43,593 nucleotides of DNA from a virus. The translations under genes and the position numbers were made by a program. Below are positions 1 to 43,593 of this stretch, one piece after another. The stretch's first letter is position 1; every line of letters begins with the position of its first letter. The stretch spans positions 1 through 43,593 of the IMG/VR virus record IMGVR_UViG_3300031951_000358, one strand, 5' to 3'. The notes beneath the pieces are model-generated. The model worked only from the letters and a program-made list of their open reading frames with translations. It searched no databases and was not told the DNA's origin.

Positions 1-3000
1 GAAGTGGAAATAATACCATTTGCAGCAATATTAATACCAGGGCCAGCTAATGTCGGCAATAAAGCAATTACATTAGAAGATACTCTTGCATTAGTATAGA
101 ATAAATTTGTACCTTCTACAACATTAGATGAATATAATCCTGTCCAAGTTGTTGCAGAAATAATATTTGTAGTAATTAAATTGGCGCCAATTAACGACCC
201 GCCTGTGCCATATCCAATTGTTATGTTACCTGAACGAATATTTCCAGTATATGTTGGCAACATTTCGGTAACATTAGAATAAACTCTATCATTGGTATAA
301 TATAAATTAATTAATTCTGTAACATTAGTTGTTGTTAAATCTGTATTACTTGAGAAGTTTCCTCTAAGTGTAATTGTAGCCCCATTAGGATTTGTAATTA
401 CTAAATTGTTATCTTCATCTACACTAATTTCTGTGTCGCCAATGTATAAAGTTTTACCCGAAGTTCTTAATTCGGTACTCCAAACAACCTTAGCATAGAC
501 GTTACCAAAGTAATTAGTTGCATTACCTAAATTAATTAGACCATTTCCTTGCGGCATGACGTTCGCAGTTAAATGGATGTTGCCCGTAATACCCCCGGCA
601 CCAACAACCCCTTGTATTCTACCAACTGCAAGAGTATTAGTACTAATTAAATTAGCACCAGTAATAAATCCACCACCGCTATTGGCCGATATTGCATTCG
701 CGGTTAATGTGCCGCGAACAGTTAAATTCGTTGTAACTATTATGTTGCCGGCAGTTATATTTCCAGTAGTAACAATAGAGTTACTACCAAAGATATTCAT
801 GAAATGCGTTACGTTTGAATTAGTATATGTCGTGCCTTGCGGATTTACTGCAATATATGCCAATATGTTAGAAAGAACTCTCGCATTGGAATACCACAAA
901 TTGCCCGATGCAGGATTCTCTATTACATTTCCAGTATATAGATTATTCCAAATGTTGGCTGTAACTCTATTAAGAGAAATATCATTATTCGAGAATAATT
1001 CAAATCCTCTAATTATTAAATTGTTTGTTGTTAAAGTGTTTGTAACAGAAATATTGCCGGTATTACCATCTATAACTATATTGCTAGTTGCGCCACCAAC
1101 AATTACTCTATTACTAATAACAACATTGCCGCTTAAAAGATTAATATTGCCGGCAGCTGTTATGTTAAGATTAGATGTGGATGTAATTGCGCCAGTGCCA
1201 GTACCAAGTTGTATAAAATTATTAGCAATAACATTACCGGCGGTAATATTGCCGGTTGTGTTAATTATGTTACTACCAAAATTAATTAATGCGGCCGCAA
1301 CATTTGAAGATGTTTGATTTACTGCTAAATATTCTAAAACATTTGAAAGAACTCTTGCATTAGTATAGTATATGTTACTACCAACTTCTAACACATTAGC
1401 AGTTGTTAACCCAACTACATTTGCTGCATACAATCCTGTCCAAGTTGTTGCTAAAATAATATTTGTGGATATTAAATTAGCACCAACAATAAATCCGCCG
1501 CCATTTCCAATAATCGTATTTGCAAAAACATTACCGGCGGTAATATTGCCGGTTGTGTTAATTATGTTACTACCAAAATTAACCAATGCGGCTGCAACAT
1601 TTGAAGATGTTTGATTTACTGCTAAATATTCTAAAACATTTGAAAGAACTCGTGTGTTAGTATAATATAAATTGCCAGATGTTTCGAGTACGTTAGCAGT
1701 ATATAAATTTGTCCAAATATTAGAAGTGACTGTATTTACGATTATATTGCCTGCAGCAATATTGCCTGTTGTGTTAATTATGTTGCTGCCAAAATTAACT
1801 AAAGCTGCCGCAACATTTGAAGATATTTCATTTACTGCAAAATAATCTAAAACATTTGCAATAACTCTTGCATTGGTGTAAAATATGTTGTTACCAACTT
1901 CTAATACATTAGCAGTTGTTAGATCCGATACATTGGCCTTGGCATTTAATAAACTAATTACATTTGAATAAACTCTTGCATTGGTGTAAAATATGTTGTT
2001 ACCAACTTCTAATACATTAGCAGTTGTTAGATCCGATACGTTAGCTTTGTCCCCAATTAGACCAATTACATTAGAATATACTCGGGCATTTGTATAATAG
2101 AGATTTGTTAGCTCTGAAACATTAGCAGTTGTTAGATCAGCAACATTTGCTTTTGCATTTAACAAACTAATTACATTAGAATATACTCGGGCATTTGTAT
2201 AATAGAGATTTGTTAGCTCTGAAACATTAGCAGTTGTTAGATCCGATACGTTAGCTTTGTCCCCAATTAGACCAATTACGTTTGAATAAACTCGGGCATT
2301 TGTATAATAGAGATTTGTTAGCTCTGCAACATTAGCAGTAGTTAATTTTGGTGTTACATACGCATCAACTCTTGCGTTTGTATAATATAGTTGGTTGCCC
2401 TCAGTCAAATCACTGGTTGTAAAGTTGCCTATAGAACTTACAAATCCAGTAACATTGCCTTCGAATGTTTCGGCAACAACGGTTGCTAAACGGAAACTAT
2501 CATTAGCAGTATCAATAGTTGCAGGGCCCTGTTCACCTACAATGTTAGCAAAGAACTTAAATTTCTTATCACTAGCGTCTCTAAATAACCCAGCGTGTCT
2601 TTCTGTGCCCGAATCATTATAATGACCAAGGAATCCAAGATCAATACTATCCGAAGGATTATTGTATCCTAGTTGTATTAATGGATCATTAATAACTAAA
2701 GTATTTGCGTAGAACCCAACTAAATTACCTACGACATTTAAATTGCCAGTAATAGTTAATTCATTAAATGTTACATTAGCGTGTGTATCTACATTTTGAC
2801 CAATTGAAATTTGACCGGTTGTGTTATCATAGCTAACACCGGTACCAGATGACAGTGTTGATCTTACTCTTGCATTCGTATAATATAAATTTGCACCTTC
2901 AACAACATTTGATGTTGTTAAATCGCCAATATTTGCTCTATCATTTAGTAATCCAATCACATTTGCATAAACTCTTGCATTTGTGTAATATAAGTTGTTT

Positions 3001-3857
3001 ATTTCTGCAACATTTGCAGTTGTTAATCCTACAACATTTGAGGCATATAGACCTGTCCACGTTGTTGCTGAAATGATATTAGTACTAATTAAATTAGCAC
3101 CAGTAATAAATCCCCCAGATGTTCCACCAATTGTGGCATTTGCCGCAGTTAAATTACCGGTATAATTTGGTAATAAGGAAATAACATTGGCGTAAACTCT
3201 AGCATTCGTGTAATATAAATTGTTTAGTTCTGAAACATTAGCAGTTGTTAAATCAACAACATTTGCTTTATCGTTTAATATACCAATTACGTTAGCATAA
3301 ACTCTTGCATTAGTATAGTATAAATTTGCACCTTCAATTAAATTAGCAGTTGTAAAATTACTAATTGATAAAACGGTATTAGCTACATTTGCATTTTCGG
3401 CAAATACTGCAGAACTACCACTTATGCCCAAGTTATCAATGAATGCTTTTGTTACTCTATTATCGATTGCTGCATTTGCACGAGTATTACTATAGTATAA
3501 ATTTGTACCTTCAATTACATTACTTGTTGTTAAATCAACAACATTTGCCTTTAAATCTAATAGGGGTATTACATTTGCATAAACTCTTGTATTTGTATAG
3601 TATAAATTTGTACCTTCAACAACATTACTTGTTGTTAAATCAACAACATTTGCCTTTAAATCTAATAGGGGTATTACATTTGCATAAACTCTTGTATTTG
3701 TATAGTATAAATTACTGCCTTCTGCCACATTTGATGTTGTTAAACCTAAAATACCAACACTAGCATATTCTAAGTTGCCGGTTGCGCCAACACGTAGTAC
3801 ATCAAACGTGTTAGATCCTTTTGTTTTTATATACGCAACATTTAACTGTGTAGCCAT
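1..3857 (-). CDS. Giant repeat-built tail fibre/structural protein, C-terminus cut by window edge
   Basis: The frame is open from the ATG at 3857 to the left edge (1285 complete codons, no stop), so the C-terminus is missing. The N-terminus reads MATQLNVAYIKTKGSNTFDV, then changes into tandem copies of a roughly 35-residue unit with the signature NLYYTNARVYANV followed by KANVxDLTT. A non-repeat module near 2400-2780 contains DPLIQLG, a GHYNDSGTERHAGLFRD stretch and a following beta-rich segment; the same module recurs in the two neighbouring fibre genes at 3914 and 9987. This architecture is known from tail-fibre or adsorption proteins of T4-like marine phages, but the receptor-binding end is not visible here. 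It lies 56 bases behind the previous fibre gene, with a GGG-type ribosome site and a weak late-promoter-like AATAAATA upstream. Assignment as a virion fibre is by family resemblance. Confidence 0.85.
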   Translation of the reverse strand, partial: MATQLNVAYIKTKGSNTFDVLRVGATGNLEYASVGILGLTTSNVAEGSNLYYTNTRVYANVIPLLDLKANVVDLTTSNVVEGTNLYYTNTRVYANVIPLLDLKANVVDLTTSNVIEGTNLYYSNTRANAAIDNRVTKAFIDNLGISGSSAVFAENANVANTVLSISNFTTANLIEGANLYYTNARVYANVIGILNDKANVVDLTTANVSELNNLYYTNARVYANVISLLPNYTGNLTAANATIGGTSGGFITGANLISTNIISATTWTGLYASNVVGLTTANVAEINNLYYTNARVYANVIGLLNDRANIGDLTTSNVVEGANLYYTNARVRSTLSSGTGVSYDNTTGQISIGQNVDTHANVTFNELTITGNLNVVGNLVGFYANTLVINDPLIQLGYNNPSDSIDLGFLGHYNDSGTERHAGLFRDASDKKFKFFANIVGEQGPATIDTANDSFRLATVVAETFEGNVTGFVSSIGNFTTSDLTEGNQLYYTNARVDAYVTPKLTTANVAELTNLYYTNARVYSNVIGLIGDKANVSDLTTANVSELTNLYYTNARVYSNVISLLNAKANVADLTTANVSELTNLYYTNARVYSNVIGLIGDKANVSDLTTANVLEVGNNIFYTNARVYSNVISLLNAKANVSDLTTANVLEVGNNIFYTNARVIANVLDYFAVNEISSNVAAALVNFGSNIINTTGNIAAGNIIVNTVTSNIWTNLYTANVLETSGNLYYTNTRVLSNVLEYLAVNQTSSNVAAALVNFGSNIINTTGNITAGNVFANTIIGNGGGFIVGANLISTNIILATTWTGLYAANVVGLTTANVLEVGSNIYYTNARVLSNVLEYLAVNQTSSNVAAALINFGSNIINTTGNITAGNVIANNFIQLGTGTGAITSTSNLNITAAGNINLLSGNVVISNRVIVGGATSNIVIDGNTGNISVTNTLTTNNLIIRGFELFSNNDISLNRVTANIWNNLYTGNVIENPASGNLWYSNARVLSNILAYIAVNPQGTTYTNSNVTHFMNIFGSNSIVTTGNITAGNIIVTTNLTVRGTLTANAISANSGGGFITGANLISTNTLAVGRIQGVVGAGGITGNIHLTANVMPQGNGLINLGNATNYFGNVYAKVVWSTELRTSGKTLYIGDTEISVDEDNNLVITNPNGATITLRGNFSSNTDLTTTNVTELINLYYTNDRVYSNVTEMLPTYTGNIRSGNITIGYGTGGSLIGANLITTNIISATTWTGLYSSNVVEGTNLFYTNARVSSNVIALLPTLAGPGINIAANGIIST

Positions 3858-3913
3858 TTAATACTGCCCTGTTTTTCTATTATTTATTGTTCTACGTTTT
3901 GGTGTACTAATTG

Positions 3914-6900
3914 TCATTGTGAAAGGGTCGCTGAAAAATATCTTACCACGACATTTGACTGATTTGCCGGCACTGTTAATAATGATAATGTTGTACCTGA
4001 AGCAGTATAATCTAATGAAGGTATTTGCGTTAAACCGTCAATTATAACAAATATACTAGATTCATTAGGTACGCTTGTAGATAATGTATATACTGTTGTT
4101 GCTCCATCCGAAACAAATTGTTGATAAGAAGAAACAATGCTTACGTTAACACTTGGCAACAATGCAACAACATTTGCATGAACTCTAGTATTAGTATAAT
4201 ATAGATTATTGCCCTCAACAACATTACTTGTTGTTAAGTCGGTTACATCGGCCTTAGCGTTCAATAAACTAATTACATTAGAATATACACGGGCATTTGT
4301 GTAATATAAATTTGCACCTTCTATTAAATTGGAGGTTGTAAAATTACTAATTGATAAAACGGTATTAGCTACATTTGCATTTTCCGCAAATACTGCAGAA
4401 CTACTACTTACACCTAAGTTATCAATGAATGATTTGGTTACTCTATCATCAATTGCTGCATTTGCCCGAATAACTGTATAATATAAATTTGCACCTTCAA
4501 TTACATTACTTGTAAATAAATTATTCCACGTATTAGAATATATTGTTGTAGCCGTTACTGTGCCCAAAACATCTAACGATTTGTTGAATTCAAATTTGTC
4601 GCCAGTATTGTGATATTTTAAATTAGCTTGGGCCCCATCAATATTAAATCCTGCACCATCTGCTGCTGTAGAATTTATTGCGCCATTTGCAAGTATTATA
4701 TTTTTATCTTCAATTGCCAGGGTTGCAGTATTTAAGGTAACTACGTCGCCTTCAACATATAGGTTACCTTTGATAGTTGCGTCATTAACAACTAAATTTG
4801 AATCTGCCAATCCTGCAAGGACTCTTGCATTCGTATAGTATAAATTTGTATTCTCAATTATGTTAGCAGTTGTTAAATCAGTTACATTAGCCTTGGCATT
4901 TAATAAACTAATTACATTTGAATAAACTCTTGCATTTGTATAATATAAATTAGTTCCCTCAATTATATTGCTTGTATTTAGATCAGCAACATTAGCCTTT
5001 GCGTTTAATAGAGATATTACGTTTGAGTATACTCTTGCATTGGTGTAGTATAAATTAGTTCCTTCAATTATATTGCTTGTATTTAGATCAGCAACATTGG
5101 CCTTGGCATTTAATAAACTAATTACATTTGAATAAACTCTTGCATTGGTGTAGTATAAATTGTTTAATTCAGTTACATTTGCAGTTGTTAATCCTGCAAC
5201 ATTTGCAGCATACAAACCTATCCAAGTTATTGCTGAAATAATATTTGTAGATATTAAATTGGCACCAGTAATAAATCCACCAGATGTTCCACCAATTGTG
5301 GCATTGCCTGCAGTAATGTTACCGGTATAATTTGGTAATAAGGAAATAACATTAGCATATACACGAGCATTTGTATAATATAAATTAGTTCCTTCAATTA
5401 TATTGCTTGTATTTAGATCAGCAACATTAGCCTTTGCGTTTAATAGAGATATTACGTTTGAGTATACTCTTGCATTTGTATAATATAAGTTACCTGCTAA
5501 TTCTCTAACATTTGCTGTTGTTAAATCTGCCGGGTTAACCTTATCGTTTAATAATCCAATTACGTTTGCGTAAACACGCGCATTTGTGTAATATAAATTA
5601 ATGTCCTCGACAACATTACTTGTTGTTAGATCTGATATATTAGCTTTTAATGCCGCATTTGCAAGAGTCTGATAATTATCTAGTAATGGACTAACATTAG
5701 CATATACACGAGCATTTGTGTAATATAAACTACTACCTTCAACAACGTTACTTGTTGTTAAATCAACTACATTGGCCTTGGCATTTAAAAGATCAATAAC
5801 ATTTGAGTAAACTCTTGCATTTGTATAATAAAGATTTGTTAATTCAACAACATTAGCAGTTGTTAAGTCAACAACATTTGCTTTTAAATTTAAATTCGCA
5901 ACAGTTGCGTAGCTATTAAGTACACTTATTACATTTGAATATACTCTAGCATTAGTGTAATATAAATTAGCGCCTTCTGCTAAATTAGAAGTAGTGAAGT
6001 TTCTAATGGAACTTACAAATCCAGCCACATTTCCTACAACGTTACCTTCGAATGTTGTAGCAACCACATTTGCTAGACGGAATGTTGGGTGTGCGGTGTC
6101 AAGAGTTGTGTCACCAGGTTCTACCGAATAATTATCAAAGAACTTAAATTTCTTATCAGTTGCGTCTCTAAATAACCCAGCGTGTCTTTCAGTGCCCGAA
6201 TCATTATAATGACTAATGAATCCAAGATCAATTGAATCTGAAGGATTACCAAACCCCAATTGAATTAATGGATCAGTTATAATTAAATTATTGGCATAAA
6301 AACCTACAGTGTTTCCTAAAACATTCAAATTGCCAGTAATATTTACCGTGCCGAATGTTACATTTGCGGTAGTATTTACATTTTGACCGATTGCAATAAC
6401 ACCGGTATTTTTGTCATATGTTACGCCGGTACCTGCAGAAATTGCTGCTCTAGCTCTTGCATTTGAAAAATACAAACTGCTAGCTGATTCAACTATATTT
6501 GCTGTTGTTAAGTTCGAAACAGTTGATTCAACATTAGCAGTTATTACATTTGTTGCTTTGATAGTTCCTGTAACTGGGTCGTAAATAATAGAATCATCGC
6601 CTGCACTTATTACTGCTCTAGCTCTTGCATTTGAAAAATATACGTTACCGGTAGTAGTATCGCCGTTTTCTATTACATTACTTGTGTATATTTCACCAAT
6701 TGCTGCTGTAGATAATATTGCAGAAATTTGGCCGTTTGCTTCAATAGAAATATTCAGGCCTGCTAATGACGGCAACAATCCTATTATATTAGAAGATACT
6801 CTTGTATTAGTATAATATAAATTATTACCCTCGACAACATTACTTGTCGTCAAGTCAACTACGTTAGCTTTGGCGTTTAATAATCCAATAACATTTGAGT

Positions 6901-9655
6901 AAACTCTTGCATTAGTATAATAAAGATTTGTTAATTCAATAACATTAGCAGTTGTTAAGTCAACAACATTTGCCTTTAAATCTAATAAAGGTATTACATT
7001 TGCATAAACTCTAGCATTAGTGTAATATAAATTATCACCTTCAATAACGTTGCTGGTGTTTAAATCCGCAACATTTGCTTTTAATGCTAAATTAGATTGT
7101 ACTTGAGAATTAACTCTTGCATTGGTATAATATAAATTATTACCTTCAACAACATTTGATGTTGTCAAATCTAATACATTTGCCTTAACATTTAATAAAC
7201 CAATAATATTGGCGTATACACGAGCATTCGTGTAGTATAAATTATTTAATTCCGCAACATTTGATGTTGTTAGGTCAATAACATTAGCTTTGGCGTTTAA
7301 TAATCCAATTACGTTTGCGTAAACTCTTGCATTAGTATAGTAAAGATTACTACCTTCTGAAATATTAGATGTGGAATAGTTAGGAACAGTTGTTAATAAT
7401 GCGGCGGACAATTTTCCATCAAACGATGTAATTGGAATATTTGTAGAATTTGCAGTAAATATTACATTACCGCTAGCATCAACCATTCTAAATGTGTTTG
7501 CAACGGCGCTCATAGAGCCAGAATTTACAAATCTAACAGATGTGCCTTGCAGCCATAAATCGCGCCATGCATAAGTTTCTGAACCAATATCGTATGGACC
7601 CGATGAGATTGGCAGAATATTGCCGTCGACATGTTCTAAATAATTTTGAACACGAGCATTTGTATAATATGAATTATTACCCTCGACAACATTACTTGTC
7701 GTCAAGTCAACTACGTTAGCTTTGGCGTTTAATAATCCAATAACATTTGAGTAAACTCTTGCATTAGTATAATATAAACTACTACCTTCAACAACATTAC
7801 TTGTCGTCAAGTCAACTACGTTAGCTTTGGCGTTTAATAATCCAATAACATTTGCATAAACACGCGCATTTGTGTAATATAAATTAATGTCCTCGACAAC
7901 ATTACTTGTCGTCAGGTCAACTACATTTGCTTTGTCGTTTAATAATCCAATTACGTTTGCGTAAACACGCACATTTGTGTAATATAAATTAATGTCCTCG
8001 ACAACATTACTTGTCGTCAAGTCAACTACGTTAGCTTTGGCGTTTAATAATCCAATAACATTTGCATATACACGGGAATTGGTGTAATAAAGATTTGTTA
8101 ACTCTGCAATATTAGATGTTGTTAAGTCAACAACATTTGCCTTTAAATCTAATAAAGGTATTACGTTTGCATAAACACGAGCGTTAGTATAATATAAGTT
8201 GTTTAATTCTGTAACATTAGCAGTTGTCAATCCAATAACATTTGATGCGTAGATACCTTCCCATCCATAAGCAGTTATTGTACCTAAAACATCTAAAGAT
8301 TTGTTGAATTCAAATTTATCGCCGTTTAAACGGTATTTTAAATTAGCTTGCGCCCCAGCAATATTAAAACCAGCACCATCGGCAGCGGCCGCATTTACTG
8401 CGCCATTTGCAAGAACTATGTTTTTATCTTCGATTGCAAGTGTTGCAGTATTTAAAGTAACTACATCTCCCTCTACATATAAATTACCTCGTACAGTAGC
8501 ATCATTAACAACTAAATTTGAATTTACTAATCCGGCAAGGACTCTTGCATTTGAGTAATATAAATTACTACCAAGCTCTCTAACATTAGCAGTTGTTAAT
8601 TTTGGGGTTACATATGCGTCAACTCTTGCATTGGTATAATATAAATTTGATGTTCCTTCGTTTAAATTATCTGTTGTATGAGTATCAAAGCTTATAACAT
8701 ATAATGCTGCTTGTGCAAAGTCAGCGTGGAATGCGTTTGCAGCATAAACGTTTAAGTTATCAATAAATTCTGTAGTTACACGCGCATCAATTGCCGCATT
8801 AGCGCGAGTATTACTATAATATAAATTATTACCTTCAACAACATTTGATGTTGTCAAATCAACAACATTGGCTTTGGCGTTTAATAATCCTATAACATTA
8901 GCGTAAACGCGAGTATTAGTATAATATAAATTATTACCTTCAACAACATTTGATGTTGTCAAATCAACAACATCTGCCTTAGCGTTCAATAAACTAATTA
9001 TATTTGCATATACGCGAGCATTTGTGTAATATAAATTAGTATCTTCTGCTAAATTAGCAGTTGTGAAATTGTTAATTGATAAAACGGTATTAGCTACATT
9101 TGCATTTTCCGCAAATACTGCAGAACTACTACTTACACCTAAGTTATCAATGAATGATTTGGTTACTCTATCATCAATTGCTGCATTAGCTCTTGTTACA
9201 GTATAATATAAATTACTTGTAGATTCTACTACATTAGCGGTTGTTAATGTTGGGCTTATATATGCATCGACACGAGCATTAGTATAATATAAATTAGTTA
9301 ATTCCGCAACATTTGCAGTTGTTAGATCAACCACATTTGCTTTACCGTTTAATAATCCAATTACGTTTGCGTAAACTCTTGCATTAGTATAGTAAAGATT
9401 AACATCTTCTGCTAAATTAGCAGTTGTAAAATTGTTAATTGATAAAACAGTATTTGCTACATTTGCTAATGTTGCCTCTGTTGAAAGCAATATCCATCGT
9501 CTGGTGCCGTCAACATTCCCGGATAAAACATACCCATTAGCCGCAGGTAACCCTAAATCTGGTTCTGCTTCAGATAATTTTAAAAAATCATAACGACTAG
9601 CGCCTACATTAGCGCTAGGTATCTTTTTTACTCTACCCGATATTAGTTTAGTCAT
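3914..9655 (-). CDS. Giant repeat-built tail fibre/structural protein (1913 aa)
   Basis: This protein consists almost entirely of about 35 tandem copies of a roughly 35-residue unit (LTTSNVVEGNNLYYTNARV, then YANVIGLLNAKANVVD-like). Three kinds of insert interrupt the array: a DKNIVLANGA module present twice (around + coordinates 8280-8500 and 4560-4790), a DPLIQLGFGNPSD module (about 6000-6370), and a YDIGSETYAWRDLWLQG module (about 7500-7620). The last 75 or so residues form a different domain with TTVYTL and FVIIDGLTQIPSLDY motifs, resembling C-terminal domains common at the ends of phage fibres. The unique N-terminus (MTKLISGRVKKIPSANVGAS) is likely the particle-attachment end. Its start overlaps the end of the upstream small gene by 8 bases. 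Function in host adsorption is inferred; no enzyme motif is visible. Confidence 0.87.
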   Translation of the reverse strand: MTKLISGRVKKIPSANVGASRYDFLKLSEAEPDLGLPAANGYVLSGNVDGTRRWILLSTEATLANVANTVLSINNFTTANLAEDVNLYYTNARVYANVIGLLNGKANVVDLTTANVAELTNLYYTNARVDAYISPTLTTANVVESTSNLYYTVTRANAAIDDRVTKSFIDNLGVSSSSAVFAENANVANTVLSINNFTTANLAEDTNLYYTNARVYANIISLLNAKADVVDLTTSNVVEGNNLYYTNTRVYANVIGLLNAKANVVDLTTSNVVEGNNLYYSNTRANAAIDARVTTEFIDNLNVYAANAFHADFAQAALYVISFDTHTTDNLNEGTSNLYYTNARVDAYVTPKLTTANVRELGSNLYYSNARVLAGLVNSNLVVNDATVRGNLYVEGDVVTLNTATLAIEDKNIVLANGAVNAAAADGAGFNIAGAQANLKYRLNGDKFEFNKSLDVLGTITAYGWEGIYASNVIGLTTANVTELNNLYYTNARVYANVIPLLDLKANVVDLTTSNIAELTNLYYTNSRVYANVIGLLNAKANVVDLTTSNVVEDINLYYTNVRVYANVIGLLNDKANVVDLTTSNVVEDINLYYTNARVYANVIGLLNAKANVVDLTTSNVVEGSSLYYTNARVYSNVIGLLNAKANVVDLTTSNVVEGNNSYYTNARVQNYLEHVDGNILPISSGPYDIGSETYAWRDLWLQGTSVRFVNSGSMSAVANTFRMVDASGNVIFTANSTNIPITSFDGKLSAALLTTVPNYSTSNISEGSNLYYTNARVYANVIGLLNAKANVIDLTTSNVAELNNLYYTNARVYANIIGLLNVKANVLDLTTSNVVEGNNLYYTNARVNSQVQSNLALKANVADLNTSNVIEGDNLYYTNARVYANVIPLLDLKANVVDLTTANVIELTNLYYTNARVYSNVIGLLNAKANVVDLTTSNVVEGNNLYYTNTRVSSNIIGLLPSLAGLNISIEANGQISAILSTAAIGEIYTSNVIENGDTTTGNVYFSNARARAVISAGDDSIIYDPVTGTIKATNVITANVESTVSNLTTANIVESASSLYFSNARARAAISAGTGVTYDKNTGVIAIGQNVNTTANVTFGTVNITGNLNVLGNTVGFYANNLIITDPLIQLGFGNPSDSIDLGFISHYNDSGTERHAGLFRDATDKKFKFFDNYSVEPGDTTLDTAHPTFRLANVVATTFEGNVVGNVAGFVSSIRNFTTSNLAEGANLYYTNARVYSNVISVLNSYATVANLNLKANVVDLTTANVVELTNLYYTNARVYSNVIDLLNAKANVVDLTTSNVVEGSSLYYTNARVYANVSPLLDNYQTLANAALKANISDLTTSNVVEDINLYYTNARVYANVIGLLNDKVNPADLTTANVRELAGNLYYTNARVYSNVISLLNAKANVADLNTSNIIEGTNLYYTNARVYANVISLLPNYTGNITAGNATIGGTSGGFITGANLISTNIISAITWIGLYAANVAGLTTANVTELNNLYYTNARVYSNVISLLNAKANVADLNTSNIIEGTNLYYTNARVYSNVISLLNAKANVADLNTSNIIEGTNLYYTNARVYSNVISLLNAKANVTDLTTANIIENTNLYYTNARVLAGLADSNLVVNDATIKGNLYVEGDVVTLNTATLAIEDKNIILANGAINSTAADGAGFNIDGAQANLKYHNTGDKFEFNKSLDVLGTVTATTIYSNTWNNLFTSNVIEGANLYYTVIRANAAIDDRVTKSFIDNLGVSSSSAVFAENANVANTVLSISNFTTSNLIEGANLYYTNARVYSNVISLLNAKADVTDLTTSNVVEGNNLYYTNTRVHANVVALLPSVNVSIVSSYQQFVSDGATTVYTLSTSVPNESSIFVIIDGLTQIPSLDYTASGTTLSLLTVPANQSNVVVRYFSATLSQ
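6820..6922. repeat. 103-bp exact repeat within fibre gene, copy 1
   Basis: Identical to 7672-7774; encodes one full fibre repeat unit. Confidence 0.88.
7672..7774. repeat. 103-bp exact repeat within fibre gene, copy 2
   Basis: Identical to 6820-6922, 852 bases away in the same frame (852 is a multiple of 3). Confidence 0.88.
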
Positions 9656-9983
9656 TTGCAGTTTCTAATAAGCTCATAACCAATCGTAATGCGGTGTTTG
9701 CGCCCGCTTTTGCCACAAGTTTTTGTCCTGTTTCTAACACTAATTTGCCGCCAAGAATAGAAGCGGAATCGTTTACTGGAATTTCAAAATTATTACATAA
9801 CTCAACATACTGATTTCCAGCAGTACTATGATATATTGTGGTATTAGCAGTTGATCCTGATATGTTCGTTACCTGCAACGATAATATAATAGTTGTTCTT
9901 AGAGCGGGAGCAGTATAAATCACATTAGCGGATGTTATAAGATTTGATGTTACTGTTTTAAATACGTTTAGTGCTGTTGCCAT
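9648..9983 (-). CDS. Small beta-rich virion structural protein
   Basis: A 111-residue protein, MATALNVFKTVTSNLI onward, rich in Thr, Val and Ile and with no charged clusters or membrane segment. It looks like an all-beta sandwich, and similar small proteins sit between large fibre genes in T4-like marine phages. Its stop overlaps the start of the following fibre gene by 8 bases, and it lies 3 bases behind the preceding one, so it is almost certainly co-translated with them. A role as a fibre connector or tip subunit is an inference from position. I do not recognise a named family. Confidence 0.75.
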   Translation of the reverse strand: MATALNVFKTVTSNLITSANVIYTAPALRTTIILSLQVTNISGSTANTTIYHSTAGNQYVELCNNFEIPVNDSASILGGKLVLETGQKLVAKAGANTALRLVMSLLETAND

Positions 9984-9986
9984 TTA

Positions 9987-12900
9987 TTATCCCTCGAGTG
10001 CTAGCATATATGGAGTCATAACTGCGAACAATGCTTTGTTGAATGTTCTACCTGTAATTGTGCCGTCAACTCTATTTATAACCAAACCTTTTCCGATTCT
10101 AAAGTCGCCTAATTGGTCGGTACTTGTGAAATAAACTTGGCCGCCGCGCAATTCAATTACCTCATTTGCCTGTATAGGTACACCACCTAAAGACGGTAAT
10201 GCAGTTGCAATAGTAGTGCCCGATCCCACATATTCAAACGTATGACCGCTGGATGAAATATAACTTGCTTGATGGAAAGAAGCTCTTGAATTTGCCAATA
10301 TATTATCATCAACCAACGTCAATAATGTTATTGTACTTGTATTTGCAACTAATTCTGTTGAAGCTAATACTGTATAGAATGTGGCTGATCCATTGCTAAT
10401 ATTTGCCCAATTTTGATTTACAAATTCTAATACTTCAGCTTTAATAAAATCTTTATTAGCTATAACTAATTTTGTAGCATTTATAACATTCGGCTCGGTA
10501 CTAGGAGTAAATGTGATTGGCTGTTTTTCATACGCAACATTGGGTCCAAAGGTAACAATATTTGCAATTAATCTAACATCATCTAATAATAAGTTTGCTT
10601 CTGTACTTGTTGCATATGCCGCAGCAGTTGTATTTTGTATTACTCCGGTTTGATATACATTAGCAATAACATTTCCTCTTATAATGTTATCAACTAAATT
10701 ACCTATAAAGTAATATGCTGCACCTGTTTGTACTACCTGATTGTTAATTTGTGTAATATTTGCATCATATTGATAATAATAAGTGCCAGAGGTAACAGAT
10801 TGTCTATTGCCTCCATGTCTCAAATCAAATGTAACACTTTCTAAAATATATCCAACATCGCGAGAGCATTTTGCCTGCGCATTTGCAGAATCAAGGAATG
10901 TTGTGTTTGCCCAGAATCCAGGATATGTAGAATCAATATATCCTATAACTTCTGCAGCAATAAAAGTTTTATTGTCTATAATATTGTTTGCTGCATTTGA
11001 TACATTCACATTAGTATTTGCAGGATATTGATTAGGTATAATTGTATCTGTTACACCTACAGTTCCATTTTGTATTATATTAGTAATTGTATTAAAATTA
11101 TTTAATACAATGGTTGATTCCACAGCCGTTCCGCCTGTTCCGTTTGTAGGTCCAACATTAGACTGATATACTTGACTAACGGTATTTCCTTGAGCAAACG
11201 CAATAGCAATTTGTGCCGCAACATTAATTGCATTAATTGTTTCAACAGATTGATTTGGAATTGCAGAAGTAGGTTGAGCCCAATATTGTAACCCGGCAAA
11301 CGTAGATTGGGTATTGCTATTGTATGCCAAATCTATTGCTAATGAATCTACAATTAATCCTGTATCTCTTGCACATTTAGCTTGATCATAATTTGCAAAC
11401 AACACAGAATCGCCATAATTTGGTCTAATACTTAAGTTACTTAATGTTATTTGATTAGTTGCTTCAGTTGTACCTGTTTGTACTTTTCCGTAATATAAAG
11501 GTTCACTTACACCATCTGCCCATAAACCATATGTTCCAAATGATGCGTTAGAGTTTGTAATAGAACAGAATCCACCTGTTTCGCACTTAATAGCAATATG
11601 GCAGCAAATTGTAAATACAGATACCAATTGTGAGTATCCTCTATTTAACATATGGATACCAATACCGCCTTCATTGGTTTGTGTATATGCATCACACACC
11701 ATAGAGCGTAATCCGGAAACATATCTTCCATCAATTCTCATACCTGTTCCGGTAGTTGTAATTGATGAACTATTCTGAATATACGGACTAGTTACAATAG
11801 TTCCTGCGGATCCGTCGGGATTATATGAGAATACTGCTGATGGCGATACGTGATCTCTGAATGTAATACCTGTTACATAACAGGCATTGTTAACATAGAA
11901 CATATCAACACTTGGTTGACTTGGTCTAATAGTTGTTGTTCTTAAGTTATCACCTATTAATGCGACACGGGTTGGTATCGTTACAGGTTGATTATATAAT
12001 CTGTAATCGCCACTCTTCAAGAATACAGTTGTCCATTGTGTTGCTGCAGCTAAAGCAACGTGTATGTTTGCGAATGCGTTACCCATTGTAGTACCGTCAT
12101 TTGCATCATTACCATTTTGAGCAACATACAATACATTAGAATTAAATCTTGATACAAGTGCTCTTAATTCTGCAACTGAAGGCTGAACAAGTGCATTAAC
12201 TCTTGCGTTAGTATAATATAAGTTATCTACTTCTGCAATATTAGCAGTTGTTAAATCAACTACGTTGGCTTTGGTGTTTAATAACCCAATAACATTGGCG
12301 TAAACACGTGTGTTAGTATAATATAAGTTATTTAATTCTGCGACATTAGCAGTTGTTAAATCAGATATATTTGATTTTAAGTTTAATAGAGGTATTACGT
12401 TAGCATAAACTCGAGTATTAGTATAATATAAGTTATTTAATTCTGCGACATTAGCAGTTGTTAAATCTACAACATTTGCCTTTAAATCTAATAAACCAAT
12501 TACATTTGCATAAACTCGAGTATTAGTATAGTATAAATTATTACCTTCTGCTAAGTTGCTAGTAGAAAAATTACTAATAGAACTTACAAAACCATTTACA
12601 TTGCCAACCACATTACCAATGAATGTAGATGCAACAACATTTGATAAACGGAATGAAGTATTTGCAGTATCTATTACTGATCCAGGTTCTACCGAATAAT
12701 TATCAAAGAATTTAAAATTATTTTCTGAAGCGTCTCTAAATAGACCCGCATGTCTTTCAGTTCCAGCATCGTTATAATGTCCGATAAAACCAAGATCAAT
12801 TCCGTCTGAAGGATTACCAAACCCCAATTGAATTAATGGGTCATTTACAACTAAATTATTAGCGTAAAATCCTACAACATTTCCGAAAACATTTAAGTTC

Positions 12901-14597
12901 CCAGTAATGGTCATTTCATTAAATGTTACATTTGCATGAGCATCAACATTCTGACCAATTGAAATTTGACCTGTCGTAGTGTTATACGAAACACCTGTTC
13001 CGCCAGAAAGAGTAGATCTTACTCTTGCATTTGTGTAATATAAATTATTACCTTCAACAACATTAGATGTTGTTAAATCTACAACATTGGCCTTGGCATC
13101 TAATAAACCAATTACGTTTGAATATACTCTAGCGTTAGTGTAATAAAGGTTTGTTAATTCAATAACATTAGCAGTTGTTAAATCTGTTATGTTTGCTTTA
13201 TACGCAAGTAACGGAGCAACATTAGAATAAACTCTAGCATTGGTATAGAATAATGCATTATCGGATTCTATTACATTTGCACTGTATAAATTATTCCAAA
13301 TATTTGCAGCAATACTATTTGTAAATATATTACTTGATGCGAATTCTATAGTAGATGTAACATTTGATGTAATATTTGAAGCAAGAATTGTATCGGTTAC
13401 ACCTAAGCCTTGGATTACTAATGAGTTTGCATATAAAGCGTTTGCCGCAGTTAAATTGTAAACAGTTACATTAGATAAATTTAAATCTTGACCGGTTACT
13501 GCACCAATTGTTCTTGCATTTGTAAAGTAAAGATTTGCGCCTTCTCTTAAATTACTTGTTGTAAAATTATCAATTGATAATACAACATTGGCAATGTTTG
13601 CAGATTGTGCAACATCTGATGTTTGCGCATTAGTTGAATCGATACCCAAATTATCAATGAACGTTTTCGTTACACGATCATCAATTGCCGCATTTGCTCT
13701 CGTTACAGTATAATATAAATTACTTACAGATTCTAAAACATTAGCAGTTGTTAAATCAACAACGTTTGCTTTATCATTTAGTAATCCTATCACATTTGCA
13801 TAAACACGAGCATTTGTATAATATAAATTGCCAGCAGTTTCAATTACGTTTGCTGTATAAAGACCAAACCAAGAATTTGCACTAATGTTTTCAGAAATAA
13901 CATTTACAGCAGTTGCTGTATTAGTAGAAACATTACTTGATACTAAAGATCCTAAATCTAATCCAGGAATAACTAATGCACTTGCAACTATTGTTCCAGT
14001 AACAATTACATTACCGGCATTAATATTGCCAGTAACTGTTGCATTTGCTAAATAAGAAGCACCTTTTAAACCAATGTATCTGTAACCTACAACAAATAAC
14101 TTTTTAGTAGGATTTGATACTAAATATGCGGGAATTGATCCGCCAATAAAATTTAATACGCCAGATTGGTAATCAAAGAACCATTCGCCTACGCCCCCGA
14201 TACCTGCATCCGATAATTGTGTGCCGGTAGATGTTGGGTCGGATGCACCTGCAGTATCTGCATATACTTTTACAAAATAGTCTGCACCAAATTCAGGTGT
14301 GATCCAATCTGTTAAGTTTGTTTTCCAACTAGGATATACGCCACTTACAAGAGTAGATGTTGCATCAGCCGTACATTCAATTCTGCTTGTAGTTAAGTAT
14401 GCTTGAATAATTCCCGGTACAGCTGCAGGAGTGGTTGGGATATCTCCAGCTTGTGTCCAAACTTTATCGCCACGATTTAATGCTGGGCTAGCAGTGGCCT
14501 CATTTGCAAGACCCTTATTACCAGGCAAGTCAGTCTTGGCAACACCAAAGAGTTTCTTATATAGTAGGTCAACCTTTTGTGAATCTGAAATTGCCAT
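9987..14597 (-). CDS. Giant tail fibre with beta-helix (pectate-lyase-like) insert
   Basis: A 1536-residue protein. Residues 1 to about 185 form a unique particle-proximal domain (MAISDSQKVDLLYKKLFGVA...). NLYYTNARV repeats and one DPLIQLGFGNPSD module follow to about residue 800. From about 810 to 1050 a right-handed beta-helix-like domain begins with YVAQNGNDANDGTTMGNAF and continues with short repeated beta turns (VTGITFRDHV, GGIGIHMLNRGYSQLVSV). Then come two diverged copies of a C-x-RD-x-G-x-I/V...DL...N-x-QS block (near residues 1080 and 1260). The end (RIGKGLVINRVDGTITGRTF) is a compact tip. Beta-helix inserts in fibres often bind or degrade surface polysaccharide; no catalytic set can be identified by eye. 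The start is fixed by direct abutment to the preceding stop (TAAATG). Confidence 0.87.
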   Translation of the reverse strand: MAISDSQKVDLLYKKLFGVAKTDLPGNKGLANEATASPALNRGDKVWTQAGDIPTTPAAVPGIIQAYLTTSRIECTADATSTLVSGVYPSWKTNLTDWITPEFGADYFVKVYADTAGASDPTSTGTQLSDAGIGGVGEWFFDYQSGVLNFIGGSIPAYLVSNPTKKLFVVGYRYIGLKGASYLANATVTGNINAGNVIVTGTIVASALVIPGLDLGSLVSSNVSTNTATAVNVISENISANSWFGLYTANVIETAGNLYYTNARVYANVIGLLNDKANVVDLTTANVLESVSNLYYTVTRANAAIDDRVTKTFIDNLGIDSTNAQTSDVAQSANIANVVLSIDNFTTSNLREGANLYFTNARTIGAVTGQDLNLSNVTVYNLTAANALYANSLVIQGLGVTDTILASNITSNVTSTIEFASSNIFTNSIAANIWNNLYSANVIESDNALFYTNARVYSNVAPLLAYKANITDLTTANVIELTNLYYTNARVYSNVIGLLDAKANVVDLTTSNVVEGNNLYYTNARVRSTLSGGTGVSYNTTTGQISIGQNVDAHANVTFNEMTITGNLNVFGNVVGFYANNLVVNDPLIQLGFGNPSDGIDLGFIGHYNDAGTERHAGLFRDASENNFKFFDNYSVEPGSVIDTANTSFRLSNVVASTFIGNVVGNVNGFVSSISNFSTSNLAEGNNLYYTNTRVYANVIGLLDLKANVVDLTTANVAELNNLYYTNTRVYANVIPLLNLKSNISDLTTANVAELNNLYYTNTRVYANVIGLLNTKANVVDLTTANIAEVDNLYYTNARVNALVQPSVAELRALVSRFNSNVLYVAQNGNDANDGTTMGNAFANIHVALAAATQWTTVFLKSGDYRLYNQPVTIPTRVALIGDNLRTTTIRPSQPSVDMFYVNNACYVTGITFRDHVSPSAVFSYNPDGSAGTIVTSPYIQNSSSITTTGTGMRIDGRYVSGLRSMVCDAYTQTNEGGIGIHMLNRGYSQLVSVFTICCHIAIKCETGGFCSITNSNASFGTYGLWADGVSEPLYYGKVQTGTTEATNQITLSNLSIRPNYGDSVLFANYDQAKCARDTGLIVDSLAIDLAYNSNTQSTFAGLQYWAQPTSAIPNQSVETINAINVAAQIAIAFAQGNTVSQVYQSNVGPTNGTGGTAVESTIVLNNFNTITNIIQNGTVGVTDTIIPNQYPANTNVNVSNAANNIIDNKTFIAAEVIGYIDSTYPGFWANTTFLDSANAQAKCSRDVGYILESVTFDLRHGGNRQSVTSGTYYYQYDANITQINNQVVQTGAAYYFIGNLVDNIIRGNVIANVYQTGVIQNTTAAAYATSTEANLLLDDVRLIANIVTFGPNVAYEKQPITFTPSTEPNVINATKLVIANKDFIKAEVLEFVNQNWANISNGSATFYTVLASTELVANTSTITLLTLVDDNILANSRASFHQASYISSSGHTFEYVGSGTTIATALPSLGGVPIQANEVIELRGGQVYFTSTDQLGDFRIGKGLVINRVDGTITGRTFNKALFAVMTPYMLALEG

Positions 14598-17500
14598 TTA
14601 ATTACTTGCTCCGAGTATTGCTAAAGCAGTTATAGTTTGTCCTGCATTGAGTCTTATCCTAATATATATCTCACCTGACGCGCCCGAATCTGAGCTGTTT
14701 GCTGAACCAAAAGTACATGTCTTACTTTGGGTCCCGGCTGTATTTAATGTTACGGTTCCACCTAATGCGCATCCATATGACGGCACACCCGATCCTGGAT
14801 AAGCAACACTCATATCTACCCAACCATTTGTCGCTGCGGCTGTTGTATCTATTGCACTGCCCGGTAATGCTACCCATAGACCTGCTAATTGACCTGTGAA
14901 TTTAATATTAAATTTACCAACAGATGCTCGACTAAACTTAAACGTATAATATTGAGCACCGCCTCTACCAGAACTTAAATTAGGACCAACTGGTAAATAT
15001 CCTACAGAATAATTTGTTTGATCGTGTTTTAATGTAGCACCTACAATAGTTGCATCATATGATAATAAGGTACTTGTATTACTATTAAACAATAATGCGC
15101 TTGCAGATTGCACTGGCGTATCAGTTGATCCTGGGTTAATAATTCTTGCACCGTATCCTGCGCCCGAACCAACATTACCCTGAACCCAAATATTACTTTC
15201 TTCCATTGTTGATTCGGAAGAAATTGTGGCTGTTTTATAAAGAACAGTTGCACCTAATGAGAATGAACCTGTTCCTGAAATATAACTATTTTGTCCTGTT
15301 AAACTAGGACCAACTGTGGTTGTGCCAAATCCGGATGCAATATTTACTGTTGTAGAAATTTGAGCATTGCCACTTGAAACATATAAGTTTCTTGTTAACG
15401 GTAAAGGTACACCTGTTACACCGGCACTTTCATAATTTAAACTACTAGGTGTTCCAAATCCTGTGGCTGACGATCCTGTAATAAATGTGTTACTTGTTGG
15501 GAACATATCACCACTAAGGTTTTTAACATTAGCAGTCATTGTAAATACTGTAGCACTAGTATAATGTGGTATCGTACTTGAATTAGAATATACGTTTGAA
15601 GTTGGATATATTACAGGAACAGAAAATACAACTGCGCCTGGGCTACTTGAATCATAGTACCAATATGCTATATTACTAGAACCGCCTTGACTGTGATTAA
15701 TATAAACTTCATTCCAACCTGCAGATACTGTGCCTGATGCGTTAGTATCAAAGCTTTCCCAGAAACCACCAGCAGCACCCGTTTTTGTGGCATAATCTAC
15801 ATTATCGCTTATAACTAAATCACCGTATGTTCCATTATCCGAACCAGTTACAAGTGTTCTTGCACCAGTTGCACTTCCGTTTTTATATAATGTGACTGTT
15901 CCTGTATTCCCAGGACCCATATCATTCATTGTGGTAGTAGTATAAGAACTTGCCCTACGTACTAAAGAAACAATATTTGCGCCACCTACATTTCTACTAC
16001 TTGGTGTGTTGTCTGTTTGTGCAAAATTTGCCATTCTAAAAGTAGAAACAGAATTAATAGCAATATAACCATTTCCTGGGAATGCTATTGGCGCAGCTGG
16101 AACTAATTTGCCCAAAATTTCATTCAATTGAGCTATTCCGTTTGTTACTGTTGTATCTACTGTCATAGTAATCGCATTACTTATTAAATTGCCCTGTGTT
16201 GCTGTTCCAAGTGTTAATCCAACATTCGAACGAGCAGTTAATGTTCCGCTAACAACTAAATTGCCGGTAGTTACATTAGCAGTTGTTAATGCATCTATTA
16301 CACGAGTATTTGTAAAATAAAGATTTGAACCTTCTCTTAAATTACTTGTTGTAAATGTGTCAATTGTTAATACTACATTAGCAATGTTGGATGTCTGTGA
16401 CACATTTGATGTAACTGCAGAATATGCCTCATTTGCGATGCCTGCAACAAATGATGTTCCATTCCAAATTAATGTTCCGTTTGCCGTAATGCCAGTTACA
16501 TCTACGTCAGCAAGAACATTGATGCTCATCTGCGATACATTAGATAGCACTCGAGCATTTGTAAAATATAAATTGGTTCCCTCTGCAACATTAGCAGTTG
16601 TTAAGTCAACAACATTTGCCTTTAAATCTAATAATGGGATTACATTCGAATAAACTCTATCATTCGTGTAGTATAAATTTGTTAACTCTGCAATATTAGA
16701 TGTTGTTAAGTCAACAACATTTGCCTTTAAATCTAATAAAGGTATTACATTTGCATAAACTCTAGCATTCGTGTAGTATAAATTTCCTTCAGTTTCTAAT
16801 ACATTTGCGGTATAAATTCCTAGCCACGTATTTGAAGAAATTATATCACTAACAATGTTGACATTGCCAGAAGCACTTTTAACCGAAAGTCCGCCGCCTG
16901 CAGTTTCAGATAATAACGTATTACCCAATCGAATTGTTGCACCAGACAACCACAAGTCTCTAAATCTGTATGCGTCTGAACCTAAATCATAAACACTACT
17001 AATTAAAGGAATAATATTCGTATCTAAATATTGCAATCTTTCCGTTACATTTGCATAAACTCTAGCATTCGTGTAGTATAAATTTGTTAATTCTGCAACA
17101 TTGGCAGTTGTTAAGTCAACAACATTTGCCTTTAAATCCAATAATGGGGTTACATTAGAATAAACTCTAGCATTCGTGTAGTATAAATTTGTTAATTCTG
17201 CAACATTGGCAGTTGTTAAACCAATAACATTTGCTGCATATAAATTTGCCCAACCATTGGCTGTTAACGTGCCTTGAACATCTAACGACTTATTGAATTC
17301 AAATTTATCGCCTGTACTACGATATTTTAAATTAGCTTGGGCGCCATCAATATTAAAACCAGAGCCGTCCGCTGCTGAAGAATTTATGGCACCGTTTGCC
17401 AATACAATATTTTTATCTTCAACGGTTAATGTGGCAGTATTAAAAGTAACTACATTACCTTCAACAGTTAAATCGCCTTGAATTATTACATTATTAGTTA

Positions 17501-19007
17501 CAATATCTTGACCAACTAATGCTGAAATAACTCTAGCATTTGTATAGTATAAATTATTTAACTCTGCAACATTAGCAGTTGTTAAGTCAACAACATTTGC
17601 CTTTAAATCTAATAAAGGTATTACGTTTGCATAAACTCTAGCATTAGTATAATAAAGATTTGAACCTTCTCTTAAATTACTTGTTGAAAACGTATCAATA
17701 GTTAATACAACATTAGCAATATTAGAAGTTTGTGATACATTAGATACGACCGCAGAATATGCTTCGTTTGCAATACCTGCAACAAATGATGTACCATTCC
17801 AAATTAATGTGCCGTTTGAAGTAATACCTGTAGTATCAACATCTGCGAGTACATTAATACTCATCTGTGATACATTGGATAACACCCTATTATTTGTGTA
17901 ATAAAGATTCTCTGAACCTTCATTTATTATATTTGTGTTACCTGAGAATGCTACTGCAACAATATTTTCTGTTATTGCTTGAATATTTGCAGCAATGCCG
18001 CCATTTGCTTTATAATATGTTATTGTATTATCAATTGCGGTAATTGCTGCTCTTGCTCTTGCATTGGTAAAATATAACTTGCTGCCTTCTGAAATATCAT
18101 CAGACGTGCCAGAGAATGTGGTTGTTAGTCCAGGATTTGAACCAACTAAAATCCATCCATTACTTGAATACATCAAGAATGCTGAATCACCAGATCTCTT
18201 TAATTCAATAGCAAGATTATTTTGAATATTACTTGCTAATACAAATTGTCCACCTAGGGTAGTTACTAGGTTAATAATCTTTAATTGGCCATCAGCGCCT
18301 TGTGGTAAATCTAAATAGAATTTACCGCCAGGATCAATATCTACATTTGCAACAGTAAATACAACATTTGCACCTGCAGTTCCAGGAGTACCATTATATA
18401 CAACATTTGCAGTATAACGAGTACCTAATGTATTAGTTCCATCTATAGATGATGACAATGCTAAAACATTACCGGTATTTGATGGATCACTTACATTAAA
18501 TATGTATTGCGAACCTTTTACAAACTGTAACCCTGTTGGGAATGGTCTTAATCCGGTAGGGCCAACCCAATCTTCAGGAGGATACGTGAAAACTGTACTA
18601 TCTGCTTGAGATAAGTGAATCTTATCATTTTTATATCTAACGTATAATGTCTGTGTAGTAGGAGTACCATTAGCAAATGTAAATCCTCTACCCGTGGCAG
18701 AAACATCTTCCGTATATAAGAATATTGTAGAAGGTAATATTGATCCATTCGAAATAGCATTTGCATCCGCAGAACGGCCACCATATAAATCTGTTCTAGT
18801 TGTGGTAATACTTACCGTACCAGCAGCATTTAATGTTTGAACTGTCCCGCCGAGAAGAATGTTGCCGGCTAATGTAGGATCGGTGATTGACGAAAATAAT
18901 GTACTTGCTTTTACATTATAGCTATCATTATCCTGTATAAGATAAAATAAATCATCCTTATTAACTACATTAGCACTGGCTAATTCCGATATCTTTAAAT
19001 CTGCCAT
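14598..19007 (-). CDS. Giant tail fibre/structural protein with MADLKISEL N-terminus
   Basis: A 1469-residue protein. Its N-terminus MADLKISELASANVVNKDDL matches the attachment domain found on many T4-like phage fibre or baseplate-associated proteins. A jelly-roll-like region to about residue 300 is followed by NLYYTNARV repeats, a DKNIVLANGA module, a YDLGSDAYRFRDLWLSGA module, and a duplicated block containing MSINVLADVD and NGTLIWNGTSFVAGIANEAY. The C-terminal 450 residues are non-repetitive, Ser/Thr/Gly-rich and beta-like, ending in a GQTITALAILG tip. It is first of four fibre-type genes transcribed in the same direction. The role in host attachment is inferred from architecture. Confidence 0.85.
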   Translation of the reverse strand: MADLKISELASANVVNKDDLFYLIQDNDSYNVKASTLFSSITDPTLAGNILLGGTVQTLNAAGTVSITTTRTDLYGGRSADANAISNGSILPSTIFLYTEDVSATGRGFTFANGTPTTQTLYVRYKNDKIHLSQADSTVFTYPPEDWVGPTGLRPFPTGLQFVKGSQYIFNVSDPSNTGNVLALSSSIDGTNTLGTRYTANVVYNGTPGTAGANVVFTVANVDIDPGGKFYLDLPQGADGQLKIINLVTTLGGQFVLASNIQNNLAIELKRSGDSAFLMYSSNGWILVGSNPGLTTTFSGTSDDISEGSKLYFTNARARAAITAIDNTITYYKANGGIAANIQAITENIVAVAFSGNTNIINEGSENLYYTNNRVLSNVSQMSINVLADVDTTGITSNGTLIWNGTSFVAGIANEAYSAVVSNVSQTSNIANVVLTIDTFSTSNLREGSNLYYTNARVYANVIPLLDLKANVVDLTTANVAELNNLYYTNARVISALVGQDIVTNNVIIQGDLTVEGNVVTFNTATLTVEDKNIVLANGAINSSAADGSGFNIDGAQANLKYRSTGDKFEFNKSLDVQGTLTANGWANLYAANVIGLTTANVAELTNLYYTNARVYSNVTPLLDLKANVVDLTTANVAELTNLYYTNARVYANVTERLQYLDTNIIPLISSVYDLGSDAYRFRDLWLSGATIRLGNTLLSETAGGGLSVKSASGNVNIVSDIISSNTWLGIYTANVLETEGNLYYTNARVYANVIPLLDLKANVVDLTTSNIAELTNLYYTNDRVYSNVIPLLDLKANVVDLTTANVAEGTNLYFTNARVLSNVSQMSINVLADVDVTGITANGTLIWNGTSFVAGIANEAYSAVTSNVSQTSNIANVVLTIDTFTTSNLREGSNLYFTNTRVIDALTTANVTTGNLVVSGTLTARSNVGLTLGTATQGNLISNAITMTVDTTVTNGIAQLNEILGKLVPAAPIAFPGNGYIAINSVSTFRMANFAQTDNTPSSRNVGGANIVSLVRRASSYTTTTMNDMGPGNTGTVTLYKNGSATGARTLVTGSDNGTYGDLVISDNVDYATKTGAAGGFWESFDTNASGTVSAGWNEVYINHSQGGSSNIAYWYYDSSSPGAVVFSVPVIYPTSNVYSNSSTIPHYTSATVFTMTANVKNLSGDMFPTSNTFITGSSATGFGTPSSLNYESAGVTGVPLPLTRNLYVSSGNAQISTTVNIASGFGTTTVGPSLTGQNSYISGTGSFSLGATVLYKTATISSESTMEESNIWVQGNVGSGAGYGARIINPGSTDTPVQSASALLFNSNTSTLLSYDATIVGATLKHDQTNYSVGYLPVGPNLSSGRGGAQYYTFKFSRASVGKFNIKFTGQLAGLWVALPGSAIDTTAAATNGWVDMSVAYPGSGVPSYGCALGGTVTLNTAGTQSKTCTFGSANSSDSGASGEIYIRIRLNAGQTITALAILGASN

Positions 19008-19057
19008 TAAAACACCAAAAGGTTATTAATTGAATTACATCATAACCAAATTGTGTT

Positions 19058-19591
19058 TTAAGATTCTTTCAATATAGAACCGTCGTTGGCATCGCCAAAT
19101 AATGTACCTGTGGCATTAGCATTAAAGTTCTTTGACATTGCTACTAGCAATTCTGCTTTCTTTCTTGTTGCACCTTGTGTTGTCGTATATGTTGTATACG
19201 ATAACCAACCTGGTCCTACTATACCGTTAGCTTTATTGCCCGGAACATTTGCTTCAATACGATCAACACCGTATACGTTGGCTTTATTAAGGTTATTGGC
19301 ACGGTGCCCAATTGCAGCGTTACCAGTAGGAATCCATTTTGGATCTTCTTGAATAGCAATATTAGCAGTTGCAACATTGGCACCGCGGTATGCTGTATCA
19401 AGAACAATTGTAGTGCTGTTAGTAATAGTTTGAATTGCATAATCTTCATTGGCAATCACCAATGAATACCCTGCATAAAAGCCATTAGCCGCAGTAACTA
19501 CTGGTGCGCTTGTAACAACTGTTGTGCTACCTAAATTAGCGCGAGCTGTTGCGCTAACTTCAATTCTATCTCTGTTTCCCCATGCTGACAT
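19058..19591 (-). CDS. Virion structural protein, conserved in T4-like marine phages
   Basis: A 177-residue protein beginning MSAWGNRDRIEVSATARANL, a start style shared by a structural protein family of T4-like cyanophages. It is beta-rich early (VIANEDYAIQTITNSTTIVLD) and has a basic, Asn-rich centre and a GWLSYTTYTTTQGATRKKAELLV-like segment near the C-terminus. A textbook late promoter (TATAAATAATAA) and a GGGAGAC ribosome site lie directly upstream, giving a predicted 15-base leader, which supports late expression as a virion component. Exact location in the particle is unknown. Confidence 0.75.
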   Translation of the reverse strand: MSAWGNRDRIEVSATARANLGSTTVVTSAPVVTAANGFYAGYSLVIANEDYAIQTITNSTTIVLDTAYRGANVATANIAIQEDPKWIPTGNAAIGHRANNLNKANVYGVDRIEANVPGNKANGIVGPGWLSYTTYTTTQGATRKKAELLVAMSKNFNANATGTLFGDANDGSILKES

Positions 19592-19611
19592 TTTAGTCTC
19601 CCTGTTTTTAT

Positions 19612-19619
19612 TATTTATA
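19612..19619 (-). promoter_or_regulatory. Late promoter TATAAATA
   Basis: Perfect TATAAATA followed by ATAA, 21 bases before the ATG at 19591; drives the structural gene there. Confidence 0.82.
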
Positions 19620-19646
19620 ATTAAGCACTGGTGTGCTTATTACTCT

Positions 19647-20684
19647 TTATTTTTTTACGGCTACGCTTGGCATGGATTCCACGCGGCGCGCCGTTCCATG
19701 GTGAATATATTTTTTACGTCCACCTTCTTGATCAGTCACAACATACTCAGCATAAGGTTGTCCGTTTTTAGTACTAAATTTATCATTCGATACTGTGTTG
19801 CCCGCCTTGCGGTGTGCAGCAATTTTATCTTCAAGTTCCATTCTAGTGAATGCTTCAATAATAACTTCTTCATAATTCTCTGCAAATGCTTGTTCTGCAA
19901 TTGCAACGATTTCTTTTTGCATTGATTCTTCATCTGTTCTAACAATAGATTGAACAGCTCTTAGGAAGTCACCGAATGTTGGATTATCAGTAATCTCAAT
20001 TGTAAAGTCGTTATGCTTGACAATAGTCTCTGTAACACCTTCTTCAAAAGAGGCGTTGATTGTGCCGCGAGGACCACGATCATCTTTGATTCCTGCGGCT
20101 ATTAGAGCATCTGCTCTGTCACCGTAAGATTTAATATCGGGTGCAACTTTTCTAATTGCTTTTTTAACTGTAGGAGAAGCACTGCTCCTTGCAATCTGAT
20201 TCATTGTTACTTTACCAGCATGACCTACTTCATCGGGCATGCCTTCTTCAATTTCTTCTTCCTCTTTAACTGTTTTTGCTTTTTTGCCAGCACGAAGCTT
20301 TGCAAAATCTTTTCCATCAATCTTTTCATCATCAACCACATCTAATACTTGTTGATTAGGATGCAATTGTTTTTCTTCAATTGTATCGCCTTCGGGTGTA
20401 GCATGTTCGTGCCTCACGCTGCTTTTAACTTTAACTGCCTCTGTTTGAATTTTGCGAACTTGGCCGTCAGCAAATTTAACATTGTACCAGTCAATAGTGC
20501 CATCTTCATTTGGTTTAGCATGTTGCTCTGAAATGCACTCGCCTTCGCCATATAAATTATGTTCAACGTGTGTAGCACAAAAATGTGCACCGTCAACTTT
20601 ACCTGCGTCTTCAGCTTTGCCTTCAACTTTAGCTTCTGTGATTTGTCTGATTGATTCAAACAAACTATTTGTGATTCTTGTCAT
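19647..20684 (-). CDS. Probable head-associated protein with prohead-type leader
   Basis: A 345-residue protein of unknown function. It begins MTRITNSLFESIRQITEA; L8-F9-E10 fits the (L/I)-x-E recognition motif of T4-type prohead protease. Residues about 30-90 (GAHFCATHVEHNLYGEGE, then DGTIDWYNVKFADGQVRKI) resemble a small beta domain repeated in head-region proteins of marine T4-like phages. The middle is acidic and lysine-rich (KEEEEIEEG). The C-terminal 110 residues include a helical stretch (MQKEIVAIAEQAFAENYEEV) and a YAEYVVTDQEGGRKKYIHHG strand pair. It is preceded by an AAAGG ribosome site and an imperfect late promoter (AATAAATA). Scaffold, core or internal head protein is my best guess; it is not identifiable as a specific T4 gene. 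Confidence 0.65.
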   Translation of the reverse strand: MTRITNSLFESIRQITEAKVEGKAEDAGKVDGAHFCATHVEHNLYGEGECISEQHAKPNEDGTIDWYNVKFADGQVRKIQTEAVKVKSSVRHEHATPEGDTIEEKQLHPNQQVLDVVDDEKIDGKDFAKLRAGKKAKTVKEEEEIEEGMPDEVGHAGKVTMNQIARSSASPTVKKAIRKVAPDIKSYGDRADALIAAGIKDDRGPRGTINASFEEGVTETIVKHNDFTIEITDNPTFGDFLRAVQSIVRTDEESMQKEIVAIAEQAFAENYEEVIIEAFTRMELEDKIAAHRKAGNTVSNDKFSTKNGQPYAEYVVTDQEGGRKKYIHHGTARRVESMPSVAVKK

Positions 20685-20715
20685 TTTTGATTCCTTTAAA
20701 ATGAATTCTATTTAT

Positions 20716-20723
20716 TATTTATT
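20716..20723 (-). promoter_or_regulatory. Imperfect late promoter (AATAAATA)
   Basis: One mismatch from TATAAATA, followed by ATAAATAG, 32 bases before the ATG at 20684. Confidence 0.5.
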
Positions 20724-20740
20724 AAGTAAACCAAACCAGT

Positions 20741-21205
20741 TTACTTACGTTTTGTCGATAATCTAGATCTTTCCAAAGCTCTTATCTTTGGCATTAACTT
20801 TACTGCAAGATTGCCTTGAATTGCCATCATATTTTTAATCTGTTGTTCCACATGATCTTTTTGTTGTGCAGATAATTGTTTCTTGCCTCTGCCACGTAAG
20901 ATTCTTTTTTGTAGAAGTCTTCTTGCGGCCGCAGTTGCTCTTTTATGTAGTACATCTATTGTAGATGTTCTTCTTAATCTCATTTTGCGAGCAGTACCGA
21001 TAGCAGTTTTTCTAGATTTTAATTTTTGTGATTTCTTTAAACGACTTGTCGCTGAAATCTTTTCATCTAATACTTGAATATCTTCTAACACGAATTCTTC
21101 AGGAGAGTATAAGTCTTCAATGTCTTCCCATGTTAAATGGTTAGCCATTTCATCGAGATCGTTCTCGCTGATTTCTTCGTTTAAAAATTCTAAAAAATTA
21201 ATCAT
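20741..21205 (-). CDS. Basic head-region protein with prohead-type leader
   Basis: I chose the ATG at 21205 (154 residues, MINFLEFLNEEISEND...), not an in-frame upstream codon, because it forms an ATGA overlap with the stop of the Dps-like gene. L8-N9-E10 fits a prohead-protease site. An acidic N-terminal part (WEDIEDLYSPEEFVLEDI) is followed by a strongly basic Arg/Lys-rich body (KLKSRKTAIGTARKMRLRRT, LHKRATAAARRLLQKRILRG). The same arrangement occurs in an uncharacterised head-gene neighbour of T4-like cyanophages. The basic body could contact packaged DNA. No enzyme motif is seen. Confidence 0.72.
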   Translation of the reverse strand: MINFLEFLNEEISENDLDEMANHLTWEDIEDLYSPEEFVLEDIQVLDEKISATSRLKKSQKLKSRKTAIGTARKMRLRRTSTIDVLHKRATAAARRLLQKRILRGRGKKQLSAQQKDHVEQQIKNMMAIQGNLAVKLMPKIRALERSRLSTKRK

Positions 21206-21639
21206 TTTAGTGTAGACTTTAACATCCAAGCATGTTTCTGATGTGCTGCAATTCTATCTTGTAAGTAATTAGATAATCCTAATTCACCAGCAGCTTCCGA
21301 TAATTTATATGCACGCATCAACGATACTAATACAGTATTGTTAGAGCTCTCCAAACTTGTAAATATACCCATAGATGAAACCACATTTGTTTCTTCTGTA
21401 ACACTTGCGTATGTAATTAAACTAGCTAATGATGTCGGGGCATATGCGCCAATTTTTCTAAGCCACTCAGCAGTAGAATCAATTGACTCATATATTTCAC
21501 TATAGATTGATTCTAAAAAAGTATGGTCTGCATAAAAACTTCTTGTTTCCACATTCCAATGTCCCGATTGTGCTTTAAAGTATGTGAGAAACGTATCCCC
21601 CAATACTTTATTCATCGCATCAACTAATTCCTCATTCAT
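21202..21639 (-). CDS. Dps-like ferritin (DNA-protecting mini-ferritin)
   Basis: A 145-residue helical protein with the Dps ferroxidase pattern: H27 (SGHWNV), H39, D54 and E58, with spacings of 12, 15 and 4 that match the canonical Dps di-iron site. Dps proteins form dodecamers that oxidise Fe(II) with peroxide, store iron and often coat DNA. Usual bacterial length is 150-180, so this one is slightly short and lacks a long basic DNA-binding tail. It sits between virion-associated genes and overlaps the next gene by 4 bases, so it may act in the particle or protect DNA late in infection; both are inferences. Confidence 0.85.
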   Translation of the reverse strand: MNEELVDAMNKVLGDTFLTYFKAQSGHWNVETRSFYADHTFLESIYSEIYESIDSTAEWLRKIGAYAPTSLASLITYASVTEETNVVSSMGIFTSLESSNNTVLVSLMRAYKLSEAAGELGLSNYLQDRIAAHQKHAWMLKSTLK

Positions 21640-21640
21640 T

Positions 21641-23530
21641 TTATACGTCCTGCGCGTTAGCTTTAACCATAGATTTATAAGATGAACTATGAGTAGCTAA
21701 TTGCGCTTTATCTCTATGTACATCTTGCATTGCTGCACCTTTTTGTGCTTCAATTTTTTGTGTTTCTGGATTGGCCAAGAAAGATTTAAATGAAGCTAGA
21801 CCAAGTGGTTTGCCTTCGTATCCTTGATCTGCAATTGGTATATCAATACCATGGAATACTTCTTTATTAGGTGAAGCATTTACATCTCTGTGTACTGTAG
21901 GAGGATCAGGTGTGTATGTCTCTTGTACATTCATTGATTTTCTGAATGACGATAAAGCCTTCTTTGTAGATGGCAATTGATCTTCGTTGTCGTCAGCAAC
22001 ATTGTTATTGTTTGAGTCTTCCATTTTTTTATCCGTTATGATTCGTTTATTACGTTCTTTAACAAACATAGGTTTGCCATCCGGGCCTATTCTTGCCACC
22101 ATCTTAAAGTCTGATGCATTAATTCCTTCAGCCACATCGCTTGCACCAAATGTAGGAATAGTCGTTCCAATTTCATTTGCAAATGTGCCATCCTTGTGCA
22201 TGGATAATTTGCTCATTTCCTGTTGATGTGTTTTAATGTATTCTAATTTATTATCAGGATATCCTAGCATATTCAATGTATCGTGTGCAATTGCAACGTA
22301 CATATTAAAATCATGTGCCATTTTGTTGGTTGCAAAATTATTAGCTTTTGCTTGTTTTTCTACTCCAAGATATGCGTCAGTTGCTTTAACTGCCTGTAAA
22401 ACATACTTTGGATTTAATTTAGTATTAGCAATTACTTCTTCTAACTGTATAGATGCACTTGGACACATATGCAGGTTAGTTGTTTTGTAACCATCAAATT
22501 CAATTTCTAAATTATGACTTGTTAGTTCTGCTAGTTGTGCTTTGGACATTAACAATGCAGGAAGTTTTCTAAGTCTATTTGTTTCTTCAACAGAAATTGA
22601 AGGGGAAAAATCTTTAAAGTTTAGTATTTTATCGCTATCTTTAATATCGTTTATCCAATGTTTTGTCGTATTACCTGATTCTAATTGTATTGTAACGTAT
22701 GATGAACCTTTGTATACGATTTTTCCCACTTCGCCGCTTTTTGATTCTACAATATCACCAAGATTAAAAATCTCTTGTGCATGATATGCTTCTCTAATTG
22801 GTACACATTTACCCTGTGCTTTGCTCCAGACAGATCCTTTTTGGCATACTGCTTCCATCCCAGGAGTCATCTTGTGCATGTATTCTGTGCCTTCAGGTGT
22901 TCCCCAATCAAAACGAAATGGATTCTCAAAATCCTCTTTAACCGCTTTAATATGATTGGCAATTTCCTCTGCATGAGGATGTAATGCTTTAGGTAGACCT
23001 GATTTGAATTTCTTCATTTCGCCTGCTCTGGCATGAGCACGCATCTTAGTTCCAGACATTCCCTCTACGCCTTCTGCGTCGGGATCTCTTTGTCCTGCTG
23101 AAACTACTTTAATTGATTTAAAATTGTAGTGGCCGTGTGCACCAGCAACATTGTTATACTTATGTAATAATTTATGATATTCATCCACACGGTCAGACCC
23201 AGCAACCATAACCAAATGCTTATAACCTTGGCCGTGTATTTTTGCTGCAGCATGCAGAAAAGTTGGAGATTGTTTAGAAGCACCTACTACCTCAGTACCT
23301 TTTGGTGCTACGTGTTTTAAGTATCCAACTTTTGCCTTTACTGGCAATGGATCTTTGGATGTGCCTTCGGAATGGGATGCTACAATAAGAGCATCAGCAT
23401 TGTGTTCTTTAGCAACTTCATGAACTTTATTAATAACCTGCTCATGACCTTTTGAAACTGGTTGAAACCGGCCGTAGGTAAAAACTTTTGTTTTTTCCTG
23501 CGATTCTGTGATGAATTGTTTAAAGTCCAT
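21641..23530 (-). CDS. Cytidylyltransferase-like nucleotidyltransferase with capsid-type leader
   Basis: A 629-residue protein. The leader MDFKQFITESQEK contains I7-T8-E9, a prohead-protease-type site. Residues about 16-200 are a HIGH-superfamily nucleotidyltransferase: YGRFQPVSKGHEQVI supplies the G-x-F-x-P...GH motif, and GMSGTKMRAHA supplies the C-terminal (S/T)-x-(S/T)-x-(I/M)R motif. This fold transfers AMP or CMP to phosphorylated substrates, as in NMN adenylyltransferase; the substrate cannot be read off. The remaining 430 residues are a mosaic: a small beta domain (IFNLGDIVESKSGEVGKIVY), helical segments and a MFVKERNKRIITDKK stretch. A perfect late promoter precedes it. The combination suggests an enzyme packaged in the head and delivered with DNA, which is inference. 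Confidence 0.8.
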   Translation of the reverse strand: MDFKQFITESQEKTKVFTYGRFQPVSKGHEQVINKVHEVAKEHNADALIVASHSEGTSKDPLPVKAKVGYLKHVAPKGTEVVGASKQSPTFLHAAAKIHGQGYKHLVMVAGSDRVDEYHKLLHKYNNVAGAHGHYNFKSIKVVSAGQRDPDAEGVEGMSGTKMRAHARAGEMKKFKSGLPKALHPHAEEIANHIKAVKEDFENPFRFDWGTPEGTEYMHKMTPGMEAVCQKGSVWSKAQGKCVPIREAYHAQEIFNLGDIVESKSGEVGKIVYKGSSYVTIQLESGNTTKHWINDIKDSDKILNFKDFSPSISVEETNRLRKLPALLMSKAQLAELTSHNLEIEFDGYKTTNLHMCPSASIQLEEVIANTKLNPKYVLQAVKATDAYLGVEKQAKANNFATNKMAHDFNMYVAIAHDTLNMLGYPDNKLEYIKTHQQEMSKLSMHKDGTFANEIGTTIPTFGASDVAEGINASDFKMVARIGPDGKPMFVKERNKRIITDKKMEDSNNNNVADDNEDQLPSTKKALSSFRKSMNVQETYTPDPPTVHRDVNASPNKEVFHGIDIPIADQGYEGKPLGLASFKSFLANPETQKIEAQKGAAMQDVHRDKAQLATHSSSYKSMVKANAQDV

Positions 23531-23571
23531 TGTTTTCCATTAGAATATAGTTGATACTTATTATTTATAAA

Positions 23572-23579
23572 ATAAGGAT
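23572..23579 (-). promoter_or_regulatory. Late promoter TATAAATA
   Basis: Perfect box followed by ATAA, 42 bases before the ATG of the nucleotidyltransferase-like gene. Confidence 0.82.
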
Positions 23580-23586
23580 GTTTGGT

Positions 23587-24327
23587 TTATAAGCCATATC
23601 TGGTCTTAGTAGTATTAAAAGTTGTGTTTATTTCAGTAAATGTTAATGCTCTATTATAAATTAATACCTGTGAAATTGCACCGTTAAAGTTTCTTGTACC
23701 ACCGCCTCCCGTGTCTTGTGATATAAAGAAATTTAAATTTGTAACCGTAGAATGTGAAAGAAATTGACCGGATGATGTTAATCCGCTAGATTTTCCTAAA
23801 TATGCAGTTGCCTGTGTTGATGTGACACGAATTGCCATCATGGCCCATGCGTTATTAGGTACGGATAATCCGGTATCCCAATTATATGTCCCTTCATCAT
23901 TATTCCAATGATATCCTATTGAGTTATTTCCCCCAGGAGCAAAATTCATGCCGGTAGCAGAATTTGTGGCAGACCCCATACCATCTCTACTCATTAAAAT
24001 ACTAGTATAATCAGCTTGTGTTTGACTGGAATTTATCCAAACAATAAAAGTTGCTGCGGATAAAGATGATATAGTACCAGACGTTGAAACATACCTATTA
24101 TTAACTAAATTAAATGTAAAATATCCTGGATCTGATGTATAACTAGGACTATTTACCAATGTTCCATTATTTGATTGTCCGCTTAAATCATTCCAAGCTG
24201 TTCCGCTGCCAGAATAACTTGCAGCATCTAAATATAGTATCAAGCCGTCGGTAATAACACTATAACCAACAGGGTAAGATCCTAAGACAAGGCCGTTGCC
24301 CATTTGTATTCCGTTTCCTATTTGCAT
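23587..24327 (-). CDS. LamG/concanavalin-type lectin-fold structural protein
   Basis: A 246-residue protein with a short Gly-rich N-terminus (MQIGNGIQMGNGLVLGSY). It continues as a typical LamG-like jelly roll: GLILYLDAASYSGSGTAWND, FNLVNNRYVSTSG, SAATFIVWINSS, and the closing ISQVLIYNRALTFTEI that is diagnostic for this family. Such domains bind glycans or decorate phage particles. There is no signal peptide or membrane segment. It lies 8 bases behind a 29-codon gene and before the nucleotidyltransferase gene, within the late block. Decoration protein or tail adhesin cannot be distinguished. Confidence 0.78.
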   Translation of the reverse strand: MQIGNGIQMGNGLVLGSYPVGYSVITDGLILYLDAASYSGSGTAWNDLSGQSNNGTLVNSPSYTSDPGYFTFNLVNNRYVSTSGTISSLSAATFIVWINSSQTQADYTSILMSRDGMGSATNSATGMNFAPGGNNSIGYHWNNDEGTYNWDTGLSVPNNAWAMMAIRVTSTQATAYLGKSSGLTSSGQFLSHSTVTNLNFFISQDTGGGGTRNFNGAISQVLIYNRALTFTEINTTFNTTKTRYGL

Positions 24328-24335
24328 TATAAATC

Positions 24336-24425
24336 CTACGAGTAATTATTTGGTATTGGTGGTACAGGATAAGGGTGTTTTGGTTTGGGTGGTTTTTTTT
24401 TCGGCTTGTGTTTAAACCAACTCAT
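24336..24425 (-). CDS. Proline/lysine-rich micro-protein (29 aa)
   Basis: A 29-residue frame beginning MSWFKHKPKKKPPKPKHPYP, half of it Pro or Lys. It is preceded by a perfect AAGGAGG ribosome site five bases from the ATG, the strongest in this part of the window, so I regard it as real despite its size. Similar MSWFK-starting micro-proteins occur among the head genes of T4-like cyanophages. It is disordered and basic, possibly DNA- or capsid-associated. Function is unknown. Confidence 0.65.
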   Translation of the reverse strand: MSWFKHKPKKKPPKPKHPYPVPPIPNNYS

Positions 24426-24518
24426 CTTACCTCCTTTTTATCTAAAGTTAATCAAAATATATAGACAGCCTATTGACATGATGTTATTATATGCTATGAG
24501 GCTCAGTGATAAGAAACA

Positions 24519-25091
24519 TTAACAGTTCCACTTTCTAAGGGCTTTGTTAATTCTTGAATCAGGGTCTCTAGCAGTCTTAGCGGATGTTAATCGCTTCTTC
24601 ATTCCACCCATACGAGCACAAAAAGATTTTCTTCTATTAGCTGCTTTACTTCCGGGCTTTAATTTAGATGGTTTAGTAGTTACGGCCATTTGTAACTTTG
24701 AACCGGGATTTTCTCTACGATATGAAGCAATGCCAGCTTTGTTTAATCCGCCTTCAGGATTCTTTCCCTCTTTGCGTTGCCAAGCTGCAACTTCTAATAG
24801 CTCTTCATCCGTAACCGATTCGAGTTCTTCCCAAATTATTTCGGAATCAACATTATTTTCTTTCGCAATGTCTTCGATGACATCTTCAATTAGGTCAAAA
24901 ATGTCTTCTACCGATTCGGCTGATTGTTTAAGTGCTTGTGCAGTAGGTGCACCTTTACTTCCAGGTTTACGCATACGTTCACCTGACCCAGCTTTGATTC
25001 GTTTACGTTTTGCGTGGATGTTATCCCATAATCCTCGTTTGCCTTCTTCAACAGATTGAAGTTCTTCCCTTACTTGTTTAAATGTTTTCAT
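24519..25091 (-). CDS. Conserved basic protein with C-terminal DUF6321-like domain and capsid-type leader
   Basis: A 190-residue protein. The leader MKTFKQVREELQSVEEG has V7-R8-E9. A basic stretch (residues 20-50) and an acidic helical segment (VEDIFDLIEDVIEDI) precede a very characteristic C-terminal domain of about 85 residues. That domain contains WQRKEGKNPEGGLNKAG, TTKPSKLKPGSKAANRRKS, FCARMGGMKKR and a final DPDSRINKALRKWNC. It is recognisable as a small conserved family (DUF6321-type, named from memory) widespread in T4-like and other aquatic phages, with a near-invariant Cys and many Lys/Arg. It overlaps the next gene upstream by 4 bases. Biochemical role unknown; nucleic-acid contact is likely from charge. 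Confidence 0.75.
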   Translation of the reverse strand: MKTFKQVREELQSVEEGKRGLWDNIHAKRKRIKAGSGERMRKPGSKGAPTAQALKQSAESVEDIFDLIEDVIEDIAKENNVDSEIIWEELESVTDEELLEVAAWQRKEGKNPEGGLNKAGIASYRRENPGSKLQMAVTTKPSKLKPGSKAANRRKSFCARMGGMKKRLTSAKTARDPDSRINKALRKWNC

Positions 25092-26284
25092 GCTGATCTT
25101 TCGAAATTTGCTGCACTAAACTCTGCTCTATCCACAATCTTAGATGGTCTATTGTTTATAACTGCAACGTGGCCTTCGGGTTTAACTGGTTTGCCTTTGA
25201 TACTATGATGGAATGCGTATTCTGCTCCACCTAATGTGTGTGCCAAAACATTCTTTGCGTTTTGTAGGTGCTTATGAATATCAAAAGTAGTTTTAAATTC
25301 TTCTTTATGCGATTCAATGTGTCCGACTGCTTTAATTAATGTTGCACTTTTCGCAGCTTTTGCTTTGTCTGTTTTAACTTTGTCTACTTCTTTTTGTAAC
25401 TTATTTGATACATGAGCTATATATCCTGCAACCGAGGGAGTAGATTTATTTCTAACAGTTTGATTAATATAAGTCTTTAAATGTTCTTTGTGGTTCTCAT
25501 TTTCACCTTCAATATGCGAATAATCTTTTAATTTAGTATGAGCTTCAACTGCTTTTTTCATATGACCTTCAAACGCCTTTTGTGCATCAGGTGCATAATG
25601 TGCTGAAGATGGCCTAAAAGATGTATCAATCATATGAACATCGGAATGTTTGTTGAAATTTGATATATCTGCATTATATTGTGCCTTCATATCTTCTAGC
25701 TTGTTACCTTGATATGCAGTATGGACAGCTACACCAATCTTTGCTGCTTTTGCTTTTGCAGCTTCAGGTGTACCATTCTTAGCAGAATATGTAATTGTGT
25801 TTGGCTTAAAATGAACTGAACCTGCAGAAGATTCTACATCTCCGGTAGGATTTGATTTGCTCTTGACACCTGAGTGCATAATGTCACCCTGGTATACTCC
25901 ACGATTTGGAGTTACTTTTTGTAAATGATGTAGAGCAGCAGTTAACTTTGCAACCAGGCCGGGCGCGTGACCATGATTCTGTTGTATGTCAGATTCAGTA
26001 TAGTTTAATTTTGGATTCTTATTGAATACAGATTTAGACGCAACGAAGAATCGGCCTGATTCCGGATGGTGTCCAAATATAACTGAAGGCGACCCATCAT
26101 ACTTTGTCGATATAGATACAGATGATTTTTTGCCTTGTAGAGCACGATGTGTTTCTTGAAGGGTATTAAATGCGTGTTTAAATCCTTCTTCGCCAGCATT
26201 GATCGGATGATCTTCAGCGTGCTCTAAATGGGTTAACTTGTCTTCATTTGCAGATTCATTTAGATAAGCGGAGAATGAAAACAT
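25088..26284 (-). CDS. KxDG ligase/nucleotidyltransferase-like protein with capsid-type leader
   Basis: A 398-residue protein. The leader MFSFSAYLNESANED carries L8-N9-E10. Residues 57-66 read SISTKYDGSP, which fits motif I (K-x-D-G) of the DNA/RNA ligase and capping-enzyme superfamily; K61 would be the adenylated lysine. GVYQGDIMH at about 129-137 and HFKPNTITYSAKNG further on resemble later motifs. The C-terminal half is Lys/His-rich and helical. It belongs to an uncharacterised phage family and lacks an obvious OB-fold. It sits in a translationally coupled trio (4-base and 1-base overlaps) with a PD-(D/E)XK-like and a DUF6321-like gene. Ligase activity is a hypothesis. Confidence 0.68.
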   Translation of the reverse strand: MFSFSAYLNESANEDKLTHLEHAEDHPINAGEEGFKHAFNTLQETHRALQGKKSSVSISTKYDGSPSVIFGHHPESGRFFVASKSVFNKNPKLNYTESDIQQNHGHAPGLVAKLTAALHHLQKVTPNRGVYQGDIMHSGVKSKSNPTGDVESSAGSVHFKPNTITYSAKNGTPEAAKAKAAKIGVAVHTAYQGNKLEDMKAQYNADISNFNKHSDVHMIDTSFRPSSAHYAPDAQKAFEGHMKKAVEAHTKLKDYSHIEGENENHKEHLKTYINQTVRNKSTPSVAGYIAHVSNKLQKEVDKVKTDKAKAAKSATLIKAVGHIESHKEEFKTTFDIHKHLQNAKNVLAHTLGGAEYAFHHSIKGKPVKPEGHVAVINNRPSKIVDRAEFSAANFERSA

Positions 26285-27432
26285 TATGCTGCCTTTCCGG
26301 CGCTTTTTAATGTGCTCAATGGATCGCTTTGTGAATCAAATTTGTGAGTCTGTGAAGCAAATTTCTTCTCAACACCTGTTTTTGGATCAGTGTGATAGAA
26401 ATGGACACCCGTGCCGCTAGCTCTAACTGTAATATTTTTATGGTCGTTTAGAATATGCTCATAATCATGACCCGGGTGCGATTCATGATGCTGAGTACCT
26501 TTTGCAGTTTTATACGTAGTATGTTTACGAAAAGTTCCTACTCCCGCTTGTTCTGCAGGAGTAGTGTGTGCGTGTAATACATCTCGAATATGATTAACTA
26601 CGTGCTCATGGTCACCTGAATCTAATTTGTGTTGTAGTTCAACTGAATGATGATAAGCTACTGCTCTTAATAATTTTAAATTTTCTGTTTTAATCTGTTT
26701 GTGTTTTTCCGGATTTTTCTCGGCCCATTCTTTTCTAGCTGCAGGCAAATCCGCATGGTGATCTTCTTTTTTAATATCTGTTAATTCTGGGTGCATCGCT
26801 TTGATTTTCTTTTGATGCGCTTTAAATAACGTGTCGGCCATTGAACCACTAGATTGTTTACCTAGACTAGAAGAAGGCACATTTTTACTTGAATTTTCAC
26901 TAACTTTTAAGCTTCTACCGTGATATACTACTTTACCCGTTTTTGGATGTTTGGTAGTTATATAAATGTCTGACGAATCTTCTTTTTGTGTTGCCTTAAC
27001 CCCTGTTACTTTTTGGGTATCACCTTTCTTGGATGTATGTGATACACTAGTAATTATATGGCCAGGATGTGTTTTTGCGATACTAGCGCGAATATCTGCT
27101 GCCGCGCTATCAGCTCCTGCTTTGATCTTTGCATAATCTTTTGGATGGATTTGCGCCTTTAATCTATCGTGTGCTTGTTCAGGTGTTTCTTTTCTTTTAG
27201 TTTTTTCGTCAACCAAATGAAAATCTGGCATATGTTTGTCGTTATTTAATGCCTTGCCGGTAAGGAGTTCGTGTAAAACACCTCTGGTATTATTTGTAAC
27301 CTGGCCTTCGACTTTGGGATTATCTTTTTTGACTGCTTCGTTGAGCTCTTCGATGTCAAAATCTTCAGAAGTTTCGTATAGGTCTAATACGATATCGTTA
27401 AGAGATTCTCTAAGGTTCTTAAATTGTTTCAT
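26284..27432 (-). CDS. PD-(D/E)XK nuclease-like protein with capsid-type leader
   Basis: A 382-residue protein. The leader MKQFKNLRESLNDIV has L7-R8-E9. A conserved helix-type segment NNTRGVLHELLTGKAL (about residues 46-61), an acidic strand SSDIYIT, and HGRSLKVSE with a Ser-Leu-Lys triplet followed by NVPSSSLGK give the order E...D...(S)LK. This fits PD-(D/E)XK nuclease-like folds seen in uncharacterised phage proteins. The C-terminal 200 residues are His- and Lys-rich (HHESHPGHDYEHIL). It is transcribed from a perfect late promoter at 27465-27472 and overlaps the ligase-like gene by one base. Nuclease activity is unproven. Confidence 0.62.
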   Translation of the reverse strand: MKQFKNLRESLNDIVLDLYETSEDFDIEELNEAVKKDNPKVEGQVTNNTRGVLHELLTGKALNNDKHMPDFHLVDEKTKRKETPEQAHDRLKAQIHPKDYAKIKAGADSAAADIRASIAKTHPGHIITSVSHTSKKGDTQKVTGVKATQKEDSSDIYITTKHPKTGKVVYHGRSLKVSENSSKNVPSSSLGKQSSGSMADTLFKAHQKKIKAMHPELTDIKKEDHHADLPAARKEWAEKNPEKHKQIKTENLKLLRAVAYHHSVELQHKLDSGDHEHVVNHIRDVLHAHTTPAEQAGVGTFRKHTTYKTAKGTQHHESHPGHDYEHILNDHKNITVRASGTGVHFYHTDPKTGVEKKFASQTHKFDSQSDPLSTLKSAGKAA

Positions 27433-27452
27433 TTTTCGTCCATTTAAATGAA

Positions 27453-27508
27453 TTATACTAATATTATTTATAATAACAGAATTTACGAAACACGTGGAAA
27501 ACCGGCGA
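27453..27508. repeat. 56-bp direct repeat, copy 1
   Basis: Identical to 27952-28007. Contains the late promoter, then GAAACACGTGGAAAACCGG and the first terminator arm. Confidence 0.9.
27465..27472 (-). promoter_or_regulatory. Late promoter TATAAATA
   Basis: Perfect box followed by ATATTA, inside a 56-bp duplicated cassette; drives the nuclease-like gene at 27432. Confidence 0.82.
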
Positions 27509-27521
27509 TATTCGCCGGTTT
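27498..27521 (-). terminator. Terminator after His-rich paralogue A
   Basis: Stem ACCGGCGA/TCGCCGGT with 3-base loop, followed by TTTTCC on the minus strand; nearly symmetrical, so perhaps active both ways. Confidence 0.75.
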
Positions 27522-27532
27522 ATCTTATTATA

Positions 27533-27931
27533 TTACTTAGAAGTATGTAGTTTTTTAACGTGCTCTATTGCGGAAGGTAAATCTTTAAGGTGTTTTTCGT
27601 GAACATGCTCATCGCCCTCATCATCGAGGGTGGCATTTTTATAATGAACAGTCCTAACAGTCGCTGTATTATCTTTATGATGACTAACAGTCGCCGAATA
27701 ATTCATATTTTCGTGTTCATGGGAGTAGTGATCTTTTACTGGAGACTTATGTTTTAACTTTTGGGCATCCAGTTGTTCTTTATCGTTGCCCACGGCATGG
27801 AAAAAATGGGGTTGTTCTCCGTGTAGGTTCTTTCCGCTAACAGTATTTAATTTTTTAACAATTTCATCATGATTTTCGTTAAGATTTTTTCCTAACAACA
27901 TACTTGCAATTGATTCGTGTAATTTTTGCAT
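27533..27931 (-). CDS. His-rich late protein, paralogue A, capsid-type leader
   Basis: A 132-residue protein beginning MQKLHESIASMLLGKNLNEN. L4-H5-E6 fits a prohead-protease site. The rest is His/Lys-rich (KDHYSHEHENMNYSATVSHH) and ends in a helix KDLPSAIEHVKKL. It is plainly paralogous to the gene immediately upstream (shared LHESIA, SPVKDHY, TVSHHxDNTATV, HxKDLPSAI). It has its own late promoter and a hairpin terminator three bases past its stop region. Metal binding is possible from the histidines. No family recognised. Confidence 0.72.
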   Translation of the reverse strand: MQKLHESIASMLLGKNLNENHDEIVKKLNTVSGKNLHGEQPHFFHAVGNDKEQLDAQKLKHKSPVKDHYSHEHENMNYSATVSHHKDNTATVRTVHYKNATLDDEGDEHVHEKHLKDLPSAIEHVKKLHTSK

Positions 27932-27951
27932 TTTTATTTCCTAGAATATAG

Positions 27952-28007
27952 TTATACTAATATTATTTATAATAACAGAATTTACGAAACACGTGGAAAA
28001 CCGGCGA
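27952..28007. repeat. 56-bp direct repeat, copy 2
   Basis: Identical to 27453-27508. The two copies bracket His-rich paralogue A, as expected from tandem duplication of gene plus intergenic cassette. Confidence 0.9.
27964..27971 (-). promoter_or_regulatory. Late promoter TATAAATA
   Basis: Perfect box in the second copy of the 56-bp cassette; drives His-rich paralogue A. Confidence 0.82.
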
Positions 28008-28023
28008 ATTGCTCCGCCGGTTT
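27998..28023 (-). terminator. Terminator after His-rich paralogue B
   Basis: Stem AAACCGGCG/CGCCGGTTT with 8-base loop, followed by a T-run on the minus strand; half of it is in the duplicated cassette. Confidence 0.73.
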
Positions 28024-28039
28024 GTTGTTTTATTAGATG

Positions 28040-28471
28040 TTATTCTGGCGTTTTTAGAGTTTTAACGTGCGCTATTGCAGACGGTAAATCTTTAAAATGC
28101 TTTTCCCGGTGTTTATCGGAAACATTATAGTCTTGTTGTCTATCAGACCATTTTTGACGATATGAAGAATGTTGAACAGTTGCTGTATTATCAGCATGGT
28201 GACTTACTGTAATATGATGTTCATGTTGATCTTCTGCGCCACCTGAGGCAAATTGACCTTGGTGATAATAATGATCTTTTACTGGAGATGAATGAGCAGG
28301 AGAACCGCTAGGCGATTCTTTATTTTCCCCAGATCCATGTGTAAATGCAGGAGTTTCACCGCCAATATCTGGACCTGCCGCAGAATTTAAATGCTTAATA
28401 ACTTCATTATGATTCTCATTAATAATTTTATTTAACAACATACCTGCGATTGACTCGTGCAAAGTTCTCAT
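28040..28471 (-). CDS. His-rich late protein, paralogue B, capsid-type leader
   Basis: A 143-residue paralogue of the downstream gene, beginning MRTLHESIAGMLLNKIINEN, with L4-H5-E6. The middle is Ser/Gly/His-rich and longer than in copy A (GSGENKESPSGSPAHSSPVK), and the C-terminus is KHFKDLPSAIAHVKTL. It has its own TATAAATA promoter and a hairpin after the stop. The pair arose by tandem duplication that also copied the intergenic promoter/terminator cassette. A packaged internal-head-protein role is suggested by the leader only. Confidence 0.72.
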   Translation of the reverse strand: MRTLHESIAGMLLNKIINENHNEVIKHLNSAAGPDIGGETPAFTHGSGENKESPSGSPAHSSPVKDHYYHQGQFASGGAEDQHEHHITVSHHADNTATVQHSSYRQKWSDRQQDYNVSDKHREKHFKDLPSAIAHVKTLKTPE

Positions 28472-28498
28472 TTATTACTCCAACTATATTTGATTAAT

Positions 28499-28506
28499 TA
28501 TTTATA
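28499..28506 (-). promoter_or_regulatory. Late promoter TATAAATA
   Basis: Perfect box followed by ATTA, 28 bases before the ATG of His-rich paralogue B. Confidence 0.82.
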
Positions 28507-28517
28507 ATAAACTAAAT

Positions 28518-29081
28518 TTAGATATTACTATACCATGCTTTAATTACCGGATGTAGTATTTCATCGGTGTAGTCCATTTTCATGGTGTTAACAATTGCCA
28601 GGATGATCTGGATATTGCCTTTAACATAACCCTTTTTAGAGTTAATACGATCCACACTGGGACGAAAAGGATTGCGATTTCCCTTAGTCCCCAATTCCAT
28701 CTGGAATGGAATTTTCGTAATAGCACATTTACCTTCACAGGCATTGAACTTACTCTGAATATATTGCGGAGTAAGATTAAACGCCATCTTACGACCTTTC
28801 TTTTCATGAGCAGCAACACGATTCTTTAGAGCAACAAATTCAGTAATACCAAATTTGTCAGGGGCAGCCTTTTTAGCTCTATTCGCCGCGCGAGTTTTCA
28901 CGCGAATCGCTTCTTTTTGCTCAGGTGTAAGATCTTTCTTTTTCTTTTGGTAATCCCATTTACCAAAAGCCGTTGCCATGGCATCCTCTTCGGGTGTCAA
29001 CGGTCTTGCATCTAGTCGCCTAATCTGATGCAGGCGTTTAGCTTCTTTACGAACTTTCGGATCTTCAAAATTATACGTCAT
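28518..29081 (-). CDS. HNH-like endonuclease domain protein
   Basis: A 187-residue protein. The first 85 residues are basic and helical ([20 protein letters not shown]). The C-terminal part has the layout of a phage HNH/His-Me-finger domain: [12 protein letters not shown], then [20 protein letters not shown], then IVNTMKMD. The DRI...GY...GN signature is typical of this subfamily, though the usual DHI histidine is Arg here, so catalytic status is uncertain. It overlaps the end of the preceding gene by 11 bases. It could be a free-standing homing endonuclease or a packaging-related nuclease; position just after virion genes does not settle this. Confidence 0.72.
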
Positions 29082-29319
29082 AATTAACCTTATGGATCAT
29101 TTTATCGCCCATGTGACTATTAACGCTTTCTTTTAAGAGACCGTTATAATCAGCTTGAGTAATTTGTCTAGTAGATACAATAGTTTCTCCTAGACATTTT
29201 TGATCTAATTCAGCAGCTTCTTCCATTACAACTGTGTCCTCAGCGTGTTCTGCTGATTCGCATTCAATGGTATAGTAGTGTCTGAATGTAGTGATAGTTT
29301 CAACAAGATATAATGCCAT
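29071..29319 (-). CDS. Conserved small phage protein of unknown function
   Basis: An 82-residue acidic protein, [20 protein letters not shown] onward, with a beta-alpha-beta look ([49 protein letters not shown]). The LGETI-(V/F)-S-x-R-x-I motif is familiar from a widespread T4-like marine phage family without known function. The ribosome site is TAGG before ATG. A hairpin terminator for the upstream winged-helix gene lies just before it, so its transcript probably depends on read-through. Confidence 0.7.
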
Positions 29320-29333
29320 AATATAAACCTAAT

Positions 29334-29358
29334 AAAATTCCGCGTACGCCTTGCGGAA
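29334..29358 (-). terminator. Terminator after winged-helix gene
   Basis: Stem TTCCGC/GCGGAA with 9-base loop, followed by TTTTATT on the minus strand. Confidence 0.72.
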
Positions 29359-29405
29359 ACACTTTATCTAAAATAGACTGGTCGGAGTGCTCGTTCTAAT
29401 TTAAA

Positions 29406-29648
29406 TTAGAATGCGTCGCTACCGTGCAATGCATAAGCAGAAGCTACCATTGCGCGTGAAGGAGTGCCAAGACGGTAAGCAATTTTACCATTCTTTGTGC
29501 TGTTAGTGTAAACAGCGTAACCGTCTGCACGGAGTTCGCTGATACGAGGACGGATGCTGTCCTCTTTGCTGTTGGTCAAGCCTGCGATTTGTGCAGGTGT
29601 GAATTGACGACCAGATTTAAGAATATTCAAAACACGCTCTTTAAGCAT
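29406..29648 (-). CDS. Winged-helix DNA-binding regulator
   Basis: An 80-residue protein starting MLKERVLNILKSGRQFTPAQ. I prefer the ATG at 29648 because GGAG lies six bases upstream of it; an in-frame ATG 12 bases earlier would overlap that GGAG. The sequence matches a winged helix: a helix (ERVLNILKS), a helix-turn-helix (TPAQIAGLTNSKEDSIRPRI), a recognition helix ending in SELRADGY, and a wing (YAVYTNSTKNGKIAYRL). Close relatives occur in many T4-like phages as small transcription-associated proteins. A consensus sigma70 promoter sits about 70 bases upstream and a terminator about 50 bases downstream, so it is probably a single-gene early transcript. Confidence 0.8.
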   Translation of the reverse strand: MLKERVLNILKSGRQFTPAQIAGLTNSKEDSIRPRISELRADGYAVYTNSTKNGKIAYRLGTPSRAMVASAYALHGSDAF

Positions 29649-29725
29649 ATTAATCTCCATTATACAAAATAACCGCTTTAGAAAATACTCGATAATGGCG
29701 GTTGATTCATTACCGAATATACATT

Positions 29726-29754
29726 ATTATAACAGATTTATTACAATCTGTCAA
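29726..29754 (-). promoter_or_regulatory. sigma70 promoter for winged-helix gene
   Basis: TTGACA, 17 bases, TATAAT. ACAGATT and AATCTGT form an inverted repeat across the spacer, a possible operator. Confidence 0.85.
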
Positions 29755-29759
29755 CCTTA

Positions 29760-29972
29760 TTAACGAGGTTTTTTGACCTTTTTAAGGTATTCAATACCAA
29801 TTTTGCCCTGTTCAATTTCATTCAAAGCGGTAACAATTGGTTTATTATTTGTTTCAATCAATGGCTTGTATCCACGTTTCAATTCCCTTGCTCGTATAGA
29901 TGCAATGAGAACCAAATCATAACGATTGCCAATCATTTCGACTGCTGCTTGAGATGTGTATCTAGATGTCAT
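29760..29972 (-). CDS. rpoZ: RNA polymerase omega subunit homologue
   Basis: A 70-residue protein aligning from start to end with bacterial omega. SRYTSQAAVEMIGNRYDLVL corresponds to the E. coli [20 protein letters not shown] region, with RARELKRG, then NKPIVTALNEIEQGKIGIEY. Omega binds the beta-prime C-terminus, aids polymerase assembly and forms part of the ppGpp site 1; the Arg in the N-terminal (A/S)-R-x-T motif is retained. The C-terminal GKIGIEYLKKV resembles the betaproteobacterial form (from memory). The ribosome site AAAGG is well placed. It lies between a tRNA gene and an early promoter. A phage-borne omega could alter host polymerase composition or ppGpp response; that is inference. 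Confidence 0.85.
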   Translation of the reverse strand: MTSRYTSQAAVEMIGNRYDLVLIASIRARELKRGYKPLIETNNKPIVTALNEIEQGKIGIEYLKKVKKPR

Positions 29973-29990
29973 ATTAACCTTTATTAATGG

Positions 29991-30064
<74 letters not shown>

Positions 30065-30070
30065 AACTTT

Positions 30071-30199
30071 TTAAATTACTTCGTATTCGTCTTTGCCCAC
30101 ACCGCATTCTGGGCATAAAAAATCTGCAGGAAGTTCTTCCCATTTACCTTCTGTTTGATCATCGTGGATATGACCACAAACTACGCATACGTGTTCCAT
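30071..30199 (-). CDS. Rubredoxin-type domain protein (42 aa)
   Basis: A 42-residue frame, MEHVCVVCGHIHDDQTEGKW, ending CPECGVGKDEYEVI. It contains C5-x-x-C8-G and C29-P-x-C32-G, the two knuckles that hold a single Fe(SCys)4. The ending matches the rubredoxin-like C-terminus of rubrerythrin. It overlaps the rubrerythrin stop by one base (TAATG), so translation is coupled. It is shorter than classic rubredoxins (50-55). It would pass electrons to the di-iron partner. Its stop lies 7 bases from the 5' end of the neighbouring tRNA gene. Confidence 0.85.
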   Translation of the reverse strand: MEHVCVVCGHIHDDQTEGKWEELPADFLCPECGVGKDEYEVI

Positions 30200-30648
30200 T
30201 ATAGGTTCTCCAATACTTGTTTATACGCATTAGCATGACGCTCTTCAACTTTCTTAAGAGCAGCAAAACGCTTTTCTGCTTTCTTAAGAACTTCTAAAAA
30301 TTGTTCTGCGTGTTCTTTTGATTCTTGAATTTGATTGCTGGCCTCAAGCATTGCTTTTGTATTGCCCTCATGCTCAGCAGCTCGTTTGAATTCAGGATAC
30401 ATTTCAGTATACTCATAAGTTTCACCGTCAATTGCTTTCTGTAAACATTCTTTGGTAGATGGTTTACCGATTAGCAATTCTAAATGACCCCATGCGTGTT
30501 TAATTTCTTGATCTGCAGTATGTTCAAAGTGTTTGGCAACATCTTCAAACCCTTCTTCACGAGCAATCTTAGCGAAATATCGATACTTGATATGAGCCAT
30601 GGATTCGCCAGCCAATGCGCTCTCAAGATTTTTTAATGTAATAGACAT
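30199..30648 (-). CDS. Rubrerythrin-like di-iron protein lacking its rubredoxin tail
   Basis: A 149-residue ferritin-like four-helix protein. The ATG at 30648 (MSITLKNLESALAGESMAHI) is preceded by AGGA; an upstream in-frame codon would run into the tRNA-Leu gene. Metal-ligand helices are visible: GES at 14-16, ADQEIKHAWGH near 45-55, YPEFKRAAEHEG, and ESKEHAEQF. Rubrerythrins reduce peroxide using a di-iron site plus a C-terminal rubredoxin domain. Here that domain is a separate coupled gene. A role in oxidative stress defence or iron handling during infection is inferred from the family. Confidence 0.87.
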   Translation of the reverse strand: MSITLKNLESALAGESMAHIKYRYFAKIAREEGFEDVAKHFEHTADQEIKHAWGHLELLIGKPSTKECLQKAIDGETYEYTEMYPEFKRAAEHEGNTKAMLEASNQIQESKEHAEQFLEVLKKAEKRFAALKKVEERHANAYKQVLENL

Positions 30649-30667
30649 AATTTTCCTAATATAAAAA

Positions 30668-30752
30668 TGGTACCTGAGACCGGAATCGAACCGGTACACC
30701 TTGCGGCGAGAGATTTTAAGTCTCTTGTGTCTACCTATTTCACCACTCAGGC
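30668..30752 (-). tRNA. tRNA-Leu(TAA)
   Basis: A class II cloverleaf with acceptor GCCTGAG/CTCAGGT, anticodon loop CTTAAAA, a normal long variable arm (CGCCGCAAGGTGT) and encoded CCA (30668-30670). Confidence 0.93.
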
Positions 30753-30759
30753 GTTTGTT

Positions 30760-31056
30760 TTATCCTATGTAATCCACATCGATCTCTGACCAAGTACGTA
30801 ACTTATTGAATTTTCTTTGTTTAAACTGAACCACATTACTATAAGAAATAACTTTATGTGTGGCCAGTAAGTCAATCATTGCTAGTACATCACCCAATTC
30901 TTCTTCAAGATGGAGTGTATTTGTTTTACTTGGGGTATCTGGATGTGTATCAAACAATCCGAATCGAAATACTTTCGATGTTGCTTGAATTACTTCTGCG
31001 CATTCTTCTTGCAAAATTTGAAGAATTGCCGCTTGATCTTTGTTAAGTTCGTTCAT
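30760..31056 (-). CDS. MazG-like nucleotide pyrophosphohydrolase
   Basis: A 98-residue all-alpha protein with the MazG/NTP-PPase metal signature: E17-E18-x-x-E21 (LQEECAEVIQ) and a second helix LEEELGDVLAMID. Such enzymes hydrolyse (d)NTPs to NMP and PPi; phage versions have been proposed to act on dNTPs or on ppGpp. A consensus sigma70 promoter gives a 13-base leader containing AAGGTGA, so it starts an early transcript that runs into tRNA-Leu, rubrerythrin and rubredoxin. Substrate is not readable from sequence. Confidence 0.83.
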   Translation of the reverse strand: MNELNKDQAAILQILQEECAEVIQATSKVFRFGLFDTHPDTPSKTNTLHLEEELGDVLAMIDLLATHKVISYSNVVQFKQRKFNKLRTWSEIDVDYIG

Positions 31057-31075
31057 ATTGTCACCTTAAAAATAT

Positions 31076-31104
31076 ATTATAACATACTATTGATCAGAAG
31101 TCAA
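31076..31104 (-). promoter_or_regulatory. sigma70 promoter for MazG-like gene
   Basis: TTGACT, 17 bases, TATAAT; predicted leader 13 bases. The -35 overlaps the 3' end of the GNAT-like gene. Confidence 0.83.
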
Positions 31105-31532
31105 GCATATTCGTAATTTACGGTATCCAAATTCTTTCTAAATTCGGTTGCACCGTTTTTAATATGAAAACGTCTTGCCATTTCGGTTGGTGGACTTAAA
31201 GTAACAAAACGCTTTATATGGGGTTTGTTTAAAACAATATCGTTTCTTGCTTTAAATATAAGTTCACGTCCAGCACCTGGAGTATAACTCCAAATGGTGT
31301 AGAATATAACAGTAGATGGGGATGCAGAAGTTCTAAATAATTCAGAACAAGATGTTGGAATGTCATCCATGTAAGCAACACAAACTACTGCTTGCGGCTT
31401 TTCATCTTTCATTAAAATTAAAACTTCTCTATTTTCGCTGATTCTAAAGTCTACAGGAATTTCAGGGCGAACGGGGTCGTCCTTAATTAAGTTTAATATT
31501 GGATCAGACAAATTAGATGGTTTGTATATCAT
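31101..31532 (-). CDS. GNAT-like acetyltransferase-fold protein
   Basis: A 143-residue protein from the ATG at 31532 (MIYKPSNLSDPILNLIKDDP); an in-frame TTG 12 bases upstream is the only alternative. Strands EVLILMKDEKPQAVVCVAYM and STVIFYTIWSYTPGAGRELI form the usual GNAT core. PGAGRE takes the place of the acetyl-CoA loop, and MARRFHIKNGATEFRKNLDT is the typical C-terminal substrate segment. A perfect late promoter lies 36 bases upstream. Similar proteins occur in T4-like cyanophages without assigned substrates. Confidence 0.68.
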   Translation of the reverse strand: MIYKPSNLSDPILNLIKDDPVRPEIPVDFRISENREVLILMKDEKPQAVVCVAYMDDIPTSCSELFRTSASPSTVIFYTIWSYTPGAGRELIFKARNDIVLNKPHIKRFVTLSPPTEMARRFHIKNGATEFRKNLDTVNYEYA

Positions 31533-31567
31533 GATTAGGTACAAATTGACAGTAGGCTTTATGTTAT

Positions 31568-31575
31568 TATTTATA
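31568..31575 (-). promoter_or_regulatory. Late promoter TATAAATA
   Basis: Perfect box followed by ATAA, upstream of the GNAT-like gene. Confidence 0.8.
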
Positions 31576-31614
31576 CCTAAACTATCAAAATTTTTCTTAT
31601 GTATAAAAATATTT

Positions 31615-32247
31615 TTACTTAAATTTGGGGCCTAGTACCCACCATACTACAGATTTGCGAATACCTTTTTTAATGGGTGTTACTCTGTGTTTTACAAATG
31701 ACGGGAATGCTATAATTCTGCCTCGTTTTTGTTCTGCCGCAATATATGGGCCACCTGTATCAAATTCAAGGTCACCCCCTTTAAACGCGTTTGTATCAGA
31801 CAACACCAATGTAAAACTTAATTTTCTTGGTAGTATAAATGGTTTATCTTTATTAAGGACATCTTCACCATACATTATATCTGTATGGAAGTTGTAATGA
31901 TCATTCTTTTTGTTATATTCAGTGTATTGCAGATGGGAATATCCAGTTAAATCAAAATTATAGAAATAATTATTGATATGTACCGAAATGGTATTTATTT
32001 TTTCAAATAGCCATTGATTTGTTTCGTTTATGTGGACAAATTTAACATCTGATTTTCTAAGATCATCGAAGGAGTCTTCTCCCTTTTTACCAAAAACTGC
32101 TCCGGGGGTTAGTTTTCCAGTTTCTTCTGATGAAAAATATTCTTCTAATTTATCAAGTTCTTCATCCGTGAAAAAGCCATCCCAAAATACATATGGATAA
32201 AGTACACAATTGGTTACTTCTGGATTATTTGAAATAAAACTACGCAT
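31615..32247 (-). CDS. 2-oxoglutarate/Fe(II) oxygenase (prolyl-hydroxylase-like)
   Basis: A 210-residue protein with the complete facial triad: H121-x-D123 (YNFHTDIM) and H187 (PSFVKHRVTPI), plus R197 for 2-oxoglutarate binding (GIRKSVVWWVLG). It resembles the PKHD/prolyl-4-hydroxylase family common in marine T4-like phages. These couple 2-oxoglutarate decarboxylation to hydroxylation of a protein, nucleic acid or small-molecule substrate, unknown here. A consensus sigma70 promoter gives a 15-base leader with AAAGGAATC. It reads away from the plus-strand J-domain gene. Confidence 0.87.
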   Translation of the reverse strand: MRSFISNNPEVTNCVLYPYVFWDGFFTDEELDKLEEYFSSEETGKLTPGAVFGKKGEDSFDDLRKSDVKFVHINETNQWLFEKINTISVHINNYFYNFDLTGYSHLQYTEYNKKNDHYNFHTDIMYGEDVLNKDKPFILPRKLSFTLVLSDTNAFKGGDLEFDTGGPYIAAEQKRGRIIAFPSFVKHRVTPIKKGIRKSVVWWVLGPKFK

Positions 32248-32268
32248 AAGATTCCTTTAATATATACT

Positions 32269-32297
32269 ATTATATTATATTACAACTTATCTGTCAA
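32269..32297 (-). promoter_or_regulatory. sigma70 promoter for 2OG oxygenase gene
   Basis: TTGACA, 17 bases, TATAAT; predicted leader 15 bases. Confidence 0.82.
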
Positions 32298-32331
32298 TTA
32301 CTTTTGGTAGAATAAATAAAATTTATCTAAA

Positions 32332-32907
32332 ATGAACCCCTATGAAGAATTAGACGTTTCAAGAAATGCTACTACCGAAGAAATACGGCAAAGGTATAGG
32401 ATACTTGCACAACTTCATCATCCAGATAAAGGCGGAGATGAGGAAATTTTTAAACGTATAAAACTTGCATATGAAATACTAAGTGATACTATTCGTAGAA
32501 AAGAATATGATAAAACTGGTAAAACTCATCCAACTCGAGATATACGGAATGAATCTTTAGAAATTATTGGTCAACTGTTATTCAGAATTGTACCAAATTG
32601 CAATCCTGAAATAGATAATTTAATTGGTATAATGACCGAAGATATATTCAAAACAAAAGAAGAGTTAACTGTAAATATTGCTATTTGCGAGACTCATATA
32701 TTAAAAATTAATAAAGTAATAAATCGATTAAAAATTAAAACTGATGATGAAAATTTAATTTTAAAATTTTTAGAAAAACAATTAGATACTCGTTTACAAG
32801 AAAATTTAGAGTTTAAAAGAAAAATAGATGTATGTGAGGTTGTATTGTCTATTCTTAAAGACTATGAATATGGATTAGCTAGTTTAATGCCGCCTCTAGA
32901 TAACTAA
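32332..32907 (+). CDS. J-domain (DnaJ-like) co-chaperone, only plus-strand gene
   Basis: A 191-residue protein. Residues 1-65 are a J domain: MNPYEELDVSRNATTEEIRQ, the invariant H30-P31-D32, and FKRIKLAYEILSDTIRRKEY. J domains stimulate Hsp70 ATPase. The remaining 125 residues are helical, charged and coiled-coil-like (KINKVINRLKIKTDDENLIL), with no Gly/Phe or Cys-rich zones, so this is a class C type. It is the only gene on this strand; its last 12 bases overlap the 3' end of the converging oxygenase gene. An AATAAATA late-promoter-like box lies 14 bases before the ATG, but no good ribosome site is visible. Confidence 0.83.
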   Translation: MNPYEELDVSRNATTEEIRQRYRILAQLHHPDKGGDEEIFKRIKLAYEILSDTIRRKEYDKTGKTHPTRDIRNESLEIIGQLLFRIVPNCNPEIDNLIGIMTEDIFKTKEELTVNIAICETHILKINKVINRLKIKTDDENLILKFLEKQLDTRLQENLEFKRKIDVCEVVLSILKDYEYGLASLMPPLDN

Positions 32908-33519
32908 ATCACTTATTTTATTTTTATCAGATTGCCCCAAAGTGCCTTTTAAGAAAACATTGAACGCCAAACAATATCTATCATCACTACTATTACATTG
33001 TGAAACTTCGTGATCTAAATTAGATGGGAATAAAAATATATCATTGTTTTGTGGAATGAAGGAAGAGCTTTCGCAGTTAAATATATTCCATTCGTTATAT
33101 TCAGGCGAAATAATTTTTGGTATCACATTTGTATATGTTTTATAAACTGAAAAAATGCCAGAATCATTATCAGTCTGAATATAAACTGTTCCACTAAAAA
33201 TACTGTTAGTATGATGATGTCGATGCGCCGAATCACCTCTAATATGTTTCATTACCCAAGAATTTGTTATATAAAAAGATGTGTTATTTGCAATATTAAG
33301 AACATTTCTAGTATAGATGCCAACATGATTTTCTATTTCTTTTTTTAATGATTCAAATATATCATTATCTAAAACTTTAGTATCAACAGAAATGTACCCA
33401 TTATTACTATCAATTCTTTTATAATTTAATTTTTTTATATTTTGCTTATCAAGCGAAGAAACATTAACCTTAGAAGAATAAAAAGGAATTGGAAAAAGTT
33501 GTAAAAGATTGTGTTGCAT
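32896..33519 (-). CDS. 2OG-Fe(II) oxygenase-like protein (TIGR02466-type)
   Basis: A 207-residue protein from MQHNLLQLFPIPFYSSKVNV; the ATG at 33519 lies one base behind the halogenase stop. The N-terminal LFPIPFY and the HHHTNSIFSGTVYIQ core (residues 101-115) match the TIGR02466 family of putative 2OG-Fe(II) oxygenases. H170 (PSNLDHEV) and R181 would complete metal and cosubstrate binding. It is the last gene of a coupled set with two flavin halogenase-like genes, so it probably acts on the same or a related substrate. Activity is unproven. Confidence 0.78.
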   Translation of the reverse strand: MQHNLLQLFPIPFYSSKVNVSSLDKQNIKKLNYKRIDSNNGYISVDTKVLDNDIFESLKKEIENHVGIYTRNVLNIANNTSFYITNSWVMKHIRGDSAHRHHHTNSIFSGTVYIQTDNDSGIFSVYKTYTNVIPKIISPEYNEWNIFNCESSSFIPQNNDIFLFPSNLDHEVSQCNSSDDRYCLAFNVFLKGTLGQSDKNKISDLVI

Positions 33520-33520
33520 A

Positions 33521-34687
33521 CTATAGATATTTTTTAAGATTGTCTTTAAGGCCAAGGCCTTCAATGTTTTGATGAAAAGAAGATGCTGTCCATGTTGAAT
33601 ATGAGTCTATAAACGGCGCGTAAAACAGATTCCGATGTTCTTCCTGATAAGATAAATCTATAATATTTTTAAATTTATCAGTAGTCATTGCCTTTTCTAT
33701 GCAATCAGTTCCTCGTTTTTCTGCGAAATCCCAAAAATTAGAATTAAATTTTGATCCTGCCGAATAATGCAGCATGATCATTGTTTCTGTTTCGATAATA
33801 AAATTTAAATATTCTTTATTTGCATCTTCAGGTGAAACTATGCCGTTCCAAACATCAAATGCTTTCCGTTGAATATTTTCTATAATACCAATAGAGGTTG
33901 CCTCTAATGGTTCAAGGAAGAATGAAGCGTTTCCATTATAAACTACTCTCTTTGAATAATTATTTTTATGGTAATAATTGTTAAAAGAGAATGATGACGT
34001 AGTATCACTAGGTATCAGATTGTTGGTTTGTATTATCTTTAATGCGTCTTCCTTGATTTCATCTAAAGAACTTATACTATTGTTGTACATATACCCAATA
34101 GAACATCTATTCATAAGAGGAATGCCAAAATACCATCCGTGTTTTTCCGCATTGCTAAGAGTATACTGAAATTTTGGAGAATCCCAAAAACACTGCGTTA
34201 CATATACTGAATTTACAGGTATATATTCTGCAGTATAATAATTACTATAATCTGCAGGTTTGCCAGAACAATCCATAATAAAATCTGCATCTATAGAATC
34301 ATACGAATCTACGTGTTTATCTATAATCGTAACTCTGCGGTTATTCTCAAGATGGTTGAAAATATATTGTTGTAATTTAACTGCGTTAAAGTGATAACCT
34401 ACCTGCCCTGGATAAAAATGGTGGAAAAATGAACTATGTTTGTTCCCCCAATTTTCTTTATATATTCCAGTTTTTAAAGTACCGTCTACATTTAATAAAT
34501 CAAATGTATTAAAATTTGCGTTATTATATAGCTGCGCTGGAAATCCCGGTAAGGATCCTTCTCCTACGGCTTGTGGTTTTACACCGGAGTCATAATAAAA
34601 ATCTATTACCCAGTCAGTGTGTCTAATAAAATGTAATGCAGACAAAACACCGGCAGTCCCTTTTCCTATAATTGCTAATTTTTTCAT
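33521..34687 (-). CDS. Tryptophan-halogenase-like flavoprotein, copy A
   Basis: A 388-residue protein. FAD-binding GxGxxG is at residues 8-13 (IIGKGTAG). GTLKTGIYKENW places K72 where halogenases have the catalytic Lys. GWYFGIPL stands for the family WxWxIP motif, with the second Trp replaced by Phe. FFLEPLEATSIG matches the conserved PLE(S/A)T loop. Length is well below PrnA-type enzymes (over 500), as usual for phage members. It overlaps copy B by four bases. Flavin halogenases make HOCl from FADH2, O2 and chloride to halogenate indoles; substrate here is unknown. Confidence 0.8.
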   Translation of the reverse strand: MKKLAIIGKGTAGVLSALHFIRHTDWVIDFYYDSGVKPQAVGEGSLPGFPAQLYNNANFNTFDLLNVDGTLKTGIYKENWGNKHSSFFHHFYPGQVGYHFNAVKLQQYIFNHLENNRRVTIIDKHVDSYDSIDADFIMDCSGKPADYSNYYTAEYIPVNSVYVTQCFWDSPKFQYTLSNAEKHGWYFGIPLMNRCSIGYMYNNSISSLDEIKEDALKIIQTNNLIPSDTTSSFSFNNYYHKNNYSKRVVYNGNASFFLEPLEATSIGIIENIQRKAFDVWNGIVSPEDANKEYLNFIIETETMIMLHYSAGSKFNSNFWDFAEKRGTDCIEKAMTTDKFKNIIDLSYQEEHRNLFYAPFIDSYSTWTASSFHQNIEGLGLKDNLKKYL

Positions 34688-35862
34688 ACATTAAATTCTT
34701 TGCATAGTTTATCAAAAATACCTAAATTATAAATGTGATCTTTCATAGAAGGCTTGATTGGCCACACTGAAAACGTAGTATTTTTTAGAGTTCTAATATC
34801 TAATGAGTCTGACATTTTAACCATTTTTAATGTATCTATAAAGTGCTCTTTATAATCGGATGTATGAATTGATTTAATTTTGTTTTCGCCTCGCTTAATA
34901 GCAAAATCCCAAAACGGCGTATCGAATTTAGAACCCGCATAATAGTGCAGCATTAAAAATGTTTCTATTTTTTCAAAATGCAACGTATAATCGTTATTTA
35001 CCTTTTCAACATCTTTATCATCTACCCAAATATCATACGCAAATCGTTGAACCATATCCATAGAAGATATAGATGTTGCTTCTAAAGGTTCTAAAAAGAA
35101 TGAGGCGTTGCCTCCGTACCCAACTCGTTTATCAAAATTCTTTTTTCTGTAATAATTTTTAAATTGTAGATGGCTTGTTCTGTCAGGAACAAGATTTAAT
35201 CCTTCAAGTATAACCGGAACATCTTTTTTAACTTCATCTAATGATGATACGTTTGTATTATACAAATAACCAATAGCGCATCTATTAGTTAATGGTATTC
35301 CAAATACCCAGCCGTGAGGCATTGCTATTGCTTCCGTGTGGGTGAATCTTGCGTTTTCCCAGTTACATTGTGTAACATATGCAGCATTAACGGGAATGTA
35401 ATCAGATATTGTATAATCGGTATAATCTTTTGGGGCTCCGGAGCAATCAAAAATATGATCGCTATCAATGGCATCATGGGCAACATTTTTATGAATAATC
35501 TTAACTCTGGGCTGTTCTCCCATATAACTAATAATAAAATTTTGAAGATCTACTGCATTAAAATGAATTGCGTGTCCCGATACGCTTCCAAATACATGCA
35601 TGAAATCTTTGCCAAATTTTCCCCAATTAGTTTTATTGACACCCATTTTAACAGTGCCATTTAATTTAAGTAAATCGGTGTATTTAAAATCAATGTTTTG
35701 GTCTAATAGTGTGGGTAATGCAAGATCGGACCCTTCCCCCACAGCTTGAGGATTAATATTAGGATCAAACACCCAATCAATTTCCCAATCAGTCCATCTT
35801 AAAAAATGAGTAACTGCTACACACCCTGCGGTACCTCTGCCAATAATTGTTATTTTTTTCAT
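34684..35862 (-). CDS. Tryptophan-halogenase-like flavoprotein, copy B
   Basis: A 392-residue paralogue of the next gene. GxGxxG is at 8-13 (IIGRGTAG), K72 in GTVKMGVNKTNW aligns with the catalytic Lys, GWVFGIPLTNRCAIGYLYN carries the same W-x-F-x-I-P variant, and FFLEPLEATSI follows. It lies two bases behind the RNase H-like gene and overlaps copy A by four bases. Divergence between copies A and B is substantial, so the pair is not a recent duplication and may form a heterodimer or act on different positions. Confidence 0.8.
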   Translation of the reverse strand: MKKITIIGRGTAGCVAVTHFLRWTDWEIDWVFDPNINPQAVGEGSDLALPTLLDQNIDFKYTDLLKLNGTVKMGVNKTNWGKFGKDFMHVFGSVSGHAIHFNAVDLQNFIISYMGEQPRVKIIHKNVAHDAIDSDHIFDCSGAPKDYTDYTISDYIPVNAAYVTQCNWENARFTHTEAIAMPHGWVFGIPLTNRCAIGYLYNTNVSSLDEVKKDVPVILEGLNLVPDRTSHLQFKNYYRKKNFDKRVGYGGNASFFLEPLEATSISSMDMVQRFAYDIWVDDKDVEKVNNDYTLHFEKIETFLMLHYYAGSKFDTPFWDFAIKRGENKIKSIHTSDYKEHFIDTLKMVKMSDSLDIRTLKNTTFSVWPIKPSMKDHIYNLGIFDKLCKEFNV

Positions 35863-35864
35863 AG

Positions 35865-36347
35865 TTATGCTGCCTCTTGGTATGCTAAAATTTCTTTTAA
35901 TCTATCTGCACAATATGTTGCTGCAAATGCCTGGGGCTTAACCATAGGTACAACATTGCAAGTACCTTTGATATAACCAACTGCTTGTTGTATTACAAAC
36001 GAGCTATTATGTTTAACATCCGGATTAATATCCAAATGGATTTCAACATCTTTATCTTCAATACAATCTACAATTTTGTGATACAATTCTGCAACCTTAT
36101 AAACTTCATTCATTAGACGCATAGAAGGTTTGCTATTCTTTGCGTCATAATCCAATTCAGTTTGTACTTCCCCAAAAATTTTGCAACCATGACATCCATC
36201 AATATGTACTACAATAGCAAGAGTATAATCAGCATACCATTTTTCATTACGACGATATCTTTCAGAATCTGCTCCAATATAAATTTTAGTTTCAGGAGAC
36301 TGTGATACGATAAATGATTTTACTTCTTCGATATTAATTTTTTGCAT
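35865..36347 (-). CDS. RNase H-like protein (YkuK/DUF458 family)
   Basis: A 160-residue protein with IYIGADSERY (acidic first strand), ADYTLAIVVHI, and EIHLDINPDVKHNSSFVI followed by AVGYIKGTCN and KPQAFAATYCADRL. These are the hallmarks of the YkuK/DUF458 family, classed with the RNase H-like superfamily. Conserved acidic positions suggest a metal-dependent nuclease, but no activity is established. It heads the operon with the halogenases and is immediately downstream of tRNA-Gly and a sigma70 promoter. Confidence 0.8.
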   Translation of the reverse strand: MQKINIEEVKSFIVSQSPETKIYIGADSERYRRNEKWYADYTLAIVVHIDGCHGCKIFGEVQTELDYDAKNSKPSMRLMNEVYKVAELYHKIVDCIEDKDVEIHLDINPDVKHNSSFVIQQAVGYIKGTCNVVPMVKPQAFAATYCADRLKEILAYQEAA

Positions 36348-36359
36348 AATACACCTTAA

Positions 36360-36433
36360 TGGAGCGGGCGAAGGGAATCGAACCCTCGACTTTAGCTTGG
36401 AAGGCTAAGGTAATACCATTTTACGACACCCGC
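36360..36433 (-). tRNA. tRNA-Gly(TCC)
   Basis: Acceptor GCGGGTG/CGCCCGC, discriminator T, anticodon loop CTTCCAA and encoded CCA. It follows a consensus promoter whose predicted start is 13 bases before the mature 5' end, and is cotranscribed with the RNase H-like gene. Confidence 0.94.
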
Positions 36434-36452
36434 GTTAACTATCTATACTCTT

Positions 36453-36481
36453 ATTATAACAGTTTTATATATTATTGTCAA
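36453..36481 (-). promoter_or_regulatory. sigma70 promoter for tRNA-Gly and halogenase operon
   Basis: TTGACA, 17 bases, TATAAT, with TGT before the -10. Predicted start is 13 bases before tRNA-Gly; no terminator is visible before the RNase H-like and halogenase genes. Confidence 0.84.
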
Positions 36482-36500
36482 TAAAATATTCTATTATTTT

Positions 36501-36574
36501 TGGCATCCCCCAAGAGACTCGAACTCTTACTAACGGTTTTGGAGACCGACGTGCTGCCATTACACTAGGGAGAA
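36501..36574 (-). tRNA. tRNA-Trp(CCA)
   Basis: Anticodon loop CTCCAAA, T arm AAGAG-TTCGAGT-CTCTT, G discriminator as expected for Trp, and encoded CCA. The first acceptor pair is a T-T mismatch, an oddity that may be repaired by end heterogeneity. Confidence 0.88.
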
Positions 36575-36580
36575 ACAAAC

Positions 36581-36655
36581 TGGTGCCGACTATCGGATTC
36601 GAACTGATGACCTATCGCTTACAAGGCGATTGCACTACCACTGTGCTAAGTCGGC
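36581..36655 (-). tRNA. tRNA-Thr(TGT)
   Basis: Acceptor GCCGACT/AGTCGGC, anticodon loop CTTGTAA and encoded CCA (36581-36583). Confidence 0.94.
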
Positions 36656-36660
36656 TAATA

Positions 36661-36738
36661 TGGACCGCCCTGAGGAATTCGAATCCCCAACCTCTTGGTT
36701 CGTAGCCAAGTGCTCTAATCCAATTGAGCTAAAGGCGG
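36661..36738 (-). tRNA. tRNA-Arg(ACG)
   Basis: Acceptor CCGCCTT/AGGGCGG, anticodon loop CTACGAA (A34, expected to become inosine) and encoded CCA. Confidence 0.92.
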
Positions 36739-36744
36739 ATAATC

Positions 36745-36819
36745 TGGTGGTGATAGTAAGAGTCGAACTTACACTTGACAGCGTATGAAGCTGGTGCACT
36801 ACCATTATGCTACATCACC
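36745..36819 (-). tRNA. tRNA-Met(CAT), elongator type
   Basis: Acceptor GGTGATG/TATCACC, loop TTCATAC and encoded CCA. It lacks the three GC pairs of an initiator anticodon stem, so an elongator is likely. Its 5' GG is also the end of a long spacer stem. Confidence 0.88.
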
Positions 36820-36935
36820 ATATAGAGGCACTCTCGAATGCAAGCCTAGGAGGAGTCAAGCTCTGAAACTTTTGCATCTGCAGATACTATGTTTCTTCTC
36901 CTGCTTTGTCTTATATCAAGAATGCTTTTATATGG
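36818..36935 (-). other. tRNA spacer element 1 (long terminal stem)
   Basis: A 118-base span running from the CCA of tRNA-Ser(GCT) to the first bases of tRNA-Met. The ends are inverted repeats (CCATATAAAAGCATTCTT against AGAGTGCCTCTATATGG with G-T pairs). Internal pairings AGGAG/CTCCT and ATGCAA/TTGCAT are possible. No ORF or tRNA fits. Confidence 0.6.
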
Positions 36936-37021
36936 TGGAAAGTGTGGGAGTCGAACCCACTCACCGGTTTAATCCAGTGACAGATTAGCAATCTGCTGCA
37001 TTACCATCCTGCCCACTTTCC
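36933..37021 (-). tRNA. tRNA-Ser(GCT)
   Basis: Class II with long variable arm, acceptor GGAAAGTG/CACTTTCC, loop TTGCTAA and encoded CCA. Confidence 0.93.
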
Positions 37022-37025
37022 GATC

Positions 37026-37113
37026 TGGAGGAAACGGTGAGATTCGAACTCACGGACCCTTTCGGATCGCTAGTTTTCAAGACTAGAGCCATAGACCACT
37101 CGACCACGTTTCC
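37026..37113 (-). tRNA. tRNA-Ser(TGA)
   Basis: Class II with variable arm GATCCGAAAGGGTC, acceptor GGAAACG/CGTTTCC, loop CTTGAAA and encoded CCA, four bases after tRNA-Ser(GCT) processing end. Confidence 0.93.
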
Positions 37114-37121
37114 GAAATTAT

Positions 37122-37200
37122 TGGTGGGTGGGAGTGAGAGTCGAACTCACATTACGCGGCATATACATCCCCGTTTCTAACCAATTGAAATATCCCAACC
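37122..37200 (-). tRNA. Degenerate tRNA, anticodon uncertain (apparent GTA)
   Basis: The acceptor region GGTTGGGA/TCCCACCC has one mismatch, the D arm TTTC...GAAA and T arm GTGAG-TTCGACT-CTCAC are good, and ACCA follows. The anticodon arm is poor: CGGGG/TGCCG has a G-G mismatch and a G-T pair around loop ATGTATA, giving GTA but with T at position 37, where a purine is expected. A sound tRNA-Tyr(GTA) exists elsewhere. Probably decayed or of altered identity. Confidence 0.6.
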
Positions 37201-37203
37201 CAT

Positions 37204-37278
37204 TGGGCAGACGTATGAGAATTGAACTCATGATATCGGAATCACAACCCGAGGTTTTGCCACTAAACTAACATCTGC
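37204..37278 (-). tRNA. tRNA-His(GTG)
   Basis: An eight-pair acceptor GCAGATGT/ACGTCTGC supplies the His-specific extra G-C pair. Loop TTGTGAT, encoded CCA (37204-37206). Confidence 0.93.
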
Positions 37279-37284
37279 ATATTA

Positions 37285-37376
37285 CCATATAGAAACACTC
37301 TTGTTTGGATTCGAACCTTGTTCTAGTATTGTCTATCTGCGCTTCCCACAGTGCTGACAAGAGTGCTTTTATATGG
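37285..37376 (-). other. tRNA spacer element 2 (long terminal stem)
   Basis: A 92-base span from the CCA of tRNA-Lys to just before tRNA-His. The ends CCATATAAAAGCACTCTTG and CAAGAGTGTTTCTATATGG pair over 17 of 19 positions. Inside is a CTGTG-GGAAG-CGCAG hairpin and a GGTTCGAATCC that looks like a T-loop remnant, so this could be a tRNA fossil. Confidence 0.62.
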
Positions 37377-37449
37377 TACGAGTAGGGGGATTCGAACCCA
37401 CGACCAATAGATTAAAAGTCTACTGCTCTACCAACTGAGCTATACTCGC
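37374..37449 (-). tRNA. tRNA-Lys(TTT)
   Basis: Acceptor GCGAGTA/TACTCGT, loop CTTTTAA and encoded CCA. Its 5' part overlaps the last 30 bases of a small protein gene. Confidence 0.94.
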
Positions 37450-37560
37450 ATTATGTTGCCTTCGCAAAGCTTTATTACTTTTACGATGGACTCCCGCTTT
37501 GCGTTGTAATGCCAAAGCAACGAAGCGATTACGTTGCTTGACGATCATCTTAAGTTTCAT
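37420..37560 (-). CDS. Small basic protein inside tRNA array (46 aa)
   Basis: A 46-codon frame with a strong AGGAG ribosome site seven bases before the ATG: MKLKMIVKQRNRFVALALQR, then KAGVHRKSNKALRRQ. The RN-x-F-V...RKAG-x-H-x-KS-x-KA-x-RR pattern recalls small basic proteins seen in several phage groups, so I take it as real. The C-terminal tail (HNASIAQLVEQ) is encoded within the tRNA-Lys gene, up to the anticodon stem. RNA processing and translation of this message must therefore compete. Nucleic-acid binding is likely from charge. Confidence 0.65.
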   Translation of the reverse strand: MKLKMIVKQRNRFVALALQRKAGVHRKSNKALRRQHNASIAQLVEQ

Positions 37561-37576
37561 TACTTTCTCCTAAAAA

Positions 37577-37650
37577 TGGAACAGGGCCCTGGGCTCGAAC
37601 CAGGAACGACAGAGTCAAAGTCTGTTGAGTTACCATTACTCCAACCCCGC
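37577..37650 (-). tRNA. tRNA-Gln(TTG)
   Basis: Acceptor GCGGGGT/GCCCTGT with several G-T pairs, loop CTTTGAC and encoded CCA. Confidence 0.92.
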
Positions 37651-37657
37651 CTGTGTT

Positions 37658-37732
37658 TGGTCCGGCGCAGAGGAATCGAACCTCTATTGACTGCTTAGAA
37701 GGCAGCTGTATTATCCGTTATACTAGCGCCAG
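37658..37732 (-). tRNA. tRNA-Arg(TCT)
   Basis: Acceptor CTGGCGC/GCGCCGG, loop CTTCTAA and encoded CCA. It lies 7 bases after the GroES stop. Confidence 0.93.
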
Positions 37733-37739
37733 CTAATTT

Positions 37740-38003
37740 TTATTCTTGTACTGCTAGAATATCTTCTTGAGAAATAATTCCCATATACTTGTCACCGTCT
37801 TTTACGACTTTAGCTTTTGTCCACATTGGATATACTACATCTCCAACTTTAACCTCATATACATCTGGACCAATTGCAAGAACAGTACCTGCTCTTGTGT
37901 TTTCATCCATACGGGCTTCACCAACATAAATACCGCTTTCGGTTTCTTTTGGCTTTTCATTTTCAATTACTAATACTTTATCATGCAAAGGTTTATAGTT
38001 CAT
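37740..38003 (-). CDS. groES: GroES co-chaperonin
   Basis: An 87-residue protein with the Cpn10 layout: MNYKPLHDKVLVIENEKP, a mobile-loop region KETESGIYVGEARMDENTRA (residues 19-38), AGTVLAIGPDVYEVKVGDVV, and the closing YMGIISQEDILAV. It is slightly shorter than host GroES (about 95) in the roof region. Phage co-chaperonins (as T4 gp31 does functionally) adapt host GroEL for phage capsid proteins. It lies inside the tRNA array, between tRNA-Val and tRNA-Arg, and would be cut from the same primary transcript. Confidence 0.92.
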   Translation of the reverse strand: MNYKPLHDKVLVIENEKPKETESGIYVGEARMDENTRAGTVLAIGPDVYEVKVGDVVYPMWTKAKVVKDGDKYMGIISQEDILAVQE

Positions 38004-38021
38004 ATAAGCTTTCTAAAAAAT

Positions 38022-38097
38022 TGGTGCATCGTGAGAGACTCGAACTCCCGACAGCCTGCGTGTAAGGCAGGAACTCTACCAACTGAGTTAACGATGC
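38022..38097 (-). tRNA. tRNA-Val(TAC)
   Basis: Acceptor GCATCGT/ACGATGC, loop CTTACAC and encoded CCA. Confidence 0.95.
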
Positions 38098-38100
38098 GGT

Positions 38101-38185
38101 TGGTGGAGGTGATTGGGATCGAACCAATTGTGACATAAGTCGGAAGATTTACAGTCTCCTGCCATACCATTACGGCGGCACCTCC
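38101..38185 (-). tRNA. tRNA-Tyr(GTA)
   Basis: Bacterial class II Tyr form with long variable arm, acceptor GGAGGTG/CACCTCC, loop CTGTAAA and encoded CCA. Confidence 0.94.
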
Positions 38186-38187
38186 AA

Positions 38188-38263
38188 TGGCTCCCCGAGG
38201 TGGGTTCGAACCACCGACCTGCGGATTAACAGTCCGTCGCTCTACCGACTGAGCTATCAGGGA
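38188..38263 (-). tRNA. tRNA-Asn(GTT)
   Basis: Acceptor TCCCTGA/TCGGGGA, loop CTGTTAA, G discriminator and encoded CCA. Confidence 0.94.
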
Positions 38264-38270
38264 ATAAAAA

Positions 38271-38459
38271 TTACGCTTTCGCTTCTTTGCGAGCGTTCTT
38301 TTCTGCAGTAATTTCGTTGCGTCTAGCTTTTACAGCTTTTGCAAGTTCACCTAATGCCTTGCGGGCGCGAGTCCCGGCAGCACTATTACCTTTTTCGAAT
38401 TTCTCGTTTTCAGCAAGATATGCTTCGAGATTTGTTTTGATGTCATTTGTTGAGTTCAT
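38271..38459 (-). CDS. Histone H1/Hc1-like DNA-binding protein
   Basis: A 62-residue Lys/Ala/Arg-rich protein. FEKGNSAAGTRARKALGELA resembles the core of Hc1-type bacterial histone H1-like proteins (G-N-x-A-AGTRARKAL, then a Lys-rich helix). Such proteins condense DNA or bind RNA. The N-terminus NDIKTNLEAYLAEN is acidic, unlike chlamydial Hc1. It lies between tRNA-Pro and tRNA-Asn in the array. A role in DNA condensation or host chromatin takeover is inferred. Confidence 0.77.
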   Translation of the reverse strand: MNSTNDIKTNLEAYLAENEKFEKGNSAAGTRARKALGELAKAVKARRNEITAEKNARKEAKA

Positions 38460-38482
38460 AATTTTTCCTATGTTAAAAATAA

Positions 38483-38559
38483 TGGTCGGTGTGAAAGGAT
38501 TCGAACCTCCGACCGCCTGGTCCCAAACCAGGAGCGCTACCAGACTGCGCTACACACCG
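38483..38559 (-). tRNA. tRNA-Pro(TGG)
   Basis: Acceptor CGGTGTG/CACACCG, loop TTTGGGA and encoded CCA. A TATAAATA box lies three bases upstream. Confidence 0.94.
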
Positions 38560-38561
38560 AT

Positions 38562-38569
38562 TATTTATA
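38562..38569 (-). promoter_or_regulatory. Possible late promoter between tRNA-Ala and tRNA-Pro
   Basis: TATAAATA followed by ATC, directly touching the CCA of tRNA-Ala and ending three bases before tRNA-Pro. The predicted start would be just inside tRNA-Pro, so a true promoter would produce a trimmed tRNA-Pro. Confidence 0.4.
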
Positions 38570-38645
38570 TGGTGGAGGAGACAGGGTTCGAACCTGCGAC
38601 CTATTGCTTGCAAAGCAACCGCTCTCCCAACTGAGCTACACCCCC
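38570..38645 (-). tRNA. tRNA-Ala(TGC)
   Basis: Acceptor GGGGGTG/CTCCTCC with one mismatch, loop TTTGCAA and encoded CCA, which directly abuts a TATAAATA box. Confidence 0.92.
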
Positions 38646-38739
38646 ATATTGAAACACTCTTATTCTCCATACCTTCTTGGGGATCAATCAAGGTCTTACT
38701 TCTCAGAACCTGCGTCCAGTTTAGAATGTTTCAATATGG
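38644..38739 (-). other. tRNA spacer element 3 (long terminal stem)
   Basis: A 96-base span between tRNA-Leu(TAG) and tRNA-Ala. The ends CCATATTGAAACA and TGTTTCAATATGG form a perfect 13-bp stem that begins at the tRNA-Leu CCA and ends at the first bases of tRNA-Ala. The interior has no ORF and no tRNA fold. Confidence 0.65.
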
Positions 38740-38813
38740 TGCCTAAGGAGAGACTCGAACTCTCAAAATTTGGCTTCTAAGACCAACACGTATACCAATT
38801 CCGTCACCTAGGC
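38737..38813 (-). tRNA. tRNA-Leu(TAG) with short variable loop
   Basis: Acceptor GCCTAGG/CCTTAGGC region, a Leu-like D arm (GACGGAATTGGTATACG), loop CTTAGAA and encoded CCA. The variable region is only five bases (ATTTT), where Leu tRNAs normally have a long arm. Confidence 0.87.
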
Positions 38814-39094
38814 AAATGCTCTGCGTCCTCCGGCGGTAATTATAGTACAGAAAAATATGACGCTATCATATCTCTCACGCGTACCTTCCACCCGCTTCCC
38901 GACAAGGACCGCTCTCGTGCTGCCAACGGCCTTTAGGTTTAAAGACTACCACCCGTAAGTTACGAACTTACTTCACTTTCTGCGGGTCACAGTAGCCAGA
39001 CGTTACTCCGGCGGGTTCTAAAATGGTTGGTCCCACTTTGGGTTGCCATTTAACTTAGACTTTCTTTATGCATTTATAGACTAAGACCATAACT
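38814..39094 (-). other. Unexplained G+C-richer non-coding block, possible stable RNA
   Basis: A stretch of 281 bases between tRNA-Asp and tRNA-Leu(TAG) with no convincing ORF or tRNA on either strand, visibly richer in G+C than its surroundings. Strong local hairpins on the minus strand include GTAAGTT-CGT-AACTTAC, CCCA-AAG-TGGG and ATATGA-TAGCG-TCATAT followed by T5. The word CCGCCGGAG occurs twice. T4 encodes two stable RNAs of unknown function in its tRNA cluster; this may be comparable. Confidence 0.45.
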
Positions 39095-39170
39095 TGGCGG
39101 TCTGTAGGGAATTCGAATCCCTCCTACAAGCGTGACAGGCTCGCGTGCTTACCGCTAACACTAACAGACC
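39095..39170 (-). tRNA. tRNA-Asp(GTC)
   Basis: Acceptor GGTCTGT/ACAGACC, loop CTGTCAC, G discriminator and encoded CCA. Confidence 0.95.
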
Positions 39171-39384
39171 AAAATATAGATAAGCTACTCGTTTCCAGGC
39201 GAGCCCTTAATTGAGCGGTTACTCTGTCCATCTCATTTATTCAAAGTCTGTGTGCAGTGAGAGACTGCCTATCAGAGCCTGCGAGGGTATTTTTAATCCT
39301 CACGCTAACGGTTTTCTGCCACCGGATCTCTGTCGCTAATCAAACGCTATTTTAACGAAAATAGTAACGGGATTCTTTTAATAT
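39171..39384 (-). other. Unexplained leader/stable RNA between promoter and tRNA-Asp
   Basis: A stretch of 214 bases from the predicted start of a consensus promoter to tRNA-Asp. No ORF longer than about 20 codons and no tRNA. Hairpins visible on the minus strand are CTATTTT-CGTT-AAAATAG near the 5' end, CGGT-GGCAGAAA-ACCG, and CTCG-CCTGGAAA-CGAG near the 3' end. It could be a structured 5' leader or a processed stable RNA. Confidence 0.45.
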
Positions 39385-39390
39385 GTCTTT

Positions 39391-39419
39391 ATTATAACAC
39401 CTTAACACACTTGTGTCAA
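39391..39419 (-). promoter_or_regulatory. sigma70 promoter for main tRNA array
   Basis: TTGACA, 17 bases, TATAAT, preceded by ATGC. It lies just after tRNA-Cys and fires into the leader RNA and tRNA-Asp. Confidence 0.85.
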
Positions 39420-39429
39420 GCATTATTTT

Positions 39430-39507
39430 TGGAACCTGGAGTCAGATTTGAACTGACGACTTTACGGATTTGCAATCCGTTGCATTTGACCACTCTGCCA
39501 CCCAGGC
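39430..39507 (-). tRNA. tRNA-Cys(GCA)
   Basis: Acceptor GCCTGGG/TCCAGGT, loop TTGCAAA and encoded CCA. Confidence 0.94.
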
Positions 39508-39510
39508 GTA

Positions 39511-39548
39511 CCATTGTTTTATACACTTGGTAATGTATAAAATAATGG
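39511..39548 (-). other. tRNA spacer hairpin 4
   Basis: The Glu-Cys spacer forms a hairpin starting with the CCA of tRNA-Glu: CCATT-TTTTATAC pairs with GTATAAAA-AATGG (one A-C mismatch), with a 10-base loop. Confidence 0.65.
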
Positions 39549-39621
39549 CGTCCCGTACCAGATTCGAACTGGTGTACTTACCGTGAAAGGGTAATGTCCT
39601 AGGCCTCTAGACGAACGGGAC
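39546..39621 (-). tRNA. tRNA-Glu(TTC)
   Basis: Acceptor GTCCCGT/ACGGGAC, loop CTTTCAC, G discriminator and encoded CCA. Confidence 0.95.
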
Positions 39622-39624
39622 AAT

Positions 39625-39698
39625 TGGTATCCGGTAGAGGTAACGCTCCTCTGTCTTTCGATTATCAGTCGAATGCTCTGCTATTGAGCTAACCGGAC
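39625..39698 (-). tRNA. tRNA-Ile(GAT) with non-canonical D and T loops
   Basis: Acceptor GTCCGGT/ACCGGAT, anticodon stem TTCGA/TCGAA with loop CTGATAA, T stem AGAGG/CCTCT and encoded CCA are all sound. However, the D loop (AATAGCA) lacks GG and the T loop (AGCGTTA) lacks TTC. Confidence 0.85.
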
Positions 39699-39756
39699 AC
39701 AATGGTATGCTAATTTGTAAAAGAACATAGCTTAAATACCGATCTATTTAAACTTT

Positions 39757-39785
39757 ATTATAACATCTTTTAATAACCTTGTCAA
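39757..39785 (-). promoter_or_regulatory. sigma70 promoter for Ile-Glu-Cys tRNAs
   Basis: TTGACA, 17 bases, TATAAT (full consensus), preceded by ATGC and with TGT before the -10. It lies just behind the terminator of the late small-RNA unit and fires towards tRNA-Ile. Confidence 0.85.
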
Positions 39786-39810
39786 GCATATGGTTATTAA
39801 AGCATGCCAC

Positions 39811-39848
39811 AAAAGGAAAACCCTCGGACTGTTGGAGTGCCGAGGGTT
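39811..39848 (-). terminator. Rho-independent terminator of late small-RNA unit
   Basis: A 9-bp stem AACCCTCGG/CCGAGGGTT with 12-base loop, followed on the minus strand by TTTTCCTTTT. Confidence 0.82.
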
Positions 39849-39987
39849 CTAAGATAAACTTGTACGAAAAATTTAAATTTTAACCCTGGAGCACACTCCA
39901 TGAATTTTTGTCTGCAACGCGCTCTGACGTTCTAATATAAGAAGTCGGTTCTTGATGCTGACAGAAAAGGTTAAAATTATTTCCCAT
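39819..39987 (-). ncRNA. Putative late structured small RNA (three-way junction)
   Basis: This unit is bounded by a perfect late promoter (39993-40000) and a strong terminator (39811-39848), a self-contained transcription unit of about 170 bases. The minus-strand RNA can form an outer 10-bp stem (AATTTTAACC/GGTTAAAATT, 39969-39978 with 39876-39885). A second stem of about 11 pairs (39956-39968 with 39905-39916) and a third hairpin TGGAG-TGTG-CTCCA (39887-39900) join it with almost no unpaired bases. The same DNA also holds a 35-codon frame; see the separate entry. Function unknown. Confidence 0.5.
39880..39987 (-). CDS. Possible leaderless 35-aa protein, alternative to ncRNA
   Basis: ATG at 39987 opens MGNNFNLFCQHQEPTSYIRT, then SERVADKNSWSVLQG and TAA. 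No ribosome site precedes it. The T4-type late promoter spacing puts the transcript start on the A of this ATG, so translation would be leaderless. The composition looks protein-like, but the same bases fold well as RNA, and the frame remains open upstream as well, so chance is possible. I rate protein and RNA interpretations about equal. Confidence 0.35.
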   Translation of the reverse strand: MGNNFNLFCQHQEPTSYIRTSERVADKNSWSVLQG

Positions 39988-39992
39988 AAAAA

Positions 39993-40000
39993 TATTTATA
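39993..40000 (-). promoter_or_regulatory. T4-type late promoter (TATAAATA)
   Basis: Perfect TATAAATA, followed by TTTTT instead of the ATA seen at most others here. Predicted start is at 39987. Confidence 0.72.
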
Positions 40001-40035
40001 CATCTCGGCACCAAACTAGTGGTGCTTTGTTAAAA

Positions 40036-40449
40036 TTAAATTGGCGCGTCTTCCAACTCTGCCAACTGCTTCAATTCTTCAAGTTCTAAATCATCTTCAA
40101 CAACTTTTGACTTGATTACTTTAGGTGCTGCTACTTTCTTAGGAGCAACTGCCTTTGCCTTTACTGGTGCTGCTTTAGCTTTTGCCTTAGTTGGCTTGCT
40201 AACAACTGTACCTTGTTTCTTACCCATTGTATCATTGATAAGACCTGCCCATTGCTTGAACACACCGCCTACATCGATAAGATGCTGGCATGCTTCTGCC
40301 TTGGTCATTGCCTTGGGCAACTCCATCAACTCAAGAGGCGAGTGACCACCTTTAGACAAGAGTTTGACGCGTGATGCCAGGTCATTAGCAAAACGAACTT
40401 TTGTGACGCCATACTGTGTTGAAACGCCGGCTACTGTGAATGTACTCAT
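40036..40449 (-). CDS. Unknown protein with Lys/Ala-rich tail
   Basis: A 137-residue protein. Residues 1-78 form a compact domain (MSTFTVAGVSTQYGVTKVRF, LASRVKLLSKGGHSPLELME, KAEACQHLIDVGGVFKQWAG). It is followed by a histone-like Lys/Ala/Pro linker (KPTKAKAKAAPVKAKAVAP) and an acidic end (EDDLELEELKQLAELED). A promoter with perfect 17-bp spacing gives a 42-base leader with AAGGATC. The acidic tip recalls protein-docking tails of single-strand DNA-binding or recombination proteins, but I recognise no family. Confidence 0.72.
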   Translation of the reverse strand: MSTFTVAGVSTQYGVTKVRFANDLASRVKLLSKGGHSPLELMELPKAMTKAEACQHLIDVGGVFKQWAGLINDTMGKKQGTVVSKPTKAKAKAAPVKAKAVAPKKVAAPKVIKSKVVEDDLELEELKQLAELEDAPI

Positions 40450-40497
40450 AATATAGATCCTTCAAAAAATGTAAAAATTAACAACTTCACAATTCAT

Positions 40498-40526
40498 ATT
40501 ATATAGCCTTTCGGCTACCTTGTCAA
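40498..40526 (-). promoter_or_regulatory. sigma70 promoter with hairpin-forming spacer
   Basis: TTGACA, 17 bases, TATAAT. The spacer contains TAGCC-GAAA-GGCTA, a perfect inverted repeat. The -35 box overlaps the stop of the SWIM gene. Confidence 0.83.
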
Positions 40527-40906
40527 GCATTTTGGATAAATTCTTTAACTTTATTTGCATGCTTGCAAGTCCTGCGGAATTGAAATCCTACACAACTGCA
40601 GGAAACAATACCATTATCCGAAACGACATTATAAATATGCCCTTTCGATTTAGATTTAATTCTAAATATCCGAGTTTCTACTCGATTATCTGGAAAATCA
40701 AATCCAACGATAAATCGCTTATTAATATGAGATGTAGGATATTCAGGATTACCTGTATATACAGAGACATAATCATTATCTAACCATTTAGGATTATTAA
40801 CGACTTTACCTTTGAATATATTATCCTGATATTCTTCACCTAATATATTCGATTTCCATCGAGTTTGAATCTCGACTTCTGCACCGATTGAAAAGTTCTT
40901 TATCAT
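40523..40906 (-). CDS. SWIM zinc-finger protein, predicted leaderless
   Basis: A 127-residue protein. The first 75 residues are beta-rich (IGAEVEIQTRWKSNILGEEY, NDYVSVYTGN). The C-terminus holds a SWIM motif C103-x-C105-x8-C114-x-H116 (CSCVGFQFRRTCKHANKV), a zinc fold for DNA or protein contact often found in recombination and transposase-linked proteins. The upstream sigma70 promoter places the transcript start on the A of the ATG and no ribosome site is visible. It is probably an early regulator or recombination accessory protein. Confidence 0.78.
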   Translation of the reverse strand: MIKNFSIGAEVEIQTRWKSNILGEEYQDNIFKGKVVNNPKWLDNDYVSVYTGNPEYPTSHINKRFIVGFDFPDNRVETRIFRIKSKSKGHIYNVVSDNGIVSCSCVGFQFRRTCKHANKVKEFIQNA

Positions 40907-40912
40907 GTGCTT

Positions 40913-40941
40913 ATTATAACAGAAAAAAGTACCCGAGTCAA
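40913..40941 (-). promoter_or_regulatory. sigma70 promoter overlapping terminator
   Basis: TTGACT, 17 bases, TATAAT. The -35 lies in the loop and descending stem of the upstream terminator hairpin. Predicted start coincides with the SWIM gene ATG. Confidence 0.82.
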
Positions 40942-40953
40942 ATGCTCGGGTAC
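40923..40953 (-). terminator. Rho-independent terminator after small membrane-protein gene
   Basis: A 9-bp stem GTACCCGAG/CTCGGGTAC with 7-base loop, then TTTTTT on the minus strand. Confidence 0.87.
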
Positions 40954-40958
40954 TAAGT

Positions 40959-40974
40959 GTTGTTCTAGAACAAC
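40959..40974. promoter_or_regulatory. Perfect 16-bp palindrome GTTGTTCTAGAACAAC
   Basis: It lies between the stop of the 51-residue gene and the terminator. With its zero-length centre it is more like a dimeric operator than a hairpin, but it could extend the terminator structure. Confidence 0.5.
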
Positions 40975-40993
40975 AGGTTAAATTGCTTGATTT

Positions 40994-41149
40994 TTAAGCA
41001 CTTTCTTTTTCAATTAATCCTTCTGATTCGAAAAAGTCAATTGCGTCATCTACGCCTTTGTTGTGCCCCCATTTGTAGCATGCAAAGCATGCAGCTAACA
41101 TTAGTCCTAATTGTATTAGATCATATAGAGTGAATGTAATATTTTCCAT
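40994..41149 (-). CDS. Small single-pass membrane protein (51 aa)
   Basis: A frame of 51 codons with AGGAG six bases before the ATG. MENITFTLYDLIQLGLMLAA begins a hydrophobic helix (about residues 8-26, ending CFACYKWG). A soluble acidic tail GVDDAIDFFESEGLIEKESA follows. This helix plus (G-x-x-x-A)...GLIE pattern is common among tiny T4-like phage proteins of unknown role. It is 16 bases behind the SprT-like gene and followed by a palindrome and terminator. Confidence 0.75.
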   Translation of the reverse strand: MENITFTLYDLIQLGLMLAACFACYKWGHNKGVDDAIDFFESEGLIEKESA

Positions 41150-41165
41150 GTATCGCTCCTTTTAA

Positions 41166-41669
41166 TTATTCTTTTATCGACTCCTCTGCGAACCAATCTG
41201 CGTGTTTTTGTCTTAGATTTTTGAACTGGTCATGTTCCACAAGGAATTTTGCAACAAGACTGTTTTCTAAACCATAGGCCTCTATTTCCCAAGGTTGATC
41301 CCAGTAGGATGTATCATCATCATATTTTTCACCAAACCATAATGTTATATACTTATCTTTTTTAAACTTATCTTTAGCTTCGCCTTTGGCATGCTGTTTC
41401 ACATGAACCATCTCATGTGCCAGGACCTTGAACATATTAATCTTTTTTCGTGTCCTTAATATCTCAATATTAAATTCTCGTGGATTGTTGTCGCCTGTAA
41501 TTTCGTAATCACAAAAACCTCCGGCGTCTAGCTTTTCACGTACAATAATTTTAATAGATAAGTTTTTTGTCAATTGCGGGGACATTAAATTTTTGGCAAA
41601 TGAATCAGCTGCTAACTTTAGCAAATACACCAGCGTTCTATCTTTTGCATTTCTAACGGAAACATTCAT
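41166..41669 (-). CDS. SprT-like zinc metallopeptidase
   Basis: A 167-residue protein with HExxH at residues 85-89 (LAHEMVHVKQ) and a downstream WEIEAYG that could supply the third ligand. The layout matches small SprT/WSS-like or phage metallopeptidase proteins, which cleave DNA-bound or structural proteins. A GGAGG ribosome site lies nearby. The target is unknown. It is in a row of small early-region genes. Confidence 0.77.
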   Translation of the reverse strand: MNVSVRNAKDRTLVYLLKLAADSFAKNLMSPQLTKNLSIKIIVREKLDAGGFCDYEITGDNNPREFNIEILRTRKKINMFKVLAHEMVHVKQHAKGEAKDKFKKDKYITLWFGEKYDDDTSYWDQPWEIEAYGLENSLVAKFLVEHDQFKNLRQKHADWFAEESIKE

Positions 41670-41689
41670 TTTTTGTCCTCCACTTTTAT

Positions 41690-42160
41690 TTATGCCGCTA
41701 GTTTCATCTTATCTTTAATATATTCTACTCTATCTATCCAACCTTGTTTAGTTAGAAATCCCCATTCTCGTGTTCTCCAACCATGAATAAACAATGTCCA
41801 AGTTGGAGCAGACATTTCTAATCGGTGAAATGAGGTGGCTCTTCGCCATATAATTGAACCAGGCCCTCGCCATGTGCTTTGTTCTCCGACTTTAATACCG
41901 TGTCTGTCGAAGACCGGAGTCCATTCTGTATAACCTCCTGCAAGAATAACGGTGAGGTAGTTCCAGGGGTGGTCGTGAACGTCTCTGTCTTCGTCGGAGA
42001 GGAGGAGCTTGTGGATAAAGATGTTTGGGTAGGGTCTGACGGTATCGAATGCATTTATTTTTTCCTTAAAACATAGATAGTATCTGTGCATGTAATCTCT
42101 GCCAAATCTATCTTGGATAATACGTTTTCTATTTAGTTTTTCAAGCAATCGTAAAAGCAT
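41690..42160 (-). CDS. Cupin-fold protein
   Basis: A 156-residue protein. HDHPWNYLTVILAGGYTEW (about residues 62-80) and GSIIWRRATSFHRLEM supply the two cupin motifs with His ligands. IHGWRTREWGFLTKQGWID closes the fold. Phage cupins of this type have no assigned substrate; a dioxygenase, epimerase-like or sugar-binding role is possible. The start lacks a clear ribosome site; a later ATG (MHRYYLCF, about 23 residues in) is an alternative. Confidence 0.75.
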   Translation of the reverse strand: MLLRLLEKLNRKRIIQDRFGRDYMHRYYLCFKEKINAFDTVRPYPNIFIHKLLLSDEDRDVHDHPWNYLTVILAGGYTEWTPVFDRHGIKVGEQSTWRGPGSIIWRRATSFHRLEMSAPTWTLFIHGWRTREWGFLTKQGWIDRVEYIKDKMKLAA

Positions 42161-42175
42161 GATATAAATTTGGTG

Positions 42176-42382
42176 TTATACTTTATCAATTTCGTTTGCT
42201 TCTTTAATCAATGTATTAACATCTTCAAGTGTATTACATGTGATTTTTACTTGTGTCCAGTCATCATTGGTATCACGCCCGCTAACTTCAACCATATAAC
42301 CATTATCATATAGATTGATAGTTAATGAATCATTAATTTTAACTAATTTGTCGCTGATTTTTTTAATTTGTTTCTTAGCCAT
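42176..42382 (-). CDS. Small conserved phage protein, unknown
   Basis: A 68-residue protein, MAKKQIKKISDKLVKINDSL, then strand-rich LTINLYDNGYMVEVSGRDTN and a C-terminal helix LEDVNTLIKEANEID. AAGGAA ribosome site. The beta-beta-beta-alpha look is typical of small phage proteins without known function. It lies between the unknown 265-residue gene and the cupin gene. Confidence 0.7.
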   Translation of the reverse strand: MAKKQIKKISDKLVKINDSLTINLYDNGYMVEVSGRDTNDDWTQVKITCNTLEDVNTLIKEANEIDKV

Positions 42383-42391
42383 TTTATTTCC

Positions 42392-43189
42392 TTAAGTCCA
42401 TAGTGACTGTCTAATTTTAATGAGGCGAATCATCATTGCTTCATCCTCTGCCATGTGTTCTGCTTCAATTTTATGTGATAAATCCAAAGCAGCCATACAT
42501 TCTTTTCGTTCTTCTTCTGTTTCATTCTCGTGACCCCATAGATCACTTCCAGCTTTTTGTCTGCGCTTTTCGCAATATGCAGACCATCCACTAGCTTCCA
42601 TTGGATCGGGGCGATTGCGATATGTTTGTGTCCACCACAAATAAAGTTCTTTAATTTCTTTTGCAGAAGTTGCTTGACTTGTAAGTTCATTTTCATGCAT
42701 AAGAGTTGCTGCCCAATCAAGATGATCTAGACCTGCTTGAGGACAACGCCATGTTCTCCAACGGAACCAACCTTTAGCATAGAATGGAGGATTGTATTTT
42801 TTATATGCATCGTCATCCCATGCAATATGTAACCATGCTGTTTCCACTTCAACAAAGTCAACAAGCTCGTTAAACAAACAAGGTAAAATGCGATATCCTA
42901 CATCCTGCCACTGACCAGGTTTAATGTCACGTGGATGAGCGGTAAGTGCATGAGTACGAGTAACCCAACGATTATTGATATAATATTTTACATCATATAG
43001 TTTATCAATTGGCAAACGAACAAATGTTTGAATTGCGTCAAAGGCTTCTTCCACAATCCAATAACGAATCGGATGGGATTCTTTTGCCTCTGTTTCCCAT
43101 TTATGCCAGCCGGAGCTAGTTGCAGAAGTTGGTTTAGTTGTACCTCGAATCCAATTTGCAACTTTACTGTTTGACCAATATTCTCTCAT
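42392..43189 (-). CDS. Conserved Trp-rich protein of unknown function
   Basis: A 265-residue, unusually Trp-rich protein (MREYWSNSKVANWIRGTTKP, YAKGWFRWRTWRCPQAGLDH, LYLWWTQTYRNRPD). It starts one base after the helicase stop, so the two are coupled. Related proteins sit near replication genes in marine T4-like phages without assigned function. The C-terminal 60 residues are acidic and helical. No catalytic motif is apparent; it may act with the replisome by position. Confidence 0.72.
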   Translation of the reverse strand: MREYWSNSKVANWIRGTTKPTSATSSGWHKWETEAKESHPIRYWIVEEAFDAIQTFVRLPIDKLYDVKYYINNRWVTRTHALTAHPRDIKPGQWQDVGYRILPCLFNELVDFVEVETAWLHIAWDDDAYKKYNPPFYAKGWFRWRTWRCPQAGLDHLDWAATLMHENELTSQATSAKEIKELYLWWTQTYRNRPDPMEASGWSAYCEKRRQKAGSDLWGHENETEEERKECMAALDLSHKIEAEHMAEDEAMMIRLIKIRQSLWT

Positions 43190-43190
43190 T

Positions 43191-43593
43191 TTAAACCTTA
43201 ATTGACGAGAAGTCTCGTTTGCCTCTACTTATAATATCATTCATATTATATGTGCTTTTAGCTTGTGTGTCAACCCTATCAATGTCCAAATTAGCATCTG
43301 TCAAACCCTTTTGAGCAGATTGTTCTAAATCATATAATTTCATCTTTGCTCTATCAACACCAATCATAAATCGCTTATTTGCGGTTGGATCATTATATCG
43401 ATTCTTTAACTGTTTAACCATAAGCTGATTTAATTGCTCTAGTTCTTCAGTTGAAATCAAAGCAAACATAAAGTCAACTGTTGCCGGCAAACCAAAAGAT
43501 TCAGAAGTATCTGTTAGTTCAACATCGGTGTTACCATATCCACTTCTAGTTGTCTGTGTAGCTGATAGAATAGGCACATTCTCTTCAACCGCC
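43191..43593 (-). CDS. 41: Replicative DnaB-family helicase (T4 gp41-type), C-terminal part
   Basis: The frame is open to the right edge; the first visible residues are AVEENVPILSATQTTRSG. PATVDFMFALISTEELEQLN and IMVKQLKNRYNDP-like MVKQLKNRYNDPTANKRFMI, then GVDRAKMKLYDLEQSAQ, match the end of the RecA-like core of T4 gp41-type hexameric helicases. QTTRSGYG would be near motif H3 and NKRFMIGVDRAK the arginine-finger region. The N-terminal domain and Walker motifs lie outside the window. The visible part fits DNA unwinding at the phage fork. Confidence 0.87.
   Translation of the reverse strand, partial: AVEENVPILSATQTTRSGYGNTDVELTDTSESFGLPATVDFMFALISTEELEQLNQLMVKQLKNRYNDPTANKRFMIGVDRAKMKLYDLEQSAQKGLTDANLDIDRVDTQAKSTYNMNDIISRGKRDFSSIKV

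Follow-up and report, generated by a model that had tools for sequence, protein, structure and literature searches.

At least six of eight proteins encoded by a row of minus-strand genes in the window, that is the whole IMG/VR record IMGVR_UViG_3300031951_000358 (43,593 nt), probably carry an N-terminal capsid-targeting and cleavage leader of the T4 type, which would bring enzyme cargo into the phage head. Late in infection, a peptide of 9-10 N-terminal residues would dock the protein on the prohead core via its aromatic residues, and a gp21-type S77 protease would cut after [LIV]-x-Glu, freeing the mature protein inside the head. The freed cargo, including a cytidylyltransferase/NMNAT-like enzyme and the RNA-ligase-fold protein DUF6267, would then travel with the packaged DNA and probably enter the host alongside it. 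Packaging of the window proteins in this phage is likely, and we infer their cleavage, injection and enzyme function. A T4-type leader on enzyme cargo is a variant of the known T4 targeting and cleavage system.

Leader genes of the window

The leaders lie within the first ~10-19 residues of otherwise unrelated proteins (Table 1; proteins are named by their start position). Outside the leader, no convincing BLASTP similarity was found among the eight, except between the paralogues 27931 and 28471 (45%, 1e-30). The row is interrupted by leaderless Dps/ferritin and LamG lectin genes. All eight leaders of the original prediction exist in the translations, although they had been paired with coordinates in the wrong order, and the early hydrophobic-x-Glu triplet was confirmed throughout ([LIV]-x-E within residues 2-10, 8/8).

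Table 1. Leader genes, leaderless neighbors and upstream elements (a slash marks the predicted cut)
Feature	Position	Strand	Leader	Remarks
345-aa protein	19647..20684	-	MTRITNSLFE/S at 20655-20684	
Basic 154-aa protein	20741..21205	-	MINFLEFLNE/E at 21176-21205	Full T4-type match; translated from ATG at 21205
Dps/ferritin-like protein	21202..21639	-	None	Contrast inside the cluster; Pfam Ferritin, 4.5e-16
Cytidylyltransferase/NMNAT-like, 629 aa	21641..23530	-	MDFKQFITE/S at 23504-23530	Full T4-type match, shorter by one residue
TATAAATA	23562..23569	-		32 nt before 23530 start
LamG/concanavalin-like lectin	23587..24327	-	None	
DUF6321 protein, 190 aa	24519..25091	-	MKTFKQVRE/E at 25065-25091	Compressed form; Pfam DUF6321, 5.8e-19
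DUF6267 protein	25088..26284	-	MFSFSAYLNE/S at 26255-26284	Full match; Pfam DUF6267, 3.7e-95
382-aa protein	26284..27432	-	MKQFKNLRE/S at 27406-27432	Compressed form
TATAAATA	27465..27472	-		33 nt before 27432 start
132-aa protein	27533..27931	-	MQKLHE/S at 27914-27931	Short, weak
TATAAATA	27964..27971	-		33 nt before 27931 start
143-aa paralogue of 27931 protein	28040..28471	-	MRTLHE/S at 28454-28471	Short, weak
TATAAATA	28499..28506	-		28 nt before 28471 start

Residues 4 and 7 of the T4 capsid-targeting sequence target the protein, while residues 8 and 10 serve processing (PMC9026906). The full pattern derived from T4, [FYW]xx[FYW][LIVMF]xE, is present in 3/8 window leaders (21205, 23530 and 26284). 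Partial matches are found in 20684 (I at 4, S at 7, L at 8, E at 10), 25091 and 27432. The leaders of 27931 and 28471 hold the LxE half alone and lack the combination of aromatic or hydrophobic residues at 4 and 7. The processing half, [LIV]xE[SE], occurs in 8/8, with E at position 10, 9 or 6. Six of the eight leaders are convincing and the paralogous MxxLHES pair is weak.

Among 37 minus-strand gene models chosen by hand, 8/10 cluster genes vs 0/27 others contain [LIV]xE[ASE] among their initial 11 residues (Fisher 1.2e-6). The less strict [LIV]xE, sought among the initial 10 residues, gives 8/10 vs 5/27 (Fisher 0.0011). Both P values are post hoc since the motif was named after inspection of these genes; the independent tests are those in other genomes. 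Inside proteins, [LIV]xE[ASE] occurs in 14/996 stretches. Loose [LIV]xE, too frequent genome-wide, was rejected as sole evidence.

The element TATAAATA, which we take to be the T4 late-promoter core, is not above chance in overall frequency. However, a gene starts 15-45 nt downstream of six of its nine minus-strand copies (2.6e-8), and in four cases this is a leader gene. It is also found 32 nt before the 23530 homologue in relative G001.

Conservation of the leader in relatives

In eight protein sets, the T4-derived pattern was found at the N-terminus of 22/1710 proteins vs 24/26,974 internal stretches, and in 47 IMG/VR loci at 43/706 distinct N-termini vs 0.4 expected; homologous rows in these counts are not independent, and the loci are biased towards this cluster because the query used to retrieve them was the DUF6267 protein. 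The 58 leader bearers (three added by hand) fall into 18 families. Some full-pattern matches that look like chance (S-CREM2 ORF30, G003 77520 and G004 146735) were left in the counts, and HTVC008M has the full pattern at no N-terminus.

The DUF6267 family has the consensus leader MxxFxxFLxE, with Glu in 21/21 readable rows and F/Y at position 7 in 18/21. Over 22 rows the entropy is 0.29, 0.72 and 0.00 bits at positions 4, 8 and 10, and 2.25-3.01 bits at positions 2, 3, 5, 6 and 9. The predicted likeness to the T4 sequence is borne out at the positions that mattered in T4 genetics (PMC9026906). When the leaders were compared across related phages, they proved strongly kept in DUF6267 and in the small paralogues (LxE in 7/7 distinct sequences, including 27931 and 28471 themselves) but patchy in the other families (16/24, 10/14, 6/10, 5/9 and 2/5, counts that include the window's own copy and in which start-calling errors may explain some misses). 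A signal at the RNA level was rejected, as the residues persist although different families and relatives encode them with different codons. Matches of the BLAST-built 21205 family to cytidylyltransferases were ignored, since they were gathered through homologue L009, a fusion, and HMM hits between the small paralogues and S-CREM2 ORF135 (E 0.03-0.04) were discounted.

Prohead protease and capsid cut sites

The prohead protease gene expected alongside such leaders was not found in the 43.6 kb window record, and the protease of this phage is therefore deduced from its relatives, where the search succeeded. A gp21-type S77 protease was found in 9/13 records searched, including the 202,665-bp relative G001, the four misses being records of 54-114 kb, and in 2/2 further records. 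The gp23 proteins of 10/10 relatives have [LI]xE at the LTE/A cut site of T4. In HTVC008M, Melnitz, S-CRM01 and P-RSM6, the genes for gp41 and gp61 flank the cargo cluster.

Virion proteins of cyanophages

The best test came from S-CREM2, for which mass spectrometry of purified virions has given a protein list (PMC10665884), and the patterns were applied to all 219 ORFs. The T4-like pattern occurs in 5/26 non-structural or unassigned virion proteins, 0/24 structural ones and 3/167 undetected ones (P 0.0013, obtained from two of the four N-terminal patterns tried). Loose [LIVMF]xE was found in 10/26 vs 24/167 undetected (P 0.0055), and [LIV]xE[ASE] of the original prediction was weaker, with 2/26 vs 1/167 (P 0.048). 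Virion enzymes on the list with the leader are SAM lyase (MKDFDSFLEE), a kinase ((V)KRFDAFLTEE) and cytidylyltransferase (MKNFSSFLTEA). Detection rests on one peptide for ORF13 and on three for ORF154. An ungapped leader profile built from the window's families placed six non-structural virion proteins in its S-CREM2 top 11 and ranked all 26 with an AUC of 0.59 (P 0.08); it was set aside as circular for those families, and the T4-derived pattern was relied on instead. S-CREM2 ORF12 was likewise dropped as a simple leader case, since its stretch LRFASFMAEAA is at residues 17-27 behind CTG and so not N-terminal as annotated. Its counterpart in S-CRM01, g128, has a similar internal stretch.

In S-SCSM1, virion marks were covered for positions 20000-115000 of the 228,827-base record, the published list comprising 45 proteins. 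NMNAT, with the leader MKSFLQFLKEA, is marked as a virion protein. Of the seven virion proteins that the homologous cluster encodes, just one shows the full pattern; ORF30, the second protein with this pattern, carries no virion mark, so that S-SCSM1 backs the leader case for NMNAT only. DUF6321-bearing virion proteins of both phages, S-CREM2 ORF137 and S-SCSM1 ORF29 (its domain recognized by eye), are without an N-terminal leader, indicating that the leader is not the sole way in. The prediction of a capsid-packaged set gains from the T4-like leaders, the gp21 and gp23 cut motif of the relatives and the S-CREM2 virion enzymes, and loses at the two weak leaders.

Predicted functions of the cargo

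The structure model of DUF6267 has a pLDDT of 88.8, with residues 1-12 below 50, and the leader lies outside its confidently folded part. In the VIA-align list, ranks 1-26 are RNA/tRNA ligases and ranks 27-41 DNA ligases or thermophilic RNA ligase; the best match has Z 9.3 (3.6 A, 185 residues), and Z 8 is reached by rows 1-15 only. Plain Foldseek with the same model gave no significant E values, and the family profile gave nothing significant against solved chains (best E 0.11, an unrelated helix). K61, D63 and G64 are invariant over 22 sequences, and this KxDG with its invariant Lys matches motif I of RNA ligases and covalent nucleotidyltransferases. DUF6267 is accordingly a predicted RNA-ligase-fold nucleotidyltransferase on the grounds of its model. 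No paper in the open-access collection searched mentions 'DUF6267'.

The 23530 protein matches PF01467 at 21.2 bits (cut-off 21), phrog_3041 (7e-62) and phrog_395 (3e-50), and homologues are reported in the virions of S-CREM2 and S-SCSM1. The 27432 protein is possibly PD-(D/E)XK nuclease-like: its model (pLDDT 76.5, residues 1-36 below 50) has HinP1I as a weak best Foldseek match (E 0.061), and D155 and SLK 174-176 are conserved in 5 sequences; the leader Glu is missing in two of its four aligned relatives. The 20684 protein has short matches to phrog_22379 (5e-10) and phrog_11470 (5e-8), families of unknown function. Of the multi-enzyme set proposed originally, two of eight members stand as enzymes, the cytidylyltransferase/NMNAT-like protein and the predicted RNA-ligase fold, while six are without established activity.

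Alternative explanations

The leader could be a protease propeptide only, as on capsid proteins, with folded and partly basic domains recruiting the proteins to the head. The leaderless DUF6321-bearing proteins in the virion lists of two phages and the short MxxLHES leaders, which retain just the cut half, speak for it, but in DUF6267 both T4 targeting aromatic positions are conserved besides the cut positions, and the same leader is found on enzymes of unrelated kinds; we consider this unlikely. It is scarcely credible that, through chance or translation-start bias, the motif was read into AT-rich late genes, which often start M-K-x-F. Loose [LIV]xE is indeed mildly enriched in five relatives (0.146-0.203 of N-termini vs 0.113-0.143 internal), whereas the full pattern is ~15-fold (eight sets) and ~100-fold (loci) above internal rates, its key residues stay while codons vary, and Dps genes of the same cluster pass the loose [LIVMF]xE test in 3/11 homologues only.

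Finally, abundant enzymes of S-CREM2 and S-SCSM1 might stick to particles, the leader being used otherwise, e.g., for anchoring at the assembly site in the cell. The authors of the S-CREM2 study noted that regulatory proteins could be contaminants (PMC10665884), and a translational repressor marked as a virion protein in the S-SCSM1 record looks like carry-over. On the other hand, leader bearers are over-represented among the detected non-structural S-CREM2 proteins, and the S-CREM2 DUF6267, which has no leader, nor one upstream of its start, is missing from the virion list. Co-purification is thus very improbable as the explanation, and head targeting by a T4-type leader is preferred.

Possible role and significance

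A more tentative and rather doubtful reading is that the cluster encodes a repair kit carried in the head, injected with the DNA against tRNA cleavage, NAD depletion and restriction, and that a C-terminal variant of docking loads more. RNA-ligase-fold DUF6267 would act together with the NMNAT-like enzyme, which might replenish NAD. In relatives, the two might be joined by a leader-bearing protein resembling polynucleotide kinase (G004), by P-loop kinases (HTVC008M; Melnitz by eye) and by SAM lyase (S-CREM2), so that damage would be undone before any phage gene expression. More cargo, along with the gp21 protease, would be brought in by an uncut version of the docking helix at the C-terminus; candidates are some phage DUF3008 tails, e.g., KRTFKEFLEYIE, and the S-CREM2 ORF12 end PKTFRDFLN, the C-terminal scan of S-CREM2 covering all but 2 of its 219 ORFs.

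Cyanophage virion proteomics repeatedly yields enzymes that may be cargo or contaminant, and a sorting signal visible in the sequence would make it easier to tell the two apart. In marine T4-like phages, some of the injected proteins could be predicted by the leader without data beyond the sequence, and together with the protease the leader would allow proteins of choice to be packaged. Should the DUF6267 ligase be delivered, RNA repair would arrive with the genome. In the open-access collection searched, 'cyanophage' and 'capsid targeting' occur together in one paper, a T4 review with 'cyanophage' only in a reference title.

Comparison with known systems

The capsid-targeting sequences of T4 IPI, IPII, IPIII and Alt consist of ~10 residues with aromatics at 4 and 7, an aliphatic residue at 8 and Glu at 10 on unrelated proteins, as here, and their cut motif is common with gp23, the S77 protease being likewise present in the window's relatives. 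In contrast to T4 with its small internal proteins, the cargo here consists of enzymes and DUF proteins, and the window has shorter leader forms (E at 9 or 6). Cyanomyoviruses are without alt according to a review (PMC2984593). In phiKZ/SPN3US-type heads a related protease cleaves many packaged proteins behind a Glu residue (PMC9026906), as proposed here, but these are giant phages with diverged proteases, whereas gp21 and gp23 of the window's relatives fall into the T4 families.

Compared with Naegleria RNA ligase (Z 9.3) and T4 Rnl2 and Rnl1 (7.6), DUF6267 has a similar predicted fold and the invariant KxDG, and differs in the long helical part of its model and in its head leader. Virion enzymes of cyanophages (NMNAT/cytidylyltransferase, APH/ChoK-like kinase and SAM hydrolase) have the cytidylyltransferase family in common with the window, and three of those in S-CREM2 bear the leader, like the window proteins; the accessible parts of these papers report virion presence and do not propose a sorting signal (PMC10665884, PMC9602691, PMC3037559).

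The leader-bearing gene cluster

The window, a complete record of 43,593 bases, carries 24 tRNA genes, and relatives of its DUF6267 protein come mostly from T4-like phages (family Kyanoviridae). A row of ten minus-strand genes is flanked on one side by the tRNA region and on the other by large tail-fibre-like genes rich in repeats (judged by eye); eight of the ten begin, on translation, with a short leader containing a hydrophobic-x-Glu triplet. The original prediction gave these eight leader sequences correctly, but in an order mismatched to the gene coordinates. The motif [LIV]-x-E-[ASE], derived from these same genes and tested independently in other genomes, occurs within the first 11 residues of 8/10 cluster genes and of 0/27 hand-picked comparison gene models of the window (Fisher, 1.2e-6); its background rate inside proteins is 14/996 stretches. 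The remaining two genes of the row, Dps and LamG, are leaderless. Among the eight leader proteins, BLASTP identified the last two (27931 and 28471, named by start coordinate) as paralogues (45%), and no convincing similarity outside the leader was found among the others.

The sequence TATAAATA, which we take to be the T4 late-promoter core, is about as frequent in the window as expected by chance (10 copies, 9.7 expected). Six of its nine minus-strand copies precede a gene start by 15-45 nt (2.6e-8); the genes concerned bear a leader in four cases. A copy stands 32 nt ahead of the cytidylyltransferase start both in the window and in the related genome G001, where three of five copies within one 20-kb stretch lie 17-39 nt ahead of a start.

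Coordinates of features in the window and in related phages
Feature	Location	Strand	Remarks
Cytidylyltransferase/NMNAT-like	window 21641-23530	minus	leader present; profile match
DUF6321 protein	window 24519-25091	minus	leader present; profile match
DUF6267 protein	window 25088-26284	minus	leader present; profile match
Small rubredoxin-like and rubrerythrin/ferritin-like genes	window 30071-30699		adjoin tRNAs (by eye)
J-domain (DnaJ-like) gene	window 32332-32907	plus	amid minus-strand genes (by eye)
Two adjacent related genes	window 33521-35862		presumably resemble flavin-dependent halogenases (by eye); start MKKLAIIGKGTAG, MKKITIIGRGTAG
T4 54-aa reading frame	L131:18966-19130	minus	same kind of leader; starts MKTFKEFIKEDM
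S-CREM2 ORF12	L141:7704-10313	minus	virion protein; leader-like stretch at about residues 17-28 after W-rich N-terminal extension; C-terminus PKTFRDFLN, one of three C-terminal matches, the other two not virion proteins
S-CRM01 g128	L145:14400-14951		leader-like stretch at about residues 17-28 after W-rich N-terminal extension
S-SCSM1 ORF30 (106 aa)	L258:24216-24536		adjoins DUF6321-like virion protein
S-SCSM1 ORF93 (DUF3008)	L146:6627-6836		C-terminal leader-like helix; marked virion protein
Phage DUF3008 proteins	L153, L154, L156, L158, L162, L189, L191, L195, L206, L219, L222, L230		C-terminal leader-like helix

Conservation and distribution of the leader

According to the available text of a T4 review, residues 4 and 7 of the ten-residue capsid-targeting sequence of IPIII act in targeting and residues 8 and 10 in processing, a change of residue 10 to Asp blocks cutting and keeps targeting, and the prohead protease gp21 cleaves after L/I-x-E (PMC9026906). 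Alignment across relatives, proposed with the original prediction, bore out conservation of the DUF6267 leader: 22 proteins (relatives 32-90% identical to that of the window) have the majority consensus MxxFxxFLxE, with entropies of 0.29, 0.72 and 0.00 bits at positions 4, 8 and 10, the last being the Glu (22 rows, gaps in one to three at leader columns). At position 7, 18/21 rows carry F or Y, and positions 2, 3, 5, 6 and 9 range from 2.25 to 3.01 bits. The positions kept are those named by T4 genetics.

The full pattern [FYW]xx[FYW][LIVMF]xE, set from T4 and sought in residues 2-13, matches 22/1710 N-termini versus 24/26,974 internal stretches (P 1.9e-18) in eight sets (window 3, G001 3, HTVC008M 0, Melnitz 3, G003 2, G004 3, T4 3, S-CREM2 5; our own gene calls except for S-CREM2), and at least three of the 22 look by eye like chance. 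The T4 matches are two MKTYQEFIAE proteins and one 54-aa frame. Across 47 IMG/VR loci it matches 43 of 706 distinct N-termini, with 0.4 expected; these loci were fetched with the DUF6267 protein, which biases them towards the cluster, and rows that are homologous do not count as independent. Single-linkage clustering groups the 58 leader bearers (three named proteins added by hand, T4 excluded) into 18 families, of which 13 have one member; the bearers include a RimK-like ATP-grasp protein (Melnitz) and a SAM lyase (S-CREM2). A G004 protein with the related leader MKYFKHLREE matches the polynucleotide kinase family phrog_415 (4e-9).

With a loose [LIVMF]xE in residues 4-15, the window's own copy counted, the leader is retained in 25/27 DUF6267 proteins, 7/7 for each small paralogue, 16/24 cytidylyltransferases, 10/14 DUF6321 proteins, and 6/10, 5/9 and 2/5 for 21205, 20684 and 27432; for Dps, taken as a contrast, the count is 3/11. 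The DUF6267 leader is absent in the three phages examined for this, S-CREM2, S-CRM01 and P-RSM6, and therefore any packaging of DUF6267 would be lineage-specific.

Leader proteins in virion lists of related phages

The available text on cyanophage S-CREM2 lists 52 virion proteins (PMC10665884), which were mapped onto all 219 annotated ORFs. Leaders begin the virion SAM hydrolase ORF6 (MKDFDSFLEE), kinase ORF14 ((V)KRFDAFLTEE), cytidylyltransferase ORF154 (three peptides; MKNFSSFLTEA), ORF13 (one peptide; MKDLHSFLTEQ) and ORF136 (MQTFSMFFSED). The T4-like pattern is found in 5/26 non-structural or unassigned virion proteins, 0/24 structural ones and 3/167 undetected ones (P 0.0013, a second of the four N-terminal patterns tried also giving 0.0013), and across all 52, two endolysins included, P is 0.020. 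Loose [LIVMF]xE gives 10/26 versus 24/167 (P 0.0055); [LIV]xE[ASE], the form first noticed, gives only 2/26 versus 1/167 (P 0.048). DUF6267 of S-CREM2 (ORF87, start MNKATKPLTHIEH) has no leader, nor one upstream in frame, and is missing from the virion list in the available text (PMC10665884). This is a small natural experiment, of one case, in the predicted direction. The window cytidylyltransferase family matches S-CREM2 ORF154 (3e-32) and S-SCSM1 ORF91 (6e-48). DUF6321 matches ORF137 of S-CREM2 (3e-18), a virion protein that starts without a leader.

In S-SCSM1, the NMNAT with leader MKSFLQFLKEA is marked virion in the record notes, ORF30 with the full-pattern leader MKTFKQFMSES is not, and six other virion proteins of the homologous cluster lack the full pattern. 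The S-CRM01 kinase gene starting MISFDQFLSEK presumably encodes the protein kinase of S-CRM01 virions cited in the available text of PMC10665884, and a cytidylyltransferase is present in S-SM1 virions according to that of PMC3037559. The leader proteins are likely to be packaged into the head.

Among the best 80 of 561 loci, at least 12 phage DUF3008 proteins end, by eye, in a helix that resembles the leader (KRTFKEFLEYIE, KKTYKEFIEYIR, KKSLKEFLENI, KKTFKEFMGDI); most others continue into further domains, and the helix is clear in 0/10 DUF3008 loci from bacterial genomes.

Prohead protease and putative cleavage sites

The search for a prohead protease suggested with the original prediction found one in relatives and none in the window: Peptidase S77 (gp21) and the capsid protein gp23 were each found in 9/13 records, and gp21 also in S-SCSM1 and S-CRM01. 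Both are absent from four records of 54-114 kb, yet present in two of 62 and 75 kb. At GSFLTE|A, which we take to be the cleavage site in T4 gp23, 10/10 aligned relatives have [LI]-x-E, in L067 as I-M-E across an aligner-set gap; S-SCSM1 gp23 carries GSFLAEAP. The gp21 proteases of relatives (L051-L059, L258) have a C-terminal F-x-x-F-[LMI]-like helix (LFEDFLNKISKA, MFEEFMSRMSR, LFNDFLNSL), which is lacking at the T4 gp21 C-terminus and loosely matched in S-CREM2. Propeptides of gp21 might target it, according to the available text of the T4 review (PMC9026906).

Possible activities and comparison with T4

DUF6267 occurs in 464 phage records. Its AlphaFold2 model has a mean pLDDT of 88.8 (leader residues 1-12 below 50), and the first 26 VIA-align rows are RNA or tRNA ligases, led by a Naegleria ligase at Z 9.3 (3.6 A, 185 residues), with T4 Rnl2 and Rnl1 at Z 7.6, where values below 8 can reflect a common arrangement according to the tool's warning. 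Plain Foldseek of the model gave no significant E value. K61-x-D63-G64 is invariant, and we take it to fit ligase motif I. For 27432 the match is restriction-enzyme-like only, and weak. That the leader enzymes are injected with the DNA as a head-delivered repair set, undoing tRNA cleavage, NAD depletion and restriction, is an unlikely though conceivable extension.

In these T4-like, Kyanoviridae-type phages the leader is a putative T4-type targeting and cleavage signal, carried by cargo that includes enzymes. It is the same kind of leader as in the T4 capsid-targeting system, from which these phages would differ in the enzyme-bearing cargo.
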